NCBI RefSeq assembly: GCF_015326965.1
Contig: NZ_CP017659.1
Coordinates: 3,162,001 to 3,226,000 of the forward strand
DNA length: 64,000 bases
Direction: 5' to 3'
Origin: Paenibacillus sp. JZ16
GTDB lineage: Bacteria > Bacillota > Bacilli > Paenibacillales > Paenibacillaceae
Both the position numbers and the translations under genes were made by a program. Each line of letters opens with the position of its first letter. Positions within the stretch are counted from its first letter, which is position 1. Below are positions 1 through 64,000 of the stretch, in pieces. The notes below the pieces were generated by a model. It made no database searches and was not told where the DNA came from. It saw only the letters and a list, made by a program, of their open reading frames with translations.

Positions 1-26
1 GTGACCTTTTTGAGATTTCTAATAGA

Positions 27-54
27 GAAGAGACCCCTTGAGGTCTCTTTTTCA
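27..54 (-). terminator. Rho-independent terminator of the broken upstream gene
   Basis: The arms AGAGACC and GGTCTCT form a hairpin. On the minus strand it follows directly after the TGA that closes the degraded reading frame at 52-54. A near-identical hairpin in a similar context lies at 2376-2401, downstream of groEL. Confidence 0.6.
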
Positions 55-298
55 TTTATTAAACTTGCCAATAAACTGAACAGCTCTGGAAATACCATGC
101 TCCGGATTTTGACCCACTCCACGTTCATCGTTAAATATCCCGTATAACCAATTTCCTGCAGGGCTGTAAAATAAAATCACTGTAACCTCTACCTAGTGGC
201 ACTTCCCGAAAAAATCCGCCCTCTTCAATCCTCTTTAAGTCCGGTATATCACGGTTCCGGTCTATTGATTCCGTTGGATATTTCCGTGAGAAGTTTAC
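52..298 (-). pseudogene. Degraded gene fragment, frameshifted, no start codon
   Basis: Two open minus-strand frames read like one protein interrupted by a frameshift. The upstream frame gives ...RNRDIPDLKRIEEGGFF... and stays open to about 127. The second frame, starting near 190, gives ...ILFYSPAGNWLYGIFNDERG... and ends at the TGA at 52-54, followed at once by a terminator. The upstream part begins directly after a stop codon and contains no ATG. The composition and hydrophobic spacing look protein-like, but I do not recognise the family. It may simply be non-coding DNA that happens to be open; the adjacent terminator is the main reason to think it was a gene. Confidence 0.35.
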
Positions 299-384
299 TT
301 AGTCTAGACTATAATTTTATAATTTCAGTCTAATGCTTTATTTTCCCTGAACAGAAGGCGCAGCTAAGCAGATCAAGCTCATAC

Positions 385-888
385 TTATTTAATCGAATTT
401 CGTAACCTGTCCGTTTTAGCAGAGGCTGAAAAATAACTCATTTCCACGACGGAAATAGGCTTTGTTTTTGCTTTCTCCTTTTCTGCTTCTAAAGCCTCAC
501 CTTGACTTTGTTCTGCGCTTTCCTGGCGAGGTCTCCCTTCCTTCAGCTTGATATCAATAAAATCAACGATCTGCTGAAGTGAGGAGATTTGATTCACGAT
601 ATTTTCACGGTGGCTTCTTAATTGATCCACCAACTCCGTATATTCCACGGAATCTGTGTTGGCTGAGGCCGCCAAAAACGGCCGCATCGCCTCGAGCGGC
701 ATGCCCGTTTTTTTAAGGCAAGATATCAACTTGATCATATAGATGTCTTCTTTTCTATAGACGCGATGCCCGTTTTCCTTTCGATCCGCCCGAGGTAGTA
801 GCTTAATCTTTTCGTAATATCGAATGGTATCCTCGGAAATTCCGGTTTGCTCGGCGATTTGCTTGATCGTATATGTTAGTTCTTCCAC
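385..888 (-). CDS. MerR-family transcriptional regulator
   Basis: This is a MerR-type one-component activator of about 167 residues. The N-terminal winged helix reads YTIKQIAEQTGISEDTIRYY and is followed by the family's NGHRVY segment and a long dimerisation helix. A basic, Glu-rich tail carries no obvious metal-binding cysteines, so the ligand is likely organic. I choose the GTG at 888: it has a GGAGGGG box 5 nt upstream, and the consensus -10 (919-924) puts the transcript start near 912, downstream of the alternative ATG at 927. The gene faces an Old Yellow Enzyme gene, and both promoters carry the same dyad, so it probably regulates itself and that enzyme. Confidence 0.85.
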   Translation of the reverse strand: MEELTYTIKQIAEQTGISEDTIRYYEKIKLLPRADRKENGHRVYRKEDIYMIKLISCLKKTGMPLEAMRPFLAASANTDSVEYTELVDQLRSHRENIVNQISSLQQIVDFIDIKLKEGRPRQESAEQSQGEALEAEKEKAKTKPISVVEMSYFSASAKTDRLRNSIK

Positions 889-918
889 TGCGTCCCCTCC
901 CAAAATTGCATTTTGCCC

Positions 919-949
919 ATTATACATCTTGGATCCGACTCCAAGTCAA
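919..949 (-). promoter_or_regulatory. merR promoter with 19-bp spacer and MerR dyad
   Basis: On the minus strand, -35 TTGACT (944-949) and -10 TATAAT (919-924) are separated by 19 bp. The spacer holds the dyad CTTGGA-N6-TCCAAG (928-945). An overlong spacer with a central dyad is the signature of MerR-controlled promoters, which suggests autoregulation. Confidence 0.75.
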
Positions 950-997
950 ACTTATTCTCCTATCTCTTTCCCTTGGCTCCTCTTTTGTTTTCGCATC

Positions 998-1028
998 TTG
1001 ACTTGGATTCGACTCCAACTTTTATGAT
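998..1028 (+). promoter_or_regulatory. Old Yellow Enzyme promoter with 19-bp spacer and MerR dyad
   Basis: -35 TTGACT (998-1003) and -10 TATGAT (1023-1028) are separated by 19 bp. The dyad TTGGA-N6-TCCAA (1003-1018) matches the one in the divergent merR promoter. This fits activation by DNA untwisting, as known for MerR proteins. Confidence 0.75.
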
Positions 1029-1175
1029 GAGCTCTAACAGGGAGAAGTGTCCCGACCATATAAAGGAGGAAATGTATATTGGACTCGAATCGACGCGACA
1101 TTTCACGCGGTTAACTGCGCCTAGTGCCCGCATCAGATTGGAACTGCAATGATTAAAAAATAGGAGTGGACATCT

Positions 1176-2303
1176 ATGGACCGTAAATATCAGCCTTTAA
1201 TGGAGCCGTATCGTTTTAAGAATGGTATCCAAGTAAAAAACCGCATCGTTCATGCACCGATGACAATATCTTATTCTAAGCAAGACGGTACAGTATCTGA
1301 TGAGTTAATCGCATATTACGAAAGTCGTTCAAATGGAGTTGGAATCGTTGTCACTGGGAGCGCCATAATCTCACCCAACGCCAAGGTATTTGGCGGCGAA
1401 TTAGCGGCTGATCGCGATGATCTAATCCCAAGTTTACAACGCCTGGCGACAGCCATTAAGAAACGCGGGGCAAAAGCCATTCTGCAAATCTTTCATGGTG
1501 GTCGTGAGAGTTCGCCAGAATTGGTACCGAACCGTGAGATTGTCAGTGCGAGTGCGGTTGCTAAAGAAGGATCGAGCGTGATCCCTCAAGAACTCCAAGA
1601 GAAAGAAATTGTGGACATTATTCGAGCATTTGGCGATAGCACTCGTAGGGCAATCGAGGCTGGTTTCGACGGTGTGGAAATTCATGGGGCAAACCGATTT
1701 CTTATTCAACAATTCTTCTCCCCATACACAAACCGACGCGATGATCGATGGGGAGGAAATATAGACAAACGTATGGCATTTCCACTCACTATTGTAGATA
1801 CAGTAAGAAAAGTGGTGGATGAGTATGCGAAACAGCCGTTTCTTGTGGGGTATCGGTTATCGCCAGAAGAAGAGTTGACGCCCGGTATTACCATGGCCGA
1901 CACACTTATATTGGTGGACGCCCTCGCAAATAAAGATTTGGATTATTTGCATGTCTCTTTAATGGATTTTTGGTCTAAACCTAGACGTGGCGTAGAGGAC
2001 AATCGCTCCAGAATGGAGATTATTAACGAGCTCGTGAAACAAAGAGTTCCCATTATCGGCGTAGGATCGATCCGTACGCCCGACGAAGCGCTTAGAGCGT
2101 TACAATCGGGAGTTCCATTTATTGCGCTTGGACGAGAACTGATTATCGATCCAGATTGGGTTGAAAAAGTAACTCTGGGTAAGGAAAACGAAATTCGTAC
2201 AGAGTTAACTTTAAATGATCAAGCAAAATTAGGGATTGCTGATTCGTTATGGCTGAAAATCATCAATACTCCAGGATGGTTCCCTATCTCAACTAAAATT
2301 TAA
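1176..2303 (+). CDS. NADH:flavin oxidoreductase, Old Yellow Enzyme family
   Basis: This is an FMN-dependent TIM-barrel ene-reductase of 375 residues, normal length for the family. It has the N-terminal IQVKNRIVHAPMT segment that cradles FMN, the QIFHGGRE motif, and the substrate-site stretch HGANRFLIQQFFSPYTNRR followed by DDRWGG. The C-terminal FMN-phosphate region reads VGSIRTPDEALRAL. The start at 1176 has AGGAG 9 nt upstream. It is a single gene controlled by the divergent MerR protein. Such MerR-OYE pairs often answer electrophiles or quinones, but the natural substrate cannot be read from sequence. Confidence 0.88.
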   Translation: MDRKYQPLMEPYRFKNGIQVKNRIVHAPMTISYSKQDGTVSDELIAYYESRSNGVGIVVTGSAIISPNAKVFGGELAADRDDLIPSLQRLATAIKKRGAKAILQIFHGGRESSPELVPNREIVSASAVAKEGSSVIPQELQEKEIVDIIRAFGDSTRRAIEAGFDGVEIHGANRFLIQQFFSPYTNRRDDRWGGNIDKRMAFPLTIVDTVRKVVDEYAKQPFLVGYRLSPEEELTPGITMADTLILVDALANKDLDYLHVSLMDFWSKPRRGVEDNRSRMEIINELVKQRVPIIGVGSIRTPDEALRALQSGVPFIALGRELIIDPDWVEKVTLGKENEIRTELTLNDQAKLGIADSLWLKIINTPGWFPISTKI

Positions 2304-2375
2304 CAGACTGTAGCTACATCACAGTAAATGCTACTGCTCTTAAAGACATATATACATTTGTGACCTTATACAAGA

Positions 2376-2401
2376 AAAGAGACCCCGAGGGGTCTCTTTT
2401 T
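2376..2401 (-). terminator. Bidirectional terminator between OYE and groEL
   Basis: The perfect stem GAGACCCC/GGGGTCTC has T-rich flanks on both strands. It can end OYE transcription (+) and groEL transcription (-). It resembles the hairpin at 27-54, including a nearby GTGACCTT sequence. Confidence 0.8.
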
Positions 2402-2432
2402 CATTGATATGACAGGCTTTTGGGGCCTAATG

Positions 2433-4085
<1,653 letters not shown>

Positions 4086-4123
4086 TTATGAAATAGTGAA
4101 ACAAAGATATATTCAGGCGTTCA

Positions 4124-4405
4124 TTAGCCTAAGATCGCGTGGATGTCGCTTTCTTTCATAATCAAATATTCTTTACCTTCGTATTTGATTTCTGTTCCAG
4201 CGTATTTGGAGAAAATGACGCGGTCGCCTTCTTTAACTTCCAAAGGTACACGTGCGCCGTCTTTCAGGGAGCCACTGCCTACAGCAATAACTTTACCTTC
4301 TTGCGGCTTTTCTTTAGCAGAGTCAGGAAGTACAATCCCGAATGCCGTAGTTTCTTCTTGTTCGATCGGTTCTACCAATACGCGTTCACCTAAAGGTCTG
4401 ATCAT
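4124..4405 (-). CDS. groES: Co-chaperonin GroES (Hsp10)
   Basis: The 93-residue co-chaperonin caps the GroEL ring. It starts [15 protein letters not shown], has the mobile-loop region around [20 protein letters not shown], and contains the family segment [14 protein letters not shown]. An AAAGGAGG box precedes the ATG. It is the first gene of the groES-groEL operon and lies directly behind the CIRCE operator. Confidence 0.98.
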
Positions 4406-4459
4406 GAAAAAATAGCCTCCTTTAAATATGTTGTGATGCTTTTTTCAAAGCTTTATGTA

Positions 4460-4526
4460 TTAGCACTCGACAACCCTCAGTGCTAACAACCAATTTTATG
4501 ATACTCAAGTTGTCTTAAAATTTCAA
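4460..4526 (-). promoter_or_regulatory. groESL promoter with CIRCE (HrcA) operator
   Basis: The inverted repeat at 4460-4486 matches CIRCE (TTAGCACTC-N9-GAGTGCTAA) with one mismatch. Upstream on the minus strand, -35 TTGAAA (4521-4526) and -10 TATCAT (4498-4503) are 17 bp apart. The operator covers the transcription start region, as expected for repression by HrcA and release on heat shock. Confidence 0.92.
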
Positions 4527-4568
4527 GTCCTTTGCATGATTTTTTGATCATTTTTTTGCAATCCGGCC

Positions 4569-4589
4569 TTAGGGAGGGGTTGTCCCTAA
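4569..4589. other. Short perfect inverted repeat, no assigned role
   Basis: TTAGGGA and TCCCTAA flank a 7-nt loop in the gap between the groES promoter and the pnkp terminator. It has no T-run, so it is not a standard terminator. The rest of this gap shows nothing else I can name. Confidence 0.4.
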
Positions 4590-4689
4590 ACCCCCTTCTC
4601 CATTGTATCCATGACCAGCTAAAATATGCCTGAGTCTTAAGGGACACTGTGCGGCTGGAACTATAGATCCAGTCATCATTCTCGGAAAA

Positions 4690-4748
4690 TAAAACAGCCC
4701 GAAATCAGGGCCCTCCCTTAGGAAGGGTGCCATCTTTCAGACTGTTTA
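4690..4748 (-). terminator. Terminator of the RNA-repair operon
   Basis: A compound hairpin has outer arms AAACAG (4692-4697) and CTGTTT (4742-4747) around GC-rich inner stems. On the minus strand it is followed by TTTTATTTT. It lies just past the pnkp stop codon. Confidence 0.6.
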
Positions 4749-4778
4749 ACGTTCAGCGAAATGTCCGTCCCCCATCGC

Positions 4779-7394
4779 TTAAAGCCTAGGGTCGATTTCC
4801 TTTTCTTTCTCCATCTCGAACAGCAGCTGCATCGCAATCGCTTGGTAATCCCCGTGGCTCGGGGAAATCTCGTCATACTTTACCCCAAGCATGCGCTTTC
4901 CAAGCTGATGCTCGGCGATCGAAGTGCGGAGCTTCTTGTGCGTGTTTTTTTGTTTCAACAGCTTCGCGTATTTATGCGGAAACCGGTAATCGTAACCGTA
5001 AATGATCGAGAGATATTCGGGATTTCGCACCTTTAGGTAAGGGGCAGCGTTCTCCCGCTCCTTTTCCGGTTTGATCACAACGCCTTCCATTCGGTTCCGG
5101 GTCGTCAGCGTGGAGAAGAAAGCCTCCGCCTGTTCATAGCTCTCCCGCTCACGCAAATCCAGAACCAGAATCTTGTCGTCATTCAGGAAACGGAACATGG
5201 CCGAGGTATTCATATCAGGCATGACTTCTTCTCCGGTATCCCGAATTTCTTTCAGAATGGCAAACGGCTTGTAATCCAATTCCGCGTCCCCCGCATAAAG
5301 TTCGAGCTGCTTCTTGTACATGCGATAAGCTTCCTCATGCTTCTCGAGCGGCACATAAGCTTTCCGAACTTCCCGTATATATTTATACGATTGATAGCTG
5401 CTCGAGCCATGCTTCTCTATAAGCGCGGACTTGGATAGTCGAAACTGTTCATTCTCAAAGCCGCTTGCGTCATAGGCAGTGAGCAGCTGAGCGTAAGCCT
5501 CCTCAAAACCCGTCTCTTTCAGAAACCTTGTTTCCGACTCAAGCGCAGCCGCAATCGGTTGAAATTGCCTGTCGATCAGGCCTTTCCCGAGTGCCCTCCA
5601 TGGCAGCAGCTCCCCATCCAACAGCATCATTTCGATCCCTTGGGCCTGCATATGAGGCGAAAATCTCTCCAACAGCCGTTCGTACACCACAGATAAATCA
5701 ATCCCGCTGATTCGGTAACCGTTACGGCTGACGGCATAGCAGCGCTTAAGGTCCCGGAACAGATAGATGCTGCATCTGGAGCCCATATATTTAGGCTGGA
5801 GCACCACATGTTCAATCCCTTGGTCCTTGTAATAATCGAGTCCTTTTGCGAGGGACTCCAGTTCTCCCTTAGCCAAATCCTTATCCGCCGGCGACATCGT
5901 TCCGGAAATAAAATTGATTTTATGCTCCGCGCAATACAACAATCTTCGCTGGGCTTCGCGGTCTAAATCCCGAAGATCGATGCTGCTGCGCTCTGATCTG
6001 GCAAATAAATCCGGCAATTGTTCATGAAGGAACACAGGGTCTTGTTCCCTAAACGGCGACTTAAAGCTGCGATAGACCGGTTTTTGACCGATTTGAACGG
6101 CCGTCAGCATATGCCCGTGCACACTTCCCGTATCGATGTGAATTTTGTTCTTGATCCGAAACGGTCTCACCGCGGCGACATGACCGAACACATGGTAAGG
6201 ATGATTGCTGACCGCTTCTTCGCTTAAAAATAGAAGCTGCTGCTCAGTCGTGACTTCCGGGTTGCTCCGTTCCAGACGGAAGGAACGCTGATGGCGCAGG
6301 GAATTCGAGTCGAGTTTACCGACATATTTATTCCGGCAAGGAGCATGGGTTACGTAATAGGAAGGTCCCTGCTGTCCCACATATCGATAAAATGGCTTAG
6401 CCCGGCCTACAAGTTCATCGAAGCGCTCCCGCAGCGCTTCATCTTGGCCTAACGTTTCCGTAGAATCAAAGTAGGAACGCAGCAGCTCCGGCTCGGCCCC
6501 CTTGATCTCTCCCTTCAGGTACTTATAAACGAAGTTCTCATGATTCCCCATAACGAAAAGGAAATGCTCCATATTGTCGTAGAGGAAATCGATCATGGCC
6601 CGGGTTTGCTTCCCTTTGTCGATCCAATCCCCGGCCAGAATGATCCGGGTGTTTCGCAGTTTCTCCGGAACGGATAACTTTCCGTCCGTCATCCCGTAAC
6701 CATAACTCCTCAAAAGCCCCTGAAGCGCGTCCACACGCTCGTGCACGTCTCCGATCACAATGTATTCCATATCCTGACTCAGAATCGAGGACAGATACTC
6801 CTCTTTATTGTCCACAATCACTTCGTAAGCAGGTTTCGCCAACTCCTTCTCCTTGTTAAGAAAATCCTTCGCACGCACTTTATGAATGGCATCGTATCCT
6901 TCCCGTGCGAGGACGGGGAGCACCTCCTTTTTCAAGCGGCTAATATGCGTGGATATCAGCTTCTTGGAGCGATCGGAGGCGTAGTAATCCTCCCGTTTCC
7001 GGTAATCAAACAGAATGACTTCCACACGGTAGTTGTTCTCATGCGCGATTTCAAGGACCTTGCCCCGGAAATCATCGGCCAATGCCGTTGTATCCACTAC
7101 AACAAAGTCAGCCTGAATCGGAAAAGAAGTCGTCAATCTAAGCCGCTCAAATAATAACTGAAACGCATGCGAGCTCGCCTCCAGCATCACCTGATCGTAT
7201 TTATCATAATCATAACCGAGCAGCTCCTGACGAATGGCGTCCGATGATAGGTACTGGACATTGCTCCTGTAGTTGCGCTCAGGGTATTCCCACTGCAAGG
7301 ATGGAATCAGGATTTCCTTCGCAAACGTCGTTTTTCCGCACTCTGTCGGACCGACCAGCATAAAAATCGTATGCATTTTGGTATGCAATTCCAT
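4779..7394 (-). CDS. pnkp: Polynucleotide kinase-phosphatase-ligase Pnkp (RNA repair)
   Basis: Bacterial Pnkp is a three-domain end-healing and sealing enzyme that repairs RNA cut by ribotoxins. The kinase domain has P-loop GPTECGKT (residues 15-22) and SSDAIRQE. The binuclear metallophosphatase has GDVHERVD, GDWIDKG, GNHE and GHVAAVRP. The ligase/nucleotidyltransferase domain has the lysine motif KYMGSR, LLDGELLPW, EGVVIKPEK and YLKVRNPE. At about 871 residues it matches known Pnkp proteins, and all three active sites look intact. The start at 7394 is preferred to upstream codons: GGGGGAG lies 7 nt before it and it sits 4 nt after the hen1 stop. It is the last gene of the rlaP-hen1-pnkp operon. 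Confidence 0.93.
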   Translation of the reverse strand: MELHTKMHTIFMLVGPTECGKTTFAKEILIPSLQWEYPERNYRSNVQYLSSDAIRQELLGYDYDKYDQVMLEASSHAFQLLFERLRLTTSFPIQADFVVVDTTALADDFRGKVLEIAHENNYRVEVILFDYRKREDYYASDRSKKLISTHISRLKKEVLPVLAREGYDAIHKVRAKDFLNKEKELAKPAYEVIVDNKEEYLSSILSQDMEYIVIGDVHERVDALQGLLRSYGYGMTDGKLSVPEKLRNTRIILAGDWIDKGKQTRAMIDFLYDNMEHFLFVMGNHENFVYKYLKGEIKGAEPELLRSYFDSTETLGQDEALRERFDELVGRAKPFYRYVGQQGPSYYVTHAPCRNKYVGKLDSNSLRHQRSFRLERSNPEVTTEQQLLFLSEEAVSNHPYHVFGHVAAVRPFRIKNKIHIDTGSVHGHMLTAVQIGQKPVYRSFKSPFREQDPVFLHEQLPDLFARSERSSIDLRDLDREAQRRLLYCAEHKINFISGTMSPADKDLAKGELESLAKGLDYYKDQGIEHVVLQPKYMGSRCSIYLFRDLKRCYAVSRNGYRISGIDLSVVYERLLERFSPHMQAQGIEMMLLDGELLPWRALGKGLIDRQFQPIAAALESETRFLKETGFEEAYAQLLTAYDASGFENEQFRLSKSALIEKHGSSSYQSYKYIREVRKAYVPLEKHEEAYRMYKKQLELYAGDAELDYKPFAILKEIRDTGEEVMPDMNTSAMFRFLNDDKILVLDLRERESYEQAEAFFSTLTTRNRMEGVVIKPEKERENAAPYLKVRNPEYLSIIYGYDYRFPHKYAKLLKQKNTHKKLRTSIAEHQLGKRMLGVKYDEISPSHGDYQAIAMQLLFEMEKEKEIDPRL

Positions 7395-7398
7395 GGCC

Positions 7399-8664
7399 TT
7401 ACTCCCCCTTCCTCGTAACAATCATTCCCTGCGTTGTATGCATGCCGTCCACACTGTCACCGATCATCACATACTCATATTGAACGCCCAGATTCTGCAG
7501 GATTTCGTCACACCACGATCTAAACTTCTCCTGCCCCATTTCCCACTTATGATCATCATGCCTGAAACCATCGAGCTCATAATACGGGTTGAAATCGGCA
7601 TTGGGCGTCGTAATGATCAGCTTCTCGAACCGGATCTCCTGCACGACTTGGCGGATGAGGTCCGCCGCTTCCGCTTCCGGCATATGCTCGATCACTTCGG
7701 TCAAAATAACGTCTACGGACTCATCGTCATACCCCTCAAGAAAGTGAGCGATCGACGGAAAGGTCACCAGATTGTCCAGCCCCTTCGCTTCCGCTTTACG
7801 CTCTACCACTTCCAGCAAAGCTTCATTAATATCTACCGCATAATAGGTTTCCTCTATTTTTCCGGCAAAAGAAAGGGCGTAAAAGCCTTCACCGCAGCCG
7901 ATATCCAATATCGGCTTGTTGAATGGCAGCACTTGAGCGATGTAACTTCTGCGCTGCATAGCCGTGTTTCCATATGCAAAATTGATGCTGTATCTAGGCG
8001 TAAACTCAAGCTCCTGCTTGAACTGCTTGAATCGATCCCGATGATTCAGAAAATTGCGCACGAACAGACTTCGTATGTAGTAGGGGGCATCGATGACATT
8101 CAGACTGCGAATGTGCTTTTCAAGCACTTTATCCGAGGTATCGAGATATTCGCTCCCGAACATTGCCAGGAACAGGCACAACACATTGACCGTATGCAGC
8201 AGATGGTACAGGCTCTTCCCGGTGGTTATGGTGAGGGCATAGCTTTTATGGGCTTCGTGCCGAAGCAAGAACGAGTATTCCTCGAGATGCTTTTGAAAAA
8301 ATTCAATATAACGCGTCTTCTCAATATGAATGAGATTGATGTAAAAAACATGCTCGTGTCCCTCCGTGTCCCGTTCATCGTGCTTTTTGAAGGGAGCTGC
8401 AAAAAACTCGTTAATGGCAGCCAGCGGAAACAAAGGTGTATTATAACGGGACACGTTCAAATACTCGAAGCTCTCCCCTTGGTGCTGTTTGAAGGATATC
8501 TCGTTATCCGCATCCTTGAAATACACGTTAAACGCAGCTGACTCGGAATACCATCCGTATGCCGTTCCTTGCCTCACGCTCCGAAGCTGCATGCCGGAGT
8601 TCGGGTTCTTCTTCATGAGAAACGAAAACTGCGGATTCGTTGATGTGAGCTGTATAATTGCCAA
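7399..8664 (-). CDS. hen1: RNA 3'-terminal 2'-O-methyltransferase Hen1
   Basis: Bacterial Hen1 methylates the 2'-OH at the cut RNA end so that the Pnkp-sealed junction resists renewed cleavage; its N-terminal part also activates the Pnkp ligase. The N-terminal half is the Hen1-specific domain. The C-terminal half is a SAM methyltransferase with LDIGCGEGFYA (SAM site), the metal motif TEVIEHM, and FRHDDHKWE containing the further metal-binding His. The protein has 421 residues. The start is a TTG at 8664 with AGGAGAGA about 8 nt upstream. It lies 18 nt after the RlaP-like gene and 4 nt before pnkp, so the three are surely co-transcribed. Confidence 0.92.
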   Translation of the reverse strand: MAIIQLTSTNPQFSFLMKKNPNSGMQLRSVRQGTAYGWYSESAAFNVYFKDADNEISFKQHQGESFEYLNVSRYNTPLFPLAAINEFFAAPFKKHDERDTEGHEHVFYINLIHIEKTRYIEFFQKHLEEYSFLLRHEAHKSYALTITTGKSLYHLLHTVNVLCLFLAMFGSEYLDTSDKVLEKHIRSLNVIDAPYYIRSLFVRNFLNHRDRFKQFKQELEFTPRYSINFAYGNTAMQRRSYIAQVLPFNKPILDIGCGEGFYALSFAGKIEETYYAVDINEALLEVVERKAEAKGLDNLVTFPSIAHFLEGYDDESVDVILTEVIEHMPEAEAADLIRQVVQEIRFEKLIITTPNADFNPYYELDGFRHDDHKWEMGQEKFRSWCDEILQNLGVQYEYVMIGDSVDGMHTTQGMIVTRKGE

Positions 8665-8682
8665 AATGACTCTCTCCTTTCG

Positions 8683-9501
8683 TCAAACCGTGAATGACTG
8701 CGGTCCACCGGTTCCCCATGCTTCAACCAGCGCGTCCCGAAACAAAGCATCCAGCCTTTGATCCAGATCCGTATCTTGATGCTTCTTATCCTTGGCTAGC
8801 AGCTCATATTCGTTCAATTTCTCTTCAATGAATGCATTAATGTTAGGAAGCCTCGGTTCAACATTCATCTCTTCACCTGAACGTTTGCGGAGAAGCAATT
8901 GATCAATCTCCTGTTTCAGCGCACTTCCCTGATTTAATAGGCGATTCGTAAGCAGCTCGAATTCCATGGGAGGCATCTCGTTGTAGGTTTGAATCCAGTC
9001 GCATGCCAGGATCGGACGCAGGACATAGAAATATTTTTTGATCTTAACGTCTCCCCCTTGCAAATACATCCGGTAATTGCCTTTAGCCATGTTCAGGTAG
9101 TGGTGCATGCAAGATTTTGGCGAGAACGCAAGCGGAGATATGCTGCGGATTTGCTGGGCGATGCCAAGCGTCTCCTTATACTTGATGGGGGACTCCAGCC
9201 ATTCGAGCAGGGGCGGATTCGACTTGCGAAAAAGCCCCAGCGCTTTTTTCAAATCCCAACCGCTCATATCCAGCCTGTCACTGATCGGCCGCTCAATCAC
9301 ATCTCGCTTGTCGAAGATCGATAAATACCACTCCACGGGTCTGATATAGATAAACCTTACGTCATAATCGCTGTCTGTCGACGGAAAGCCCCAGGCCCTG
9401 CTGCCTGATTCGCAGGCATACAGGATAAGGACGCCTTCCTCCCGCTCAATTCGCTCAAGTTCTTGCTGAATCGTCGAATTCATTTCCTGCGATATATTCA
9501 T
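8683..9501 (-). CDS. RlaP-like Pol-beta superfamily nucleotidyltransferase
   Basis: This is a minimal nucleotidyltransferase of the COG3541 type that is recurrently linked to RNA-repair genes. The catalytic signature is ACESGSRAWGFPSTDSDYDVR (residues about 29-49), giving the GSRAWG loop plus the D-x-D metal pair, followed by RFIYIRP and an alpha-helical C-terminal half. I place the start at the ATG at 9501, where GAAGGAGAGA precedes it, rather than 40 codons upstream; this gives 272 residues. It is the first gene of the repair operon. A role in adding nucleotides to damaged RNA ends is inferred from context, not shown. Confidence 0.78.
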   Translation of the reverse strand: MNISQEMNSTIQQELERIEREEGVLILYACESGSRAWGFPSTDSDYDVRFIYIRPVEWYLSIFDKRDVIERPISDRLDMSGWDLKKALGLFRKSNPPLLEWLESPIKYKETLGIAQQIRSISPLAFSPKSCMHHYLNMAKGNYRMYLQGGDVKIKKYFYVLRPILACDWIQTYNEMPPMEFELLTNRLLNQGSALKQEIDQLLLRKRSGEEMNVEPRLPNINAFIEEKLNEYELLAKDKKHQDTDLDQRLDALFRDALVEAWGTGGPQSFTV

Positions 9502-9643
9502 ATCTGGTATCTCTCCTTCTGTAGCTGCCGTCTGATGTCCGATAACCTTATTGTCCTCCACACGTTCCAATTTCAACAGGGCGAAAGTATGGCGATAACA
9601 AAAAGATGTTATAATTTCCATCCTTTATGCAGTTCCCTATCCT

Positions 9644-9652
9644 TGCTACAAT
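9644..9652 (+). promoter_or_regulatory. Candidate extended -10 promoter for the WYL genes
   Basis: TGC followed by TACAAT forms an extended -10 in the 203-bp divergent region between the repair operon and the WYL regulators. No good -35 is visible. An imperfect palindrome, AAAGATG...CATCCTTT (9602-9626), lies just upstream and could be an operator. No convincing minus-strand promoter could be assigned. Confidence 0.35.
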
Positions 9653-9704
9653 AGTTACAGACAGCATCACGTACGATCTAATATATGACTTGAAGGAGGG
9701 CGCC

Positions 9705-11036
9705 ATGGCTCGGGAAAGCTTCGATAAAGAAATCCAGTTCCTTCGCATTCTGGCGCTGGCCGGAGGAGCATACAACCGGCAACAACTGGCCGATCGACTC
9801 GGTATTTCGGTACATACCTATGACAAAACGCTTCGAAATTTAAAAAATAGGATTGAATCGCTTCAGCCGCAGCTCTCGGAAGAACAAAGTCTCACCCTAT
9901 CCGAAGGCCTGCGCTATTCATACTATGAAACCGCAGATCCGCTCCTGCTGCTGTTGTTCCGCGGCAAATCGCTTAAGGCATCGGAAAGCTTGAGGCTGTC
10001 CACGATCCTCACCCAGCTGCAGCATCAGCAGTTAACCGCCAAAGAACTAATCGACCTATGCGGCGATCACTTGCCTGACGGGGAGTCTCTGCCGGATGAG
10101 AAGACGATACGCAGAGATCTCAAATACCTGGAGGAAGTCGGAGTCATCGTGAAGACAGGCACAGACCGGCCTTACCGATACAGGGGCGCCCGTGATCTGA
10201 TCGATTCGTTGTCGGATGACGAGCTGCTTGATCTCTACGACTATGTGGACGTCATGTCGAATACGCAGATCCCGTCCGTGCAGGGTTATATGCTCAGGGA
10301 TAACTTAAAGCGGGTTTTGCGGAAGCGTGACATCGCTGCGCACTCAACCGCTGCTTATATTTATAAATATCATTATCCTTCACGCATATTGGACGAAGCG
10401 CATCTGCATACCATTTTTCAGGCCATTACCAAAAGAGCTAGAATCCGATTCCTGTACTTATCACCCAAAAGCACTTCACGCTATGCTTCCCAAAATACGA
10501 ATCCGCTGTTCCACAGGGAGTCCAAAGGGCTTCGGGAAACGGTGCTGCCGCTGCGCGTGATATATGACCATCAATACGGCCGTTGGTATCTGATCGGTTA
10601 TAACGGCAGACAAGGTCTCATGAAGTTTCGTATGGAGGGATTGACTCAGATCGAAGAAGGCGATGTGGTTAAGGAAGAGGTCTTCCAGCAGCGCCTGGAG
10701 GAGGTGCTGGCCGAATTCGAGAATAGTTGGGTTACCGATACCCGTAATCCCACCAAGGTCGTGGCCAGATTTTTTAACCCGGAGGACAGCAAAGTGAATT
10801 TCGTGCTGAACCGGGTTAAGGCGCAAGGGCAATGGGGGACCGTTACGATAGAATCCGACGATTCATTTCTATATGAAATCGAAGTGAACGGCACCAGCGA
10901 AATCAAGCCCTGGCTCCGGAGCTTCGGCTCCAGCTGCGAGGTGCTCAAGCCCCGCTCCCTTCGCCTGGAGTTCATCAAGGAATGGAAGGAGATTGCCGCT
11001 TATTATGAGCCAGAATCCATTCGAGAAAATTTTTAA
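9705..11036 (+). CDS. HTH and WYL domain transcriptional regulator
   Basis: WYL proteins are regulators, thought to sense nucleic-acid-related ligands, that often control defence or repair loci. The N-terminal helix-turn-helix reads NRQQLADRLGISVHTYDKTL. A second winged-helix-like segment includes DEKTIRRDLKYLEEVGVI. The C-terminal WYL domain carries GRWYLIGYNGRQG. I choose the ATG at 9705 because AAGGAGG lies about 6 nt before it; the upstream in-frame codons have none. It has 443 residues. It is divergent from rlaP-hen1-pnkp and overlaps the next WYL gene by 32 nt, so it is the obvious candidate to control the RNA-repair operon. Confidence 0.85.
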   Translation: MARESFDKEIQFLRILALAGGAYNRQQLADRLGISVHTYDKTLRNLKNRIESLQPQLSEEQSLTLSEGLRYSYYETADPLLLLLFRGKSLKASESLRLSTILTQLQHQQLTAKELIDLCGDHLPDGESLPDEKTIRRDLKYLEEVGVIVKTGTDRPYRYRGARDLIDSLSDDELLDLYDYVDVMSNTQIPSVQGYMLRDNLKRVLRKRDIAAHSTAAYIYKYHYPSRILDEAHLHTIFQAITKRARIRFLYLSPKSTSRYASQNTNPLFHRESKGLRETVLPLRVIYDHQYGRWYLIGYNGRQGLMKFRMEGLTQIEEGDVVKEEVFQQRLEEVLAEFENSWVTDTRNPTKVVARFFNPEDSKVNFVLNRVKAQGQWGTVTIESDDSFLYEIEVNGTSEIKPWLRSFGSSCEVLKPRSLRLEFIKEWKEIAAYYEPESIRENF

Positions 11037-11844
11037 TTATCAGATTATGACGCGGCTTGAGGAAACTGACTCGATTGCCATAACCGCTCAAGAACGGGGA
11101 TGGCTCAAAATGATGCTGGTGCACCCTGAGGCAGCTAACGCCTTTACGCCTGAAACCTTAATGCGTCTCGAACAAATCCTTCACATGGAGCATAGCGGTG
11201 CCGAGATGAAGGAGATTATCCTGGAGAAGGCCAAGGGACAGGAACGAAGCGTATATCACCCGCATCTTCGCACCTTGCGAAGAATGATCATGCAGGATCA
11301 GGGCTTTCGCTTAAGCTATCGAACGAAGCTCGGAGAAACGCGCAGCAATCAGTCCGGTTTCCCGTTCAAATTGGAGTATTCCATGATCAAACGGGAATGG
11401 ATGCTGATCTGGTACAGCAAAAGCCGAAGAGGACTCATGTACACGAAGCTGGATCATATTCTATATATCCAAGGGACCTCACTTCCGTCTTTTCGAATCG
11501 ATCGCATCAAGGAACGGCTGCAGAATCTGATGGAAAATCGCGAGAAGCAAGCCCTCATTGAAATCCATCGCCGATACAACGGGGAATTGTCACGGATTCT
11601 GTACGCTTTCTCCTGTTTTGACAAGACCGTCCATTATGATGAAGATTCCAATACCTACCGCATTAAAGTCTCCTATTTGAAGGATGAGTGCGACTTTCTG
11701 CTCTCCCGTATTCGCTTTCTCGGACTGCGGGTAAAAGTCGTGGAAGGAAACACGCTGCAGGCCCGAATGCAGGAAACCGCAGCGATGGCGCTGGCTAGAT
11801 ATGCGCAAGATGAACGTCAGGACGATATGAATAGATCCCTATGA
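11005..11844 (+). CDS. Second WYL-type protein, possible co-regulator
   Basis: This protein of about 279 residues resembles the WYL half of the preceding protein, with REWMLIWYSKSRRG in place of the WYL core and a following WCX-like C-terminal region. The N-terminal part lacks a clear helix-turn-helix. It may act as a partner of the first WYL protein rather than bind DNA alone. The ATG at 11005 lies inside the upstream gene, whose stop is at 11034-11036, so translation is likely coupled. A TTG at 10993 is an alternative start, but it sits too close to the AAGGAG at 10985-10990. Confidence 0.7.
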   Translation: MSQNPFEKIFNYQIMTRLEETDSIAITAQERGWLKMMLVHPEAANAFTPETLMRLEQILHMEHSGAEMKEIILEKAKGQERSVYHPHLRTLRRMIMQDQGFRLSYRTKLGETRSNQSGFPFKLEYSMIKREWMLIWYSKSRRGLMYTKLDHILYIQGTSLPSFRIDRIKERLQNLMENREKQALIEIHRRYNGELSRILYAFSCFDKTVHYDEDSNTYRIKVSYLKDECDFLLSRIRFLGLRVKVVEGNTLQARMQETAAMALARYAQDERQDDMNRSL

Positions 11845-11903
11845 GACCTGGAGCGAATGCACTTATGAAATTTGATTTCTAACCATTCGATCCTCCAACA
11901 AAA

Positions 11904-11951
11904 AACAACCCGCAAACCATACTCCCGTGGGGATTGGTTAAGCGGGTTGTT
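11904..11951. terminator. Bidirectional terminator between WYL2 and tatC
   Basis: The long stem AACAACCCGC/GCGGGTTGTT has T-rich sequence on the plus side and an A-run, which reads as T on the minus strand, on the other. It serves both convergent units. Confidence 0.8.
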
Positions 11952-11985
11952 CTTATTCTAAGTAATCCTATTTTTCCAAAAAACG

Positions 11986-12777
11986 TCACATTCCATCCTC
12001 TTCGTCTACCCGTATGTACCGGCTGTCCCGTTCCATGTCCGCCTCTAGCTGCTTGCGGTAGATCACGGAAGACAGAAACACGCTGAATTCGTACAGCAGC
12101 AGCAGCGGAATCGTGACCAGGAAATCCGATATGAAGTCCGGCGGCGTAATGACAACCGCGATGAATACGAGCGCGAAATACGCGAGTTTGCGCATTTTTC
12201 GAAGCCGCAGCGGATTCAGAATGCGAATTTTCGTTAAGAACATCACCACAAGCGGCAGCTCAAACAACAAGGCCAGCGGCAATACGAGATTGAACATAAA
12301 ATTCAAGTAATTGGTAATTCCGTAGGTTTCCTGAAGCCCCATGCTCTGGGTAATCGTTGTCGTGAATGACAGCGTCATCGGAAACACGACGTAATATCCG
12401 AACGTGATCCCTACAATGAACAGAAGAAACGCATAAGGCACGTAACGAATGGCCGCTTTCTGCTCTTCTTTGCGAAGTCCCGGCTTGACGAACGCCCACA
12501 GCTGATAGAAGATCAGCGGAACGGAAATGACAAGCGAGAAAATGGCAGCGATTTTCATATAGATCCCGATACCATCCCAGAAGGAGAAGGCGTGCAGCTC
12601 AAAGTTCTTGGCTTCTTCAGCCGCCGTCAAATAATGATAGATCGGGTCCGCAACAAAAAGCCCGCCGATCAAACCCGCTACGAATACCACGAGCACAATA
12701 ATAATTCGTTTGCGAAGCTCGCCCAAATGCTCAACAAGCGCCATATCTTTCACTTGCTCCGACAAGTTAACCACCAC
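11986..12777 (-). CDS. tatC: Twin-arginine translocase subunit TatC
   Basis: TatC is the membrane receptor for twin-arginine signal peptides. It is 263 residues long with six predicted membrane spans. The family's N-terminal helix reads LVEHLGELRKRII, with FYQLWAFVKPGL and the periplasmic-loop FPMTLSF segment further on. The C-terminus is acidic and ends RVDEEDGM. The start is uncertain: GTG at 12777 (weak box) or ATG at 12744 (GGAG about 12 nt upstream). It lies downstream of tatA, separated by a hairpin that may reduce readthrough. Confidence 0.93.
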   Translation of the reverse strand: MVVNLSEQVKDMALVEHLGELRKRIIIVLVVFVAGLIGGLFVADPIYHYLTAAEEAKNFELHAFSFWDGIGIYMKIAAIFSLVISVPLIFYQLWAFVKPGLRKEEQKAAIRYVPYAFLLFIVGITFGYYVVFPMTLSFTTTITQSMGLQETYGITNYLNFMFNLVLPLALLFELPLVVMFLTKIRILNPLRLRKMRKLAYFALVFIAVVITPPDFISDFLVTIPLLLLYEFSVFLSSVIYRKQLEADMERDSRYIRVDEEDGM

Positions 12778-12793
12778 CCTGTATGTGACCCTG

Positions 12794-12823
12794 ACAAAAC
12801 AAAATCCCTCCCGAAGGAAGGGA
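12794..12823 (-). terminator. Hairpin between tatA and tatC, possible attenuator
   Basis: The stem TCCCT-CC/GG-AGGGA (12805-12823) is followed on the minus strand by ATTTTGTTTTG. Lying inside the tatA-tatC unit, it could act as a partial terminator that makes tatA more abundant than tatC. Confidence 0.55.
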
Positions 12824-12843
12824 CTTCAAGCCTTGCTTTATTT

Positions 12844-13080
12844 CTATTCCGGAAGACGCTTGTCTTCAACCTTGGTTGGCTCAGCGACAACGGCTTGTTG
12901 GGGAGCCTCTTCTTTCTTCTTCGCCGGTGCATCGTCAGCAATAATCTCCCGCGCACCGTCCTTAAACTCACGGAATGTTCTTCCGACCGCACGTCCAAGT
13001 TCAGGAAGCTTGTTCGGTCCGAACAAGAGCAGCGCCAAAATAACGAGCAAAATAATACCCGGCACTCCAATTCCACTCAT
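12844..13080 (-). CDS. tatA: Twin-arginine translocase subunit TatA
   Basis: TatA is the pore-forming Tat component. It has 78 residues, with one N-terminal membrane helix (IILLVILALLLFGPNKLPEL), the FGPNKLPE hinge, an amphipathic helix AVGRTFREFKDG and an acidic/basic tail. The start at 13080 is chosen because GAGGAGGAG precedes it and it gives the usual MSGIGVPG N-terminus. A 25-codon upstream extension has no membrane or targeting logic. It is the first gene of the tat pair. Confidence 0.93.
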   Translation of the reverse strand: MSGIGVPGIILLVILALLLFGPNKLPELGRAVGRTFREFKDGAREIIADDAPAKKKEEAPQQAVVAEPTKVEDKRLPE

Positions 13081-13297
13081 ATCTATTCTCCTCCTCGTCC
13101 TGCTCAATGCCTTTAAAAGGACTTCAGGATGATCTAAATCCGTCATGCCTTGCACTACAACAGGTGTTAACTAATGACCATAATCCGACTACTACAGTTG
13201 AAACAAGCTCATATACCGCCATCATACCATAATGTAAATCACATATACAGTCTAGAAACGTGACAGTTTATTTACATAATTATCTAGTAGATACTCT

Positions 13298-13789
13298 CTA
13301 GAGCTGCTCCCGATATTGGCCCGTTACCATTAGCAGTGCTTCCGGAAGCTGATCCATAACCGCCGCCAGATTCTCGTGCACGCCTTTGGGCGAACCCGGA
13401 AGATTAACAATCAAGGTACGGCCGCGGACGCCGCATACGCCCCGAAACAGCATCGCGCTCCGATTCTTCTGCATGACAGTAGCGCGCATCGCTTCCGCAA
13501 TGCCCGGCACTTCGCGTTCGATGACCCGCTTGGTCGCCTCCGGCGTAACATCCCGGACCGCCAGCTCCGTTCCGCCAGTCGTGAGGACAAGGTCCACTTG
13601 ATAATAATCCGTAAGTTCGATCAATGCCGCAATAATTTCATCCGGCTCGTCCGGTACGATCCGGTATTCAATAATTTCTCCGCTCAGCTCTTCTTCCACC
13701 AATTCCCGGATCACTTGAGCGCTCGTATCCTCGCGTTCCCCCCGCGAACCTTTGTCGCTCGCCGTCAGGATCGCCGTTTTCCACACCAT
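13298..13789 (-). CDS. mogA: Molybdopterin adenylyltransferase MogA/MoaB family
   Basis: This molybdenum-cofactor enzyme binds and adenylates molybdopterin. It has 163 residues, typical for the family. The nucleotide/MPT-binding signature TTGGTELAVRDVTPEAT is present (most homologues read TTGGTG, so here G is E), and the second loop reads NLPGSPKGVHENL. A GGAGAGAGGG box precedes the ATG. It sits next to moaC in a cofactor cluster. I cannot separate MogA from MoaB by sequence alone. Confidence 0.85.
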   Translation of the reverse strand: MVWKTAILTASDKGSRGEREDTSAQVIRELVEEELSGEIIEYRIVPDEPDEIIAALIELTDYYQVDLVLTTGGTELAVRDVTPEATKRVIEREVPGIAEAMRATVMQKNRSAMLFRGVCGVRGRTLIVNLPGSPKGVHENLAAVMDQLPEALLMVTGQYREQL

Positions 13790-13838
13790 CTGCCCTCTCT
13801 CCTTCCCACTCGTCCGAATCTCCTATCTCTATGCATTC

Positions 13839-14315
13839 CTATGTTGTTTCTTGTATGTAATCCCCGCTCTTTCCTCCTGTTTTGCTTACCAGGTAAGTCG
13901 GGCCGATGACCATGTCTTTTTGCAAGGCTTTGCACATGTCATAGACCGTCAGCGCAGCGGCGGAAGCTGCTGTCAAAGCTTCCATTTCAACACCGGTTTT
14001 GCCTGTGGTCTTCACAGTCGTTTCTATATATAACTCATCTCTAGCATTATCGCTGAACTCCACATTCACGCCGGTCAACGGCAGCGGATGACACATGGGA
14101 ATCCAGTTTGACGTGTTTTTGGCAGCCATGATAGCCGCAACCTGCGCTACGGCAAGCACATCTCCCTTGCCAATTTTCCCCTCCTGGATGCGAATCAGCG
14201 TATCCGGGTGCATACGAACCGTAGTCTTCGCTACCGCTGTCCGGGCTGTTACATCCTTATCACTGACATCCACCATGCGTGCTCTGCCTTGGCCGTTAAA
14301 ATGGCTCAATTCCAT
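13839..14315 (-). CDS. moaC: Cyclic pyranopterin monophosphate synthase MoaC
   Basis: MoaC carries out the second half of the first step of molybdenum-cofactor synthesis, forming cyclic pyranopterin monophosphate. It has 158 residues and opens with [18 protein letters not shown]. It contains the catalytic/core segments [10 protein letters not shown] and [27 protein letters not shown] box overlaps the end of the upstream gene, with only 3 nt between stop and ATG, so it is translationally coupled to the cyclo-ligase. Confidence 0.95.
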
Positions 14316-14318
14316 CTC

Positions 14319-14966
14319 TTATCCCTCCGCTGCAGGTCTGGCCGTTGCCGAATGTCCCAGCTCCGTAACCAAACCGTCCAATACCCTATCATGTTCTTCC
14401 ATAGGGACATGCTCCAAGACCTGAACCTCGTAACCGATTCCCATCCACAAAGGTTCACCGATCTGAGCGTTGTCTTGCGCTCCCTGACTAAGCCTGTCCG
14501 ACAGCCGGTCATAATAACCGCCTCCGTATCCAAGTCTTCCGCCCTTCCTGTCAAACGCAAGCCCGGGCACCCAGATGATATCAGGTCCGGAATGATTCCA
14601 TTTCTGCGACCGCAACGGATCTGGCTCCGGAATGCCGTAAGCTCCGGGAATCAGCTCATTCCATGCCTGAAGTTTATACAATTCCATCGAACGGTCTTGG
14701 GGCAGACTTCGGGGAACGATAACCTGAATCCCCTGCTTCCACGCCCATTCAACCAGCGGCCGGGAATCCAGTTCGGAGCGAAAGGGGACATAAATCATCA
14801 TGCTCTGAAATTGAAACCGATTCATGACCTCTGAAGCAAACTTGCAGGCTTGCTTCGAACGCTTCGAACGCTCTCGCCCGGATAACTCATCCCTGCGTAA
14901 TGTCATCACTTTGCGCAGGGCTTCTTTTGCGGATACCCGCTTCAATTCTTCCTCAGGGTTCAACAC
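14319..14966 (-). CDS. 5-formyltetrahydrofolate cyclo-ligase
   Basis: The enzyme converts 5-formyl-THF to 5,10-methenyl-THF using ATP, salvaging a stored folate. It has 215 residues. The N-terminal K/R-rich helix is followed by YVPFRSELDSRPL, PDIIWVPGLAFD and the family signature GGRLGYGGGYYDRL. The start is GTG at 14966 with an AGAGG box. It is immediately upstream of moaC, an arrangement that suggests one operon. Confidence 0.93.
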   Translation of the reverse strand: MLNPEEELKRVSAKEALRKVMTLRRDELSGRERSKRSKQACKFASEVMNRFQFQSMMIYVPFRSELDSRPLVEWAWKQGIQVIVPRSLPQDRSMELYKLQAWNELIPGAYGIPEPDPLRSQKWNHSGPDIIWVPGLAFDRKGGRLGYGGGYYDRLSDRLSQGAQDNAQIGEPLWMGIGYEVQVLEHVPMEEHDRVLDGLVTELGHSATARPAAEG

Positions 14967-15081
14967 GTGATCTTTCCTCTCACGCTTATAATTAATTTTA
15001 GTTTACCACTGTTCCTTCCTTTAGCCAAGAATGCCGGAAGTCGCCAATCATGGTCGATTGTTCGGCCATTTTCATGTACAC

Positions 15082-15619
15082 TTACTTTAAGATATCAGAA
15101 CGTATAAACTTCAAAGCATGACCATCCTGAGAATGTACGTCGGTAAACGTTTTTCTTAAGAGATAAGATTGTTTATACATCAGAGGCTCCCCTCCTTATC
15201 TCGCAAGAAAAACTCCCGCTATATGCGGTCTGTCTTCTGAGAATGTACGTCGGTAAACGTTTTTCTTAAGAGATAAAAATGTATTAACATCAGAAGCACC
15301 CTCCTTATCTCGCAAGAAAAACTTCCGCTATATGCGGTCTGTCTTCTGAGAATGTACGTCGGTAAACGTTTTTCTTAAGAGATAAGATTGTTTATACATC
15401 AGGGGCTCCCCTCCTTATCTCGCAAGAAAAACTCCCGCTATATGCGGTCTGTCTTCTGAGAATGTACGTCGGTAAACGTTTTTCTTAAGAGATAAGATTG
15501 TTTATACATCAGGGGCTACCCTCCTTATCTCGCAAGAAAAACTTCCGCTATATGCGGTCTGTCTTCTGAGAATGTACGTCGGTAAACGTTTTTCTTAAGA
15601 GATAAGATTGTTTATACAT
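15082..15619 (-). other. Five tandem minus-strand mini-ORFs with strong RBS
   Basis: Each repeat unit, read on the minus strand, has AAGGAGGG, a 9-10 nt gap and an ATG opening a short frame. The frames are 15548-15619, 15438-15509, 15328-15399 and 15219-15290 (23 codons each), and 15082-15180 (32 codons, running past the array). Most begin MYKQSYLLRK and end HSQKTDRI; unit 2 begins MLIHFYLL. The start region lies inside the unit's hairpin, so initiation could be structure-controlled. No promoter is evident. Whether any peptide is made is unknown. Confidence 0.35.
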
Positions 15620-15709
15620 CAGGGGCTACCCTCCTTATCTCGCAAGAAAAACTTCCGCTATACGCGGTCTGTCTTCTGAGAATGTACGTCGGGAAACGTT
15701 TTTCTTATA
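15127..15709. repeat. Five 110-bp tandem repeats plus a partial sixth, before ydiF
   Basis: Units start at 15127, 15237, 15346, 15456 and 15566; a partial copy from 15676 runs into the ydiF leader. Each unit holds a long imperfect hairpin (arms GTTTTTCTT-AA-GAGATAAG and CTTATCTC-GC-AAGAAAAAC) around a GGGG/CCCC core, plus a small CCGC-TATAT-GCGG hairpin. Read on the plus strand, every unit also contains the 8-codon frame ATG TAC GTC GGT AAA CGT TTT TCT TAA (MYVGKRFS). In the sixth copy the stop is lost and the frame enters ydiF. The region between 14967 and the array shows no gene other than the end of the last mini-ORF. Confidence 0.95.
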
Positions 15710-15759
15710 ATGAAGAATTAATGGTACAAACATATAGAATGATGGAGGTTTCACATAAC

Positions 15760-17712
15760 ATGCTGCTGCAAGCCAATGGCATCACGAAATTATACGGAGT
15801 TACGCCCGTCCTTGACGGGATCAATCTGCAGGTGCTTGAACGCGAAAGAATCGGTCTTGTCGGAGTCAATGGAGCCGGGAAATCGACCCTGCTCAAAATT
15901 TTGGCAGGCGAGATGTCTTATGATGGCGGACAAATCTTCAAGGCTAAGGAAACCACCGTTGGTTATCTTGCCCAGAACAGCGGGCTTCAGTCCGATTCGT
16001 CGATATGGAACGAGATGCTGGATGTCTTCGCTCCCCTTCTGGAGATGGAGCGCGAGCTGCGTCAGATGGAGGAACAAATTGCCGACCCGAAGTCGAGCGA
16101 GGATCCGAAGAAATACCAAGAGCTTCTGGATCGTTATGCGATCCGTTCGGACTGGTTCAAGGATCAGGGCGGTTATGAGATCGAAACACGTATCCGCAGC
16201 GTCCTTCACGGCATGGGATTTGGCAGTTTTTCGCCGGACACCTCCATTGCCACATTAAGCGGCGGGCAGAAGACAAGGCTGGCGCTTGCAAAAATATTGC
16301 TGCAGGCACCTGACCTGCTCATGCTGGATGAACCGACGAACCATCTGGATATCGCGACCCTCACCTGGCTGGAGGATTATCTGCGCGGCTATTCCGGTTC
16401 ATTGCTGGTCGTTTCCCACGACCGCTATTTCCTGGATCGGCTTGTAACGACCATCGTTGAGATCGAACGCCGTCATTCCAAAAAATATACGGGCAACTAC
16501 AGCCGGTATATTGAGCTGAAGGCAGCGGAATACGAATCCCAGCTGAAGCAGTACGAGAAGCAGCAGGATGAGATTTCCCGGATGGAAACCTTCATTCAGC
16601 GGAATCTGGTCCGGGCCTCCACGACCAAGCGCGCACAGAGCCGTCGCAAAGCGCTGGATAAAATGGAACGGCTGGACAAACCGCTGGGAGATTTGAAGAA
16701 AGCACACTTTTCTTTTGAAGCCGAATATATGTCAGGCAAGGATGTGCTTCATGTGCGGGATCTGGCGCTTTCGTTCGAGCAGGACAAGCCATTGTTCCGT
16801 CAGGTTTCCTTTGATCTCAGCCGCGGGGAAACCGTAGCTTTGATCGGACCCAACGGAGTGGGCAAATCGACGCTCCTGAAATGCCTGATCGGTACCATGA
16901 AGCCAACGGCGGGATCGCTGCAATGGGGTACAAAAGTCAAGATCGGCTATTACGATCAAGAGCAATCCGAGCTGAATCCGAGCAATACCGTTCTGGAAGA
17001 GCTATGGGGCACCTATCCGCATATGGAGGAAGCCCGCATCCGCACCGTTCTGGGCAACTTCCTCTTCAGCGGCGAAGATGTGCTCAAGAAGATCAGTTCC
17101 TTAAGCGGAGGGGAAAAGGCCCGCGTATCGCTTGCCAAGCTAATGCTCCTTGAAGCCAACATGCTCATCTTGGATGAGCCGACGAACCATCTGGACTTAT
17201 TTGCCAAAGAGGTTCTTGAATCAGCACTCATGGATTACGAAGGCACTTTATTGTTCATATCCCATGACCGTTACTTCCTTAACAAAATGGCCGAGCGAAT
17301 CATCGAGCTTCATCCGGACGGCATTCAACATTTCCTGGGTAATTATGACGACTATACGGAGAAAAAGCAGGAAATTATCGATATGAATGACGAACCTTCC
17401 GAGCCGTTTGCTCGTCACACCCTGAAACAGGAAGGAAAAGCCGAAGTTGCCATCGAGAAACAGGGAGCCGTTTCCTTTGAAGCCGAGAAGCAGGCCAAAC
17501 GGGAGGAGCGAAACCGTCAGCGCAAGCTCGCAAGTCTGGAAGAGCAAATCCATGCTTTGGAATCGGACATAACCGAGTTAGAGGCCGAGATGACCCTGCC
17601 GGAGATCTATCAGGATTATATGGCACTCCAAGAACGCCAGCAGTCGTTAGAGGAGAAAAAGAGTCAGCTTGAGCAAATTTTTGCCGAATGGGAGTCATTG
17701 CTGGAAGATTAA
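15760..17712 (+). CDS. ydiF: ABC-F family ATPase, YdiF-like
   Basis: This soluble twin-ATPase of the ABC-F class acts on ribosomes rather than in transport. It has about 650 residues. Domain 1 has Walker A GVNGAGKST, signature LSGGQKTRLALAK and Walker B LLMLDEPTNHLD. The linker contains the conserved RASTTKRAQSRRKALDK stretch. Domain 2 has GPNGVGKST, LSGGEKARVSLAK and LILDEPTNHLD. A charged coiled-coil tail follows. The ATG at 15760 has GGAGG 11 nt upstream and gives the family's MLLQANGITKLYG start. An in-frame ATG at 15682, inside the last repeat, could add 26 residues but has no ribosome binding site. Confidence 0.9.
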   Translation: MLLQANGITKLYGVTPVLDGINLQVLERERIGLVGVNGAGKSTLLKILAGEMSYDGGQIFKAKETTVGYLAQNSGLQSDSSIWNEMLDVFAPLLEMERELRQMEEQIADPKSSEDPKKYQELLDRYAIRSDWFKDQGGYEIETRIRSVLHGMGFGSFSPDTSIATLSGGQKTRLALAKILLQAPDLLMLDEPTNHLDIATLTWLEDYLRGYSGSLLVVSHDRYFLDRLVTTIVEIERRHSKKYTGNYSRYIELKAAEYESQLKQYEKQQDEISRMETFIQRNLVRASTTKRAQSRRKALDKMERLDKPLGDLKKAHFSFEAEYMSGKDVLHVRDLALSFEQDKPLFRQVSFDLSRGETVALIGPNGVGKSTLLKCLIGTMKPTAGSLQWGTKVKIGYYDQEQSELNPSNTVLEELWGTYPHMEEARIRTVLGNFLFSGEDVLKKISSLSGGEKARVSLAKLMLLEANMLILDEPTNHLDLFAKEVLESALMDYEGTLLFISHDRYFLNKMAERIIELHPDGIQHFLGNYDDYTEKKQEIIDMNDEPSEPFARHTLKQEGKAEVAIEKQGAVSFEAEKQAKREERNRQRKLASLEEQIHALESDITELEAEMTLPEIYQDYMALQERQQSLEEKKSQLEQIFAEWESLLED

Positions 17713-17750
17713 AAAAAGTTCACAAAAGTGTTTCAAATGGAGTTTTGCAT

Positions 17751-18010
17751 TTATACACAAACTTATCCCCAAGAATGGTGCATAAGTTTACCATGAAAAT
17801 GGCCGAAACGGCCATTTTTTTGTTGTTATACGCGCACTCCTGGTCCTATATCCAGCTTTATCCACTAAGTTATTCACATTATCCACAGTTTCCACCGGAA
17901 AATTTGAAAATCCTGTCCCCTCTTTTCAGCGTCTTGCAAAAGACCGATTTATCGACATTTTTCTCGCTTATGCACAATTTCAGGCGAATATGTGGATAAC
18001 GTTGTTCACA
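17751..18010. promoter_or_regulatory. DnaA-box cluster in the ydiF-leuA intergenic region
   Basis: Five exact TTATNCACA boxes lie at 17751-17759, 17870-17878, 17879-17887, 17968-17976 (+) and 17991-17999 (-). Five one-mismatch boxes lie at 17763-17771, 17777-17785 (-), 17858-17866, 17949-17957 and 18002-18010. Two exact boxes abut head to tail. No AT-rich unwinding region or dnaA gene is nearby, so this is more likely a DnaA-titration or reactivation site than an origin. B. subtilis has a DnaA-box cluster near gcp/tsaD, the matching genomic position. Confidence 0.85.
17797..17822 (+). terminator. Terminator of ydiF
   Basis: AATGGCCG and CGGCCATT flank an AAA loop, followed by seven T residues. 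It lies within the DnaA-box cluster. Confidence 0.9.
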
Positions 18011-18096
18011 ACTTGACAGAGTTATATGTCTTATATAATGGACTTCTATATAGACTTATCTCTTGTTATCTGCAAGTTTTTATCGAGCTTGATTAT

Positions 18097-18136
18097 GAAA
18101 AAAAGCGACCCTCCTCCATCCGGTTCGGAAGGTCGC
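18097..18136 (-). terminator. Terminator of leuA
   Basis: GCGACC (18105-18110) and GGTCGC (18131-18136) form the stem; on the minus strand a run of T residues follows. It lies about 55 nt past the leuA stop. Confidence 0.85.
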
Positions 18137-18192
18137 TTGTGCCATCAATCATAGAAGCGTTAGACGCTAAGGTTCCCTATTCAGCTTTTCAC

Positions 18193-19716
18193 CTAGACCG
18201 ACATCAACGCCGAGTTGCATGCAGCAACGTATGCCAGGCCTGCAGCCATAACGATATCCTGATGCACAGCCGTTCCGCGGAAGATCTTGCCCGCCTTCTC
18301 AACCGTGACCGCCGCTTCGGCATGCGCGTCTTCGCCGCTGCTTAACGAGTGGAGCTCCAGATCGCCAAAGCGGATATCGCTGCTAATTCCTTGGCTGATT
18401 GCCGAGATAACGGCTTGCACCGGACCGTCCGCCACGCTGGAGTAAGTGGCTTCCGTTTGCTCGCTCAGATGACGCAGCGTGATTGCCGCGACCCGGCTGC
18501 TGCCCGTTCCCGAGATGACCTGGGCCTCGATCAGCTCATATACTTGGGCTGGTTTGCCCAAAGTGCTGCTCACCATTTGCAGCAGCTGATCATCGCTGAC
18601 CACCTTCTGACGATCAGCCGTCTCCTTGAAGGTATCGTACAAGGACTCCATCTCGTCTCCATCAAGCTGAACACCGTACCGGGCAAGACGATCCTTCAGC
18701 GCATGACGACCGGAATGCTTGCCCAGCACAATCATGCTCCGCGGAATCCCCAGCTTTTCCGGATCCATAATCTCGTAGGTGCTTCGGTCCTTCAGCAGAC
18801 CGTCCTGGTGGATGCCGGACTCATGCTGGAAGGCGTTCCTGCCGACTACAGGTTTATTAAAAGCGATCGGAAAATGCATCGCACCGCTAACGAGACGAGA
18901 TACTTCATACAGCTTCTCGGCCGTAATGCCCGTCTCTGCCCGCAGCATGTCACCCCGGGCGGATAGAGCCATGACCAGCTCCTCCAATGCGCAGTTGCCT
19001 GTACGCTCGCCTACCCCATTCACGGTAACCTCGATTTGGCTGGCGCCATTCTCAATCGCGGCCAGGCTGTTGGCCACAGCCAAACCGAGATCATTATGGC
19101 AGTGGGCGCTATAGGCGACCGTCTTTCCGCCACGGGCGCCTTCCCGCACACGTCGGAACATCTCGCCATATTCATTCGGAAGCGCATATCCCACCGTATC
19201 GGGCAGATTGATTATCGTTGCACCCTCTTCAATGACGGCTTCCACCATCTCAATCAAGTCGTCAATGCCGGTACGCGAGGCATCCATCGCCGTAAATTCC
19301 ACCACGTCGCTGAACTGCTTCGCATAAGCTGTCATCTCACGTGCCCTTGCCACTACATCCGGACGACTCATGCGCAGCTGGTGTCGAAGATGGATGTCGG
19401 AAGATGAAATAAACAGATGGATTCGCCTTTTGGCCGCATCCTGGGTGGCCTTGACGGCAGCATCAATATCCCCTTTCACGGCCCGTGCGAATCCGCATAT
19501 CTCGACCTGCTGCAGCTGTCTCGAGATGGCCTGCACAGCGGCAAACTCCCCGGGACTAGACACTGGAAATCCGGGCTCCATCACATCTACGCCCAGCTCA
19601 GCCAGCTTTCCGGCCAGCACAATTTTCTGTTCTGGCTGCAGGCTTGCTCCCGGGGCCTGTTCCCCGTCCCGCAACGTTGTATCGAATATTTGGATGGTTC
19701 TCATGGATTCACTCAT
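18193..19716 (-). CDS. leuA: 2-isopropylmalate synthase LeuA
   Basis: LeuA condenses acetyl-CoA with 2-ketoisovalerate, the first committed step of leucine synthesis. It has 507 residues. The TIM-barrel catalytic domain opens with IFDTTLRDGEQAPGASL, and the metal-binding motif SAHCHNDLGLAVANSL is present, with NGVGERTGNCALEE after it. The C-terminal third is the leucine-sensing regulatory domain (SGTGSSRVAAITL). AAGGAGGAG precedes the ATG. It is monocistronic here: leuBCD do not follow. Expression is controlled by two successive leucine T-boxes, and activity probably by leucine feedback. Confidence 0.95.
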   Translation of the reverse strand: MSESMRTIQIFDTTLRDGEQAPGASLQPEQKIVLAGKLAELGVDVMEPGFPVSSPGEFAAVQAISRQLQQVEICGFARAVKGDIDAAVKATQDAAKRRIHLFISSSDIHLRHQLRMSRPDVVARAREMTAYAKQFSDVVEFTAMDASRTGIDDLIEMVEAVIEEGATIINLPDTVGYALPNEYGEMFRRVREGARGGKTVAYSAHCHNDLGLAVANSLAAIENGASQIEVTVNGVGERTGNCALEELVMALSARGDMLRAETGITAEKLYEVSRLVSGAMHFPIAFNKPVVGRNAFQHESGIHQDGLLKDRSTYEIMDPEKLGIPRSMIVLGKHSGRHALKDRLARYGVQLDGDEMESLYDTFKETADRQKVVSDDQLLQMVSSTLGKPAQVYELIEAQVISGTGSSRVAAITLRHLSEQTEATYSSVADGPVQAVISAISQGISSDIRFGDLELHSLSSGEDAHAEAAVTVEKAGKIFRGTAVHQDIVMAAGLAYVAACNSALMSV

Positions 19717-19849
19717 TTTGCATACTCCTCCTTGGTTATGGTATGACCCGATTTCCTACGGGAACGTTGTTGTTTAGTCTGTTCCATATGTTCGCTTTAC
19801 GTCCGCACGTCGACTTGCGTCCGCATCCCACCCTGCTGCTGCCGGCAGC

Positions 19850-20208
19850 AAAAAAGCCCGCCATCTCTTCATATAAGAGACGACGGGCTTAGACCCTCCG
19901 TGGTACCACTCTAATTGACGCGCCTAATTTCGCAGCTGTTCCTTCGCGACATATGCACGTCCACTCACTGTCCATGATCTCCTCATACCGGCCGGTCATG
20001 AAGAGAATGGACGTCCTGATGACGGAGGAAACTCCGTAAGAGAGTACAGCTGCATTCAGGGTCGTTGGGCTGTCTAGCTCCATCAACCGATGCTTGCTGC
20101 TGTTCCCCTCTTCCGCTCCCGGGCGAGATTCGAAGGTTGCTGCCGCTGCGTTACACCAAACCCGCAGCTCTCTGTAGACGGCTCCCTTTTACTGCTCCCG
20201 TTCATTGC
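19850..20208 (-). promoter_or_regulatory. Leader-proximal T-box riboswitch (Leu) of leuA
   Basis: On the minus strand the element has Stem I features (CAGTA at its base, AGAGAGCTGCGGG, TTGGTG), the T-box sequence AGAGTGGTACCACG (19899-19912) and a terminator with AAGCCCGTCGTCTC/GAGATGGCGGGCTT arms and a T-run (19850-19855). The specifier is most likely CTC (20125-20127), a leucine codon, although this loop carries one extra T compared with the distal copy. Confidence 0.9.
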
Positions 20209-20342
20209 GTTTATTCGATATGTTGTTATGCTGACTATCATATCCTTCGGATCACTATATCCGTAGATTCCGCTTTTATCATCTGCGGATTGAAAGTGAA
20301 GCTCTTTATCAGATTGATTCGTATTTAGCTGTCCAAGCATGC

Positions 20343-20676
20343 AAAAAAGCCTGCCATCTCTTATTCAAGAGACGACAGGCTATCCTATCGCGGTACCACT
20401 CTTGTTGACTCTAAGCTCCCGGGATCATCATGCTGTCTCCCGAACCTAAAGCCCCCTCCATCGCCAAATCACAAATGATTTGTGCGGAGCCATTCTCACG
20501 GAGGCCATCCCGTAGCAAGGTCAAACTCCGCAATTCAATCCGTGCCTGACCGGCACTTCGCTGCGCAAGGTTCCCCAGCTCCGCTCCCAGGTGAGTTCAG
20601 GTCCCTCTCGTCTGCGTTGCACCGTCCCGCAGCTCTCTTCATCCAAGGTTCACCTTACTGATCCTGTTCTTCGCGT
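20343..20676 (-). promoter_or_regulatory. Promoter-proximal T-box riboswitch (Leu) of leuA
   Basis: A complete T-box on the minus strand: Stem I with CAGTA, AGAGAGCTGCGGGA and CGGTG; the specifier context GAA-CTC-A (CTC at 20593-20595, leucine); the T-box sequence AGAGTGGTACCGCG (20389-20402); and the terminator AGCCTGTCGTCTCTT/AAGAGATGGCAGGCT with a T-run (20343-20348). It lies in series with a second T-box. The 134 bp between the two show no clear promoter. Confidence 0.92.
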
Positions 20677-20701
20677 TTCAACATTCTGGAATTTGATAAA
20701 G

Positions 20702-20730
20702 ATTATACGTCCTATACAAATACGTGTCAA
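20702..20730 (-). promoter_or_regulatory. Consensus sigma-A promoter of the leuA leader
   Basis: On the minus strand, -35 TTGACA (20725-20730) and -10 TATAAT (20702-20707) are separated by 17 bp, a perfect match. It starts within 7 bp of the tsaD stop codon and drives the tandem T-box leader. Confidence 0.9.
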
Positions 20731-20736
20731 GTGGCT

Positions 20737-21786
20737 TTAGCTTAATGGCTCCGCCCAAAGCTCCAGTGACATTTGCGGGTCGGCCTTCATATCGAGCGGC
20801 GTAAAGCTCCCCTGCTTCCATTTCAGATGCGCCGCGGCAGCAATCATCGCTCCGTTATCGGTACAATACTGAAATGGCGGGATCGTCAGCAATATCCCTT
20901 CCTGCTCGCAGCGTTCAGCCAAGGCTTTACGGAGTCCGCGATTGGCGGCAACGCCGCCGCACAGCAGCAGCTGCTTGGCATCATATGCTCTGACCGCACG
21001 AACCGCCTTTTCCACGAGCACTTCGACCACGGATTCCTGGAAACCCCGGGCTATCGCTTCCGTCCGGACTTCCTCTCCACGCATTTTGCTCTGATTGACG
21101 ACATTTAATACAGCCGATTTCAGACCGCTGAAACTGAAGTCGTAGGAATCCGGCTCCAGCCATACGCGAGGAAGCTCCACAACCTCCTCGGCCTCCAATG
21201 CCATTCGGTCGACATGCGGACCGCCGGGATATGGGAAGCCAAGCGCCCTGGCCACCTTGTCGTACGCTTCGCCAACCGCATCATCCCGCGTCCTGCCGAT
21301 CAACTCAAAGCTGCCTTCGTCTTTCATGTAGACTAGCTCGGTATGACCGCCGGAAACCACCAGCGCCATGCAAGGGTAAGCGATATCGCCCACAAAACGA
21401 TTGGCATAGATATGACCCGCAATATGATGCGTGCCAATCAGCGGCTTGCCGAGCGCAAACGCCAGGCTTTTAGCAGCCATAACGCCAACGAGAAGCGCCC
21501 CAACCAGGCCAGGACCCTGCGTTACGGCGATCGCCGACAAATCCTTCATTTCAATGCCGGCCTCAGCTACGGCTTGTTCAATAATTAGCGTGATACTCTC
21601 CACATGCTTGCGGGAAGCCACCTCGGGCACCACCCCGCCAAAAGCTTTATGCGTTTCAATCTGGCTCGCAATGACACTGGACAAAACCTCGCAGCCATCC
21701 TTTACAACGGCAACCGAGGTTTCATCGCAGCTCGTTTCTATCGCCAATATGCAGCTGTGCTGCCGGTCTACTCTTTCTTCATTCAT
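20737..21786 (-). CDS. tsaD: tRNA t6A threonylcarbamoyltransferase subunit TsaD
   Basis: TsaD transfers threonylcarbamoyl to A37 of ANN-reading tRNAs, together with TsaB and TsaE. It has 349 residues. The ASKHA fold starts [16 protein letters not shown]. The metal-binding [12 protein letters not shown] and the family blocks [34 protein letters not shown] and [13 protein letters not shown] are all present. The start at 21786 is chosen because its ATG overlaps the rimI stop (ATGA); a longer frame would extend 20 codons into rimI. It is the last gene of the tsaE-tsaB-rimI-tsaD operon. It was formerly annotated gcp, a glycoprotease, which is incorrect. Confidence 0.95.
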
Positions 21787-22307
21787 GATAGCCTTTGACT
21801 TCCTTCCTCGCCATCGTCCTCCCGATAAGGGGGCAGATCTGCCCACATGATGAGTGCGTCTTCCTGATTATCGGAATAATACCCCTTCCGGACACCGGCT
21901 GGTTTAAACCCTTTTTTGATATATAAGTGCTGGGCCACGTGATTGGATACCCGGACTTCCAGCGTCATTTTCTCCATTCCCATATAGGCAGCAGTCTTCA
22001 TCAATTCCGTAAGCAGACGATCGCCCCACTTGCGTCCGCGGTACTGCTCCAGAAGCGCAATATTTGTAACGTGCGCTTCATCCACGATCGTCCACATGCC
22101 TGCATATCCTACCGTTTTGCCTTCGTACTCCATAATCATATAACGTGCAAAATGATTCAATTTCAGTTCATTGTGAAAAGCTTCCTCGGTCCAGGGCACG
22201 GTGAACGCTTCGCGCTCCACCACGAGAACCTCCGGAATATCCTCCAGGGTCATCAACCGAAAGGACAAACCGTCTTCACCATCTACCGGCTTCTTCTGCT
22301 GATTCAT
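21783..22307 (-). CDS. rimI: Ribosomal protein bS18-type N-acetyltransferase RimI
   Basis: This is a GNAT-fold acetyltransferase of about 174 residues. The core includes [20 protein letters not shown], the acetyl-CoA pyrophosphate loop (Q/R-x-x-G-x-G/W-like), followed by [29 protein letters not shown], the RimI signature. The frame is open for another 78 codons upstream, but that part overlaps tsaB; the ATG at 22307 is the sensible start, 20 nt after the tsaB stop. It is fourth-side coupled to tsaD by a stop/start overlap. The real substrate in this lineage may not be S18. Confidence 0.88.
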
Positions 22308-22326
22308 GACGAATCCTACGCTCCCT

Positions 22327-23118
22327 TCACCGCTTACGCAGCAGGTTCGCTTCCGCTTCGGAAAGCTGTGTATAATTGGGTACCAGTGTATGCAGATCAT
22401 CCGTTTCTCCGGCGAGCAGCCTCGCTGCGCCCAAGTACCCCATCCAGCGGCCTTCGAGCGAGTACGGATGAATATGCAGCCGTTCTCCGAACCCCGGCTC
22501 AAGCCTGCGGGCGGTTTCGGCATGGAGTTCCACTTCCCCAATAAACCAAAGGCAGACCGGGCGTTCCTCTTCAGGCAGCTTGCTGATGCGTTCCTTAATG
22601 GCTTCCACCCAGGATTGCATCAGGCGAATACCGTCTGCCTCCAGACGTATCGGCGCACTCTCCTTGCTCTCTGAATCGGCAGCGAATAATGCCGTGTACA
22701 CCTGTCCCCGTCTTGCATCCAGCAGCGGAATGATCCAGTGGACTCCCGCCTTTGGCTCGGCTTCGTTCCATCCGGACTTCAGGCCTCCCCATGCAAGGGC
22801 ATGCAGGCTGGATACCCCGACAACCGGGATGTGATTAGCCCATGCCAATGTTTTGGCAGCCGTTACCGCAATCCGGATCCCTGTATAAGATCCCGGCCCT
22901 ACTCCCACGGCAATGCCGTCCATCTGGTCCATGCCGAGGCCTGCTTCAGCAAGCGCCTGTGCCATCACCGGATGCAGATGCACCGAGTGATTGCGGTCTG
23001 CGTTCGTGTTCACTTCCGACAGCAGCTTGTCCTGCTCCATCACGGATACCGCCAGCGATGCCGTAGACGTATCCAGCGCCAAAAACCGCTGCTGCGGCTT
23101 CGTGTCATTGTTGTTCAT
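22327..23118 (-). CDS. tsaB: tRNA t6A synthesis dimerisation subunit TsaB
   Basis: TsaB is a TsaD paralogue without catalytic metal ligands and the scaffold for TsaD and TsaE. It has about 263 residues. The N-terminal FLALDTSTASLAVSV and the core GVGPGSYTGIRIAVTAAKTLAW are diagnostic. The start could be 23118 (GGGG 8 nt upstream) or 23139; either overlaps the tsaE end, indicating coupled translation. Confidence 0.92.
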   Translation of the reverse strand: MNNNDTKPQQRFLALDTSTASLAVSVMEQDKLLSEVNTNADRNHSVHLHPVMAQALAEAGLGMDQMDGIAVGVGPGSYTGIRIAVTAAKTLAWANHIPVVGVSSLHALAWGGLKSGWNEAEPKAGVHWIIPLLDARRGQVYTALFAADSESKESAPIRLEADGIRLMQSWVEAIKERISKLPEEERPVCLWFIGEVELHAETARRLEPGFGERLHIHPYSLEGRWMGYLGAARLLAGETDDLHTLVPNYTQLSEAEANLLRKR

Positions 23119-23608
23119 TCCAGCTACCCCATTTTTCATTCAAATCCCGGCACCACTCGCCATAGGGCTCGCCCTGGCTTGAAAGTGTGATGGTCCGGTG
23201 CGTTTCGCCTGTCGTTTCAAGCTGGATATGCAGATACCGCTCAGGCAACAGCTCAGTGATCAGACTGCTCCATTCCACGAGACAAACCCCTTCACCAAAA
23301 AAATACTCATCCAGCCCGAGCTCATCCGCTTCATCGACCGACAAACGGTACACATCCATATGGTAGAGCGGCAGACGCCCCTCATATTCTTTAATAATCG
23401 TAAATGTCGGGCTATTCACAACCCCGTTCACACCAAGGTGCTGTGCAAATTGTTTGGAGAATGCCGTTTTTCCTGCCCCAAGATCCCCGTCCAGTCCGAT
23501 GACAGTCCCTGGCTCCGCTCTAGCGGCCAGCCAAGCAGCAAGCTGCTCCGTCTCCTCCAGACTGCTTGAAATCATTCGAAACTGGCCCTCCGTACGGCCA
23601 TTGTTCAC
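23105..23608 (-). CDS. tsaE: tRNA t6A synthesis ATPase TsaE
   Basis: TsaE is a small P-loop ATPase required for cycling of the TsaB-TsaD complex. It has 167 residues. Walker A is GDLGAGKTAFSK, followed by the conserved SPTFTIIKEYEG, HMDVYRL and CLVEWSSLI motifs. The start is GTG at 23608 with a GGGTGGG box. It is the first gene of the t6A operon; thiL, which precedes it in B. subtilis, is not present here. Confidence 0.93.
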   Translation of the reverse strand: MNNGRTEGQFRMISSSLEETEQLAAWLAARAEPGTVIGLDGDLGAGKTAFSKQFAQHLGVNGVVNSPTFTIIKEYEGRLPLYHMDVYRLSVDEADELGLDEYFFGEGVCLVEWSSLITELLPERYLHIQLETTGETHRTITLSSQGEPYGEWCRDLNEKWGSWNEQQ

Positions 23609-23827
23609 TGATAACCCACCCTTTACTTAGTTTGCCCATATCTCAAAATACTTGATCTTCATTATATCGGTCCTCCCAACCTGCTGCAAGAACATGAGTT
23701 TTTACCTTCATAACTCAATTAAGAAAAGAAACGTCAAACCAGGTTGCAAACACTGACACTACGTAGTCAAAGATTAAGCATTATAGTTAAACCATAACGA
23801 TGATAAAAAGATTTGAGGAGGATTATA

Positions 23828-25009
23828 ATGAACCCCACGAATGTATCGAATACAGCCCCATATTCAGAAGAAACCATACTTCCATTTCGCATTCAAATTC
23901 CAGAGTCGGACCTGCTTGACCTTAAGGAACGTTTGACCCGCACTCGCTGGCCTGATGACCTGGAGGATCATCACTGGGAATATGGCACACCGCTGTCTTA
24001 CCTGAAAGAGTTATCCACCTATTGGAAGGATGTTTACGATTGGCGTAAATATGAAACCATGTTGAATCAATTCCCTCAATATACGACCACCATCGATGGG
24101 CAAAACATTCACTTCCTGCATGTTCGCTCCCCTGAGCCTGATGCGATTCCTCTAATCATAACCCATGGCTGGCCCGGATCGATTGTGGAGTTTACCCGCA
24201 TGATTGAACCGCTCACCAATCCCGGCAAGTACGGTGGAAATCCGTCCGATGCATTTCATCTCGTAATCCCGTCCCTCCCAGGCTTCGGCTTTTCCGGGCA
24301 CACCACCGAACGCGGATGGAATATCGAGCGTGTCGCTAAAGCGTGGGATGAATTAATGCGCCGCCTGGGCTATGAACGATATGGAGCACAGGGGGGAGAT
24401 ACCGGGAGCATGGTTTCAGCGGAACTTGGCCGGATCGCTGCAGAGCGAATCGTTGGCGTACATTGTAACGGTCTGTCGGTGTTTCCAACCGGGGATCCGG
24501 CTGAAAGCGACAACCTTACGGCTGTAGAAAAACTTCGCTATGATGAATTAGCCGGTGGCGGATTTGAAGGGTCCGGATATGCCATCCTTCAGGCGACCAG
24601 ACCCCAGACGCTTTCCTACGGCTTAACGGATTCCCCTGTTGGGCAGCTTGCATGGATAGTAGAGAAGTTTAAGGAATGGACCGATCCAACGGCCGATCTT
24701 CCTGAGGATGCGGTAGACCTTGAGCTCCTTCTTACGAATGTCTCGATCTATTGGCTGACAGCAACGGCAGGCTCCTCCGCAAGAATTTATAAAGAAAGCT
24801 CGAACAATTGGGGAGCGCCGGCACCATATTCCTCCGTGCCCACCGGCGTGGCGGTCTTTCCCAAAGACCTCTCCATTCGCAGTATGGTCGAGCAGCAGTA
24901 CCATGTCGTCCATTGGTCAGAGTTCGACCGCGGCGGCCATTTCGCCGCATTGGAAGCTCCCGATCTGCTGACTGAAGATATCCGGTTATTTTTCAGAGAG
25001 ATTCGTTAA
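23828..25009 (+). CDS. Epoxide hydrolase (EHN-type alpha/beta hydrolase)
   Basis: This is an alpha/beta hydrolase of 393 residues with the N-terminal epoxide-hydrolase domain (EHN, residues about 15-120). The oxyanion motif is THGWPGS, and the nucleophile Asp lies in GAQGGDTGS (about residue 190). The catalytic His is probably in DRGGHFAALEAPD near the C-terminus. GAGGAGG before the ATG at 23828 fixes the start and excludes a 5-codon extension. It stands alone between the t6A operon and the spore-protein genes. The substrate cannot be assigned. Confidence 0.88.
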   Translation: MNPTNVSNTAPYSEETILPFRIQIPESDLLDLKERLTRTRWPDDLEDHHWEYGTPLSYLKELSTYWKDVYDWRKYETMLNQFPQYTTTIDGQNIHFLHVRSPEPDAIPLIITHGWPGSIVEFTRMIEPLTNPGKYGGNPSDAFHLVIPSLPGFGFSGHTTERGWNIERVAKAWDELMRRLGYERYGAQGGDTGSMVSAELGRIAAERIVGVHCNGLSVFPTGDPAESDNLTAVEKLRYDELAGGGFEGSGYAILQATRPQTLSYGLTDSPVGQLAWIVEKFKEWTDPTADLPEDAVDLELLLTNVSIYWLTATAGSSARIYKESSNNWGAPAPYSSVPTGVAVFPKDLSIRSMVEQQYHVVHWSEFDRGGHFAALEAPDLLTEDIRLFFREIR

Positions 25010-25026
25010 CGACAGGGTCAACACAA

Positions 25027-25076
25027 ACACACCTTATCCGGGTTCCAACATACGGAGTCCCGAGTAAGGTGTATTT
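25027..25076 (+). terminator. Terminator of the epoxide hydrolase gene
   Basis: ACACCTTA and TAAGGTGT arms, extended by CGGG/CCCG, are followed by TTTTTT. Confidence 0.85.
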
Positions 25077-25129
25077 TTTCGTGTTTATTAAACAGTTTCC
25101 CGGAATTCTAGAGGCCCTGCAATAATAAG

Positions 25130-25312
25130 CTATTCGCCTTCTTTTAGCCGGTCTACGTCTACAGTCAGCGTATTGGTCGGACGAGAGCCGACCTGGACGG
25201 TGGCCATTCCGTTCTGCTGATCCACATGCTCGATCCACACGGACTCCCCTTCAAGATTGACCTTGTAAATATCCTTGGAGTTGAAAATCTCTACGGCGCG
25301 CTGTATCTCCAT
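25130..25312 (-). CDS. sspH: H-type small acid-soluble spore protein SspH
   Basis: A 60-residue protein with the SspH pattern: MEIQRAVEIFNSKDIYKV, then VWIEHVDQQNGMATVQV and an acidic DVDRLKEGE end. H-type SASPs are minor spore-core proteins made late in the forespore. It lies 4 nt after the preceding hypothetical gene and shares its sigma-G-like promoter. Confidence 0.85.
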   Translation of the reverse strand: MEIQRAVEIFNSKDIYKVNLEGESVWIEHVDQQNGMATVQVGSRPTNTLTVDVDRLKEGE

Positions 25313-25316
25313 ACGT

Positions 25317-25604
25317 TTAATCCTCCTTCTCCCTATTTCTTGGCGATTCGTCCACGATGTCCATCGTATCGGTTGTGGAAGGGCCGATCAGCCCATTATC
25401 TATGGTGACATTGCCTCCGCCAAGGCCTTCGTTGATCATCCGGTCAATATCGAACATCGTAGATTCGCGAGAGATCTCGCTCTCCTCCGAGGTCAGGTTG
25501 TTCCAATCCACCATGTCCCCGTTCACCGATTCTGCAGCGGAATGGTCCGAGGCTCTGTCCTTCTGTATCTCTTCCGACGTTTGGGTTTCTCTAGGCTCCG
25601 TCAT
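25317..25604 (-). CDS. Hypothetical acidic protein, sspH operon partner
   Basis: A 95-residue, hydrophilic, acidic protein rich in Glu, Ser, Thr and Asp, with no membrane span or signal. The central segment MFDIDRMINEGLGGGNVTID looks ordered; both ends look disordered. GGAGG 11 nt before the ATG at 25604 decides the start over one 17 codons upstream. It is co-transcribed with sspH, so probably a forespore product. I do not recognise the family. Confidence 0.75.
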   Translation of the reverse strand: MTEPRETQTSEEIQKDRASDHSAAESVNGDMVDWNNLTSEESEISRESTMFDIDRMINEGLGGGNVTIDNGLIGPSTTDTMDIVDESPRNREKED

Positions 25605-25642
25605 GACGAAAATCACCTCCTTATACAGGCAGCATTCAACGT

Positions 25643-25672
25643 CAATATGCCACAAACAGGTTCTAATTATGC
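25643..25672 (-). promoter_or_regulatory. Candidate sigma-G promoter of the sspH operon
   Basis: On the minus strand, GCATAA (25667-25672) and CATATTG (25643-25649) are 17 bp apart, close to the forespore sigma-G consensus (GMATR...CATNHTA). It is positioned about 40 nt upstream of the first start codon of an operon encoding a spore protein. Confidence 0.6.
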
Positions 25673-25727
25673 AATCCTGAGCTATAACTCATACTAGAGT
25701 CTTTTTTTGGGCACACTGATAGAGGTA

Positions 25728-25898
25728 GTACAAAAAGTCCGCTTTTGATCACGAAGCAAATCAGGAAGCAAGCAGCTCGGCATCGAATCTTGAATTCAGC
25801 CGGGCCTTCCGGTGCTCACGTACCCAAAATGTACGCTCCGCTTCTCAGTCCCTATCTTCATCCAACCTTCTCGGTGCTGAAAACCGACCTTTTTGAAC
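25728..25898. repeat. MITE-like dispersed element, copy A (171 bp)
   Basis: The element is bounded by imperfect terminal inverted repeats (left GTACAAAAAGTCCGCTTTT; right, reverse complement GTTCAAAAAGGTCGGTTTT). Its interior matches, in inverse orientation, the element at 46249-46527. It is embedded in a 26-bp direct repeat beginning CACTGATAGAGG (25714-25739 and 25902-25927). It encodes no protein and lies directly upstream of ku. Confidence 0.85.
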
Positions 25899-25944
25899 AC
25901 GCACTGATAGAGGTAGTACAAAAAGTCATAGTACTCGTTATTAC

Positions 25945-25975
25945 GTTTACTACACGGTCATACCCAAACATATTA
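25945..25975 (+). promoter_or_regulatory. Possible forespore promoter of ku
   Basis: CATATTA (25969-25975) fits the sigma-G/F -10; GTTTA (25945-25949) is a sigma-F-like -35 at somewhat long spacing. Forespore expression of ku is known in B. subtilis. Confidence 0.35.
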
Positions 25976-25999
25976 GAATTTGATAGGAGGTTTCATAGA

Positions 26000-26929
26000 A
26001 TGCATACGGTATGGAAGGGCGCGATCAGCTTTGGTCTGGTGCACGTGCCTGTCAAGATGTTCTCGGCCACGGAAGATAAGGATATTTCGATGCGGTACAT
26101 CCACAAGGAGTGCGGCAGTCCGCTCTCTTACATCCGCAAATGTCCGGTATGTGAAGAGGAAGTGGCCTGGGAGGAAATTACGAAGGGATACGAGTATGAG
26201 AAGGGGAAATTCGTGCTGTTCGAAAAAGAGGAACTGGAGCAGCTGGCGGAGCAGAACAGCAAAAACATAACGATCCTGGACTTTGTGGATCTAACCGAGA
26301 TTGACCCGATTTATTTTCAAAAGACGTACTACCTCTCGCCGGATCAAGCAGGCGCAAACGCATATCGGCTCCTGCTGGAAGCGATGAAGCAGTCCGGCAA
26401 AATCGGCATCGCCAAAATCGCTATTCGCTCGAAGAGCAGTCTGGCCGCGATCCGGGTGCTCGATGAATGCTTGTCGATCGAGACGATTTTCTACCCGGAT
26501 GAGATCCGGCCGATCTCTCAGGTCCCGAATTTGCCTGAAAGAACCGAGGTCAACTCCAAGGAACTCGATATGGCCAAACTGCTGATTGACCAGTTGTCGA
26601 CTCCCTTTGATCCTGAGAAATACACGGATGATTATCGCGAACGTCTCCTGGATCTGATCAACAGCAAAGTATCCGGTGAAGAAATCAAAATTGCCCCTGC
26701 TCGTCAGGAGACCAACGTTGTCGATCTGATGGCTGCCCTCCAGGCAAGCATCGAAGCTGTAAAGCCGATCGGAACGGATCCGGGCACCAAACCAAAGCCG
26801 CGTAAAACGACCCGGAAGACGGCAGCCAAAGAACCTGCTGCCAAGGTCAGCGGCGGAGAAGGCGATCTTGACGCACCGAAGCCGAAGCGCCGAACAACCA
26901 AATCCAAGAAATCCGACTCCACTTCCTGA
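26000..26929 (+). CDS. ku: Non-homologous end-joining protein Ku
   Basis: Bacterial Ku binds double-strand ends as a homodimeric ring and recruits the LigD ligase. It has 309 residues and starts MHTVWKGAISFGLVHVPVKM, with CPVCEEEVAWEEITKGYEY and DPIYFQKTYYLSPD typical of the core. The C-terminal tail is Lys/Arg/Pro-rich (KPKPRKTTRKTAAK), as in the extended tails that contact DNA and ligase. AGGAGG 9 nt before 26000 sets the start. It is followed after 5 nt by the ligase gene. Confidence 0.95.
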   Translation: MHTVWKGAISFGLVHVPVKMFSATEDKDISMRYIHKECGSPLSYIRKCPVCEEEVAWEEITKGYEYEKGKFVLFEKEELEQLAEQNSKNITILDFVDLTEIDPIYFQKTYYLSPDQAGANAYRLLLEAMKQSGKIGIAKIAIRSKSSLAAIRVLDECLSIETIFYPDEIRPISQVPNLPERTEVNSKELDMAKLLIDQLSTPFDPEKYTDDYRERLLDLINSKVSGEEIKIAPARQETNVVDLMAALQASIEAVKPIGTDPGTKPKPRKTTRKTAAKEPAAKVSGGEGDLDAPKPKRRTTKSKKSDSTS

Positions 26930-26934
26930 TTCGT

Positions 26935-27840
26935 ATGGGACAAATGCAGAATCTGCTGCCCAAAGAGCCGATGGCACCGATCTCGACGGACCAGATCACG
27001 ACGGGCGAGGATTGGGGTTATCAGCTGAAATGGGACGGCGTGCGCATACTCGCCGGAATTGACCAAAACCGCGTATCGCTATATTCCCGCAAGCTGCTCG
27101 ATAAAACGTCGCTGTATCCCGAAGTCGTTCAGGCATTATCCGGCTTGCATGAACGGCGACTTCTTTTGGATGGTGAGGTTGTCTATTTTCATCCGGAGCT
27201 GGGTCGTCCCGTGTTTCAGAAGGTTCTTCAGCGGGAGCGTTCGCGTGCGATCAGCACGAACGCTCCTCTGTTTACTTATGTTCTCTTCGATGTTCTGGTG
27301 GACGGCGACCAAGACTTGCGTAAGCTGCCCTATCTTGAACGTCACCACCGCCTGAAGGAGATCGTTTCCGACACGCCGGGCCTGCTGACCGCGGATCTGT
27401 TTCTTGAAGGTGAGCATTTATGGAATTGGGCCGAAGCACGGGGATGGGAGGGCATTGTAATGAAGCGCCTCTCCTCTCCTTATCGTGAAGGCAAGAAACA
27501 CCGGGATTGGTACAAGAAAAAGATTGCCGTGAACATGACAGCCACCGCCGTCGCCATGATCATCAGGGAAGGCCGTGTGGCCAGCCTTGTCATTGCCGAT
27601 GACGATGGCAATTACATCGGCCGTGCTTCCCTGGGGCTTAATGAGCAGATGAAGAAGAGGCTCATGCAATATGCCGAAATGCATCGTGCTGACGCGGTAT
27701 GGAGTACGCTCCATACCGACCTGAAGAAGGAGCAGCTAGCCTGGCTTAGCCAGCCGCTTTCCGTTCAGGTCACATTTCTCGAGTGGAGTCAGGATGGCAT
27801 GATGCGCCATCCCAAACTCGTATCGATTGAGGGGGTGTAA
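26935..27840 (+). CDS. ATP-dependent DNA ligase (LigD ligase part)
   Basis: A stand-alone NHEJ ligase of 301 residues. The adenylation lysine sits in motif I YQLKWDGVR (about residue 33), with LLLDGEVV (motif III), LFDVLV, WEGIVMKR (motif IV) and WYKKKIA (motif V). An OB-fold follows. There is no polymerase or phosphoesterase domain: these are split from the ligase, unlike in mycobacterial LigD. No clear ribosome binding site is seen, so translation may depend on the upstream ku gene. Confidence 0.92.
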   Translation: MGQMQNLLPKEPMAPISTDQITTGEDWGYQLKWDGVRILAGIDQNRVSLYSRKLLDKTSLYPEVVQALSGLHERRLLLDGEVVYFHPELGRPVFQKVLQRERSRAISTNAPLFTYVLFDVLVDGDQDLRKLPYLERHHRLKEIVSDTPGLLTADLFLEGEHLWNWAEARGWEGIVMKRLSSPYREGKKHRDWYKKKIAVNMTATAVAMIIREGRVASLVIADDDGNYIGRASLGLNEQMKKRLMQYAEMHRADAVWSTLHTDLKKEQLAWLSQPLSVQVTFLEWSQDGMMRHPKLVSIEGV

Positions 27841-27845
27841 ACCAT

Positions 27846-28763
27846 ATGGCTCGTACCGTCAAAGGCACCCTGACGATCGAGGGGCAGGAGATTCAAATTA
27901 CGAATCCAGACAAACCGCTTTGGCCGGAAGTCGGCATTACCAAAGCGATGTATCTGCAAAAGCTTGCGGCCATCTCCCCGTTCCTGCTCCGGTACTGCCG
28001 GGGCAGGCTGCTCACGACCATTCGGTATCCGCACGGAGCCGAAGGCGAATCCTTCTATCAGAAAAATGCGCCGGAGCCGCTGCCTCCTTTTGTTCAGACC
28101 TATGTGCACGAAAATATTAACTACGTGCTGCTCAACGGACTGCCGGAGCTGCTCTGGCTGGGGAACCTGGCTGCGCTTGAGTTTCACCCTTCACTGCACC
28201 TCGCAGGCAGCAATCTGCCCTGCGAATGGATGATTGATCTGGATCCCACGCTGCCGGAGGAGCCGCGCATCATGGAGGCGACTGCCATTGTAGGGGACGT
28301 ACTGACCTCGTTGGGCCTGTCCTCCGTCCCGAAAACCTCAGGTGCTACCGGGGTCCAGATCATCGTTCCCATTCAGGAAGGCATTACGTTCGATGAACTT
28401 CGAACAGTAGGCCAATTCGTGGGGCAATATGTAACCGAGAAATTCCCAAAGCTGTTCACCATTGAACGGCTGAAGAAGAATCGCGGCGATAAAATCTACT
28501 TCGATTATCTTCAGCATTACAGCGGAAGGACACTCGCCGCTCCTTATACCCCGCGGGCCCGGCGGCTGGGGACCGTCTCTACGCCGCTCACTTGGGACGA
28601 GGTCCGTCAGGACGTTTCTCCCACGGAGTTTCATCTGCTGAACATCGAGGAACGATTAAGAGAGAAGGGGGACCTGCTGCAGACCCTGCCTCCTCAACCG
28701 ATAGAGAACGTCATCCGACATCTGAAGCCACAAGGAAAGGCAGGATCAAAAAGGAAAGGATAG
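27846..28763 (+). CDS. LigD-type AEP polymerase (NHEJ primase-polymerase)
   Basis: An archaeo-eukaryotic-primase-type polymerase of 305 residues that fills gaps or adds ribonucleotides at broken ends. Its opening ITNPDKPLWPEVGITKAMYL is diagnostic, the catalytic pair is in CEWMIDLDP, and the nucleotide-binding segment includes KTSGATGVQIIVPI. GAGGGGG lies before the ATG, 5 nt after the ligase stop. It is the third gene of ku-lig-pol. Its last 18 nt overlap the convergent radical SAM gene. Confidence 0.92.
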   Translation: MARTVKGTLTIEGQEIQITNPDKPLWPEVGITKAMYLQKLAAISPFLLRYCRGRLLTTIRYPHGAEGESFYQKNAPEPLPPFVQTYVHENINYVLLNGLPELLWLGNLAALEFHPSLHLAGSNLPCEWMIDLDPTLPEEPRIMEATAIVGDVLTSLGLSSVPKTSGATGVQIIVPIQEGITFDELRTVGQFVGQYVTEKFPKLFTIERLKKNRGDKIYFDYLQHYSGRTLAAPYTPRARRLGTVSTPLTWDEVRQDVSPTEFHLLNIEERLREKGDLLQTLPPQPIENVIRHLKPQGKAGSKRKG

Positions 28764-29840
28764 CTGCTCCACATCCGGCACAAGCTCCTCCCCGGAGACC
28801 GGTGCGGCCGGTTGCGGCAGCTTCCTTGGCTGTACAGAAACAGCTGCCAAATCTTCCGCTGAACGAAGATGATCGCGAGCGCCTTCCACCTGCGCCCCGT
28901 CCTCTTGAGAAATCCCGCTTCCGATCGTCCCGGGCCGGCTCACGCCAGCAGCAGATGCCCCCGGGGTCAGTCCATTCAGTTCACATTCGTTCAGCAGCCT
29001 GGCTGCCATCGACTTGAAGGAACGTACGTAATGCTCTTCGGCATATGCGCCCTGCGCATATAACTCACGGTAAGGCTGAACCACTTCAGGAAACTGGTGT
29101 TTCAGTGTTTCGATATACCATTTCTTCACATCGCGCGAGAGTCTCAGCAGCGAGATCATGGCAAAGGAAACGCCCCTTACCTTCGCCTGCGACAAGAGCT
29201 CCCTCAGCTCCCATTCCTTATCCGTCAAAAAGGGCAGCACAGGCGCCACAAACAAACCCGTTCTTATGCCTGCAGCCGATAATCGGTGGATCGTATCGAG
29301 CCTGCCCTCCGGATGAGGCGATGCCGGCTCCAGCTTCCGGATGATGTCCCCATTCAGCGTGTTGAGGCTCATATTGACGGATACATTCTCCATCCGTGTC
29401 AATATGTCCATATCCCTGAGCACGAGCGGAGAGCGCGTTGTAATGCTCGTGGAGATGCGGTATTTAGCTAGCAGCTTCAGGCACTCCCGCGTAATGCCCT
29501 CCTTGCTCTCGATCGGCTGATACGGATCGGTTGCCGTTCCGATCGTAACCTGTCCTATCGATCTCCGCATCGCTTCAATATCATGATCAAACTTCCTCGC
29601 AGCACTCGATAACTGCTTCTCCAGCGCTTCCGCTGCATTCGACTTCATAAAGATATGATGCTGAAACTCATCCTCCGCCCCCATGCCAATGAAGGACTGG
29701 AAAGCGCGAGCATAACAAAAGCTGCAGCCATGCCCGCACCCGCGGTACGGATTGATGGACCAATCGAAGGGCATCCTCTCTTCCTTCACTCTGTTTAAAG
29801 TCTGTTTGGTGGTTATACGTTCATATTGCGTACGAGCCAT
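28746..29840 (-). CDS. SPL-family radical SAM protein
   Basis: A 364-residue radical SAM enzyme. The [4Fe-4S] triad is CGHGCSFC (C-x3-C-x2-C), with the SPL/Rv2578c-type flanks NPYRGC and CYARAFQ, and VTIGTATDPYQPIE plus SINMSLNT-like strands of the barrel. The last ~75 residues are a Pro/Ala/Gly-rich low-complexity tail unlike the conserved core. It resembles spore photoproduct lyase-related proteins, but the substrate is unknown. It is convergent with the NHEJ operon and shares 18 bp with its last gene; GGGAGG precedes the ATG. Confidence 0.85.
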   Translation of the reverse strand: MARTQYERITTKQTLNRVKEERMPFDWSINPYRGCGHGCSFCYARAFQSFIGMGAEDEFQHHIFMKSNAAEALEKQLSSAARKFDHDIEAMRRSIGQVTIGTATDPYQPIESKEGITRECLKLLAKYRISTSITTRSPLVLRDMDILTRMENVSVNMSLNTLNGDIIRKLEPASPHPEGRLDTIHRLSAAGIRTGLFVAPVLPFLTDKEWELRELLSQAKVRGVSFAMISLLRLSRDVKKWYIETLKHQFPEVVQPYRELYAQGAYAEEHYVRSFKSMAARLLNECELNGLTPGASAAGVSRPGTIGSGISQEDGAQVEGARDHLRSAEDLAAVSVQPRKLPQPAAPVSGEELVPDVEQLSFPF

Positions 29841-30066
29841 TCCTCTTCCTCCCTTCTGATCCTGTAATGCTATCTTGAATTATTTCATATTTTAACAAAC
29901 ATATGTTCTTATTATAAGTGGATTTTACTGGATTTACAAACCAACCCCCACCACGCTTCATGGGAACCGATTGAACTCCGTCCATTTACGATTTATAATC
30001 ATTAAATATCATGTGATATATATCAACTGTTATACATAAAAATTATCTAAGGAGTTGCAGACAGTC

Positions 30067-30642
30067 ATGGCACCTAAAACGAGGTTCACCAAACAAGATA
30101 TCGTGCTAGCCGCATTTGACATTGCCAAGACCGATGGGATCGAGTCCATTACGATTCGTAAAGTAGCTGAACGTCTGGGCAGCTCCATCGCGCCGATCTA
30201 TGTCAATTTCAACGATGCCGAAGAACTGATTCAACAGGTCGTCGACAAGACCTTCCAGGTAGCTAGAGGATTGATTACAGAGCAGAAGTCCGGTCAGCCC
30301 TTCCGGGATATCGGCATGGCAAGTCTCCGATTCGCCAAGGAGTACCCTGTGCTCTACCGGGATTTAATAATGAAGAACAATCCCCACACGAAGAATACCC
30401 CCGAACAAATTCGTGAGGTTATCGGGTTAATGAAGTTGGACCCGGAGCTTGCGGGATTTTCTGATCAGGAGCTGCAATCAATTTTATTGAAAATGCAAAC
30501 CTTTCAGACGGGTCTTTGTGTCATGCTAGCCAATGATCTGTTCACGGAGAGCGTTGATGACGACAAGATGATCCATATGATGGATGAGGCTGCTCAAGAT
30601 TTCATACGTGCCGCTCGTTTGCGGAAACAGCAAGAGAAATGA
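30067..30642 (+). CDS. TetR-family regulator
   Basis: A TetR-type repressor of about 191 residues. The helix-turn-helix reads ITIRKVAERLGSSIAPIYVNF; the C-terminal domain is a TetR-type ligand bundle. AAGGAG lies 12 nt before the ATG at 30067; a TTG at 30055 is too close to it. It precedes the serine-hydrolase gene by 49 nt on the same strand and probably controls it. Confidence 0.85.
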   Translation: MAPKTRFTKQDIVLAAFDIAKTDGIESITIRKVAERLGSSIAPIYVNFNDAEELIQQVVDKTFQVARGLITEQKSGQPFRDIGMASLRFAKEYPVLYRDLIMKNNPHTKNTPEQIREVIGLMKLDPELAGFSDQELQSILLKMQTFQTGLCVMLANDLFTESVDDDKMIHMMDEAAQDFIRAARLRKQQEK

Positions 30643-30691
30643 ATCTGCATTAGGTGTCAATACATTTCGATCTATAGGAGGTTTACGGAGA

Positions 30692-31786
30692 ATGGGAAGA
30701 GCCCTAGAGCAGTCGCTTCTGGATGAATGGTTGGAACGGATCGCCAATAAAAAGAATGTGTTTAGCACGGTTCTGTGCGTCGAGGACCAGGAACAATCCC
30801 TATCCCTTGTCAGCAGCGGCGGGGCAATGAAGACTGAAGACCGCTATTTCATTGCCAGCGTGACCAAATTATACGTGACAGCCGTAATCTTAAAATTACG
30901 AGCCGAGCAGCGGATTGGGCTCGATGATCCGATCGGCCAGTACCTCCCCGAAGAGATCATGGCGGGACTGCATAGGATGGAGAACAAGGATTACTCTGGA
31001 GAAATCACCGTCAAACAGTTAATGTCCAATACGTCTGGCATTCCGGACTATTTTTCTGGAAAGGTCTTCTCCGACCTCATCGCCGGGCATGATCAGGCTT
31101 GGAGTCTGGACAAAACATTGGATGAGGCTAGACGGCAACAGCCCAAATTCAAACCAGGCCAGAGAAATAAAGCCCAATATTCCGACACTAATTACCGGCT
31201 GCTTGGCCGAATGATCGAGAATATCAAGGGCGAACCCATTCAGAACGTATTCAAGGAGTATATTTTCGACAGGCTGAATCTGACACAGACGTATTTTTTT
31301 CATGATCCCGAGGATACAAGCCCCGTTCCTTTCTATTATAAGAAAAAACGTTTGGACCTTCCTCTGTATATGGCGTCAATCGGAGCGGAAGGCGGCATCG
31401 TCTCAACGGCAAGGGAAACGATGATGTTCCTGCGCTCCTTTTTTAACGGGGAACTGTTTCCGATAGGTGATCTGGATGAACTCCAGAGACAATGGAATTT
31501 TCTCTGGACACCGGGCTCCTTTTTCTATGGCACCGGCATTTCAAGACAGCCGCTATCTCCATTCAGCCTCGGACGGGGACTCATTGGTCACTGGGGTCAA
31601 TCCGGCGCATTTGCCTTCCATCATCCTGAATCAGGACTCTATTTCACCGGAACCGTGAACCAGGCTGTCGGTCAATCCGCGGCTGTGCAGGTGATGACAA
31701 GAATCATACGTTATTATGGGCGGGAGAAGAAGACGCTTCACTTGACACAGACACCCCATAAACAAAAAAATGCTCCACCCGGTTAA
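30692..31786 (+). CDS. Serine hydrolase, beta-lactamase/DD-peptidase family
   Basis: A penicillin-binding-fold hydrolase (class C beta-lactamase-like) of 364 residues. The nucleophile motif is ASVTKLY (S-x-x-K), the second motif is YSDTNY (Y-x-N-like), and the third is HWGQSGAF (H-x-G). No signal peptide is visible, so it is probably cytosolic. AGGAGG 10 nt before 30692 gives the start; the open frame extends 36 codons further up but overlaps the TetR gene. Substrate unknown. Confidence 0.85.
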   Translation: MGRALEQSLLDEWLERIANKKNVFSTVLCVEDQEQSLSLVSSGGAMKTEDRYFIASVTKLYVTAVILKLRAEQRIGLDDPIGQYLPEEIMAGLHRMENKDYSGEITVKQLMSNTSGIPDYFSGKVFSDLIAGHDQAWSLDKTLDEARRQQPKFKPGQRNKAQYSDTNYRLLGRMIENIKGEPIQNVFKEYIFDRLNLTQTYFFHDPEDTSPVPFYYKKKRLDLPLYMASIGAEGGIVSTARETMMFLRSFFNGELFPIGDLDELQRQWNFLWTPGSFFYGTGISRQPLSPFSLGRGLIGHWGQSGAFAFHHPESGLYFTGTVNQAVGQSAAVQVMTRIIRYYGREKKTLHLTQTPHKQKNAPPG

Positions 31787-31805
31787 CTCTCAACGTGGGT
31801 GGAAC
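31764..31805. terminator. Bidirectional terminator (serine hydrolase / yitT)
   Basis: GCTCCACCC and GGGTGGAAC form the stem. On the minus strand it is followed by seven T residues, best suited to end yitT. Confidence 0.8.
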
Positions 31806-31822
31806 ATAGCACTTTAAAGTTA

Positions 31823-32740
31823 TTAATGTATGGCCTTCTTCTTAAAGCGGCCGCCCTTCACATCATGGATGTTTCCGATGGCAACAAAAGCCTGGGAATC
31901 CCAATCCTCCACGATGGATTTGAGTTTCGCTTCTTCCAAACGGGTGATGACAACAAAGATAACCTTCTTGCTGTCCCCGGAATAAGCACCCTCTCCATCC
32001 AGATAGGTTACGCCGCGTCCCAAACGTTGGGTTAACGCATCACCGATCTCCTTATGCTTATCACTGATTATCCATACCGATTTGGATTGATCGATGCCTT
32101 CGATTGTAATGTCAATCAGTTTAAACGCCAGGTAATAAGCAATGAGCGAGTACATGGCATGATCCCAACCGAAAATAAATCCTGCGCTGCCCAGAATAAA
32201 TACGTTAATGAACATCACGATTTCACCGACAGAGAACGGTGTCTTCTTGTTGATCAGAATGGCTACGATTTCCGTGCCGTCCAAGGAGCCGCCGGACCGG
32301 ATTACAAGACCAACCCCGATCCCCAGCAGAACGCCGCCGAACACGGCCGCTAGCAGCGGATCGATGGTAATCGGATCGACGGGATGCAGAAAATAAGTTC
32401 CAATGGACATGACCACTACAGCGAACAGCGTGGATAATGCAAAAGTTTTCCCGATCTGTTTATATCCCATAAACAAAAATGGAAGGTTGAATAAGGTCAG
32501 AAATATACCGAGCGGAAAATCCGTGATATGGGAAACCATAATGGATATCCCGGTAATGCCCCCGTCAATAATTTTGTTGGGCACCAGAAAGATCTCCAGC
32601 CCTACTGCCATTAGTACCGCACCGAAAGTTAAGAACACCAGACGACGGAGAAGCTTCAAGGTGGTTGAGCCTGCTTTGGGATTCTCCGGCTTCTGCTGCT
32701 CCGCTTTCACTTGTGCAAGAATCTTCACATCACTTGACAT
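31823..32740 (-). CDS. YitT family membrane protein
   Basis: A 305-residue protein with five or so N-terminal membrane spans (for example VFLTFGAVLMAVGLEIFLVP, then ITGISIMVSHI) and a soluble C-terminal DUF2179 domain ending GGRFKKK. YitT proteins are a large Bacillota family of unproved function, often multiple per genome. GGGGGAGA precedes the ATG. Confidence 0.9.
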   Translation of the reverse strand: MSSDVKILAQVKAEQQKPENPKAGSTTLKLLRRLVFLTFGAVLMAVGLEIFLVPNKIIDGGITGISIMVSHITDFPLGIFLTLFNLPFLFMGYKQIGKTFALSTLFAVVVMSIGTYFLHPVDPITIDPLLAAVFGGVLLGIGVGLVIRSGGSLDGTEIVAILINKKTPFSVGEIVMFINVFILGSAGFIFGWDHAMYSLIAYYLAFKLIDITIEGIDQSKSVWIISDKHKEIGDALTQRLGRGVTYLDGEGAYSGDSKKVIFVVITRLEEAKLKSIVEDWDSQAFVAIGNIHDVKGGRFKKKAIH

Positions 32741-32907
32741 AAATCTCCCCCGTTCAACTTATGAAAAATAAGCTAATTTATATTTATAAGTGAAACCCTT
32801 ATAAATATTCTATCATATAAACAAATGCTGGACATAGAACTTTCAGGCATCTTCCTGAATTTCACTTGCTTGCCCTGCATTCTTACATATCACGTAAGAT
32901 GTGAAAC

Positions 32908-34338
32908 CTAAAGTAAGGGAGACAGCATCCTGCATAATATTTCGGCAGCTTTCTGCCATCTTCCGCGCTGACGGAACACCTCCGCATCGATAAGCCTGCT
33001 CTGTTTGAGATCCTCCTTAAAATCCGCAACCAACCGTTCGATGGGCAGCTGATCAAACAGTACGGCGGTCAGCTCGAAATTACAGAAAAAACTCCGCATA
33101 TCCATATTCGCCGTACCGACCGAGCCGAGAAGCTCGTCCACAATGAGCACCTTGGCATGGATGAATCCTTTTTCATACTCGTAGAAGGTAACTCCCGCTG
33201 CCAGCAGCTCTTCCACATAGGACAAGCTCGCCATTTTCACAAAACGGGAATCGGCACGATCGGGAATAATGATTCGCACATCCACACCGCTCACCGCCGC
33301 CGTCTTCAGCGCCTCATATATTCCTTCATCCGGTATGAAATAAGGCGTGGTGATCCATATTCGTTCTTTGGCTACGGATATTGCCCCAAAGCACATCTCC
33401 TGGATGGCATTCCAGTTCAGATCCGGTCCGCTGCTCAATATTTGCACTTGCTCATCCCCGGTGCATTGATGCTCCGGGAACAGCCCGAAATCCGCAATGC
33501 GCTCTCCGGATGCGAGCTTCCAATCATGCAGAAACACATTTTGCAGGAAGTAAACCGCATCTCCCTTTACTTCCAGATGCGTGTCGCGCCAGTAGCCCAT
33601 TTTCGGATATTCGCCCAAATAGTCGTCCCCGACGTTAATCCCGCCAAGAAAACCGATTATGCCGTCCACCACGACGATTTTACGGTGATTCCGGTAATTG
33701 ATTCTGCGGCTGAACATCGAAACCATGGCGGGCAGGAAGAAATAGAACTCCACTCCCGATTCCTTGAACCGCCGAATGAACGTTTTCTTGAGTTTATAAC
33801 TGCCAAGCCCGTCACAAACCAGGCGTACCTTGACGCCTTCTTGCGCCTTTCGGATCATGACCTCCTGAAACTTCGTGCCGATCCGGTCATGACGAAAGAT
33901 ATAGAACTCCACATGGATGTGGTCTTTGGCCTGTTCCATAGCACGCAGCATGGCATCGTAAGTCTCTTCTCCATCCGTCAACACGCGGCTCTGATTACAG
34001 CCTGTAATCGGACTCTCCGACAAGTGATTGAGCAGATTGAACAAACGGTCATTATGATGAAATTCAGCATTGTTCATGCCTTCCTTGTTCCAAACAACGG
34101 CGGCCCGATCCCACAGGTGTCCCCTAAGCTCCTGAAACAGTCTGGAGCCCCGCTTGCGAATCTTCAACCGCTTCTGATAGTCCCTAGCCACAAAGAAATA
34201 GAGTACAAACCCGATCAATGGGAGGCAAAATAAAATAAACAGCCAGGCCACGGCCTTGGACGGATTCCGAAACTCCAGCAACAGCACTGCAACCATCTGC
34301 AAAATAAAAGTAATAAGTGCAACCAGAAGCCACACCAT
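32908..34338 (-). CDS. cls: Cardiolipin synthase
   Basis: A membrane phospholipase-D-type enzyme joining two phosphatidylglycerols to cardiolipin. It has 476 residues. Two N-terminal membrane helices are followed by two HKD halves: the first with HVEFYIFRHD and NHRKIVVVDG, the second with WITTPYFIPDEG and HAKVLIVDE-x2-GSVGTANMD. GAGGAGG precedes the ATG. Confidence 0.93.
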   Translation of the reverse strand: MVWLLVALITFILQMVAVLLLEFRNPSKAVAWLFILFCLPLIGFVLYFFVARDYQKRLKIRKRGSRLFQELRGHLWDRAAVVWNKEGMNNAEFHHNDRLFNLLNHLSESPITGCNQSRVLTDGEETYDAMLRAMEQAKDHIHVEFYIFRHDRIGTKFQEVMIRKAQEGVKVRLVCDGLGSYKLKKTFIRRFKESGVEFYFFLPAMVSMFSRRINYRNHRKIVVVDGIIGFLGGINVGDDYLGEYPKMGYWRDTHLEVKGDAVYFLQNVFLHDWKLASGERIADFGLFPEHQCTGDEQVQILSSGPDLNWNAIQEMCFGAISVAKERIWITTPYFIPDEGIYEALKTAAVSGVDVRIIIPDRADSRFVKMASLSYVEELLAAGVTFYEYEKGFIHAKVLIVDELLGSVGTANMDMRSFFCNFELTAVLFDQLPIERLVADFKEDLKQSRLIDAEVFRQRGRWQKAAEILCRMLSPLL

Positions 34339-34575
34339 ACCGGCAGCCTCCTCACCATGAATAATAGTCGTATTTGAATCGATTAACTACACTACATCAT
34401 TGACCAATTCCATATGTATTTATTCAATTACCCAATGGCGCACCATACTGAATAAATTCTCTTATCTAATAATTTTTGACATGTTCTTCGAAAGAATAGA
34501 ATACATACTAGATAAGGAGCTGGCCAAGTCTAGCGGGTACCATGATCCATAAACGATGTATGGAAGGGAGATGCC

Positions 34576-35547
34576 ATGAAAACCACACACCGTAAACAAC
34601 GCTTAACCTTGCTGGTGCTTCGGGATGCCCAGCATTCAGTCAAACAGATCCATCTGTCCAAGCCTCTAATGATAGCGGTGCCCGCGGCCGCTATTTTGTC
34701 CATCGCCGGACTGATCGTTTCCCTGCAGATCCAGTCGGCCCAGACGATCTCGGGGCTGGAGCAGCAGCTGATGCTCAAAAACCTGGAAGCCTTAAAGATG
34801 GAAGTAACGGTTACCGACAAGGAAGAAGCCATAGAACGTCTAAACAAAGCCATCATTCAGCTGTCGGGCGAAGCAGAGCAAACGAAGGTCCAGATGGAGC
34901 GCGTTCAGCAGCTGGAGCAGGAGCTTCAGCAGTTTATTCAGAAGCACGGCAGCTTGTCAGGACAGACCTCCTCCATCACAGATGAGGATAAGCAGCATGT
35001 CGGAGGGGAATTCATTGCCGTTCATGAGAATGGAATGTTAAGTCTCGCGAAGGAGACTCAGGATGATTTTGAGGAGATTCAGCAGTTGATTTCTCGCATG
35101 GAGCAGCATATTCCGCGTACGCTGGATCAGGCTCAGGAAACCCAGGAGAAACGTGAAGGCACACCTTCTCTATGGCCGACCACCTCTAAGCGGCTGACAT
35201 CGAATTTCGGTTATCGGAGCGATCCTTTTACCGGGCGTTCGGCCTATCATGCCGGCATCGATATTGCCGGTAAAACCGGCGATCCGATCTATGCCGCCGG
35301 TGCCGGTGAGGTGACGGCAGCGGAACGCGGCGGAGCTCGAGGGCTTTATATCGTCGTCAAACACCCGAATGGGCTGGAGACCTGGTACATGCATCTGGAC
35401 AGTCTGGACGTGTCGGTAGGCGATCATGTCGATCAAGGTGATACCATCGGCAAGCTGGGTTCCTCCGGGCGAAGCACAGGCCCTCATCTTCATTTTCAGG
35501 TCGTCAAAAACAACCAGACGATTGACCCGTTGCCTTATCTGCAGTAA
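34576..35547 (+). CDS. M23-family metallopeptidase (LytM domain)
   Basis: A membrane-anchored peptidoglycan endopeptidase or scaffold of 323 residues. One N-terminal membrane helix (AVPAAAILSIAGLIVSL) is followed by a coiled coil (about residues 60-135) and a C-terminal M23 domain. That domain has zinc ligands HAGIDIA (H-x3-D) and HLHFQV, so it looks catalytically competent. It is 32 nt upstream of a bactofilin gene. A TTGACA at 34476-34481 lies in the 237-bp upstream gap, but no matching -10 is clear. Confidence 0.9.
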   Translation: MKTTHRKQRLTLLVLRDAQHSVKQIHLSKPLMIAVPAAAILSIAGLIVSLQIQSAQTISGLEQQLMLKNLEALKMEVTVTDKEEAIERLNKAIIQLSGEAEQTKVQMERVQQLEQELQQFIQKHGSLSGQTSSITDEDKQHVGGEFIAVHENGMLSLAKETQDDFEEIQQLISRMEQHIPRTLDQAQETQEKREGTPSLWPTTSKRLTSNFGYRSDPFTGRSAYHAGIDIAGKTGDPIYAAGAGEVTAAERGGARGLYIVVKHPNGLETWYMHLDSLDVSVGDHVDQGDTIGKLGSSGRSTGPHLHFQVVKNNQTIDPLPYLQ

Positions 35548-35579
35548 CAACATTCATTCTTGATGAGGAGGAATATAAT

Positions 35580-35999
35580 ATGAAAAAGAAAAACAAGAAC
35601 AAGCGGGCTTCAGAGCGAACGGATACGCTGATTGGGCCGGGAAGCGAAGTGGAAGGTGTGCTTCAATGCGAAGAAAACCTGCGGATTGATGGCCGCTTTA
35701 ACGGCTCCATCGAAAGCCAAGGCTGTGTCACGATCGGCGAAGAAGCCATTGCACGCTCCAATATCTCCGCTCGGGAGGTCATCGTGGCCGGCAAGGTGTA
35801 TGGCGATGTAACGGCAGAAAACAAACTGACCATTACGCCTACGGGACAAATGTACGGGGATGTTTACGCCGCTTCCCTGATCGTTATGGAAGGCGGACTC
35901 CTGAATGGAGCAAGCCGGATGGACCATCCAACCTCCAATCAAGATGCTGCGGAGTCAACGGACACCACACTGCCGCTTCAGCGTTCGGAAGCAGGTTAA
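35580..35999 (+). CDS. Bactofilin (polymer-forming cytoskeletal protein)
   Basis: A 139-residue beta-helical polymer-forming protein. The repeated core runs TLIGPGSEVEGVL, RIDGRFNGSIE, VIVAGKVYGDV and QMYGDVYAASLIV. The termini are disordered, the N-terminus Lys-rich. Pairing with an M23 peptidase is a recurring arrangement in which bactofilin positions the peptidase to shape the cell wall. Confidence 0.92.
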   Translation: MKKKNKNKRASERTDTLIGPGSEVEGVLQCEENLRIDGRFNGSIESQGCVTIGEEAIARSNISAREVIVAGKVYGDVTAENKLTITPTGQMYGDVYAASLIVMEGGLLNGASRMDHPTSNQDAAESTDTTLPLQRSEAG

Positions 36000-36073
36000 C
36001 CTAAGCGTATGGACGACCACTCGAACCCGGCAGTTTTATATAGAGCGGCTAGTTCTTTCAGCCGGCATAATCA

Positions 36074-36121
36074 AAGAGCCCCTTCCCATCCATGTTCACA
36101 CGGGCAGAAGGAGCTCTTTTC
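36074..36121 (+). terminator. Terminator of the M23-bactofilin operon
   Basis: AGAGC-CCTTC and GAAGG-AGCTCT arms are followed by TTTTC. Confidence 0.75.
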
Positions 36122-36132
36122 TTATTCATAAA

Positions 36133-36909
36133 TTAAGCTGCAACGTCTCTCCTCGTAAAGGCCAACCAAGAGATGAGCATGAACAACAGGCTATAAACAA
36201 CCAGAATCGTGATGGAGAAACCGAGCCCAACTCCCCCCGGTCCGACCGGCGACTGAATGTAACCGCTCAGGTCGGTGTGGAGAAAGAGTAAGTACTTCGC
36301 CCATGCAAACCGCTCCGGATTAAAGATAAAGCCGAAAATATCCTTGGTGAACAGAACCAGCAGCGATAAGCCAATCGCCAAACCGCCAGAACGAAACACC
36401 GTAGAAAGCATAAACGCAATCAGCGAGATGACCAGCGCCTGGGTCGTATCGGTCAGCAGGAGAAGCAGCGAATTGTTCATCGAAGATCCCTCGAATCCGC
36501 CCGACCATCCGGTATTTCCGGAGAATAACAGCAGCGACATAGCGATCCCTACCACAGCCGTGATTCCTGCACAGAGCAGACCGAATAGAAGCAGAGCGGT
36601 GAATTTGGACAACAGAATCTTCCCTCGGCTCCACGGCCGAATCAGCAGCAATTTGATGGTCCCTCCGGCAAACTCCCCTGCCACGATATCCGCTGCGATG
36701 ATCACCGTGAAGATCGTACTCAGGTAGATGGTGAAACTCTCCGTCCATGTGAATACGGTCCAGACATCCATTGGCGCATTCGTAAAGTACAGCATGGCAG
36801 GCATGGCCACATTAAACAAGAGAAGAATCGCCAGCATGACCCATGTCCGTACGCGATAGTAAATTTTCATATTCTCATTGGCTACAAGACGGGTAAAGTT
36901 ATTCAACAA
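36133..36909 (-). CDS. ABC transporter permease (ABC-2 type)
   Basis: A 258-residue integral membrane protein with six predicted spans, beginning MLNNFTRLVANENMKIYYR. It has the ABC-2 pattern (IIAADIVAGEFAGGTIKLLLIRP). The start is TTG at 36909 with GGAGGGGG upstream, overlapping the end of the ATPase gene by 11 nt. It forms an exporter with that ATPase; the substrate is unknown. Confidence 0.87.
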   Translation of the reverse strand: MLNNFTRLVANENMKIYYRVRTWVMLAILLLFNVAMPAMLYFTNAPMDVWTVFTWTESFTIYLSTIFTVIIAADIVAGEFAGGTIKLLLIRPWSRGKILLSKFTALLLFGLLCAGITAVVGIAMSLLLFSGNTGWSGGFEGSSMNNSLLLLLTDTTQALVISLIAFMLSTVFRSGGLAIGLSLLVLFTKDIFGFIFNPERFAWAKYLLFLHTDLSGYIQSPVGPGGVGLGFSITILVVYSLLFMLISWLAFTRRDVAA

Positions 36910-37816
36910 CGAATCCCCCTCCCGTCATTTCCAAGAATTGATCCTCAAGGGACCGGGTCACCGGCTGTATGGCATAGACCCGTATGCCGGCTCCGACCAA
37001 TGTCGCGTTGATATCCGCAATCATATTCTCGTCACCGCGGACAATGATTCGGTGATCGCGGGCCGACGCTTGAAATTCTTGGAGCAGCGCCGCCGCTGCT
37101 TCCGCGTCATTGACGGTAAATGCCGTCTCTTCAAACACACGCTCTCCCTCAGCCGTCCGCAGCTGCCGGATATCAATCAGCTTGCCGTGACGTATAATGC
37201 CAACGGTATCACACATCAGCTCCATCTCGGACAGCAAATGACTGGAGACAAATACGGTCGTCCCTTCCTCCTGCGTCAATCTGCGCAAATAATCTCGCAG
37301 CTCCCGAATGCCCTGCGGGTCCAAGCCATTCGTAGGCTCGTCCAGGATCAGAAGCTTCGGCCGGTGCAGCAGTGCCTGCGCCACGCCGAGTCGTTGACGC
37401 ATCCCCAGCGAATAGGTCTGCACTTTCTCATGAATCCGATTCCCTAGCCCTACGAGTTCCACTACCTCTTCGATACGCTCCTTGGTAATGCCCTGCATCA
37501 TGCGCGCATAATGCTTCAGGTTGTTATAACCAGACAAAAATTTATACATCTCCGGGTTCTCGACAATCGCGCCAATCTGGGCGGCTGCCTGCTCATAATT
37601 GTTCCGTATGCTGTAACCCCCGATGGTAATATCCCCTTGAGTAATAGACATCAGCCCGACCATCATCCGAATGGTCGTTGTCTTGCCAGCCCCGTTCGGT
37701 CCAAGAAACCCGAAGATTTGTCCAGATGGAATATCTAAAGTCACATTATCCACCAAAACCTTGGACGAGATTTTCTTCGTAACCCCGAGCAGTCTTACCA
37801 GCGGTTCCTGCTTCAT
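36899..37816 (-). CDS. ABC transporter ATPase subunit
   Basis: A 305-residue ATPase of the drug/antibiotic-exporter (CcmA-like) class. Walker A is GPNGAGKTTT, signature YSLGMRQRLG and Walker B LLILDEPTNGLDP. A C-terminal extension (about residues 220-305) is typical of bacitracin-export-type ATPases. The ATG at 37816, with AAAGGAG, is chosen over a start 49 codons upstream that lies in non-coding DNA. Confidence 0.92.
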   Translation of the reverse strand: MKQEPLVRLLGVTKKISSKVLVDNVTLDIPSGQIFGFLGPNGAGKTTTIRMMVGLMSITQGDITIGGYSIRNNYEQAAAQIGAIVENPEMYKFLSGYNNLKHYARMMQGITKERIEEVVELVGLGNRIHEKVQTYSLGMRQRLGVAQALLHRPKLLILDEPTNGLDPQGIRELRDYLRRLTQEEGTTVFVSSHLLSEMELMCDTVGIIRHGKLIDIRQLRTAEGERVFEETAFTVNDAEAAAALLQEFQASARDHRIIVRGDENMIADINATLVGAGIRVYAIQPVTRSLEDQFLEMTGGGFVVE

Positions 37817-37929
37817 GTAATCTATTCTCCTTTGCCCTTGTATCATGCAATCTCCACAATTATACAATACTAGAGCAAAGGACAAAATTGTTGAATGCAT
37901 GACCCCTATATTGCTGTTAATGGAGCCGT

Positions 37930-38082
37930 CTACTCGCGATGCACCAACAAAGCCGATTGACACGACTTGCAGACTCCCGCCGGAACATTATGCTTATAGA
38001 ATCCGGTTTTATACAAGCTGTGGCTTTGTGCAATAGGAAGCATCCGACAGCAACTGACGCAATACATCATCACTTCTTTCAT
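37930..38082 (-). CDS. Zinc-ribbon miniprotein, 50 residues
   Basis: A small protein with two CxxC pairs, YCVSCCRM and VCKSCQSAL, separated by 25-30 residues, as in zinc ribbons. The GAGGAG box before 38082 supports the start; the open frame upstream crosses a promoter and operator. It is divergent from the small XRE regulator, and its promoter carries that regulator's operator. The family is unrecognised; a DNA- or protein-binding role is possible. Confidence 0.7.
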   Translation of the reverse strand: MKEVMMYCVSCCRMLPIAQSHSLYKTGFYKHNVPAGVCKSCQSALLVHRE

Positions 38083-38132
38083 CCCGTCATCTCCTCTTTC
38101 GGGATAGATGCATCTATATCTATGCACAGTAT

Positions 38133-38186
38133 GATACAAAATGTATCCACTACAAAAATTCTATATAAATTGTTACTCTTTGTCAA
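38133..38186 (-). promoter_or_regulatory. Promoter and XRE operator of the zinc-ribbon gene
   Basis: On the minus strand, -35 TTGACA (38181-38186) and -10 TAGAAT (38158-38163) are 17 bp apart. The perfect palindrome GATACA-AAA-TGTATC (38133-38147) sits just past the predicted start site, well placed for repression. Confidence 0.75.
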
Positions 38187-38283
38187 ACCTAAATCAAGCA
38201 TACTATGATGAGACTACAGGACCTGGGATAACCATGATAATCGGAAAGATAAAGATACATTTTTTTCTAAATTTTTAATTAAT

Positions 38284-38332
38284 GATACAATATGTATTGA
38301 CGATCGATGGAATTTAGGATACATTTTGTATC
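38284..38332 (+). promoter_or_regulatory. Paired XRE operators over the xre1 promoter
   Basis: Palindromes GATACA-ATA-TGTATT (38284-38298) and GATACA-TTT-TGTATC (38318-38332) are 34 bp apart centre to centre. They overlap the -35 TTGACG (38297-38302) and the -10 TACATT (38320-38325), which are 17 bp apart. This indicates autorepression. Confidence 0.8.
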
Positions 38333-38399
38333 ATATTAGATATTTTATACGATATAGGTTTCCTCTAAATTAATGGAACCTGTAGAGAGGTGATTGTGA

Positions 38400-38594
38400 A
38401 TGTCATATGGATCTCGCATTGCAAAATTGCGGGAGCAAAAAGGTTGGACCCAGGAAGAGCTATCCGAACGTATTGGTATCAGTCGGGCTTCTTTATCACA
38501 TTATGAGAAAGATCGCAGAGAACCAAACTTGGAAACGCTAACAAGATTAGCGGACGTATTTCAAACCACGATTGATCAAATCATTGGAAGATAG
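38400..38594 (+). CDS. Small XRE-family repressor (xre1)
   Basis: A 64-residue protein that is essentially one Cro/CI helix-turn-helix: SRIAKLREQKGWTQEELSERIG and ISRASLSHYEKDRREP. It has no sensor domain. An AGAGGTGA box lies upstream of the ATG. It is very like the first half of the XRE protein at 40659 (xre2), including identical GWTQEEL and LSHYEK segments, so both may read the same operator. Confidence 0.88.
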   Translation: MSYGSRIAKLREQKGWTQEELSERIGISRASLSHYEKDRREPNLETLTRLADVFQTTIDQIIGR

Positions 38595-38661
38595 TCTGTT
38601 CAATCCCCCCACTCAAAAATTATCAAAACAACCTAAAACTTCGATATTCTACTCCACACAC

Positions 38662-38692
38662 AAAAACCCCCTCTACTCAAAAAGGGGGTTTT
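38662..38692 (+). terminator. Bidirectional terminator after xre1
   Basis: AAAACCCCCT and AGGGGGTTTT arms with a short loop and T-rich flanks on both strands; it also serves the convergent LCP gene. Confidence 0.85.
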
Positions 38693-38702
38693 GTGTTACG
38701 AG

Positions 38703-39629
38703 TCATTCCATATACGCTTGTAACGTAGACGTTATCTTTTCTCGTTCTTGATCACCGACGATATAATACCAAATTCCATTCATTTTTTGTCCATGGCCTG
38801 CGATTTCAACCTGCTCAACCTTTTTCAGTTTTTGACGGTACTCTGTTACAAACATCTTCATCTCTTCAAACGAAATATCCGTTTTGACGCTGTTCCCAAT
38901 GTTATCCAGAAGTGATTCCAGTTTAAAGACCGTCGAAATCCTTATCAACTTATTTAAGATCCCCTTCAGAACCTCCCGCTGCCTTGCATTCCTGCCTAAA
39001 TCCCCTTTAGGATCTTCAAACCGCATACGCGAGAATGCCAATGCTTCCTCACCGTTTAAGTTCAACTTCCCCTGATCAAAGTCATAGCCCGCATATTCGA
39101 ACCGCATATGGTTATCCACGGTAACTCCACCCAATGAATCTACAATGCTGGAGAAGCCCTCCATGTCCACTTTAATGTAGTAATCGATAGGGAATTGCAA
39201 AAAATTCTCCACGCTGCTGATCGACATCTCAACGCCCCCAAAGGCATAGGCATGGTTAATTTTATCCACCGTTCCATGTCCTACGATATCAGTCCTGGTA
39301 TCACGTGGAATATTAAAAATAAGTACTGACCCCTTTGCAGGGTTTACTGCCATTAATATCATGACGTCGGATCGTCCACGATCATAGGGCCTTTGGTCTA
39401 CACCCAAAACCAGAACAGTAAATGGATCAGCGTCCTTCATGTTTTTCTCTCCGACCTGAATAGTCGTCCGGTCATGTACGAATGTTGGAACTACAGGCGA
39501 GGGCTCCCGCTCTTCGTAAATCCGAACTGCTGTCGACTTAATGGATTGATACGTATACAGAAGATAAGCTGAAGGCAGCAGTATAAGAATAGCCAGCAGC
39601 CACAGGACCCATTTCCTTGTCATTTTCAT
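38703..39629 (-). CDS. LytR-CpsA-Psr (LCP) family transferase
   Basis: An enzyme attaching wall teichoic acid or other glycopolymers to peptidoglycan. It has 308 residues: one N-terminal membrane anchor (WVLWLLAILILLPSAYLLY) and the LCP domain with VLVLGVDQRPYDRGRSDVM, FNIPRDTR, NHAYAFGG and LAFSRMRFEDPKGDLGR. These hold the Asp/Arg residues that bind the polyprenyl-pyrophosphate substrate. GGAGG 9 nt before the ATG. Confidence 0.93.
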   Translation of the reverse strand: MKMTRKWVLWLLAILILLPSAYLLYTYQSIKSTAVRIYEEREPSPVVPTFVHDRTTIQVGEKNMKDADPFTVLVLGVDQRPYDRGRSDVMILMAVNPAKGSVLIFNIPRDTRTDIVGHGTVDKINHAYAFGGVEMSISSVENFLQFPIDYYIKVDMEGFSSIVDSLGGVTVDNHMRFEYAGYDFDQGKLNLNGEEALAFSRMRFEDPKGDLGRNARQREVLKGILNKLIRISTVFKLESLLDNIGNSVKTDISFEEMKMFVTEYRQKLKKVEQVEIAGHGQKMNGIWYYIVGDQEREKITSTLQAYME

Positions 39630-40036
39630 CCAGTGATGCCTCCATTGCGTTGACCTTATACTGTCCCGTTAAAGGTCGATGTTGAATCACGACTTAAAGA
39701 ATACATAAATACAGTGAAATCATCTTGAACAAAGATAGATTAGGAGAAGGGAAACCAGCAGAAAGATGTATCGAGGATGTTTCATGATTACAATGAACTA
39801 AATATACAACTCCGATTCGAGATTAGTTACAAATCTACATATGAAATTATACGATGAAGTCTCATTATTAATAGGAGAAAAACAACGATATTCTAAAACC
39901 TATCCCACATCATGCATACGGATTTAAGGTAAAAGAACTAATGACCAAGCAACATAAATATAGTAGAATAGCAATAAACCATGATAATGATGCATCGGGA
40001 TTCCCTGTTCGCTGCAGGCAATCCATGAATTACGTT
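39630..40036. other. AT-rich intergenic stretch without a visible gene
   Basis: About 400 bp upstream of the LCP gene, AT-rich, with no frame that has a ribosome binding site and plausible composition. No terminator-like hairpin or XRE palindrome is found. Confidence 0.5.
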
Positions 40037-40399
40037 TCAGTTATAGAGACTCATTTTATTCGACTCGCTGTGACTGAACATCATTCGGTTCAACATACCC
40101 ACGATACGGGTCTTTTTATCGCCGTCTGTATGGAATTCAGTATGATACAATTGGCGTCCATAAAAGAGCCCCCTTGATTCAATGTGGCCCGAAAGCAGAA
40201 TATGATCCACATTATCGTCAATTTCGTAACCCAATATAATATTAGAATGAATCGGTATTTCCCAAGGACATAGGAATACAAGACCACTGGGCAGCAGCTC
40301 TAGCGGTGTAACGGAATGACTTTTCCCATGAATGGTTAATTGCCCGATCTTCATGACTTTAATCCTTACCGTAATTTGGTGTTGCCGTTCTCGTAACAT
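40037..40399 (-). CDS. PilZ-like domain protein
   Basis: A 120-residue protein with a PilZ-like beta-barrel pattern: TVRIKVMKIGQLTIHG, then PLELLPSGLVFL (in the place of D/NxSxxG), ILLSGHIESRG and YHTEFHTD. The RxxxR c-di-GMP motif is degenerate, so ligand binding is doubtful. GGGTGA precedes the ATG. It is divergent from the second XRE gene and shares the region holding that gene's paired operators. Confidence 0.55.
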   Translation of the reverse strand: MLRERQHQITVRIKVMKIGQLTIHGKSHSVTPLELLPSGLVFLCPWEIPIHSNIILGYEIDDNVDHILLSGHIESRGLFYGRQLYHTEFHTDGDKKTRIVGMLNRMMFSHSESNKMSLYN

Positions 40400-40497
40400 T
40401 GGAGGTCACCCATCCGCTCCTTATTATAATTTTTTGGTATGGGACATTTCTGCACTGGATAAAATGATACTAACTGTACCCAAACCTTTACAATGCA

Positions 40498-40546
40498 GAT
40501 ACAATATGTATCTCATTAATGTTTATAATACGATACACATTGTATC
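40498..40546. promoter_or_regulatory. Paired XRE operators upstream of xre2
   Basis: GATACA-ATA-TGTATC (40498-40512) and GATACA-CAT-TGTATC (40532-40546) are both perfect in the arms, with centres 34 bp apart, exactly as upstream of xre1. A TATAAT (40524-40529) lies between them without a clear -35. They may control both xre2 and the divergent PilZ-like gene. Confidence 0.78.
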
Positions 40547-40658
40547 TAGTCAATAAAAAGTAGTCTTTTTATGTTTATAATAAATCGGCAATTTCGTCTT
40601 ATAGATCTATCCAACTAGCTTCTATAGATACAAAGCCATTCGAAAGGGGGATCAATGC

Positions 40659-41027
40659 GTGAACTACGGAGAACGAATATCAGAATTACGTGAACAGCAT
40701 GGTTGGACTCAGGAAGAACTCGCTACCTCTGTCGGTATTACACGTGCTGCACTATCCCATTATGAAAAAAATCGGCGCAAGCCTGATTTCGAAACATTGA
40801 CCCGCCTGGCAGATCTGTTTGACGTATCCATAGATTATCTGATCGGGAGAACGACACAGGAAAAAACGGTGCTAGATGCGGAGGTTCGATCATTTGTGGA
40901 CGGACTTGAACTATCCGATGAGGATTTATTGGAACGCTTTAACCTTACGGTGGACGGTCGTAAGCTAACCGAAGATGAAGCCAAGCGATTCATTGCATTT
41001 GTTCGCATGGAACGAGCCATGAAATAA
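40659..41027 (+). CDS. XRE-family regulator with C-terminal domain (xre2)
   Basis: A 122-residue protein. Residues 1-64 are a Cro/CI helix-turn-helix (GERISELREQHGWTQEELA, ITRAALSHYEKNRRKP). Residues 65-122 form an acidic helical domain (LELSDEDLLERFNLTVDG, EDEAKRFIAFVRMERA) resembling the C-terminus of several SinR/phage-type repressors. The start is GTG with AAAGGGGG 8 nt upstream. It resembles xre1 plus an oligomerisation domain. Confidence 0.87.
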   Translation: MNYGERISELREQHGWTQEELATSVGITRAALSHYEKNRRKPDFETLTRLADLFDVSIDYLIGRTTQEKTVLDAEVRSFVDGLELSDEDLLERFNLTVDGRKLTEDEAKRFIAFVRMERAMK

Positions 41028-41048
41028 TGCTCATGCCTAAGAACTACA

Positions 41049-41099
41049 AAATCCCCGCCATGTAGGATACGCTCATCACTACATGCCGGGGATTTTTTT
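41049..41099. terminator. Terminator between xre2 and the 48-residue gene
   Basis: AAATCCCCG/CGGGGATTT outer arms with inner CATGTAG/CTACATG; a T7 run on the plus strand and A's (T's on minus) on the other side. Confidence 0.88.
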
Positions 41100-41117
41100 G
41101 CCTTCGTAAGATCATAT

Positions 41118-41264
41118 TTAATCTTTTCGTAATTCCTCCATTTGCAGCCATTTATCAGGATGGATTCCCAATTGAGTCATGAGCTTATTGATGTCGATGT
41201 TCGTTTTCTGCTGGTCAAGCCGCTGCTCGGTGCTTCCGGAGCCTCTCTCCTTGTCCACACTCAT
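41118..41264 (-). CDS. Hypothetical 48-residue protein
   Basis: Starts MSVDKERGSGSTEQRLDQQ and continues with a helical segment (KTNIDINKLMTQLGIHPDKW) and a charged end LEELRKD-like. GAGGT lies about 11 nt before the ATG, and a terminator follows the stop. Codon composition looks coding. No family is recognised. It is too short for length-based gene calls to catch. Confidence 0.55.
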   Translation of the reverse strand: MSVDKERGSGSTEQRLDQQKTNIDINKLMTQLGIHPDKWLQMEELRKD

Positions 41265-41522
41265 TTCCACAACTACCTCGCTTATCTATAATTTCCTCTC
41301 CATCCCAGCTGCCAATACTTGTTGAAATTACCATGTATATAGCAACAACCTACTAAACAACTTACTTACCAATATTATAACGAACGAATCCACATGATGC
41401 TGTCGTCTTATGGAGCCTTTGTCCTATGCTTCCGGTTCTAATTTTGTCGAATTTTCTTTTGGAATATTTTGCTGAAAAGCATAATTTCTAAAAACAATAC
41501 CATCGTAACTTATTTATATATG

Positions 41523-41563
41523 AAAAAAAACCACATTGCATTCATTAAAGAACACAATGTGGT
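41523..41563 (-). terminator. Terminator of gltB
   Basis: ACCACATTG and CAATGTGGT form a perfect stem; on the minus strand TTTTTTT follows. It lies 24 nt past the gltB stop. Confidence 0.92.
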
Positions 41564-41586
41564 ATCAGCTGATCTCTCATCAGATG

Positions 41587-44500
41587 TTAGTTCCCTGTAC
41601 GAGCCAACTCTTTCATATTTGCTTCAAATGCGGCGAGAAGCGCAGCTTCACCTGCCAGCCCTTGGTCTTGAGCCTTCTCGATATGCAGCAGCATGCGTTT
41701 GTAATCCTTCGGAATGATACGGACAAAGCGGCTCAGCGCCTGATCCCAATCCCCCAGAATTTGCTGTGCAGGCACACTGCCCGTGTACTGCTCATGCTGC
41801 CGGATAAGATGATGGAGTGCTTCCGCTTCTGCTGTTTCCTCTACGCGCTCAAGAAGTACCATTTCCAGATTGCAGCGATCCACAAAAGTTCCTTCAGGAT
41901 CATAGACGTAGGCAACCCCACCGGACATACCGGCCGCGAAGTTTCGTCCGGTTTCACCGAGAACGACTACCCGGCCGCCGGTCATGTATTCACAGCCATG
42001 ATCGCCGACGCCTTCAACCACAATGCTCGCACCCGAGTTACGAACGGCAAAGCGCTCGCCGGCAATGCCTCTTACGTAGGCTTCGCCGCCTGTAGCACCA
42101 TAAAACGCGGTATTACCGGCAATGATATTCTCCTCGGCTTTGAAGGTTGCTTTCGGTGACGGCTTCACGATCAGTTTGCCGCCGGAAAGGCCTTTACCGA
42201 TATAGTCATTCGCATCTCCTTCAACCGTCAGTGTCATCCCTTTTGGCACAAAGGCACCAAAGCTCTGGCCTGCGGACCCCACGAAGTTAAAACGAATCGT
42301 GTCTTCCGGCAGTCCGGCAGCGCCGTATTTGCGCGTGACTTCACTGCCCAGAATCGTACCCACTGCACGATCCACGTTTGTGATTGGGAAGGTGCCTTCC
42401 ACCGCCGCTCCCGATTCCAATGCAGGCGCAGCGCTGCCAAGCAGCGAACGCATATCCAGCGTTTCTTCCAAGCCATGATTCTGTCTTTGACTGCGATAGC
42501 GAGTGCTGCCTTCCGGAAGCTCCGGCGTATACAGCAATGCGGAGATATCCACGCCTTTCTTCTTCCAGTGATGATCCGCTTTGACGGCATCCAGGCAGTC
42601 GGTACGTCCAATCATCTCATTAATGGTGCGGAAACCCAGCTCTGCCATCAGCTCGCGCATGTCTTGAGCGACAAAGCGCATAAAGTTGGCAACATGCTCC
42701 GGATCTCCTGTAAAGTTCTTACGCAGCTCCGGATTCTGAGTGGCTACGCCAACCGGGCAGGTGTCCATTTGACACACACGCATCATGATACACCCGATGG
42801 CAACCAATGGTGCCGTAGAGAACCCATACTCTTCGGCTCCAAGCAGAGCCGCTACCACCAAGTCGCGTCCGTTCAGCATTTTGCCATCTGTCTCGAGCAC
42901 GACCCGGTCACGCAGATTGTTCATGATGAGCGTCTGATGGGTTTCGGCAAGGCCAAGCTCCCAAGGCATACCGGCATGACGGATCGAGCCTTGCGGCGAA
43001 GCCCCCGTACCGCCATCGTAACCGCTGACCAGAATGATATCCGCGCGGCCCTTCGCAACACCTGCAGCGATCGTGCCCACACCCACCTCGGATACGAGCT
43101 TCACGTTGATATCCGCACGCGGATTGGAGTTCTTCAGGTCGTAAATAAGCTCTGCCAAATCCTCAATGGAGTAGATATCATGATGCGGCGGCGGCGAGAT
43201 CAGGCCAACACCCGGCGTCGAACCGCGAACCTCGGCTACCCAAGGATACACTTTACGGCCCGGGAGCTGTCCGCCCTCGCCCGGCTTCGCGCCCTGCGCC
43301 ATCTTAATCTGGATTTCGTCTGCGTTCACCAGGTAGTTGGAGGTTACGCCGAAACGTCCCGAAGCCACCTGCTTGATGGCGCTGCGGCGGGAATCGCCGT
43401 TGGCATCCGGAATGAAACGGGCCGGATCCTCTCCGCCTTCACCCGTATTGCTCTTGCCTCCGATGCGGTTCATCCCGATCGCAAGGCTCTCATGCGCTTC
43501 CTTGCTGATCGAGCCGAATGACATCGCGCCCGTCTTGAATCGGCGCATGATGGATTCTACGGATTCAACCTCATCCAGTGGTACCGGCTCGCCGACCGGC
43601 TTAATTTCGAGCAGTGAGCGCAGCGTAAGATGCTGCTCATTCTCACCTTTCACAAGCTCTGCGTATTTCTTGTAGGTTGCGTAGTCATTGGTGCGGACAG
43701 CCTGCTGCAGCAAATGGATGGTCCTCGGGTTGAACAAATGCTCTTCCCCGTCAGCTCTCCATTGATATTCGCCCGCTGAATCCAGCGCTTTATCGTTCCC
43801 GTCCTTATCAGTAAAGGCACGCTCGTGATGAGCCAGGGTTTCCTTAGCCACTTCTTCAAGACCGATCCCCCCGATCCGGGACGGCGTCCGTGTGAAATAG
43901 CTTTCTACGAAATCTTCTTTGAGGCCGACAGCCTCAAAGATTTGGGCTCCGCGATATGATTGGATCGTGGAAATCCCCATTTTCGATAAAACTTTAACGA
44001 CGCTCTTGCTTGCCGCTTTAATGTAATTCTTCACGGCTTTCTCATGCGAGATCCCGCGAAGCATGCCTTCCGCAATCATGTCATCCAATGTTTCGAACGC
44101 CAGATACGGGTTGACCGCGCTCACGCCGTATCCGAGCAGCAGGGCGTAATGATGTACTTCGCGAGGCTCACCGGATTCAAGCAGGATCGCCACCTTGGTC
44201 CGGGTTCCCTGACGGATCAGATGATGGTGGAGTGACGATACGGCAAGCAGCGATGGAATCGCTGCATTATCTTTATCCACCCCGCGGTCCGACAAAATCA
44301 AGATGTTATGACCCTTGGCAATAACCCGGTCCGCTGCCTCGCAGAGGGTATTGATCGCTTGACGAAGCCCTTCTGCTCCTTCCGCTGCCGGGAAGAATAT
44401 CGGAATGGTCATGGACTTGAAGCCGGGACGGCGAACGTGGCGCAGCTTCGCAAAATCTTCATTCGATAGCACCGGCGAATCCAGACGGATGTGACGGCAG

Positions 44501-46182
44501 CTCTCGGGCTCGGGCTTCAGCAGATTGCGCTCCGGACCGATCGTTGTTGCCGTTGAAGTGACCAGTTCTTCACGAATCGCATCAATCGGCGGGTTCGTCA
44601 CCTGGGCGAACATCTGCTTGAAGTAGTTGAACAGCCGCTGCGGACGGTCGGACAACACCGCAAGCGGTGCATCGTATCCCATGGATGCGACAGCTTCCGC
44701 ACCCGTGATCGCCATCGGCTCAATGACTTTGCGCAGCTCCTCATACGTGTAACCGAAGGCTTGCTGCAGCTGACGTACATTTTCATGCTTCGGATCCGGC
44801 AGCTCCGGCGCGTCAGGGAGATCATGAAGCTCTACCAGATGCTCATCCAGCCATTCAGAGTACGGAAGTTCCGCGGCGATGCTTGCTTTGACCTCTTCGT
44901 CAGAGATGATCCGGCCTTCCTTCGTGTCAACGAGCAGCATCCGGCCAGGACGCAAGCGGTCCTTGTACAGCACGTTTTCCGGCGGAATATCCAGAACGCC
45001 CGCTTCGGAGGACAGAATGATCAGATCATCCTTTGTTACATAATAACGGGATGGACGCAGTCCGTTCCGGTCCAGGGTAGCCCCGATCTGAACGCCGTCC
45101 GTGAACGCCATCGCAGCCGGGCCGTCCCATGGCTCCATCAGCGTGCTGTGGTATTCATAGAATGCTTTTTTGGTCTTGTCCATGCTCTCATGGTTGCTCC
45201 ATGGCTCAGGGACCATCATCATGGCCACATGCGGCAGGGAACGACCGCTGAGATACAGGAATTCAAATGTATTATCGAACATCCCGGTATCGGATCCGTC
45301 CGGGTTGATGACAGGTTTAACCTTCTCGAGATCGCTTCCGAACAGTTCATGCTCGAACAGCGATTGACGGGCGTGCATCCAGTTTACATTCCCGCGCAGT
45401 GTGTTGATCTCGCCGTTGTGAATCATGAAGCGGTACGGATGCGCGCGTTCCCAGCTTGGGAACGTGTTCGTACTGAAACGGGAGTGAATCAGCGCAATAG
45501 CGGATTCCAATCCCTCTTGCTGCAGATCCAGGTAAAATTCCCCTACCTGCTCCGTCGTTAACATGCCTTTGTATACGATCTTCCGGCAGGACAGGCTGGA
45601 TACATAGAAGCTGTCGCCTTCGGGCTTGCCGCTGTAACGGATAGCCAGCTCGGCGCGGCGGCGGATGACATACAGCTTGCGCTCAAACGAGAGATCATCC
45701 TGAATGTCGGAGCTTCGTCCGATGAACACTTGGCGGACGTACGGCTTTGCCGCTTTTGCCGATTTACCCAGCATTTCATCATGCGTCGGGACATCGCGGA
45801 ATCCAAGGAGGGTCTGGCCTTCTTCAGCAATAATCGAAGCCAACTGATCCTCATGGGCCGAACGGACGGCAGGGTCATGGGATAGGAACAGCATGCCGGC
45901 ACCATAATGCCCGGCTTCCGGAAGCTCAAAGCCCAGCTTCGCTGCTTCGGCGGAGAAGAAGGAGTGAGGAATTTGCAGCATAATCCCAGCGCCGTCACCG
46001 GAGTTCGGCTCGCTGCCCTGTCCGCCGCGATGCTCCATATTGGCAAGCATGGTCAGCGCGCTGCTAACGATTTCATGGGATGGCTTACCTTTGATATGGG
46101 CAACAAAACCCATACCGCAAGCATCTTTTTCAAACTGCGGATCATAGAGGCCCTGTTTCTGGGGAAAATCAGTATGTTTCAT
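41587..46182 (-). CDS. gltB: Glutamate synthase large subunit GltB
   Basis: GltB makes two glutamates from glutamine and 2-oxoglutarate. It has 1531 residues, full length. The class-II glutaminase nucleophile is the Cys in [12 protein letters not shown] (residue 22, exposed after propeptide removal). Next come the central domain, the FMN/synthase domain ([32 protein letters not shown]), the 3Fe-4S cysteines in [15 protein letters not shown], and the GXGXG beta-helix ([11 protein letters not shown]). The ATG at 46182 with AAAGG is chosen over one 24 codons upstream. No gltD follows: the next gene downstream is a 48-residue protein. Confidence 0.95.
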
Positions 46183-46248
46183 AAGATGCAACCTTTCTTT
46201 GTATAGAATAAAATGCTGCTGATCAATAACAGAAAACATAAAGTGCGT

Positions 46249-46527
46249 GTTCAAAAAGGTCGGTTTTCAGCACCGAGAAGATTGGATGAAGCTAGGGACT
46301 GAGGAGTGGAGCGTACGTTTTTGGTACGTGAGCACCGGAAGGCCCGGCTGAATTCAAGATTCGATGCCGAGTGGCTTCCTGATTCATTTCGTGATAGATA
46401 TAGGATTTATAAGTTATCAACGGAGTTGATGAAATTCTATATCGCAAGAAAACCTACTTCTGAATCGCGGTCGCCCAGCCTTGAATTTGCCTCGATTGGT
46501 TTCTTATCAAAAGCGGACTTTTTGAAC
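46249..46527. repeat. MITE-like dispersed element, copy B (279 bp)
   Basis: The terminal inverted repeats begin GTTCAAAAAGGTCGG (left) and, read inward from the right, GTTCAAAAAGTCCGC. The interior closely matches copy A at 25728-25898 in the opposite orientation, but carries about 108 bp extra before the right end. The left end is 67 bp upstream of the gltB start and includes a minus-strand TTGAAC that could act as a -35. Confidence 0.85.
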
Positions 46528-46957
46528 AACCTATTAAAGGTTGGACATCAATCCTCTCCTGCAGCGGACACACTGTCATGAGGTGATGCAGTATTGTGCA
46601 AAAGCGGCAAGGGGTAACATTTACCTGACACGTAAGATTTATTAGTTCTATATATTTTATCACCGTCATACAGTGCAGGCAATTCAAAGTTTTTATGAAT
46701 TTGATAAGAATTGTTTTTATGAGAGTTATCACAACACACAGTTAAAACTTATGTAGAATAGTGCAAAAAAACATGCAAATAAAACATTCCGAACAGGCGT
46801 TTTTGTTCACCTTATCTCATTTTCAAAACCATCCGCTGGTCTTTTCCCTTCAACTTCTCTCCAACGGGAGAGGCAAGTGATCATCATCACCATGATCCAA
46901 TATAAGATGATGCAACTCTAAGGTTGGTTCTCCATGCTCCCGCTACGCCCGAGCATC
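46528..46957. other. Intergenic stretch without a supported gene
   Basis: Between element B and the yhgE terminator. One minus-strand frame (46548-46739) is open but lacks a ribosome binding site. Nothing else is recognised. Confidence 0.45.
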
Positions 46958-47000
46958 AAAAAAAAAAGACTTCCCCGAGATCTGCTCGACCTTCGGGGAA
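46958..47000 (-). terminator. Terminator of yhgE
   Basis: TTCCCCGA and TCGGGGAA arms; on the minus strand a run of ten or more T residues follows. Confidence 0.9.
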
Positions 47001-47031
47001 ATCCTCTTCCTTCATATAATAGATATCTTGC

Positions 47032-49299
47032 TTATGCAGTCAACGCTGTATCGGTGTCTGCTGCTTTCTTGTTGTTTCGGGTAGCCAGGAAGTACACGGC
47101 GGTCAGAGCCAGGAATACGAGACCGAATCCGGCCAGTACACCCACATTCGCCCACATGCCGTCGAAACTTCCTGTGGATATGACGTCCTTGTAGCCTTTT
47201 ACGCTGTAAGTCATCGGCAGCAGCGGATTCAATGCCTTCATCCAGTTCGGAATCAGCTCTACCGGGAACGTGCCTGCGCTTGTAGTCAATTGGAGGATCA
47301 GGATAACGATGACGACGAAGCGTCCAGGCTGATCCAGCCAGGTTACAAACATTTGCACCAGGAACATGAACGACAAACTCGTGATGATGGAGAAGAGATA
47401 GAAGAGTGGAACGCTCTGCACCTCAAGCTTCAATCCGTACAGCATAACGACCGATGCCAGCAGCGCTTGAATCAATCCCATTCCGGCAAAGGAAAGCGTA
47501 CGGCTGACAAACCGGTTCCAACCCGATGCGTTCGGTACCGATGCTTCGCGGATCGGCAGGATAATCGTACAGAGCAAGGCTCCGACAAACAAACCGAGCG
47601 ACAGGAAGTATGGCGCGAATCCCGTACCGTAGTTCGGCACTTCGTTCACCTTGTGCTCTTCAACCTGTACCGGTCCGGCAAACATGGTGACCGTTTCGTC
47701 AGTTGTTTTGATATCGCCTGTCTTGTCGGCAGCCTCGTTCAGCTTGCCTGCAAGCTCTCCGCTGCCTTCCTTCAATTCATTCATCCCGTTTACCAGCTCA
47801 CCGGCTCCGGAATCCAGCTTTTTCGAGCCGTCGGCTAGCGTTGTAACGCCATTTCCGAGCTTGCCCGCTCCTCCTGCAAGCTGCTGCGTCCCTTGCGAAA
47901 GGGTGGCAGCTCCGCTTGCGAGCTGTTTACCTCCAGCTGCCGCTTCGCTCAGCTTCGTGCCGAACAGCTTCATGCCGTCAGCCAATTGGCTTTGGCCGGC
48001 GCTCAGCTGTTTGGCACCTGCCAGCAGCTCTTGACCGCCAGCTGCGAGCTGTTTGCCGCCTTCAGCCAGCTGACTCGCTCCCGCGCTCAGCTTGCCGGCG
48101 CCTTCCTGCAGCTGCAGCGTGCCTTGATTCAGCTCGGCTGCGCCTTGTGCGAGCTGTTTCTGGCCGGCATTCAGCCCGCTTGTGCCGGTGGCAACGGATT
48201 GGCTCGCTGCCAGCAGCTGCTGAACCTCCGGACTCTGCGCCAGCTCCGGATTGCTTTCAGCCAGCTTCTTCAATCCGTCTGCAACGGCCTTAGCGCCTTG
48301 CTCCAATGAAGCCGTAGCCTCCAGCGATTGATTCAGCCCGGCTTTCAGGCTGCTGCTGCCTTCATGAGCGCTTTTCGCGCCTGCCGCAAGCTGGGAAGCC
48401 CCTGCTTGGTTGGCTTGCAGGCCTTCATTCAGAGTGGTGCTGCCGGCAGCGGCAGATTCAATTCCCGCTTGCAGCTTGGCACCGCCCTTGCTTGCTTCCT
48501 CAGCTCCTGCTTGCAGCTTGCTGTGACCCGCTTTAAGCTGATCCAAGCCGGAAGCGAGCGTACCCGCTCCTGCGTTCAACTTGCCTGCACCGTTATTCAG
48601 CTCCTGCACGCCTTTGGTCAAAGGCGCGATTCCATCCTGAAGCTCCTGTGTGCCGCTGACGAGTTTAGCCAGATTTTCCTTCAGCTTCACGGCACCGTCA
48701 TCCAGCTTCACGGCACCTTCGGATATCTTGGTTGCACCGTCTCCCGCTTCGCTCAAGCCATCGGATACCTTGGCTGCTTGATCGAACAGGGTTTCCGTAT
48801 AGGCTTCCGTCACTTTCGCGGACACCTTGGACTGAATCTGCTTCACCGCAGATCCGCCGATCTGGGCCGCCAGGAAGTTGTAGCCTTCATTCGGCTCAAA
48901 TACGATCTGCGCAGGCTGCGGATGTTCATCCATTAAAGTTGTCGCCTGCTGGGAGAAATTCTCGGGGATGCTGATGGTCATGTAGTACTTGTTATCCTGC
49001 ATGCCCTGCTCCGCTTCCTGCCGATTAACGAATTGCCAATTAAAATCTTTTCCCTTCTTCAGCTCGGCAACCAAATCCTCGCCGGCGTGCAGCGTCTTTC
49101 CTTCAAAAACAGCGCCCTGGTCGTTATTGACGACCGCAACGGGCAAATCCTCCATCTTGCCGTACGGGTCCCAGAAGGCCCCGAGGAACATACCGCTGTA
49201 CATGACCGGTATGAACAGCACCGCGATGATCGGAATCAATATTTTTTTATTCCGAACGGCAGCGCCAAGATCTTTTGCAAATACAGATAATGACTTCAT
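47032..49299 (-). CDS. yhgE: YhgE/Pip family membrane protein
   Basis: A 755-residue protein of the YhgE/Pip (phage infection protein / ESAT-6-export-like) family. It has an N-terminal membrane span (ILIPIIAVLFIPVMYSG), an extracellular domain with AVVNNDQGA, a long repetitive region (about residues 180-560) built of L-x2-G-x3-L units such as LAAGAKQLSAGQSQLADG, and a C-terminal ABC-2-type five-span membrane part (GFAPYFLSLGLFVGALL). The AAAGGAGAG box before 49299 decides the start. The divergent-in-function TetR gene lies just upstream on the same strand. Confidence 0.9.
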   Translation of the reverse strand: MKSLSVFAKDLGAAVRNKKILIPIIAVLFIPVMYSGMFLGAFWDPYGKMEDLPVAVVNNDQGAVFEGKTLHAGEDLVAELKKGKDFNWQFVNRQEAEQGMQDNKYYMTISIPENFSQQATTLMDEHPQPAQIVFEPNEGYNFLAAQIGGSAVKQIQSKVSAKVTEAYTETLFDQAAKVSDGLSEAGDGATKISEGAVKLDDGAVKLKENLAKLVSGTQELQDGIAPLTKGVQELNNGAGKLNAGAGTLASGLDQLKAGHSKLQAGAEEASKGGAKLQAGIESAAAGSTTLNEGLQANQAGASQLAAGAKSAHEGSSSLKAGLNQSLEATASLEQGAKAVADGLKKLAESNPELAQSPEVQQLLAASQSVATGTSGLNAGQKQLAQGAAELNQGTLQLQEGAGKLSAGASQLAEGGKQLAAGGQELLAGAKQLSAGQSQLADGMKLFGTKLSEAAAGGKQLASGAATLSQGTQQLAGGAGKLGNGVTTLADGSKKLDSGAGELVNGMNELKEGSGELAGKLNEAADKTGDIKTTDETVTMFAGPVQVEEHKVNEVPNYGTGFAPYFLSLGLFVGALLCTIILPIREASVPNASGWNRFVSRTLSFAGMGLIQALLASVVMLYGLKLEVQSVPLFYLFSIITSLSFMFLVQMFVTWLDQPGRFVVIVILILQLTTSAGTFPVELIPNWMKALNPLLPMTYSVKGYKDVISTGSFDGMWANVGVLAGFGLVFLALTAVYFLATRNNKKAADTDTALTA

Positions 49300-49498
49300 C
49301 CCAGTCTCTCTCCTTTTTTTCTCTAGATAACCAGCCGACATGAATCTGCAGCATGGCAGATCACATTCCAGTACAGAATGACCAATATCCTCAATCAGTC
49401 AGTTTAGGCCAAAAAAAAACGATCCCTGGCAAGGAAGACGATCCCTCAAGCCTAGAGAGTCCGCCTTCCTCATCACGAAGGAGGTTCCTGTATCCTTC

Positions 49499-50080
49499 TT
49501 ATGAAGTAGCCTTCAATCCGTCAGCCAAGAACACCATCATATATTCCTTGATCTGTTCCTTGCTCAGCGGCTTGTGAAGCTGATTGAAGTCCGTCGTGAG
49601 GGCAACGTACAGTTTCAGCATCACGAAGGATACCACTTGAGCATCCAGCGGCTTGAGCTCACCGATCGATATGGCCTGCTCCACAATTCCCTCGAGATAT
49701 CCGACGATCCCGTTCTCCACCTTCGTCAACCCTTCATGCGCCTTCGGCGTGCCAATATCCCGTACCTCTTGCGATAGCTTAATGAACAGCTCATGCTCGC
49801 CTCGGAATTCAAGCAGCGCATCCAGCACCCGATACAGATTGTCGAAGAAATCTCTGTCCTTCCGGATCTCCCGCTCGGCAATACGCTTCATCTCCATAAT
49901 GGCCGACAGCAAAATCTCGTCAAACAGCTCATCCTTATTCGTGAAAAACGTGTAGATCGTACCTTTCCCTACATTTGCAATCTTCGCCACCTGTTCCATC
50001 GTCGTCGCTTTATATCCGAACAAAGCAAACGACTTGGAGGCAGCATCCAGCACCTGCTTCCGACGGTCCACAGCTGACAT
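49499..50080 (-). CDS. TetR-family regulator of yhgE
   Basis: A 193-residue TetR protein with helix-turn-helix TMEQVAKIANVGKGTIYTFF and a C-terminal ligand domain. It is immediately upstream of yhgE on the same strand, an arrangement common for this membrane family. A GGTCA/TGACC repeat in its own upstream region suggests autorepression. Confidence 0.88.
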   Translation of the reverse strand: MSAVDRRKQVLDAASKSFALFGYKATTMEQVAKIANVGKGTIYTFFTNKDELFDEILLSAIMEMKRIAEREIRKDRDFFDNLYRVLDALLEFRGEHELFIKLSQEVRDIGTPKAHEGLTKVENGIVGYLEGIVEQAISIGELKPLDAQVVSFVMLKLYVALTTDFNQLHKPLSKEQIKEYMMVFLADGLKATS

Positions 50081-50128
50081 GCTTACCCCTCCTTCTTGAT
50101 CTTTTTAGATTGGCCTTTATTTCAAAAC

Positions 50129-50159
50129 TGACCAAAATACCTTTTCGGTCATTCGGTCA
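50129..50159. promoter_or_regulatory. Candidate TetR operator
   Basis: TGACC (50129-50133) is followed by inverted GGTCA at 50147-50151 and a second GGTCA at 50155-50159, 49-79 bp upstream of the TetR start. The rest of the 331-bp gap to the glycosyltransferase shows no gene. Confidence 0.45.
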
Positions 50160-50411
50160 AAAATCACTTTACCAGATAATCGGAGCCATTGCAATATCTT
50201 TTCGTTAAATTTTTTAATATTCTGAATGCAGGGTTCAAATTTTCTCATGACGTCTAATGTAAGGGTACGCTCGGACTCCCAGCCGTAAAATAATTGAAAT
50301 GCTTTTCCCTTTTGCGCGTATACTTATGATGCATACTCTTTTTTTTCGCGCCGCTCTTCAAAAAATGATTCCTGTTTTGTAAGATAGAGGGAGAAAGAAG
50401 TAGGTGAAACC

Positions 50412-51587
50412 ATGCGATATACAAGAGTGCTCCTCTTTTCCGAGGGTTTCGGCACAGGTCATACGCAAGCAGCGTATGCGCTGGCTGAAGGTATACAACG
50501 GATGAATCCCGGCATCCACTGCCGCGTCATTGAGCTTGGCAATTTTTTGAATCCAACCGTGGGGCCGTTAATCTTATCCGCTTATCGAAAAACCGTCAGC
50601 ACCCGTCCGCGCCTTGTCGGCATGCTGTACCGTTCGCAATATAAGAAATCGCTAAACCGTTTGACGCGGCTCGCGCTGCACCGTATATTCTACGCGCAGG
50701 CTCAGCAGGTCATCGAGCAGCTGAAACCGGATCTTATCATATGTACCCACCCCTTCCCTAACGCCGTGGTCTCCCGCCTGAAGCGTCAGGGACTCGAGGT
50801 TCCGCTCTATACGCTGATTACCGACTATGATGCCCATGGCACCTGGGTCAATCCGGAAGTGGACGAATATCTCGTATCAACGCCTCATGTGAAACAAATG
50901 CTGCTGCGGCGGGACATTCAGCCCGAATTCGTTCATGTGACCGGCATTCCGGTGCATCCCAAGTTCTGGGAAAGGGGCAATCGAGAAGCGCTTCAAGCCG
51001 AGCTTCACTTAAAAAACATGCCAACCGTATTGATTATGGGGGGCGGTTGGGGTCTCGTATTCAACAAGGAGCTGCTCAGCAAGCTGGCCAGCAGGGCCGA
51101 TGATATCCAGCTGGTCTTCTGTATGGGACAGAACGAGAAACTGGTTGCCAGCATGCGCGAGGACCCGATCTTTCAGCATCCCAACATTCATGTTCTCGGG
51201 TACCGCGAAGATATACATAACCTCATGGAAGTGTCGGATTTGCTCATTACCAAGCCAGGCGGGATGACGTGTACAGAGGGAGCCGCCAAGGGAATTCCCA
51301 TGCTGTTCTATGAGCCTATCCCGGGACAAGAAGAAGTGAATTCCCATTTCTTTGTCAGCGAAGGTTATGCGGAAATTTTGGACTCTCCTTCCGTGATCGA
51401 CAAATGGCTGAACCTGCTGTCCGATCATTATGATCAGGTGAGTACGAAACGTAATGGAGCCGGCCGGCGGCGCATACCGCATCTGGAGCCCGACCACTGC
51501 GCCAGCCAGGTGATGGAATTGCTGACCGAAGGGCGCATGCCCGATCATCGTGAGGAAGCCGTCAAACTGTTGGCGGACCAGCCCTAA
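50412..51587 (+). CDS. UgtP/MGDG-synthase-type glycosyltransferase
   Basis: A GT28-type glycosyltransferase of 391 residues. The N-terminal VLLFSEGFGTGHTQAAYALAEG matches the acceptor-side motif of diacylglycerol glucosyltransferases and MGDG synthases. Further on it has TDYDAHGTWVNPEVD, and the C-terminal nucleotide-sugar site VSDLLITKPGGMTCTEGAA. Likely a peripheral membrane enzyme glycosylating diacylglycerol; the donor sugar cannot be read. Confidence 0.85.
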   Translation: MRYTRVLLFSEGFGTGHTQAAYALAEGIQRMNPGIHCRVIELGNFLNPTVGPLILSAYRKTVSTRPRLVGMLYRSQYKKSLNRLTRLALHRIFYAQAQQVIEQLKPDLIICTHPFPNAVVSRLKRQGLEVPLYTLITDYDAHGTWVNPEVDEYLVSTPHVKQMLLRRDIQPEFVHVTGIPVHPKFWERGNREALQAELHLKNMPTVLIMGGGWGLVFNKELLSKLASRADDIQLVFCMGQNEKLVASMREDPIFQHPNIHVLGYREDIHNLMEVSDLLITKPGGMTCTEGAAKGIPMLFYEPIPGQEEVNSHFFVSEGYAEILDSPSVIDKWLNLLSDHYDQVSTKRNGAGRRRIPHLEPDHCASQVMELLTEGRMPDHREEAVKLLADQP

Positions 51588-51632
51588 TATCTATAGCATG
51601 CTCTATAATTCCCGCTTTTGAACTATTACCCC

Positions 51633-51670
51633 AAAAAAGCTTCCCTGTCTTCGTGACAGGGAAGCTTTTT
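51633..51670. terminator. Bidirectional terminator
   Basis: Perfect stem AAAAAGCTTCCCTGTC/GACAGGGAAGCTTTTT with a TTCGT loop, ending both the glycosyltransferase and the convergent hydrolase unit. Confidence 0.95.
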
Positions 51671-51685
51671 ATATGAAAAATGCAT

Positions 51686-52369
51686 CTAGATTTCCAGCGT
51701 TTCTCCAGCCTTCAATGGATGTCCCTGAATGCCTGTTTTGGCTAGTTCGTCGCAGAAGGCCCCAGCATCCTGTTTAATGCCCGGGAACGTGTCATAATGG
51801 ACTGGGATTACATGCTTCGCACGAATCCACTGTGCGGCCAACAGGGCGTCCTGTGGGCCCATCGTCAATAAATCCCCAATCGGCAGCGCAGCTGCATCAA
51901 TACGGTTCATCTCTCCGATCAGCCGCATATCGCCAAACAAACTCGTATCGCCCGCATGATAGAATGTTTTCCCGCCCATCGTCAGAATGACGCCACCAGG
52001 CTGCCCTGCATAGATCCAGGTGTCCCCTACCGAAATGGATGAAGAATGAAAGGCCGGGGTAAACTTCACCTTAAAGCCATCGAATTGCGCGCTTCCGCCG
52101 ATGTTCATTCCATGGGATTTGGCACCCAGGCTGCCGCAATACACGGCGAGTTCATAGACTGCGATAATCGGGCAATCATTCTGCTTCGCTATCTCGATGC
52201 AGTCGCCAAAATGATCGGAGTGCCCATGCGTCAGCACAACCGCATCCACCTTGACGTCCTTGGGCTCAATGCCGGAGCCTGGATTCCCTGATAGCAGCGG
52301 GTCGATGATCACACGAACTCCGCCTTCTTCCACCAAAATGCTAGAATGGCCGTAATACGTAATATTCAT
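51686..52369 (-). CDS. MBL-fold metal-dependent hydrolase (UPF0173)
   Basis: A 227-residue metallo-beta-lactamase-fold protein. The metal ligands are in LTHGHSDHFGD (HxHxDH), with FYHAGDTSLFGDM and VIPVHYDTFP completing the sites. This small family is close to B. subtilis YtkL; its substrate is unknown. AGGAGG before the ATG at 52369 decides the start. Confidence 0.9.
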   Translation of the reverse strand: MNITYYGHSSILVEEGGVRVIIDPLLSGNPGSGIEPKDVKVDAVVLTHGHSDHFGDCIEIAKQNDCPIIAVYELAVYCGSLGAKSHGMNIGGSAQFDGFKVKFTPAFHSSSISVGDTWIYAGQPGGVILTMGGKTFYHAGDTSLFGDMRLIGEMNRIDAAALPIGDLLTMGPQDALLAAQWIRAKHVIPVHYDTFPGIKQDAGAFCDELAKTGIQGHPLKAGETLEI

Positions 52370-52411
52370 GCTTAAACACACCTCCTACATCCTAGTTTAC
52401 CCATATGGGCA

Positions 52412-53308
52412 CTACTTGTAAAAAGAGTGATTTCCTATTTTTTTAACAAATGTTCTTGAATGATGCACCGTCAGGTCCTGAGCCAGCTTCAAAGACAGGA
52501 AGAAGTACGTATCGTCCTTTACCTCTTTTTGGCCGTGAAGTGCCGCATTCACGGATTTAATCGTCTCTTTGTTCGGCTTGACACGTTTAAGACGCCCGTT
52601 CGCTACAGGACTAAATTGGTGCTTTTGATAGATGACATCGGTAATCGTATCGGGAAAATTAGCGGACCGCAGCCGGTTTAAGACAACGTTAGCAACGGCT
52701 ACTTTGCCTTCGTACGGTTCGCCTTCCGCCTCTGCCATGACAATCTTCTGGAGCAGAAGCAGTTCTTCAGCTGACAAATCATAGGTCCAGGTCGCTTTGG
52801 CTTTCTGATCCTGGGTTAACGTATTTGTTCTTGTGAAGAATAAAGTTGTGGGGGGTGATAAGCTTTCAGTCTGAGATTTGACGACATGCGTCCCCTTTTG
52901 TTTTGCCGGTTTCCCGTCCGCAGCCTGAGATTTCGATGGTTTCTTTTTCTCATCTGCAGCCTTCAATGCTTGTTGCGAGTTCCAATATCCGTTTTCAGCC
53001 AAACCTATGCCTTTTGACTTTGAAAAAGCATGACTCTTGCTCCCCGGCTTATTCCACTCTTGGAAAACAATTGAAGACAAAATATTGACAGGTTCCCTAT
53101 CCTGTTTGGTACTCGCGTCTTTTACGGATAGATCAGGGTCATTTACAGGAGCCGGGGCAGCCGTCACGAACTTTGGCATATCCTGCTGCTGTTCTTCCCC
53201 TTCCGCCTTTGTCTGCATTCCAAGTAAACTTATAAGAGACAAACTCACAAAGAGCGCTCCGATGAGCAGCGCAACCCAGCGATTTTGCCGTAGCACTTTC
53301 ATAACCAT
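52412..53308 (-). CDS. SleB/CwlJ-like cell wall hydrolase
   Basis: A 298-residue protein with one N-terminal membrane anchor or signal (VALLIGALFVSLSLISLLG), a long Lys/Ser/Ala-rich linker and a C-terminal hydrolase domain. That domain has LLQKIVMAEAEGEPYEGKVAVANVVLNR, where the catalytic Glu of the SleB family lies, and KHQFSPV. It may act in spore germination or cell-wall turnover. AGGAGG 10 nt before the ATG at 53308 decides the start. Confidence 0.87.
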   Translation of the reverse strand: MVMKVLRQNRWVALLIGALFVSLSLISLLGMQTKAEGEEQQQDMPKFVTAAPAPVNDPDLSVKDASTKQDREPVNILSSIVFQEWNKPGSKSHAFSKSKGIGLAENGYWNSQQALKAADEKKKPSKSQAADGKPAKQKGTHVVKSQTESLSPPTTLFFTRTNTLTQDQKAKATWTYDLSAEELLLLQKIVMAEAEGEPYEGKVAVANVVLNRLRSANFPDTITDVIYQKHQFSPVANGRLKRVKPNKETIKSVNAALHGQKEVKDDTYFFLSLKLAQDLTVHHSRTFVKKIGNHSFYK

Positions 53309-53405
53309 ATTTTTCCTCCTATGATGTCGGCACATTCCTACACTATGTAACCACATTTTTAGGCGTTGAAAACATGGTAATTTTATGAACATTCTATTTT
53401 CAGTT

Positions 53406-53963
53406 TCAGAAAATGGTCGAAAGCCGCGCCACACCTACTGTTTCGTACATTGGAGTTGCATGCAAATTTGTTCGAAAAAGAACGAGCTGCTGCACTTCCC
53501 ACTGGATGGGCTTGGGTCCTGTTCCGATAACATCCAATGAAAACTGTTGGTTTCCTTGAAACTTCCGGCCAACCGTAATATGCGGACGAAACGGTCGCTC
53601 CTCCGGCACAAATCCGAAAGCCTCCATCTTCGATACCACCGCTTGCTGAAGCTGAGACAGAGCATTCAAATCCCCGCCGATTCCCGCCCATAAAATTCTT
53701 GGCGAGGCGCTTGCCCCGAACACGCCGGCATCATAAAGGCCAAGCTTGAAGGGCTTATGCTCCTTAGCGACTTCCTGCAGCGCCGCTGTAATCTCCTCTA
53801 TGCGATTTGACGGCGTATCGCCTAGAAACTGTAAGGTAATGTGGTAATCCTGCGGATGAACCCATTTTTTAAAAGTTACTTGCTCCCCCAATGTTTCCGT
53901 CCATTCCTGAATCCGGGACGACACCTCCGAAGGCAGATGTACGGCAACAAATAAACGATCCAT
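53406..53963 (-). CDS. thpR: RNA 2',3'-cyclic phosphodiesterase ThpR
   Basis: A 2H-phosphoesterase of about 185 residues that opens 2',3'-cyclic phosphates to 2'-phosphates (older name LigT/2'-5' RNA ligase). The two catalytic motifs are HITLQFLGD and HITVGRK (H-x-T-x). The ATG at 53963, with GGGAG, is preferred to a TTG 8 codons upstream. It handles the same kind of broken RNA end as the Pnkp locus, but it is 44 kb away in this window. Confidence 0.9.
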   Translation of the reverse strand: MDRLFVAVHLPSEVSSRIQEWTETLGEQVTFKKWVHPQDYHITLQFLGDTPSNRIEEITAALQEVAKEHKPFKLGLYDAGVFGASASPRILWAGIGGDLNALSQLQQAVVSKMEAFGFVPEERPFRPHITVGRKFQGNQQFSLDVIGTGPKPIQWEVQQLVLFRTNLHATPMYETVGVARLSTIF

Positions 53964-54289
53964 AGCTCCCTCAGCCGAATGGCTCAACTAAGACACTTCC
54001 TTCCAATCTCTTTTATCCTAAGCAGCCGCTAGGCCACTATAAGCACCATGTTTTCTTGGTTCGTTTATAGTTTGAGCAATAATACCTGAAAATAGTATGA
54101 GGGGTACATCAAATTCGCCTAAAAATATGATGAAGCTTCAATTTACCATAAACCGGACAAAAATTCATGTACAAATTTTCCAATCGGGACAGTTCGTCCA
54201 TGCGCAAAGTGATGATTTCTGATAATATGTTCCCAAAGAGTTTAACGCTTTTATTCTGGTTTATATCACATTCCTTAGGAGGTAGCACC
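53964..54289. other. Intergenic stretch, no feature assigned
   Basis: AT-rich gap between divergent thpR and the dehydrogenase. The frame from 54167 is open and in phase with the dehydrogenase, but has no ribosome binding site, so I treat it as leader. Confidence 0.45.
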
Positions 54290-55243
54290 ATGCCGAAAAT
54301 CGTTGCTATACACGACTTAACCTCGGAACAACAGCAGAAAATCAAGGATATCGCCCCCGACTACGAGCTGCTGGTTACGAAAGCGAAAGAGCTTACGCCA
54401 AGCATCGTTCAGGATGCCGAAATCATGATCGGCTGGTCACGCTTCGTACAGGAGGATGTATTGTCTGCGGACAGTAAACTGAAATGGATTCAAGCATGGT
54501 CAGCCGGTGTCGATAAAATGCCGCTCAAAGAGCTCGAAGAAAAGGGTATTCAGCTTACCAATGCCAGCGGCGTACATAGCGTACCGATCACGGAGCATAT
54601 TTTCGCGATGATTCTGGCCTTCACGCGCAACCTTCATCTAGCAATTCGACAGCAATCGAACAGCAAATGGGATACGTCCGGCACGTTCACGGAATTGGCA
54701 GGTAAAACCATCGTCATCGTCGGCGTCGGCCAGATCGGCAGTCATACAGCGCGCGTGGCCCAGGCGTTCGGTATGCGGACCGTCGGTGTCCGTCATTCCG
54801 GCAAATCCGATCCTTATGTGGAAGCGATGTATAAGGTCGATCAGCTTGATGAAGCGCTGGCGAAAGGCGATTATATCGTGAACATCCTTCCGCTAACCGA
54901 TGATACCCGTGGACTGTTCAATGAGGCAAGATTCTCGGCGATGAAGGACTCCGCCTTCTTCGTTAATGTGGGCCGGGGTCAAACCGTGGTAACGAATGAC
55001 ATGATTCAGGCACTTCAAGCCGGGTCATTGGCGGGTGCGGGACTGGATGTGTTCGAAGAAGAGCCGCTTCCGTCAGACCATCCGCTGTGGTCCATGGACA
55101 ATGTCATCATGACACCGCATATGGCGGGCGATACGGATCGCTACGGCGAGCGTGCCGTGGATATTTTCCTGGAGAATTTGCAGAACTATGTAAGCGGTAA
55201 GCCCCTGTCGCGAAATGTAATCGACTATAGCAAGTCGTACTAA
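54290..55243 (+). CDS. D-2-hydroxyacid dehydrogenase
   Basis: A NAD(P)-dependent 2-hydroxyacid dehydrogenase of 317 residues. The nucleotide-binding loop is VGVGQIGSHTARVA; the catalytic Arg lies in VNVGRGQTVV, the Glu in FEEEPLP and the His in MTPHMAG. AGGAGG before the ATG at 54290 decides the start. Which 2-keto acid it reduces is not evident. Confidence 0.9.
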   Translation: MPKIVAIHDLTSEQQQKIKDIAPDYELLVTKAKELTPSIVQDAEIMIGWSRFVQEDVLSADSKLKWIQAWSAGVDKMPLKELEEKGIQLTNASGVHSVPITEHIFAMILAFTRNLHLAIRQQSNSKWDTSGTFTELAGKTIVIVGVGQIGSHTARVAQAFGMRTVGVRHSGKSDPYVEAMYKVDQLDEALAKGDYIVNILPLTDDTRGLFNEARFSAMKDSAFFVNVGRGQTVVTNDMIQALQAGSLAGAGLDVFEEEPLPSDHPLWSMDNVIMTPHMAGDTDRYGERAVDIFLENLQNYVSGKPLSRNVIDYSKSY

Positions 55244-55332
55244 GACCAGGTAACAAGTTCTTAAGTACAGCTTTAATCCCGCTCACGAAGGAGCCGAGGA
55301 TCTTGCAACAAACACCTCAAGATCCATACAAC

Positions 55333-55380
55333 AAAAGGAACGTCCCAAGGTTTCCATACCTTTCGGGACGCCCCTTTTTA
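55333..55380 (+). terminator. Terminator of the dehydrogenase gene
   Basis: Arms AAAAGG-ACGTCCC and GGGACG-CCTTTTT with an inner GGT/ACC stem. Confidence 0.85.
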
Positions 55381-55419
55381 TTTTTTAACTACATTTATAC
55401 GCAATGGGAGAGAGAATCG

Positions 55420-55731
55420 ATGCAGCCGTATACGGAACGTGTAATTGAAGTGATCCGGAGCATTCCGGAAGGATATGTCATGACGTATGGACAGGTGGCC
55501 AGACTGGCCGGCAGCCCAAGGGGCGCACGACAAGTCGTCAGAATACTTCACACCCTCAGTCACATTCACAAGCTGCCGTGGCATCGGGTCGTCAACGCAA
55601 AAGGAGAAATCGCCATCAAGGACGATGAATCCAGACTCATGCAGGAGCTGTACCTCCAAGGCGAAGGCGTTACCGTCAATTCCAAAGGCATCATCGATTT
55701 AGTGAAATATCGTTATGACCCTGGGCAATAG
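55420..55731 (+). CDS. Alkyltransferase-like protein (ATL), MGMT family
   Basis: A 103-residue protein equal to the DNA-binding domain of O6-alkylguanine-DNA alkyltransferase, with YVMTYGQVARLAGSPRGARQV and the active-site loop LPWHRVV. The acceptor Cys of PCHR is Trp here, the hallmark of ATL proteins, which bind O6-alkylguanine and flag it for nucleotide excision repair instead of reversing it. A GGGAGAGAG box precedes 55420. The longer open frame (from 55303) runs through the preceding terminator and is not used. Confidence 0.9.
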   Translation: MQPYTERVIEVIRSIPEGYVMTYGQVARLAGSPRGARQVVRILHTLSHIHKLPWHRVVNAKGEIAIKDDESRLMQELYLQGEGVTVNSKGIIDLVKYRYDPGQ

Positions 55732-55744
55732 GTAGCAAGCCCCA

Positions 55745-56725
55745 TTATTCGCACAACCAGATATCCCTCACAAAACTCCCCTTGCGGGTCGTGCAATGAC
55801 GCAGGACCTTCCAGCCCGTGCTCATCAGCAACTCGTATAATGGCTCTGTGCTGACGATGACAGCTCGATCTGACAACCGGCGTAAGCTTTGCAGCATCTG
55901 CAGCTTCTCTTCCTCCGGGAAAACAGAACACAGATTATACGGCAGGTCCAGGATCGCGGCATCATAATACCCTTGCAATGTATTCATATCCTGAATGGCA
56001 ACTTTGTTGTCATCATAACCGTAGTGCCTCAGATTCACCCTCGCTCCCCGAATGGCAAGCGGATTGATGTCACGCCCCTCAGCCGCGATACCCATCGAGA
56101 ACGCCTCAATTAATACATTCCCCATACCGCAGCAGGGATCCAGAAGCGTTACTTCGCTTAATCGAGGAACTGCCAGGTTGACCAGTGCCCTCGCGATGCG
56201 CGAGCTTAGGCCTGTGGAATAATTCTGCGGCTTCTGTTTATGCTTCAGCCATGCGCGTTCAGGTTCATGAAGAAGTCCCAATCTCCAGATGCCGCCTGTT
56301 GATATCATACCGAGCGTGACATCCGGGGCTTTCATCTGTGCAATTCCTGTAATTTGGCGGCCTACCACCCGCTCATACCCGCGTGATTGTTCATAACTGA
56401 ACCGATCTCCCGCCTTGAGACAGACGACTTTGAAGCTTGCGTTGTTAAGATGAATGCGGTCTGCTTGCTCAGCCATTTCTTCGATGGATTCTCCGGTCAT
56501 CCTGACGTCGATACAGGCTGATAAGAACGGGCTCCGATCCGGATCAACCCATAACTCGCTTTCCAGCCAATCCTCACCGTCAGGCTCATGACCGAACAGC
56601 TCCGTCAGCTCCATCAAGCACAGCTCACGCTCCGTTTCATGACAGGCATACGTATACAGATAAGGGGACTTATCGCTTATGAAGGATGGACCAAAAGTAA
56701 TGTCATAATCGTTTGAATGCATCAT
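55745..56725 (-). CDS. TRM11-like RNA methyltransferase
   Basis: A SAM-dependent methyltransferase of 326 residues with the COG1041/TRM11 layout. The N-terminal part may be a THUMP-like RNA-binding region. The catalytic half has LLDPCCGMGNVLIEA (SAM site), GRDINPLAIRGARVNL and ILDLPYNLC (a D-x-P-Y type catalytic motif). It is probably a tRNA guanine or adenine methylase; the target is not evident. It converges on the ATL gene. Confidence 0.82.
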   Translation of the reverse strand: MMHSNDYDITFGPSFISDKSPYLYTYACHETERELCLMELTELFGHEPDGEDWLESELWVDPDRSPFLSACIDVRMTGESIEEMAEQADRIHLNNASFKVVCLKAGDRFSYEQSRGYERVVGRQITGIAQMKAPDVTLGMISTGGIWRLGLLHEPERAWLKHKQKPQNYSTGLSSRIARALVNLAVPRLSEVTLLDPCCGMGNVLIEAFSMGIAAEGRDINPLAIRGARVNLRHYGYDDNKVAIQDMNTLQGYYDAAILDLPYNLCSVFPEEEKLQMLQSLRRLSDRAVIVSTEPLYELLMSTGWKVLRHCTTRKGSFVRDIWLCE

Positions 56726-56744
56726 TTATTTCGTCTCTCTTCTA

Positions 56745-57872
56745 TTATATATGTGCAGCAGTTGACTGTTGCTCCATTAACAGCCGATAGGATTCCAGCC
56801 GTGCATTGTAATCACTTACCGGCGTGACGATCAGGAACTCGTCACACCGATACTGCTCTGCCATATGCTGCAGTCTGTTTCGCACACTTGCAGGCGTGCC
56901 GATGATTAGCCGCTGGGATGGGCCTGACGAATCGGAACCAGACGGGGCCGGATCTCCGGATTCTGACGCTGAATTGCCTTGAGGATCCCCGTCATGGATC
57001 GTGGCTGCTGTTCTGCCACTGGAATGTGTATCGCCGCCGCCCCCACCAACTTCTGCTTGTCCGATCGCAGCCAAGACTGTGCTTTGTTCATGATCGGCCG
57101 TTTCCTTACGGCCCGTCGGTACGCTGCCCTGCCCTGGTCGGGGTATCTCCGCGGCAAGCTTCTGCGCCTGTTCCTCCGTCGCCGCGCATACCACGCTTAC
57201 CGCCACCATGGTGCGCGGTTCTTGCAGAAAAGCGTTTGGTCGATAGGCTTCCCTGTAAGATTGGAGAACTTCCGCCCCGTCCGTATCGCTCATAAACTGG
57301 CCGAATACATAGCCCGTACCGAATTCAGCCGCATAACCCGCACTCTTCGTATTCGTGCCGAGCATCCACATTACGGGCGGGGTTGCGGGCACCGGCTTCG
57401 CAGCCACTGGCACGTCTTCGTAGCGATACCGATCCTCCAGCAGTTCGGTTAATGCCCGAATCCGCTGCGGCAAATCCGCCACATGACCCAGGAAATTTCC
57501 GCTGAGCGCCTTGCTCGTATGCGCCGAACCTCCCGGCGCCCGCCCAATCCCGAGATCGATGCGTCCGGGATACAGCGCTGCAAGCATGCGGAAATTCTCC
57601 GCAACCTTCAGCGGGCTGTAGTGGGGCAGCAGCACGGCCCCGGAGCCGAGCCGAATGCGCTTTGTCCTAGCGCCGATATGGGATAGCAAAATCTCGGGCG
57701 ATGCACAGGACAGATGCTCCAGATCATGGTGCTCTGCCGCCCAGTAGCGCCCGTAGCCCCATGCTTCCGCATTCTGAGCCAATATCACCGCTTGCTGCAA
57801 GGCTTCTTCGAACGTACTCTCTCCAAAACGCGGAACCAGATCAAGCACGCTCAGCTTCAATTGGTTATTCAT
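56745..57872 (-). CDS. LLM-class flavin oxidoreductase with low-complexity insert
   Basis: A luciferase-like flavin monooxygenase (FMN or F420 TIM-barrel) of 375 residues. The family core is clear: LSVLDLVPRFG, WAAEHHDLEHLSCASPEI, RIDLGIGRAPGG and VMWMLGTNTKSAGYAAEFGTGYVFGQF. Between residues about 246 and 320 an added stretch rich in Gly, Ser, Asp and Pro (including GGGGGDTHSSG) interrupts the C-terminal part; homologues are normally near 330-340 residues. The frame is open, and the conserved LIIGTPASVRNRL follows. AAAGGGGG precedes the ATG. Confidence 0.88.
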   Translation of the reverse strand: MNNQLKLSVLDLVPRFGESTFEEALQQAVILAQNAEAWGYGRYWAAEHHDLEHLSCASPEILLSHIGARTKRIRLGSGAVLLPHYSPLKVAENFRMLAALYPGRIDLGIGRAPGGSAHTSKALSGNFLGHVADLPQRIRALTELLEDRYRYEDVPVAAKPVPATPPVMWMLGTNTKSAGYAAEFGTGYVFGQFMSDTDGAEVLQSYREAYRPNAFLQEPRTMVAVSVVCAATEEQAQKLAAEIPRPGQGSVPTGRKETADHEQSTVLAAIGQAEVGGGGGDTHSSGRTAATIHDGDPQGNSASESGDPAPSGSDSSGPSQRLIIGTPASVRNRLQHMAEQYRCDEFLIVTPVSDYNARLESYRLLMEQQSTAAHI

Positions 57873-57982
57873 GCAATCCCCCTTTCCGTCAGCATTTCAA
57901 CTTCCTATAGAATAAAATGCATGCTCATTAGCAGGTGGTAGCTGATCCATTATCAACGCAACCACACACCTGCTCGCCGCTG

Positions 57983-59398
57983 TTAATCCAAATCGTAGAT
58001 CGAGCCTACCTTGAGGCCATACAGCTCGTTGTAGATTTTTTCGGCAAAAGCGTCCGTCATGCCCGCGATATAATCAATCACCATATGCTCCCATGTCCAG
58101 ATCGGCTGCGCCCGCTTCTGGTCCGCTTCATAGCGCTGAAGCCAGTCGGAAGGAATGATCGCCGTAGAGGCAACAGGATCGAGAAAAGCATCCCACAGGC
58201 GCTTGATGATCCATTCGCTGCGCTTCTGCAGGCGCTGCACCCGCAGGTCGCGAATCATGGTCACCCAGGCAAAACTCTTCAGGACGCTAACCGTACGCAG
58301 CATATCCTCGTCTTCCACGCCGTCTTTGACAAACGTCACCTTTTTCCAATCCCCGTTCGTAATCACGCCCAAGCTGCCTACAAACAGGCTGACCCAGTAG
58401 GCCTTGACCTCCCGTCGGGTACGGGAATAGTCATTCTCGCAGGTCGGCATTTTCTCGTTCCAAATTTTCAGAAACTCGTCCAGCACCAAATCCACTTTCG
58501 GTTGGATCTGCTCCTTGGTCCATCCCTTCCATACCTCGTCTTCCAGCGTCATGATCTTCTGCACGATCAGTTTGTTCAAGTGACTGTCCCGCAAAAAGTG
58601 TTCATGCACCTCGATCTTCCCGGCTTTGATGCCATCTTCCAGATCATGCGCGGAATAGGCGATGTCATCGCAAAGATCCATCAGCTGCGCTTCGAGCGTT
58701 CGATGCGTGCCGGGAATTTGCCACTCCTTCCGGATATGGGAGATGTATTCCCATTCATGCCGGTACATCCCCTTGTGATTATCCAACCCGGAGAACGGAT
58801 ATTTATTGATGCCAAGCAGCACTGCATCGGACAGATTGAGTCCGTTGACGTTCTCTCTTTTCTCCAAAAACATGATCAGCCGAAAATTGTGCGCATTCCC
58901 TTCAAAATGCTCATATTTACGCCGCATCGCTTGTTGTACCTCAGCTGCCTGCTCCGGCGTCGGCGTGCCCGGCTGACGTGTCAGCTCCTTCTCGGTCCTC
59001 CGGTCGATATGCTTCTCCAAAATGCCCTGCAGCACCTCTTCGCCCTTATGACCGAATGGGGGATGCCCAAAATCATGCGCGATCGCCGCGCATTCCACCA
59101 CCTCGGGGTCTATCATCAGCCCGGCGTTCTCCGCCTGTTCCGGCATCACTTCAGGGTAATTGCGGGTCAGGCTTCGCGCTGCTTCACGCGCAATCTGTGC
59201 AACCTCAAGCGAATGCGTTAAGCGCGTCCGGTAATAATCGCCGGTGCCGGCACCGAATACCTGTGATTTTCCTTGCAACCGGCGGAACGTCGGCGAATGG
59301 ATCAGGCGCGAATAATCCCGCTCGTAAACCGCACGCGAAGCATCCGACTTCGTTTGCTCCGGATATTGGCGATGCTCTCTAAGCTCCTTCAGTGTCAT
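57983..59398 (-). CDS. dgt: Deoxyguanosinetriphosphate triphosphohydrolase (dGTPase)
   Basis: An HD-domain enzyme that splits dNTPs into nucleoside and triphosphate, of 471 residues. The metal-binding motif is AIAHDFGHPPFGHKGEEVL, preceded by RTRLTHSLEVAQIAREAAR and followed by LCDDIAYSAHDLEDGIKAG, the standard order. AGGAG precedes the ATG at 59398. It may limit dNTP pools in non-replicating cells. Confidence 0.93.
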   Translation of the reverse strand: MTLKELREHRQYPEQTKSDASRAVYERDYSRLIHSPTFRRLQGKSQVFGAGTGDYYRTRLTHSLEVAQIAREAARSLTRNYPEVMPEQAENAGLMIDPEVVECAAIAHDFGHPPFGHKGEEVLQGILEKHIDRRTEKELTRQPGTPTPEQAAEVQQAMRRKYEHFEGNAHNFRLIMFLEKRENVNGLNLSDAVLLGINKYPFSGLDNHKGMYRHEWEYISHIRKEWQIPGTHRTLEAQLMDLCDDIAYSAHDLEDGIKAGKIEVHEHFLRDSHLNKLIVQKIMTLEDEVWKGWTKEQIQPKVDLVLDEFLKIWNEKMPTCENDYSRTRREVKAYWVSLFVGSLGVITNGDWKKVTFVKDGVEDEDMLRTVSVLKSFAWVTMIRDLRVQRLQKRSEWIIKRLWDAFLDPVASTAIIPSDWLQRYEADQKRAQPIWTWEHMVIDYIAGMTDAFAEKIYNELYGLKVGSIYDLD

Positions 59399-59731
59399 TT
59401 ATCCCACTCCTGTTTTATCTGTATAGGGTCGATTCGGAATCGTTCGTTCTTTAGATTATATGCCATCCGGCAGCTGAAAGAAAAATATGATTCCCAAGTA
59501 AACCCGTTCCTCCTTGTATACCCGAATTGTCACATCGGCTATCCGCTAGGCACGATATTCCCGTCAAGGTGGTAGATGGAGTAAATCATTAAAAAGATTC
59601 TTTGCAATCTCCACTACGCTATTTCGCACCCTCAGGAGGCAGAAGCATCAATAATTCCTCCATTATGCAAAAACGCCAAGCGCTTATAGGATTAACACAA
59701 GACCTGTGCGCACATTCTTGCTACGTTGATA

Positions 59732-59745
59732 GGTAAGCGCTGTCA
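59732..59745 (+). promoter_or_regulatory. Candidate cre (CcpA) site before the alginate lyase
   Basis: GGTAAGCGCTGTCA matches the catabolite-response consensus at 12 of 14 positions. It lies about 80 bp upstream of the lyase start, a position suited to carbon-catabolite repression. No convincing -35/-10 pair was identified in the rest of the 59399-59825 gap. Confidence 0.45.
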
Positions 59746-59825
59746 TTCGCTTGTTGAAGCGCAAACCGGAAAGGAGGGAAATGATATTTCATAAGGGTTT
59801 TCACCATTATACGGGAGGGATTGCT

Positions 59826-61145
59826 GTGAAACGAAGGCATGCTTTTTCGAAAAAACTAACGTTCTGCCTGCTCAGTGCAGCCATACTGTTTGCTCCTCTG
59901 TTTGAAGGACACGGATTGGCCGCCGGAGAGAGCCAATACTCGGCTTCCGCAACGGCAAGCAGCTACGACTCTCGCTGTGCTTGCAATGCTACGAAAGCGG
60001 TGGACGGCAGTCTTAGCACACGCTGGTCCGGCGAAGGCGACGGCACTTGGCTGAGGCTGGATCTAGGATCTGTCAACCCGGTTTCAATGGTTAAAATCGC
60101 GTTTTACAACGGAGATTCGCGAACCTTCACCTTCGATATTCAAACCTCAACCGATGGCTCCAACTGGATTCAAGCACGGAACGCTGTCACTAGCGCTCAA
60201 AACAACCAGCTGCAATCCTTCTCCATCCCCGTCGCGGAAGCCCGGTATGTACGCATTGTGGGCTACGGCAACACCTCAAATGACTGGAACAGTTATACGG
60301 AGGTCGAAATATGGGGAGGCACTGCGGATGGAGGAGGCGGAACCCTTGACCCGGCTAAACCCCCTTCGGGCAATTTTGACCTAACCAAGTGGAAAATCAC
60401 CCTGCCCGACGCGTCCGAGATCCAGGCCGGATCACTCGCCAGCGGGTATGTGCATCCGAATTGGTTCTATACCGATCCCGTCACCGGCGGCATGGTATTT
60501 ACATCGCCTAATATCGGTGAGACCACCACGAACAGCACCTACACCCGCTCCGAGCTTCGTGAAATGTTGAATCCGTCGACGAACAGCGCCTCCTCATGGG
60601 CCAACAACTGGGTAACCTCTACTTCCTCCCCATCCATAAAATCTCAGGCAGGCGGCGTGGACGGAACGATGAATGCTACCTTAAGGGTGGATCATGTCTC
60701 CGTCAGCGGGAATGAAGCCGATAAAATCGGCCGCGTCGTGGTCGGGCAAATCCATGGCCCAAGCACCGAACCGATACGGCTCTATTACCACAAGCGTCCT
60801 TCGGACAGCAAGGGTGCCGTTTATTTTGGAACCGATGACCTGGACAACAGCAACACCTGGGTGAACATTCTCGGCGGACCGAACCAGCTAAATCCTGCAA
60901 ACGGCATTGCCCTTGGCCAGAAATGGAGCTATGAAATCAAGGTGACCGGGCTTCTTATGACAGTGAAAATAACCCCTGAGGGCGAATCGGCCACCACGGT
61001 GACGCATACCCTCCCTAGCGGTTATAACGATAAGTATCTGTACTTCAAAGCCGGCGTCTACAACCAAAACAAATCGGATACCTCCCCTGATCAATCCGAT
61101 CATGTCAAAGCCACTTTCTTCTCTCTAACGCACGTGCACCCCTAA
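59826..61145 (+). CDS. Secreted alginate lyase: F5/8C CBM plus PL7
   Basis: A secreted polysaccharide lyase of 439 residues from the GTG at 59826. The signal peptide KLTFCLLSAAILFAPLF is probably cleaved after GLAAG. Residues 30-150 form an F5/8-type-C-like carbohydrate-binding domain (STRWSGEGDGTWLRLDLG). The C-terminal PL7 domain has the three family motifs RSELREM (about residue 241), QIHG (about 307) and YFKAGVYNQ (about 405). The GTG is chosen over upstream ATG codons because GGAGG lies 7 nt before it and it yields a normal signal peptide. The next gene is also secreted and carries a similar CBM. Confidence 0.9.
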   Translation: MKRRHAFSKKLTFCLLSAAILFAPLFEGHGLAAGESQYSASATASSYDSRCACNATKAVDGSLSTRWSGEGDGTWLRLDLGSVNPVSMVKIAFYNGDSRTFTFDIQTSTDGSNWIQARNAVTSAQNNQLQSFSIPVAEARYVRIVGYGNTSNDWNSYTEVEIWGGTADGGGGTLDPAKPPSGNFDLTKWKITLPDASEIQAGSLASGYVHPNWFYTDPVTGGMVFTSPNIGETTTNSTYTRSELREMLNPSTNSASSWANNWVTSTSSPSIKSQAGGVDGTMNATLRVDHVSVSGNEADKIGRVVVGQIHGPSTEPIRLYYHKRPSDSKGAVYFGTDDLDNSNTWVNILGGPNQLNPANGIALGQKWSYEIKVTGLLMTVKITPEGESATTVTHTLPSGYNDKYLYFKAGVYNQNKSDTSPDQSDHVKATFFSLTHVHP

Positions 61146-61242
61146 CATCCACTAGCCTAATTCCATCTCAGAGCAGTCAAACGACGGCTTCCCGGTTTCT
61201 TAAACGAACTTCATGCACCCATATTGAAAAGCGAGGGATGAT

Positions 61243-64000
61243 ATGTTGAAAAAGCAACTTAACCGGATCTCATGCCTGATCCTCTGCCTTTTGGTCGTAA
61301 TGAGCGTCATGGTTTCACCAGCGCAGCTTATGGCCGTATCGGCACAACCTGCGGCAGAGGTTGATCTTGCGGATGAATCTTTTGCATCGAATTCCGATCC
61401 CCTGCCGGAACCAGAAGGGCCGGATATTCTCTTCTTCTCCGATAATTTTGATTCGGAGCGCTACGGAACCGCGGGTGGTGTCGTCGTTCCCCTGCCCTGG
61501 GTTCAGACCGGAGAAGGCGGAAGCAAAGCCAAAACTTCCGTATCCAGCAGCGCGCCGTCCACGCCAAACCTTATGAAGATCGATGTAACCGACTCGGTCT
61601 ATCTGCCTGTCAATACGACGGGGTATGGCAACATCAAGTTAAGCTATTATACAAGAGCTTCATCCTATGTCAGCGGAAGCATTGTGGCCGAGTGGTCCGG
61701 TGACGGCGGAGCGACCTGGAGCACGCTGGAGGAGTTTAAACTGGCCCCGGGAACGCCCGAAGCGCCGCGCAGCGAATCCAACACGCTGAAAACCTGGATG
61801 CTGCCTCCGGAAGCCAACAGTAACCCAAATGTACGAATCCAGTTCCGGGTAGGTGATCCGATGAACGCGAATATGTACATCGACAGCGTCTCGCTGTCGG
61901 GCCAGGCCATCCCCGGCATTCCGCCTGCGGTCGATCCCGTGCCTGAACCCCCGCCGACCGAAACCGGCCCATACCCTGCTCCGGAAGGCGTAACCCTTTA
62001 TGAGGACGTTTTGATCGGCAAAGCCGGCGACCGGGACCTCTATACGTCCATCGCTGTTCCGAGCACGCCGCCAGCCAAGCCTATGCCGGTCATGATCTAC
62101 ATTCACGGCGGAGGTTGGAATAAAGGCGACCGCAAAAACGCCCTCGGCAGCATCTGCAACTATGTCCTTAAACGCGGGTACATCGGCGTATCCTTAAGCT
62201 ACCGCCTAACCCCCGAAGCGCCTTACCCGGCCCAAATTCAAGACGTGAAGCTGGCTATCCGGTATTTGCGCGCCCATGCCGAGCAGTACCACATCGATCC
62301 GAGTCGCATCGGCGTTTGGGGAACTTCGGCGGGAGGGCATCTCGCTTCCCTCCTGGGAACGACCGGAGACCTGACCAAGGAGGATACGGTTACGCTGGAT
62401 ACCGGAGATACGGTTCATCTGCCCGATATCGAAGGCGCAGGAGGCTGGCCGGAATACTCCACCAAGGTGCAGGCTGTGGTGGACTGGTACGGACCAGCCG
62501 ATTTCACGACCGATTTTGCCGACCGCTACAGCTCGGTCACAAAGCTGCTCGGCGGGCATAACGCCCTGTCCGTTCCGATTGAAGCACGGCTTGCCATGCC
62601 GGGAACGTATGCCACTCCTGATGATCCGCCGTTCTGGATCCGCCATGGAGATGCGGATGCCACCATTCCCTACACGGACAGTGTCACATTCGCAGATCAG
62701 TTGACGGCCGCCGGAGTGCCGGTTGTGGATTTTGAGATCGTGCCCAGCCAGGGCCACGGTTTTACCGGAGAAGCCAAGGCAATCGCGGATGCCGAAGCTT
62801 GGTCCTTCATGGATCAGCACGTAAAAAATTTGGACGTAACGACACCGATCCTCTACAAGGACGGCTACACGCCGCCTGATCCAACGAATCCTACAAATCC
62901 AACCAATCCGACGGACCCGACCGAACCTACAGATCCCGATCCCTCTCCGGGCGTTCCCGTTGAGGTTGGCCGTTTGGGCCCTACAGACGATGCTCTGATC
63001 GACAGCTCCAAACCTGATACAAATATCAACTCGGCTACAGGCACAAGTTTCGGACTTCTCAGCGTTTCATCCGGTACAACCAACAAAAAAGTTGTCTATT
63101 TCAAATTCGATGCTTCCACCCTGAGCGATCCGGAATACCGCTACGAATTTCAGGTCGCTGCAAAAAAAGGCACCAGCAACACGGATCTAGAACTCTCCCT
63201 TTATGGAATCGAGGACACGGCTTGGAGCGAAAACGATCTTACCTGGAACAATGCGCCCGTGAACAGCCTCGATCCGACCGCTTATGTTGGATCGTTTACG
63301 GTAAAGGCCGAGAATAGCGGGCGTCCGGAGGTGTACAGCGTCGATGTGACGGACTATGTCCGCAGTCGTCTTGCGAATGGCAGCGTATCTTTTCTCCTTG
63401 CGGATGCGGCCCATACCGGTGTCAGCGTCAATATCTATACCAAGGAAGCCAACGGCTCCAGCAATCCAAGGCCTGTGTTGGTCGTAAGCGAGTTGGTGGA
63501 TTCCAGTCAGGATACGACGCCGCCGTCCTGGCCGGACGGAAGCCGTCTGTCCGTCAGCAGTATCGGCGAAGATTATGTGCACCTGGCATGGCCTTCGGCG
63601 GAAGACAACAAGTTGGTTGCGAAGTATAACGTTTATCAAAACGATGTCAAAGTAACGGAGTTGGGCACCGACATCACCCGCTATGAAACGGAAGGACTGT
63701 CTCCGCACACGGAGTACAGCTATAAGGTCGAGGCCGTGGATGCCGCCGGAAACGTCAGTCCGGTTCCGCTAACGTCATCAGTTACGACGCTTAGTGCTCC
63801 CTTAGCGCCTTGGCCTGTGGCCTCCGTCACGGCAAGCGGCAGCGACGGCAACATCGAGGATAATACCCTGGACCAGAATTTGTACACCCGCTGGTCTGCC
63901 GCCGGCGACGGTCCGTGGATCATGTACGATCTCGGCGAGGCCCGGGACATCGGTTACCTGGGCATTGCCTTCTATAAAGGGGACGTTCGCGCTACGGAGA
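61243..64000 (+). CDS. Multidomain secreted esterase, truncated by the window end
   Basis: Open from the ATG at 61243 (GAGGG 5 nt upstream) to the window edge, 919 codons. Order: signal peptide (residues 1-~35); a jelly-roll-like domain (~50-220); an alpha/beta-hydrolase esterase (~245-530) with HGGGW (oxyanion), GTSAGGH (nucleophile Ser near 362) and a C-terminal DADATI...GHGF pair supplying acid and His; a Pro/Thr-rich linker (DPTNPTNPTNPTDPT); a DNRLRE/CBM96-like domain (~572-745); an FN3 domain (~756-850); and the start of an F5/8C-type CBM (LYTRWSAAGDGPWIMYDLG) like the one in the lyase upstream. The family suggests carbohydrate deacetylation. The true C-terminus is not seen. Confidence 0.85.
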   Translation, partial: MLKKQLNRISCLILCLLVVMSVMVSPAQLMAVSAQPAAEVDLADESFASNSDPLPEPEGPDILFFSDNFDSERYGTAGGVVVPLPWVQTGEGGSKAKTSVSSSAPSTPNLMKIDVTDSVYLPVNTTGYGNIKLSYYTRASSYVSGSIVAEWSGDGGATWSTLEEFKLAPGTPEAPRSESNTLKTWMLPPEANSNPNVRIQFRVGDPMNANMYIDSVSLSGQAIPGIPPAVDPVPEPPPTETGPYPAPEGVTLYEDVLIGKAGDRDLYTSIAVPSTPPAKPMPVMIYIHGGGWNKGDRKNALGSICNYVLKRGYIGVSLSYRLTPEAPYPAQIQDVKLAIRYLRAHAEQYHIDPSRIGVWGTSAGGHLASLLGTTGDLTKEDTVTLDTGDTVHLPDIEGAGGWPEYSTKVQAVVDWYGPADFTTDFADRYSSVTKLLGGHNALSVPIEARLAMPGTYATPDDPPFWIRHGDADATIPYTDSVTFADQLTAAGVPVVDFEIVPSQGHGFTGEAKAIADAEAWSFMDQHVKNLDVTTPILYKDGYTPPDPTNPTNPTNPTDPTEPTDPDPSPGVPVEVGRLGPTDDALIDSSKPDTNINSATGTSFGLLSVSSGTTNKKVVYFKFDASTLSDPEYRYEFQVAAKKGTSNTDLELSLYGIEDTAWSENDLTWNNAPVNSLDPTAYVGSFTVKAENSGRPEVYSVDVTDYVRSRLANGSVSFLLADAAHTGVSVNIYTKEANGSSNPRPVLVVSELVDSSQDTTPPSWPDGSRLSVSSIGEDYVHLAWPSAEDNKLVAKYNVYQNDVKVTELGTDITRYETEGLSPHTEYSYKVEAVDAAGNVSPVPLTSSVTTLSAPLAPWPVASVTASGSDGNIEDNTLDQNLYTRWSAAGDGPWIMYDLGEARDIGYLGIAFYKGDVRATE

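Follow-up and report, generated by a model that had tools for sequence, protein, structure and literature searches.

A mosaic RNA-repair cassette of Paenibacillus sp. JZ16 and its candidate WYL-controlled regulon

The 64,000-nucleotide stretch of Paenibacillus sp. JZ16 DNA analysed here (the window) carries genes for RlaP, Hen1 and a Pnkp-like protein, a cassette which is probably (probability about 0.7) an inducible RNA-repair unit in a WYL-controlled regulon, with a WYL pair activating and the enzymes repairing cut RNA. The three enzyme genes, with kinase, phosphatase and ligase joined in the Pnkp, form a tight minus-strand operon, and the divergent WYL pair lies on the plus strand. The open reading frames agree with the arrangement described by an earlier sequence-only reading, in which the operon faces two overlapping WYL genes across 203 bp:
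4779..7394, minus strand: Pnkp-like protein, kinase, phosphatase and ligase in a single chain (ORF scan and Pfam; ORF open to TTG 7421)
4887..5921, minus strand: Rnl-class RNA ligase domain of Pnkp, residues 501-845, with KYMGSR, EGVVIK and KVR motifs
6177..6764, minus strand: calcineurin-type phosphatase domain of Pnkp, residues 220-415
6999..7364, minus strand: kinase domain of Pnkp (AAA_33), residues 20-141, P-loop GPTECGKTT
7399..8664, minus strand: Hen1 RNA 3'-terminal 2'-O-methyltransferase (PF22032; N-terminal domain of the 4xrp Hen1 class)
8683..9501, minus strand: RlaP, Pol-beta-type nucleotidyltransferase (PF10127; AlphaFold model)
9502..9704, no strand: divergent intergenic region of 203 bp carrying the operon promoter
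9550..9555, minus strand: predicted -10 of the rlaP operon, GACAAT (fixed spacing from the 24-bp box)
9573..9596, plus strand: conserved 24-bp box, proposed WYL operator (PWM score 31.0)
9705..11036, plus strand: WYL1 regulator, ATG start (WYL and WCX; weakly matched N-terminal HTH region)
11005..11844, plus strand: WYL2, its regulator partner, ATG start (WYL fold; no Pfam match)

The WYL1 and WYL2 genes overlap by 32 bp, and the cassette is flanked by groESL on one side and tatC on the other. TatC was matched in 20 relatives, and the groES-tatC site was compared in ten of these; the junction was empty in nine, and the tenth retained fragments of four cassette genes, which supports the earlier suggestion of acquisition as a gain or loss at this site. 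An Rfam search across 4000-13200, aimed at an RNA gene concealed between the divergent genes, gave matches at chance level only, and no tRNA gene was found within the 64-kb window. Generic scans of the cassette returned seven promoters (shuffle mean 9.4) and seven terminators (7.6 in shuffles), neither in excess; a terminator is not claimed, because the scan counts do not exceed those of shuffles.

ATG 7394, which sits 4 bp past the Hen1 stop, is a likelier start for Pnkp than TTG 7421. Pfam recognised PNKP_ligase (116.7 bits), Metallophos (40.6 bits) and AAA_33 (30.0 bits) in this one protein, and the signature residues of all three activities are conserved in 76-78 of 78 aligned Pnkps, a figure which includes the window protein and excludes a few variable neighbour positions inside the motifs. 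The P-loop residues G24, E27, C28, G29, K30 and T32 and the phosphatase motifs GDxH, GDxxDxG, GNHE and GH are conserved in 78/78. The ligase is closest to the Rnl chain 4xrp_B (189.6 bits, other ligase chains reaching at most 53.1 bits), and the closest solved chain to the phosphatase is 4j6o_A, which we take to be the Clostridium thermocellum Pnkp phosphatase; a T4Pnkp-type chain was absent among the 13 structure-chain matches of Pnkp at E up to 1. Hen1 consists of Hen1_N (PF22032, 329.8 bits) and a methyltransferase domain (Pfam) and matches 4xrp_C over its full length (122.6 bits, query residues 3-419); its homologue search covered the best 120 of 841 matches. Hen1_N was present in 2/398 genomes of a phylum-wide sample, so distribution was studied at family level, where Hen1 is found in 81/295 genomes.

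According to these matches, the sealing module is a mosaic, with ligase and Hen1 closest to the Pnkp1-Rnl-Hen1 class (4xrp) and a phosphatase of the calcineurin type known from classical Pnkp. Pnkp scored 185.1 bits against TIGR04075 (cut-off 750) in two stretches, of which the ligase part (500-880) scored best, and Hen1 scored 79.7 bits against TIGR04074 (cut-off 340) in a single stretch, the methyltransferase part (235-412); membership of the classical Pnkp-Hen1 system was rejected because both NCBIfam equivalog scores lie below cut-off. The sequence-only reading was therefore right about an RNA-repair cassette and wrong about its classical type. That the locus is an ordinary known Pnkp-Hen1 system with nothing new is very improbable: the identical three enzymatic domains plus Hen1 do stand within one operon, but the scores fall far under both classical cut-offs, and true classical pairs above them are found under the same box at four other loci (L187, L200, L207, L211). 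As those pairs pass the cut-offs, the classical and mosaic types are distinct.

WYL1 matches the Pfam families WYL (29.7 bits) and WCX (44.0 bits), and its FR-loop Arg is conserved in 42/42 sequences; its N-terminus is weakly matched by HTH_11 (22.4, cut-off 25) and HTH_DeoR (21.3, cut-off 21), with no single stretch passing alone. WYL2 has no match to any Pfam family, HTH included, and the N-terminus of its model is of low confidence; it scores 38.9 bits against the PADLOC WYL profile, and its AlphaFold model is closest to PafBC and DriD, with BrxR and CapW lower on the same list. Among 40 WYL1 loci picked by hand from the matches listed, WYL2 adjoins WYL1 in 40/40, and RlaP is the commonest partner (32/40; RtcB 24, Ro60 12). 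WYL1 and WYL2 may be read as a PafBC-like heteromeric activator, and, by analogy with PafBC and DriD, an RNA-damage signal would be the inducer. Counted against this mechanism are two statements on PafBC in passages of PMC11804915: it works through a -26 motif and not through a site near -41.5, and ssRNA did not activate it.

The box at 9573-9596 is conserved among relatives. Its centre lies near -41.5 of the operon promoter, whose transcript is predicted to start near 9543, with a span of about -53 to -30, because a -10 (NANNAT) occurs at offset 18 in 135/139 boxes, compared with no more than 33 boxes at each of the other offsets between 8 and 33 (143 boxes, reduced to 140 and then 139 when identical or clipped flanks were dropped); this position is like that of a class II activator site. 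Among 84 of 87 WYL1 upstream regions, taken after short or duplicate regions were dropped, 79 match the seed at ≥16 of 22 positions, while base-shuffled regions never exceeded 15, and the box PWM had 0 matches of ≥11 bits in 2.57 Mb of base-shuffled sequence; the shuffles in both tests preserve base composition only. In the rlaP operon promoter, no usable -35 was recognised at a suitable spacing from the -10, as would fit a promoter that depends on an activator. The box in JZ16 itself is one mismatch from the exact pattern. Since the pattern gave five matches in this genome at ≤3 mismatches and the reversed control six, the three one-mismatch matches alone were considered. Elsewhere, a one-mismatch box before a HEPN-like gene (L235) was not counted as part of the regulon, with a score of 20.9 and a -10 off by 2 bp.

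The same geometry could serve a repressor like BrxR, with the WYL pair occupying the box over the -35 region until released by a ligand. A site from -53 to -30 would equally block RNA polymerase, and the WYL regulator BrxR is described as a repressor in the part of PMC9122601 consulted. However, the missing -35 suits an activator-dependent promoter, a fixed box-to--10 spacing in 135/139 would be unnecessary for repression, and the WYL2 model is closest to the activators PafBC and DriD, so that we consider repression unlikely.

The exact box occurs in 183/295 family genomes and in 42/388 genomes of a class-wide sample, with 0 for the reversed-pattern control in each. Across the 295 genomes, 179 have both a strong WYL1 and the exact box, 26 WYL1 only (JZ16 among them), 4 the box only and 86 neither, with 28 weak WYL1 matches scored as absent and genome lists compiled by hand; strong WYL1 is found in 78/81 Hen1 genomes versus 127/214 other genomes. 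These box counts are not independent, because the genomes are related. The four genomes with the box and no strong WYL1, together with boxes that have no WYL gene nearby, would fit a box that serves some other regulator or an alternative sigma factor, the WYL pair being a passenger in the regulon. This is improbable given the strong co-occurrence of WYL1 and box, the position of the box ≤450 bp from the WYL1 start in 76/81, and a length of 24 bp, which is long for a sigma -35. The conserved box, the co-occurrence and the fixed -10 spacing instead uphold the WYL pair as the likely regulator of the operon, as first proposed.

Boxes precede Hen1-Pnkp, RlaP, RtcB, Ro60 and Band-7 genes and tRNA arrays, some of them far from any WYL gene. 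For 139/142 boxes, at loci selected by Hen1 or WYL1 and with a few genomes counted twice, a gene of the repair set (Hen1, RlaP, Ro60, Band-7, RtcB, DUF6847, c23 or tRNA) lies no more than 2.5 kb away on the side of the operon; on the opposite side the count is 0. Among 40 boxes away from WYL1, picked by hand from the matches listed, 28 have Band-7, RtcB, c23-RtcB, RlaP or Ro60 as their first labelled gene, seven have P707 and four a ~310-aa family, and one is unlabelled. In 30 Hen1 loci with no WYL1 or RlaP in view, the box is ≤600 bp from Hen1 in 16, and 14 have no near box. RtcB had 0 matches in the JZ16 genome (9/14 control genomes match), and TROVE had no match there. As the box co-occurs with WYL1 and precedes other RNA-repair genes, the cassette looks like one output of an apparent WYL-controlled RNA-repair regulon. 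No paper on the box, the regulon or the mosaic was found in the literature, in which Burroughs & Aravind 2016 is known to us through citing papers.

The RlaP ORF runs from 8683 to 9621 on the minus strand, with ATG 9501 as the most likely true start. RlaP scores 334.6 bits against PF10127 (Pfam, cut-off 23), its catalytic GS/DxD residues G33, S34, D45 and D47 are conserved in 35/35, and its AlphaFold model (pLDDT 88) has a nucleotidyltransferase fold. The abstract of Burroughs & Aravind 2016 reportedly names Band-7/TROVE scaffolds and tRNA-like RNA. Passages of PMC7824862 describe RlaP as an RNA-repair nucleotidyltransferase linked to RNA ligases, and, together with PMC6514570, credit Burroughs & Aravind 2016 with predicting nucleotide restoration by RlaP; the repair chemistry inferred here, including restoring lost nucleotides, had thus been predicted before. 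Alternatively, RlaP might make a nucleotide or oligonucleotide signal sensed by the WYL pair, or modify another molecule. Its rank as commonest partner would agree with this, as would the resemblance of its model to aminoglycoside nucleotidyltransferases and HalB, whose PDB entry shows oligodeoxyadenylate. We nevertheless hold such a role to be doubtful, since the passages above tie RlaP to RNA ligases, rlaP sits downstream of the box, and Foldseek TM-scores by query length are ≤0.51 among the matches listed.

In the preferred reading, activation and repair, the WYL1-WYL2 activator would bind a damage signal that probably consists of RNA fragments or RNA ends, and the liganded pair would bind the 24-bp box and recruit sigma-A RNA polymerase, as the computed geometry would allow. 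By homology, the Pnkp phosphatase and kinase would convert 2',3'-cyclic-phosphate and 5'-OH ends to 3'-OH and 5'-phosphate, RlaP would put missing nucleotides back onto the 3'-OH, 2'-O-methylation by Hen1 would protect the mended 3' end from re-cutting, and the Pnkp ligase domain would seal the methylated end. That RlaP also accompanies RtcB is counted against its acting at a 3'-OH; RtcB joins 3'-phosphate ends and does not require a 3'-OH. tRNAs are likely substrates, because some relatives carry tRNA arrays under the same box.

There is perhaps an even chance that Paenibacillus relatives and some other Bacilli possess a dedicated RNA-damage response, with a WYL activator of two subunits as the sensor of cut tRNA. 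If so, one 24-bp operator would switch mosaic Pnkp-Hen1, classical Pnkp-Hen1 and RtcB as exchangeable ligase modules, and also drive RlaP, Ro60, Band-7 proteins and replacement tRNAs, the system being for RNA damage what the PafBC response is for DNA damage. Bacterial RNA-repair genes are widespread, and to our knowledge little is known of their induction outside the RtcR and TrcR systems. A sharply defined operator lets the whole RNA-repair regulon be listed from sequence, including unknown members such as P707, c23 and the ~310-aa family, poses the ligand of the WYL pair as a bench question, and reveals that two distinct Hen1-Pnkp classes occupy equivalent positions behind a shared control site.

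We take 4xrp to come from Capnocytophaga and PMC4411300 to be the paper belonging to that entry. The cassette shares with the Pnkp1-Rnl-Hen1 system the full-length Hen1 alignment (122.6 bits) and Rnl as closest ligase (189.6 bits). There, according to the passages seen of PMC4411300, a T4Pnkp homologue supplies kinase and phosphatase as a protein of its own, and hen1 is distant from the pnkp1-rnl operon, whereas the window protein is fused with a calcineurin-type phosphatase, has no separate T4Pnkp-like Pnkp1, and has its hen1 in one operon with rlaP, opposite the WYL pair. Like classical Pnkp-Hen1, the cassette joins kinase, metallophosphatase and ligase in a single chain, encodes Hen1 in the same operon and has a phosphatase closest to 4j6o, but its Hen1 has a different N-terminal class and both equivalog scores fall short. 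Like the RlaP genes beside diverse RNA ligases (Burroughs & Aravind 2016, via PMC7824862), it places a PF10127 protein next to an RNA ligase; unlike here, the passages of PMC7824862 on those pairs mention no WYL box or regulon. In its regulation, the candidate regulon resembles the PafBC and DriD activators in design, sharing the WYL fold and, with PafBC, the tandem pair; as partial accounts describe them, those damage-response activators sense ssDNA and DNA damage, whereas the proposed targets of the window pair are RNA-repair genes, and PafBC acts at a -26 motif (PMC11804915, in part), which the box at about -53 to -30 does not match. RtcR-RtcBA likewise provides inducible RNA repair, there with Rsr (Ro60) and Y RNA (PMC7790460, in part), but it relies on RtcR (CARF, sigma-54), and the JZ16 genome has no RtcB match. 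The genes under TrcR repression in Anabaena include rtcB, a slipin gene and a tRNA array and so are similar to the box regulon, but in the sections consulted of PMC10272220 TrcR belongs to the ribbon-helix-helix repressors and has a short site of another kind, unlike the WYL pair and its 24-bp box.

The ORF calls bear out the places that the sequence-only reading had assigned to the five cassette genes, and family searches concur with their assignments. The features are as follows:

4779-7394, minus strand, pnkp ORF
7399-8664, minus strand, hen1 ORF
8683-9501, minus strand, rlaP ORF
9550-9555, predicted -10 element GACAAT on the operon side
9573-9596, the window copy of the 24-bp box
9705-11036, plus strand, WYL1 ORF, facing rlaP-hen1-pnkp
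11005-11844, plus strand, WYL2 ORF, overlapping WYL1 by 32 bp

The minus-strand genes are spaced by 18 bp (rlaP-hen1) and then 4 bp (hen1-pnkp). An RlaP start at the 9621 end of a longer ORF is unlikely, because the median RlaP ORF of relatives is 266 aa and the conserved box lies inside the extension. The named relatives are Paenibacillus, Cohnella, Brevibacillus, and similar.

The family sample has Hen1_N of this class in 81/295 genomes, the phylum sample in 2/398. Hen1 served to choose 80 named loci, the best of 176 found. Pnkp follows Hen1 in every one of them, RlaP is in view in 40/80, and the WYL pair in 44/80. Further genes in these loci belong to RtcB, Ro60/TROVE, KptA, NADAR, PARG-type, and ADP-ribosylglycohydrolase families. 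To lessen the circularity of this choice, 40 loci were chosen by WYL1, picked among the matches listed, from genomes outside the 81 with this Hen1 class. WYL2 adjoins WYL1 in all 40, and RlaP (32/40), RtcB (24/40, some just 27-30% identical to the reference), Ro60 (12/40), and Band-7 (12/40) are in view; four of the 40 hold a classical-class Hen1-Pnkp pair, each above the classical cut-offs. Two distinct Hen1-Pnkp classes and RtcB thus alternate in one setting. A family of about 500 aa without confident domain match (c23; L033 8473-9972) recurs under the box beside RtcB and RlaP.

The box, a proposed WYL operator in the divergent gap, has upstream of WYL1 the consensus C-GAACA[TG]GG[CT][GA][AG]AAGTAT[GT][AG]CGA-C, with many positions invariant. 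Of 84 WYL1 upstream regions, 79 match its seed at no fewer than 16 of the 22 positions (base-shuffled maximum, 15). In four of the five exceptions (L173, L175, L057, and L062) the box is further away and precedes repair genes; in the fifth, the WYL1-chosen L178, we saw no box, and no RlaP, RtcB, Ro60, Band-7, or Hen1-Pnkp is in view. The box also lies just upstream of 16 of 30 Hen1-Pnkp pairs without WYL1 or RlaP in view. Across the Hen1- and WYL1-chosen loci, 139 of 142 boxes have a repair-set gene (Hen1, RlaP, Ro60, Band-7, RtcB, DUF6847, c23, or tRNA) towards the operon, against 0 of 142 in the opposite direction. Genome-wide, the exact pattern occurs in 183/295 family genomes (reversed pattern, 0/295) and in 42/388 genomes of the class sample, where it reaches outside the family to f166 and to one genome each in the families f145, f163, and f170; the extra-family carriers (G698, G774, G849, and the f166 genomes) are Bacilli, chiefly f166. 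Box presence tracks strong WYL1 (both in 179 genomes, WYL1 only in 26, box only in 4, neither in 86; n = 295), with a P value of 3e-45 that is too small because the genomes are related. In eight loci (L048, L051, L053, L058, L060, L066, L069, and L073), Hen1-Pnkp adjoins NADAR and PARG-type genes with no box at Hen1, and a box lies some kb downstream, before DUF6847-Band-7.

Of 139 boxes, 135 are followed towards the operon by a sigma-A-like -10 (GA[AT][AG]AT) at offset 18-23, and any other offset between 8 and 33 accounts for at most 33 of 139. No -35 was seen in these promoters, and no comparable fixed -10 on the WYL1 side. Assuming that the -10 ends at -7, the centre of the box falls near -41.5 and its edges at about -53 and -30, the position of class II activator sites. 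This -10 recurs in 37 of 40 fetched boxes away from WYL1 (picked among the matches listed); the first labelled gene in 28 of these 40 is Band-7 (20), RlaP (3), RtcB (2), c23-RtcB (2), or Ro60 (1), and the rest are headed by the P707 family (7), a family of about 310 aa (4), or an unlabelled gene (1). Band-7 ORFs commonly start about 430-700 nt past the box, and in L268 (1166-1247) weak YrlA and tRNA matches fall in the long leader from the box to the Band-7 gene. In L234 (7841-9964), the second box of the JZ16 genome stands before the gene of a 707-aa protein close to the SCO0854/MXAN_6230 family; this P707 matches NF041916 at 495 bits, under the cut-off of 600. In L235 (5009-10876), a weaker box (score 20.9) precedes a gene whose 217-aa product carries the motif RNLVEH, HEPN-like as read by eye; nearby are a SIR2 gene and other HEPN candidates, and the region is probably a defence island.

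The domain matches of WYL1 are WYL, WCX, and, weakly, HTH. The arginine of its FR loop is present in 42/42 sequences; the residue of WYL2 at this position is K (22/42), R (17/42), or P (3/42). The predicted WYL2 model (pLDDT 82, pTM 0.53, weak N-terminus) is nearest to PafBC and DriD, with TM by query length of at most 0.48. These are WYL activators that act with ssDNA (PafBC: PMC11804915), and another WYL protein binds ssRNA. For PafBC, ssRNA gave no activation (PMC11804915), which is evidence against a simple ligand transfer from PafBC.

Eleven relatives have tRNA genes beside repair genes no more than 3.5 kb past a box, read towards the operon; a twelfth (L079, one tRNA following Pnkp) may be an unrelated case. 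The recurrent tRNAs are His(GTG), Gln(TTG), Glu(TTC), Asn(GTT), Pro(TGG), and Trp(CCA). Arrays of 2-14 tRNAs (L172 9669-11006, L033, L036, L037, L046, L054, L174, and L175) stand between the box and Ro60, RtcB, or other repair genes. For the largest set, the 14 genes of L172, other matches in its genome are 72-88% identical, so these tRNAs did not arise by recent duplication. Beside a tRNA-repair system, spare or nuclease-resistant tRNAs would be sensible. Just upstream of Ro60 in L172 (8815-8890) is a YrlA-like Y RNA match of 40.8 bits, below the gathering threshold of 69.

The groES-tatC junction is short and empty (about 0.3-0.5 kb) in 9 of 10 relatives examined (L214-L222), and P. faecalis (L223) has the full cassette there. 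The closest relative by TatC (93%; G688, L213) retains just pieces of Hen1, RlaP, WYL1, and WYL2 (9363-11830), and its site has no box at a score of 15 or more. Most simply, the cassette was present before these species split and later decayed in one.

Among solved structures, the ligase third of Pnkp matches the Rnl of 4xrp, a Pnkp1-Rnl-Hen1 structure, at 189.6 bits, versus at most 53.1 bits for other ligase chains found, and Hen1 aligns to the 4xrp Hen1 over its full length. The closest solved chain to the phosphatase is 4j6o (31.5 bits), which we take to be a classical Pnkp. Both proteins fall far below their respective classical Pnkp-Hen1 equivalog cut-offs. The Pnkp signature residues are kept across 78 aligned sequences, the window's included, except at a few variable neighbouring positions, so that the enzyme looks active. 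The JZ16 genome gave no RtcB or TROVE match. While the enzyme content and the RlaP idea were already known in outline, the mosaic sealing module and the proposed operator and regulon are new as far as our literature searches show. By its sequence affinities, the sealing module is a mosaic: it resembles the Pnkp1-Rnl-Hen1 system in its ligase, nearest to Rnl, and in its full-length Hen1 match, and differs in its calcineurin-type phosphatase and in the fusion of all domains, whereas Pnkp1 is a separate T4Pnkp homologue (PMC4411300).
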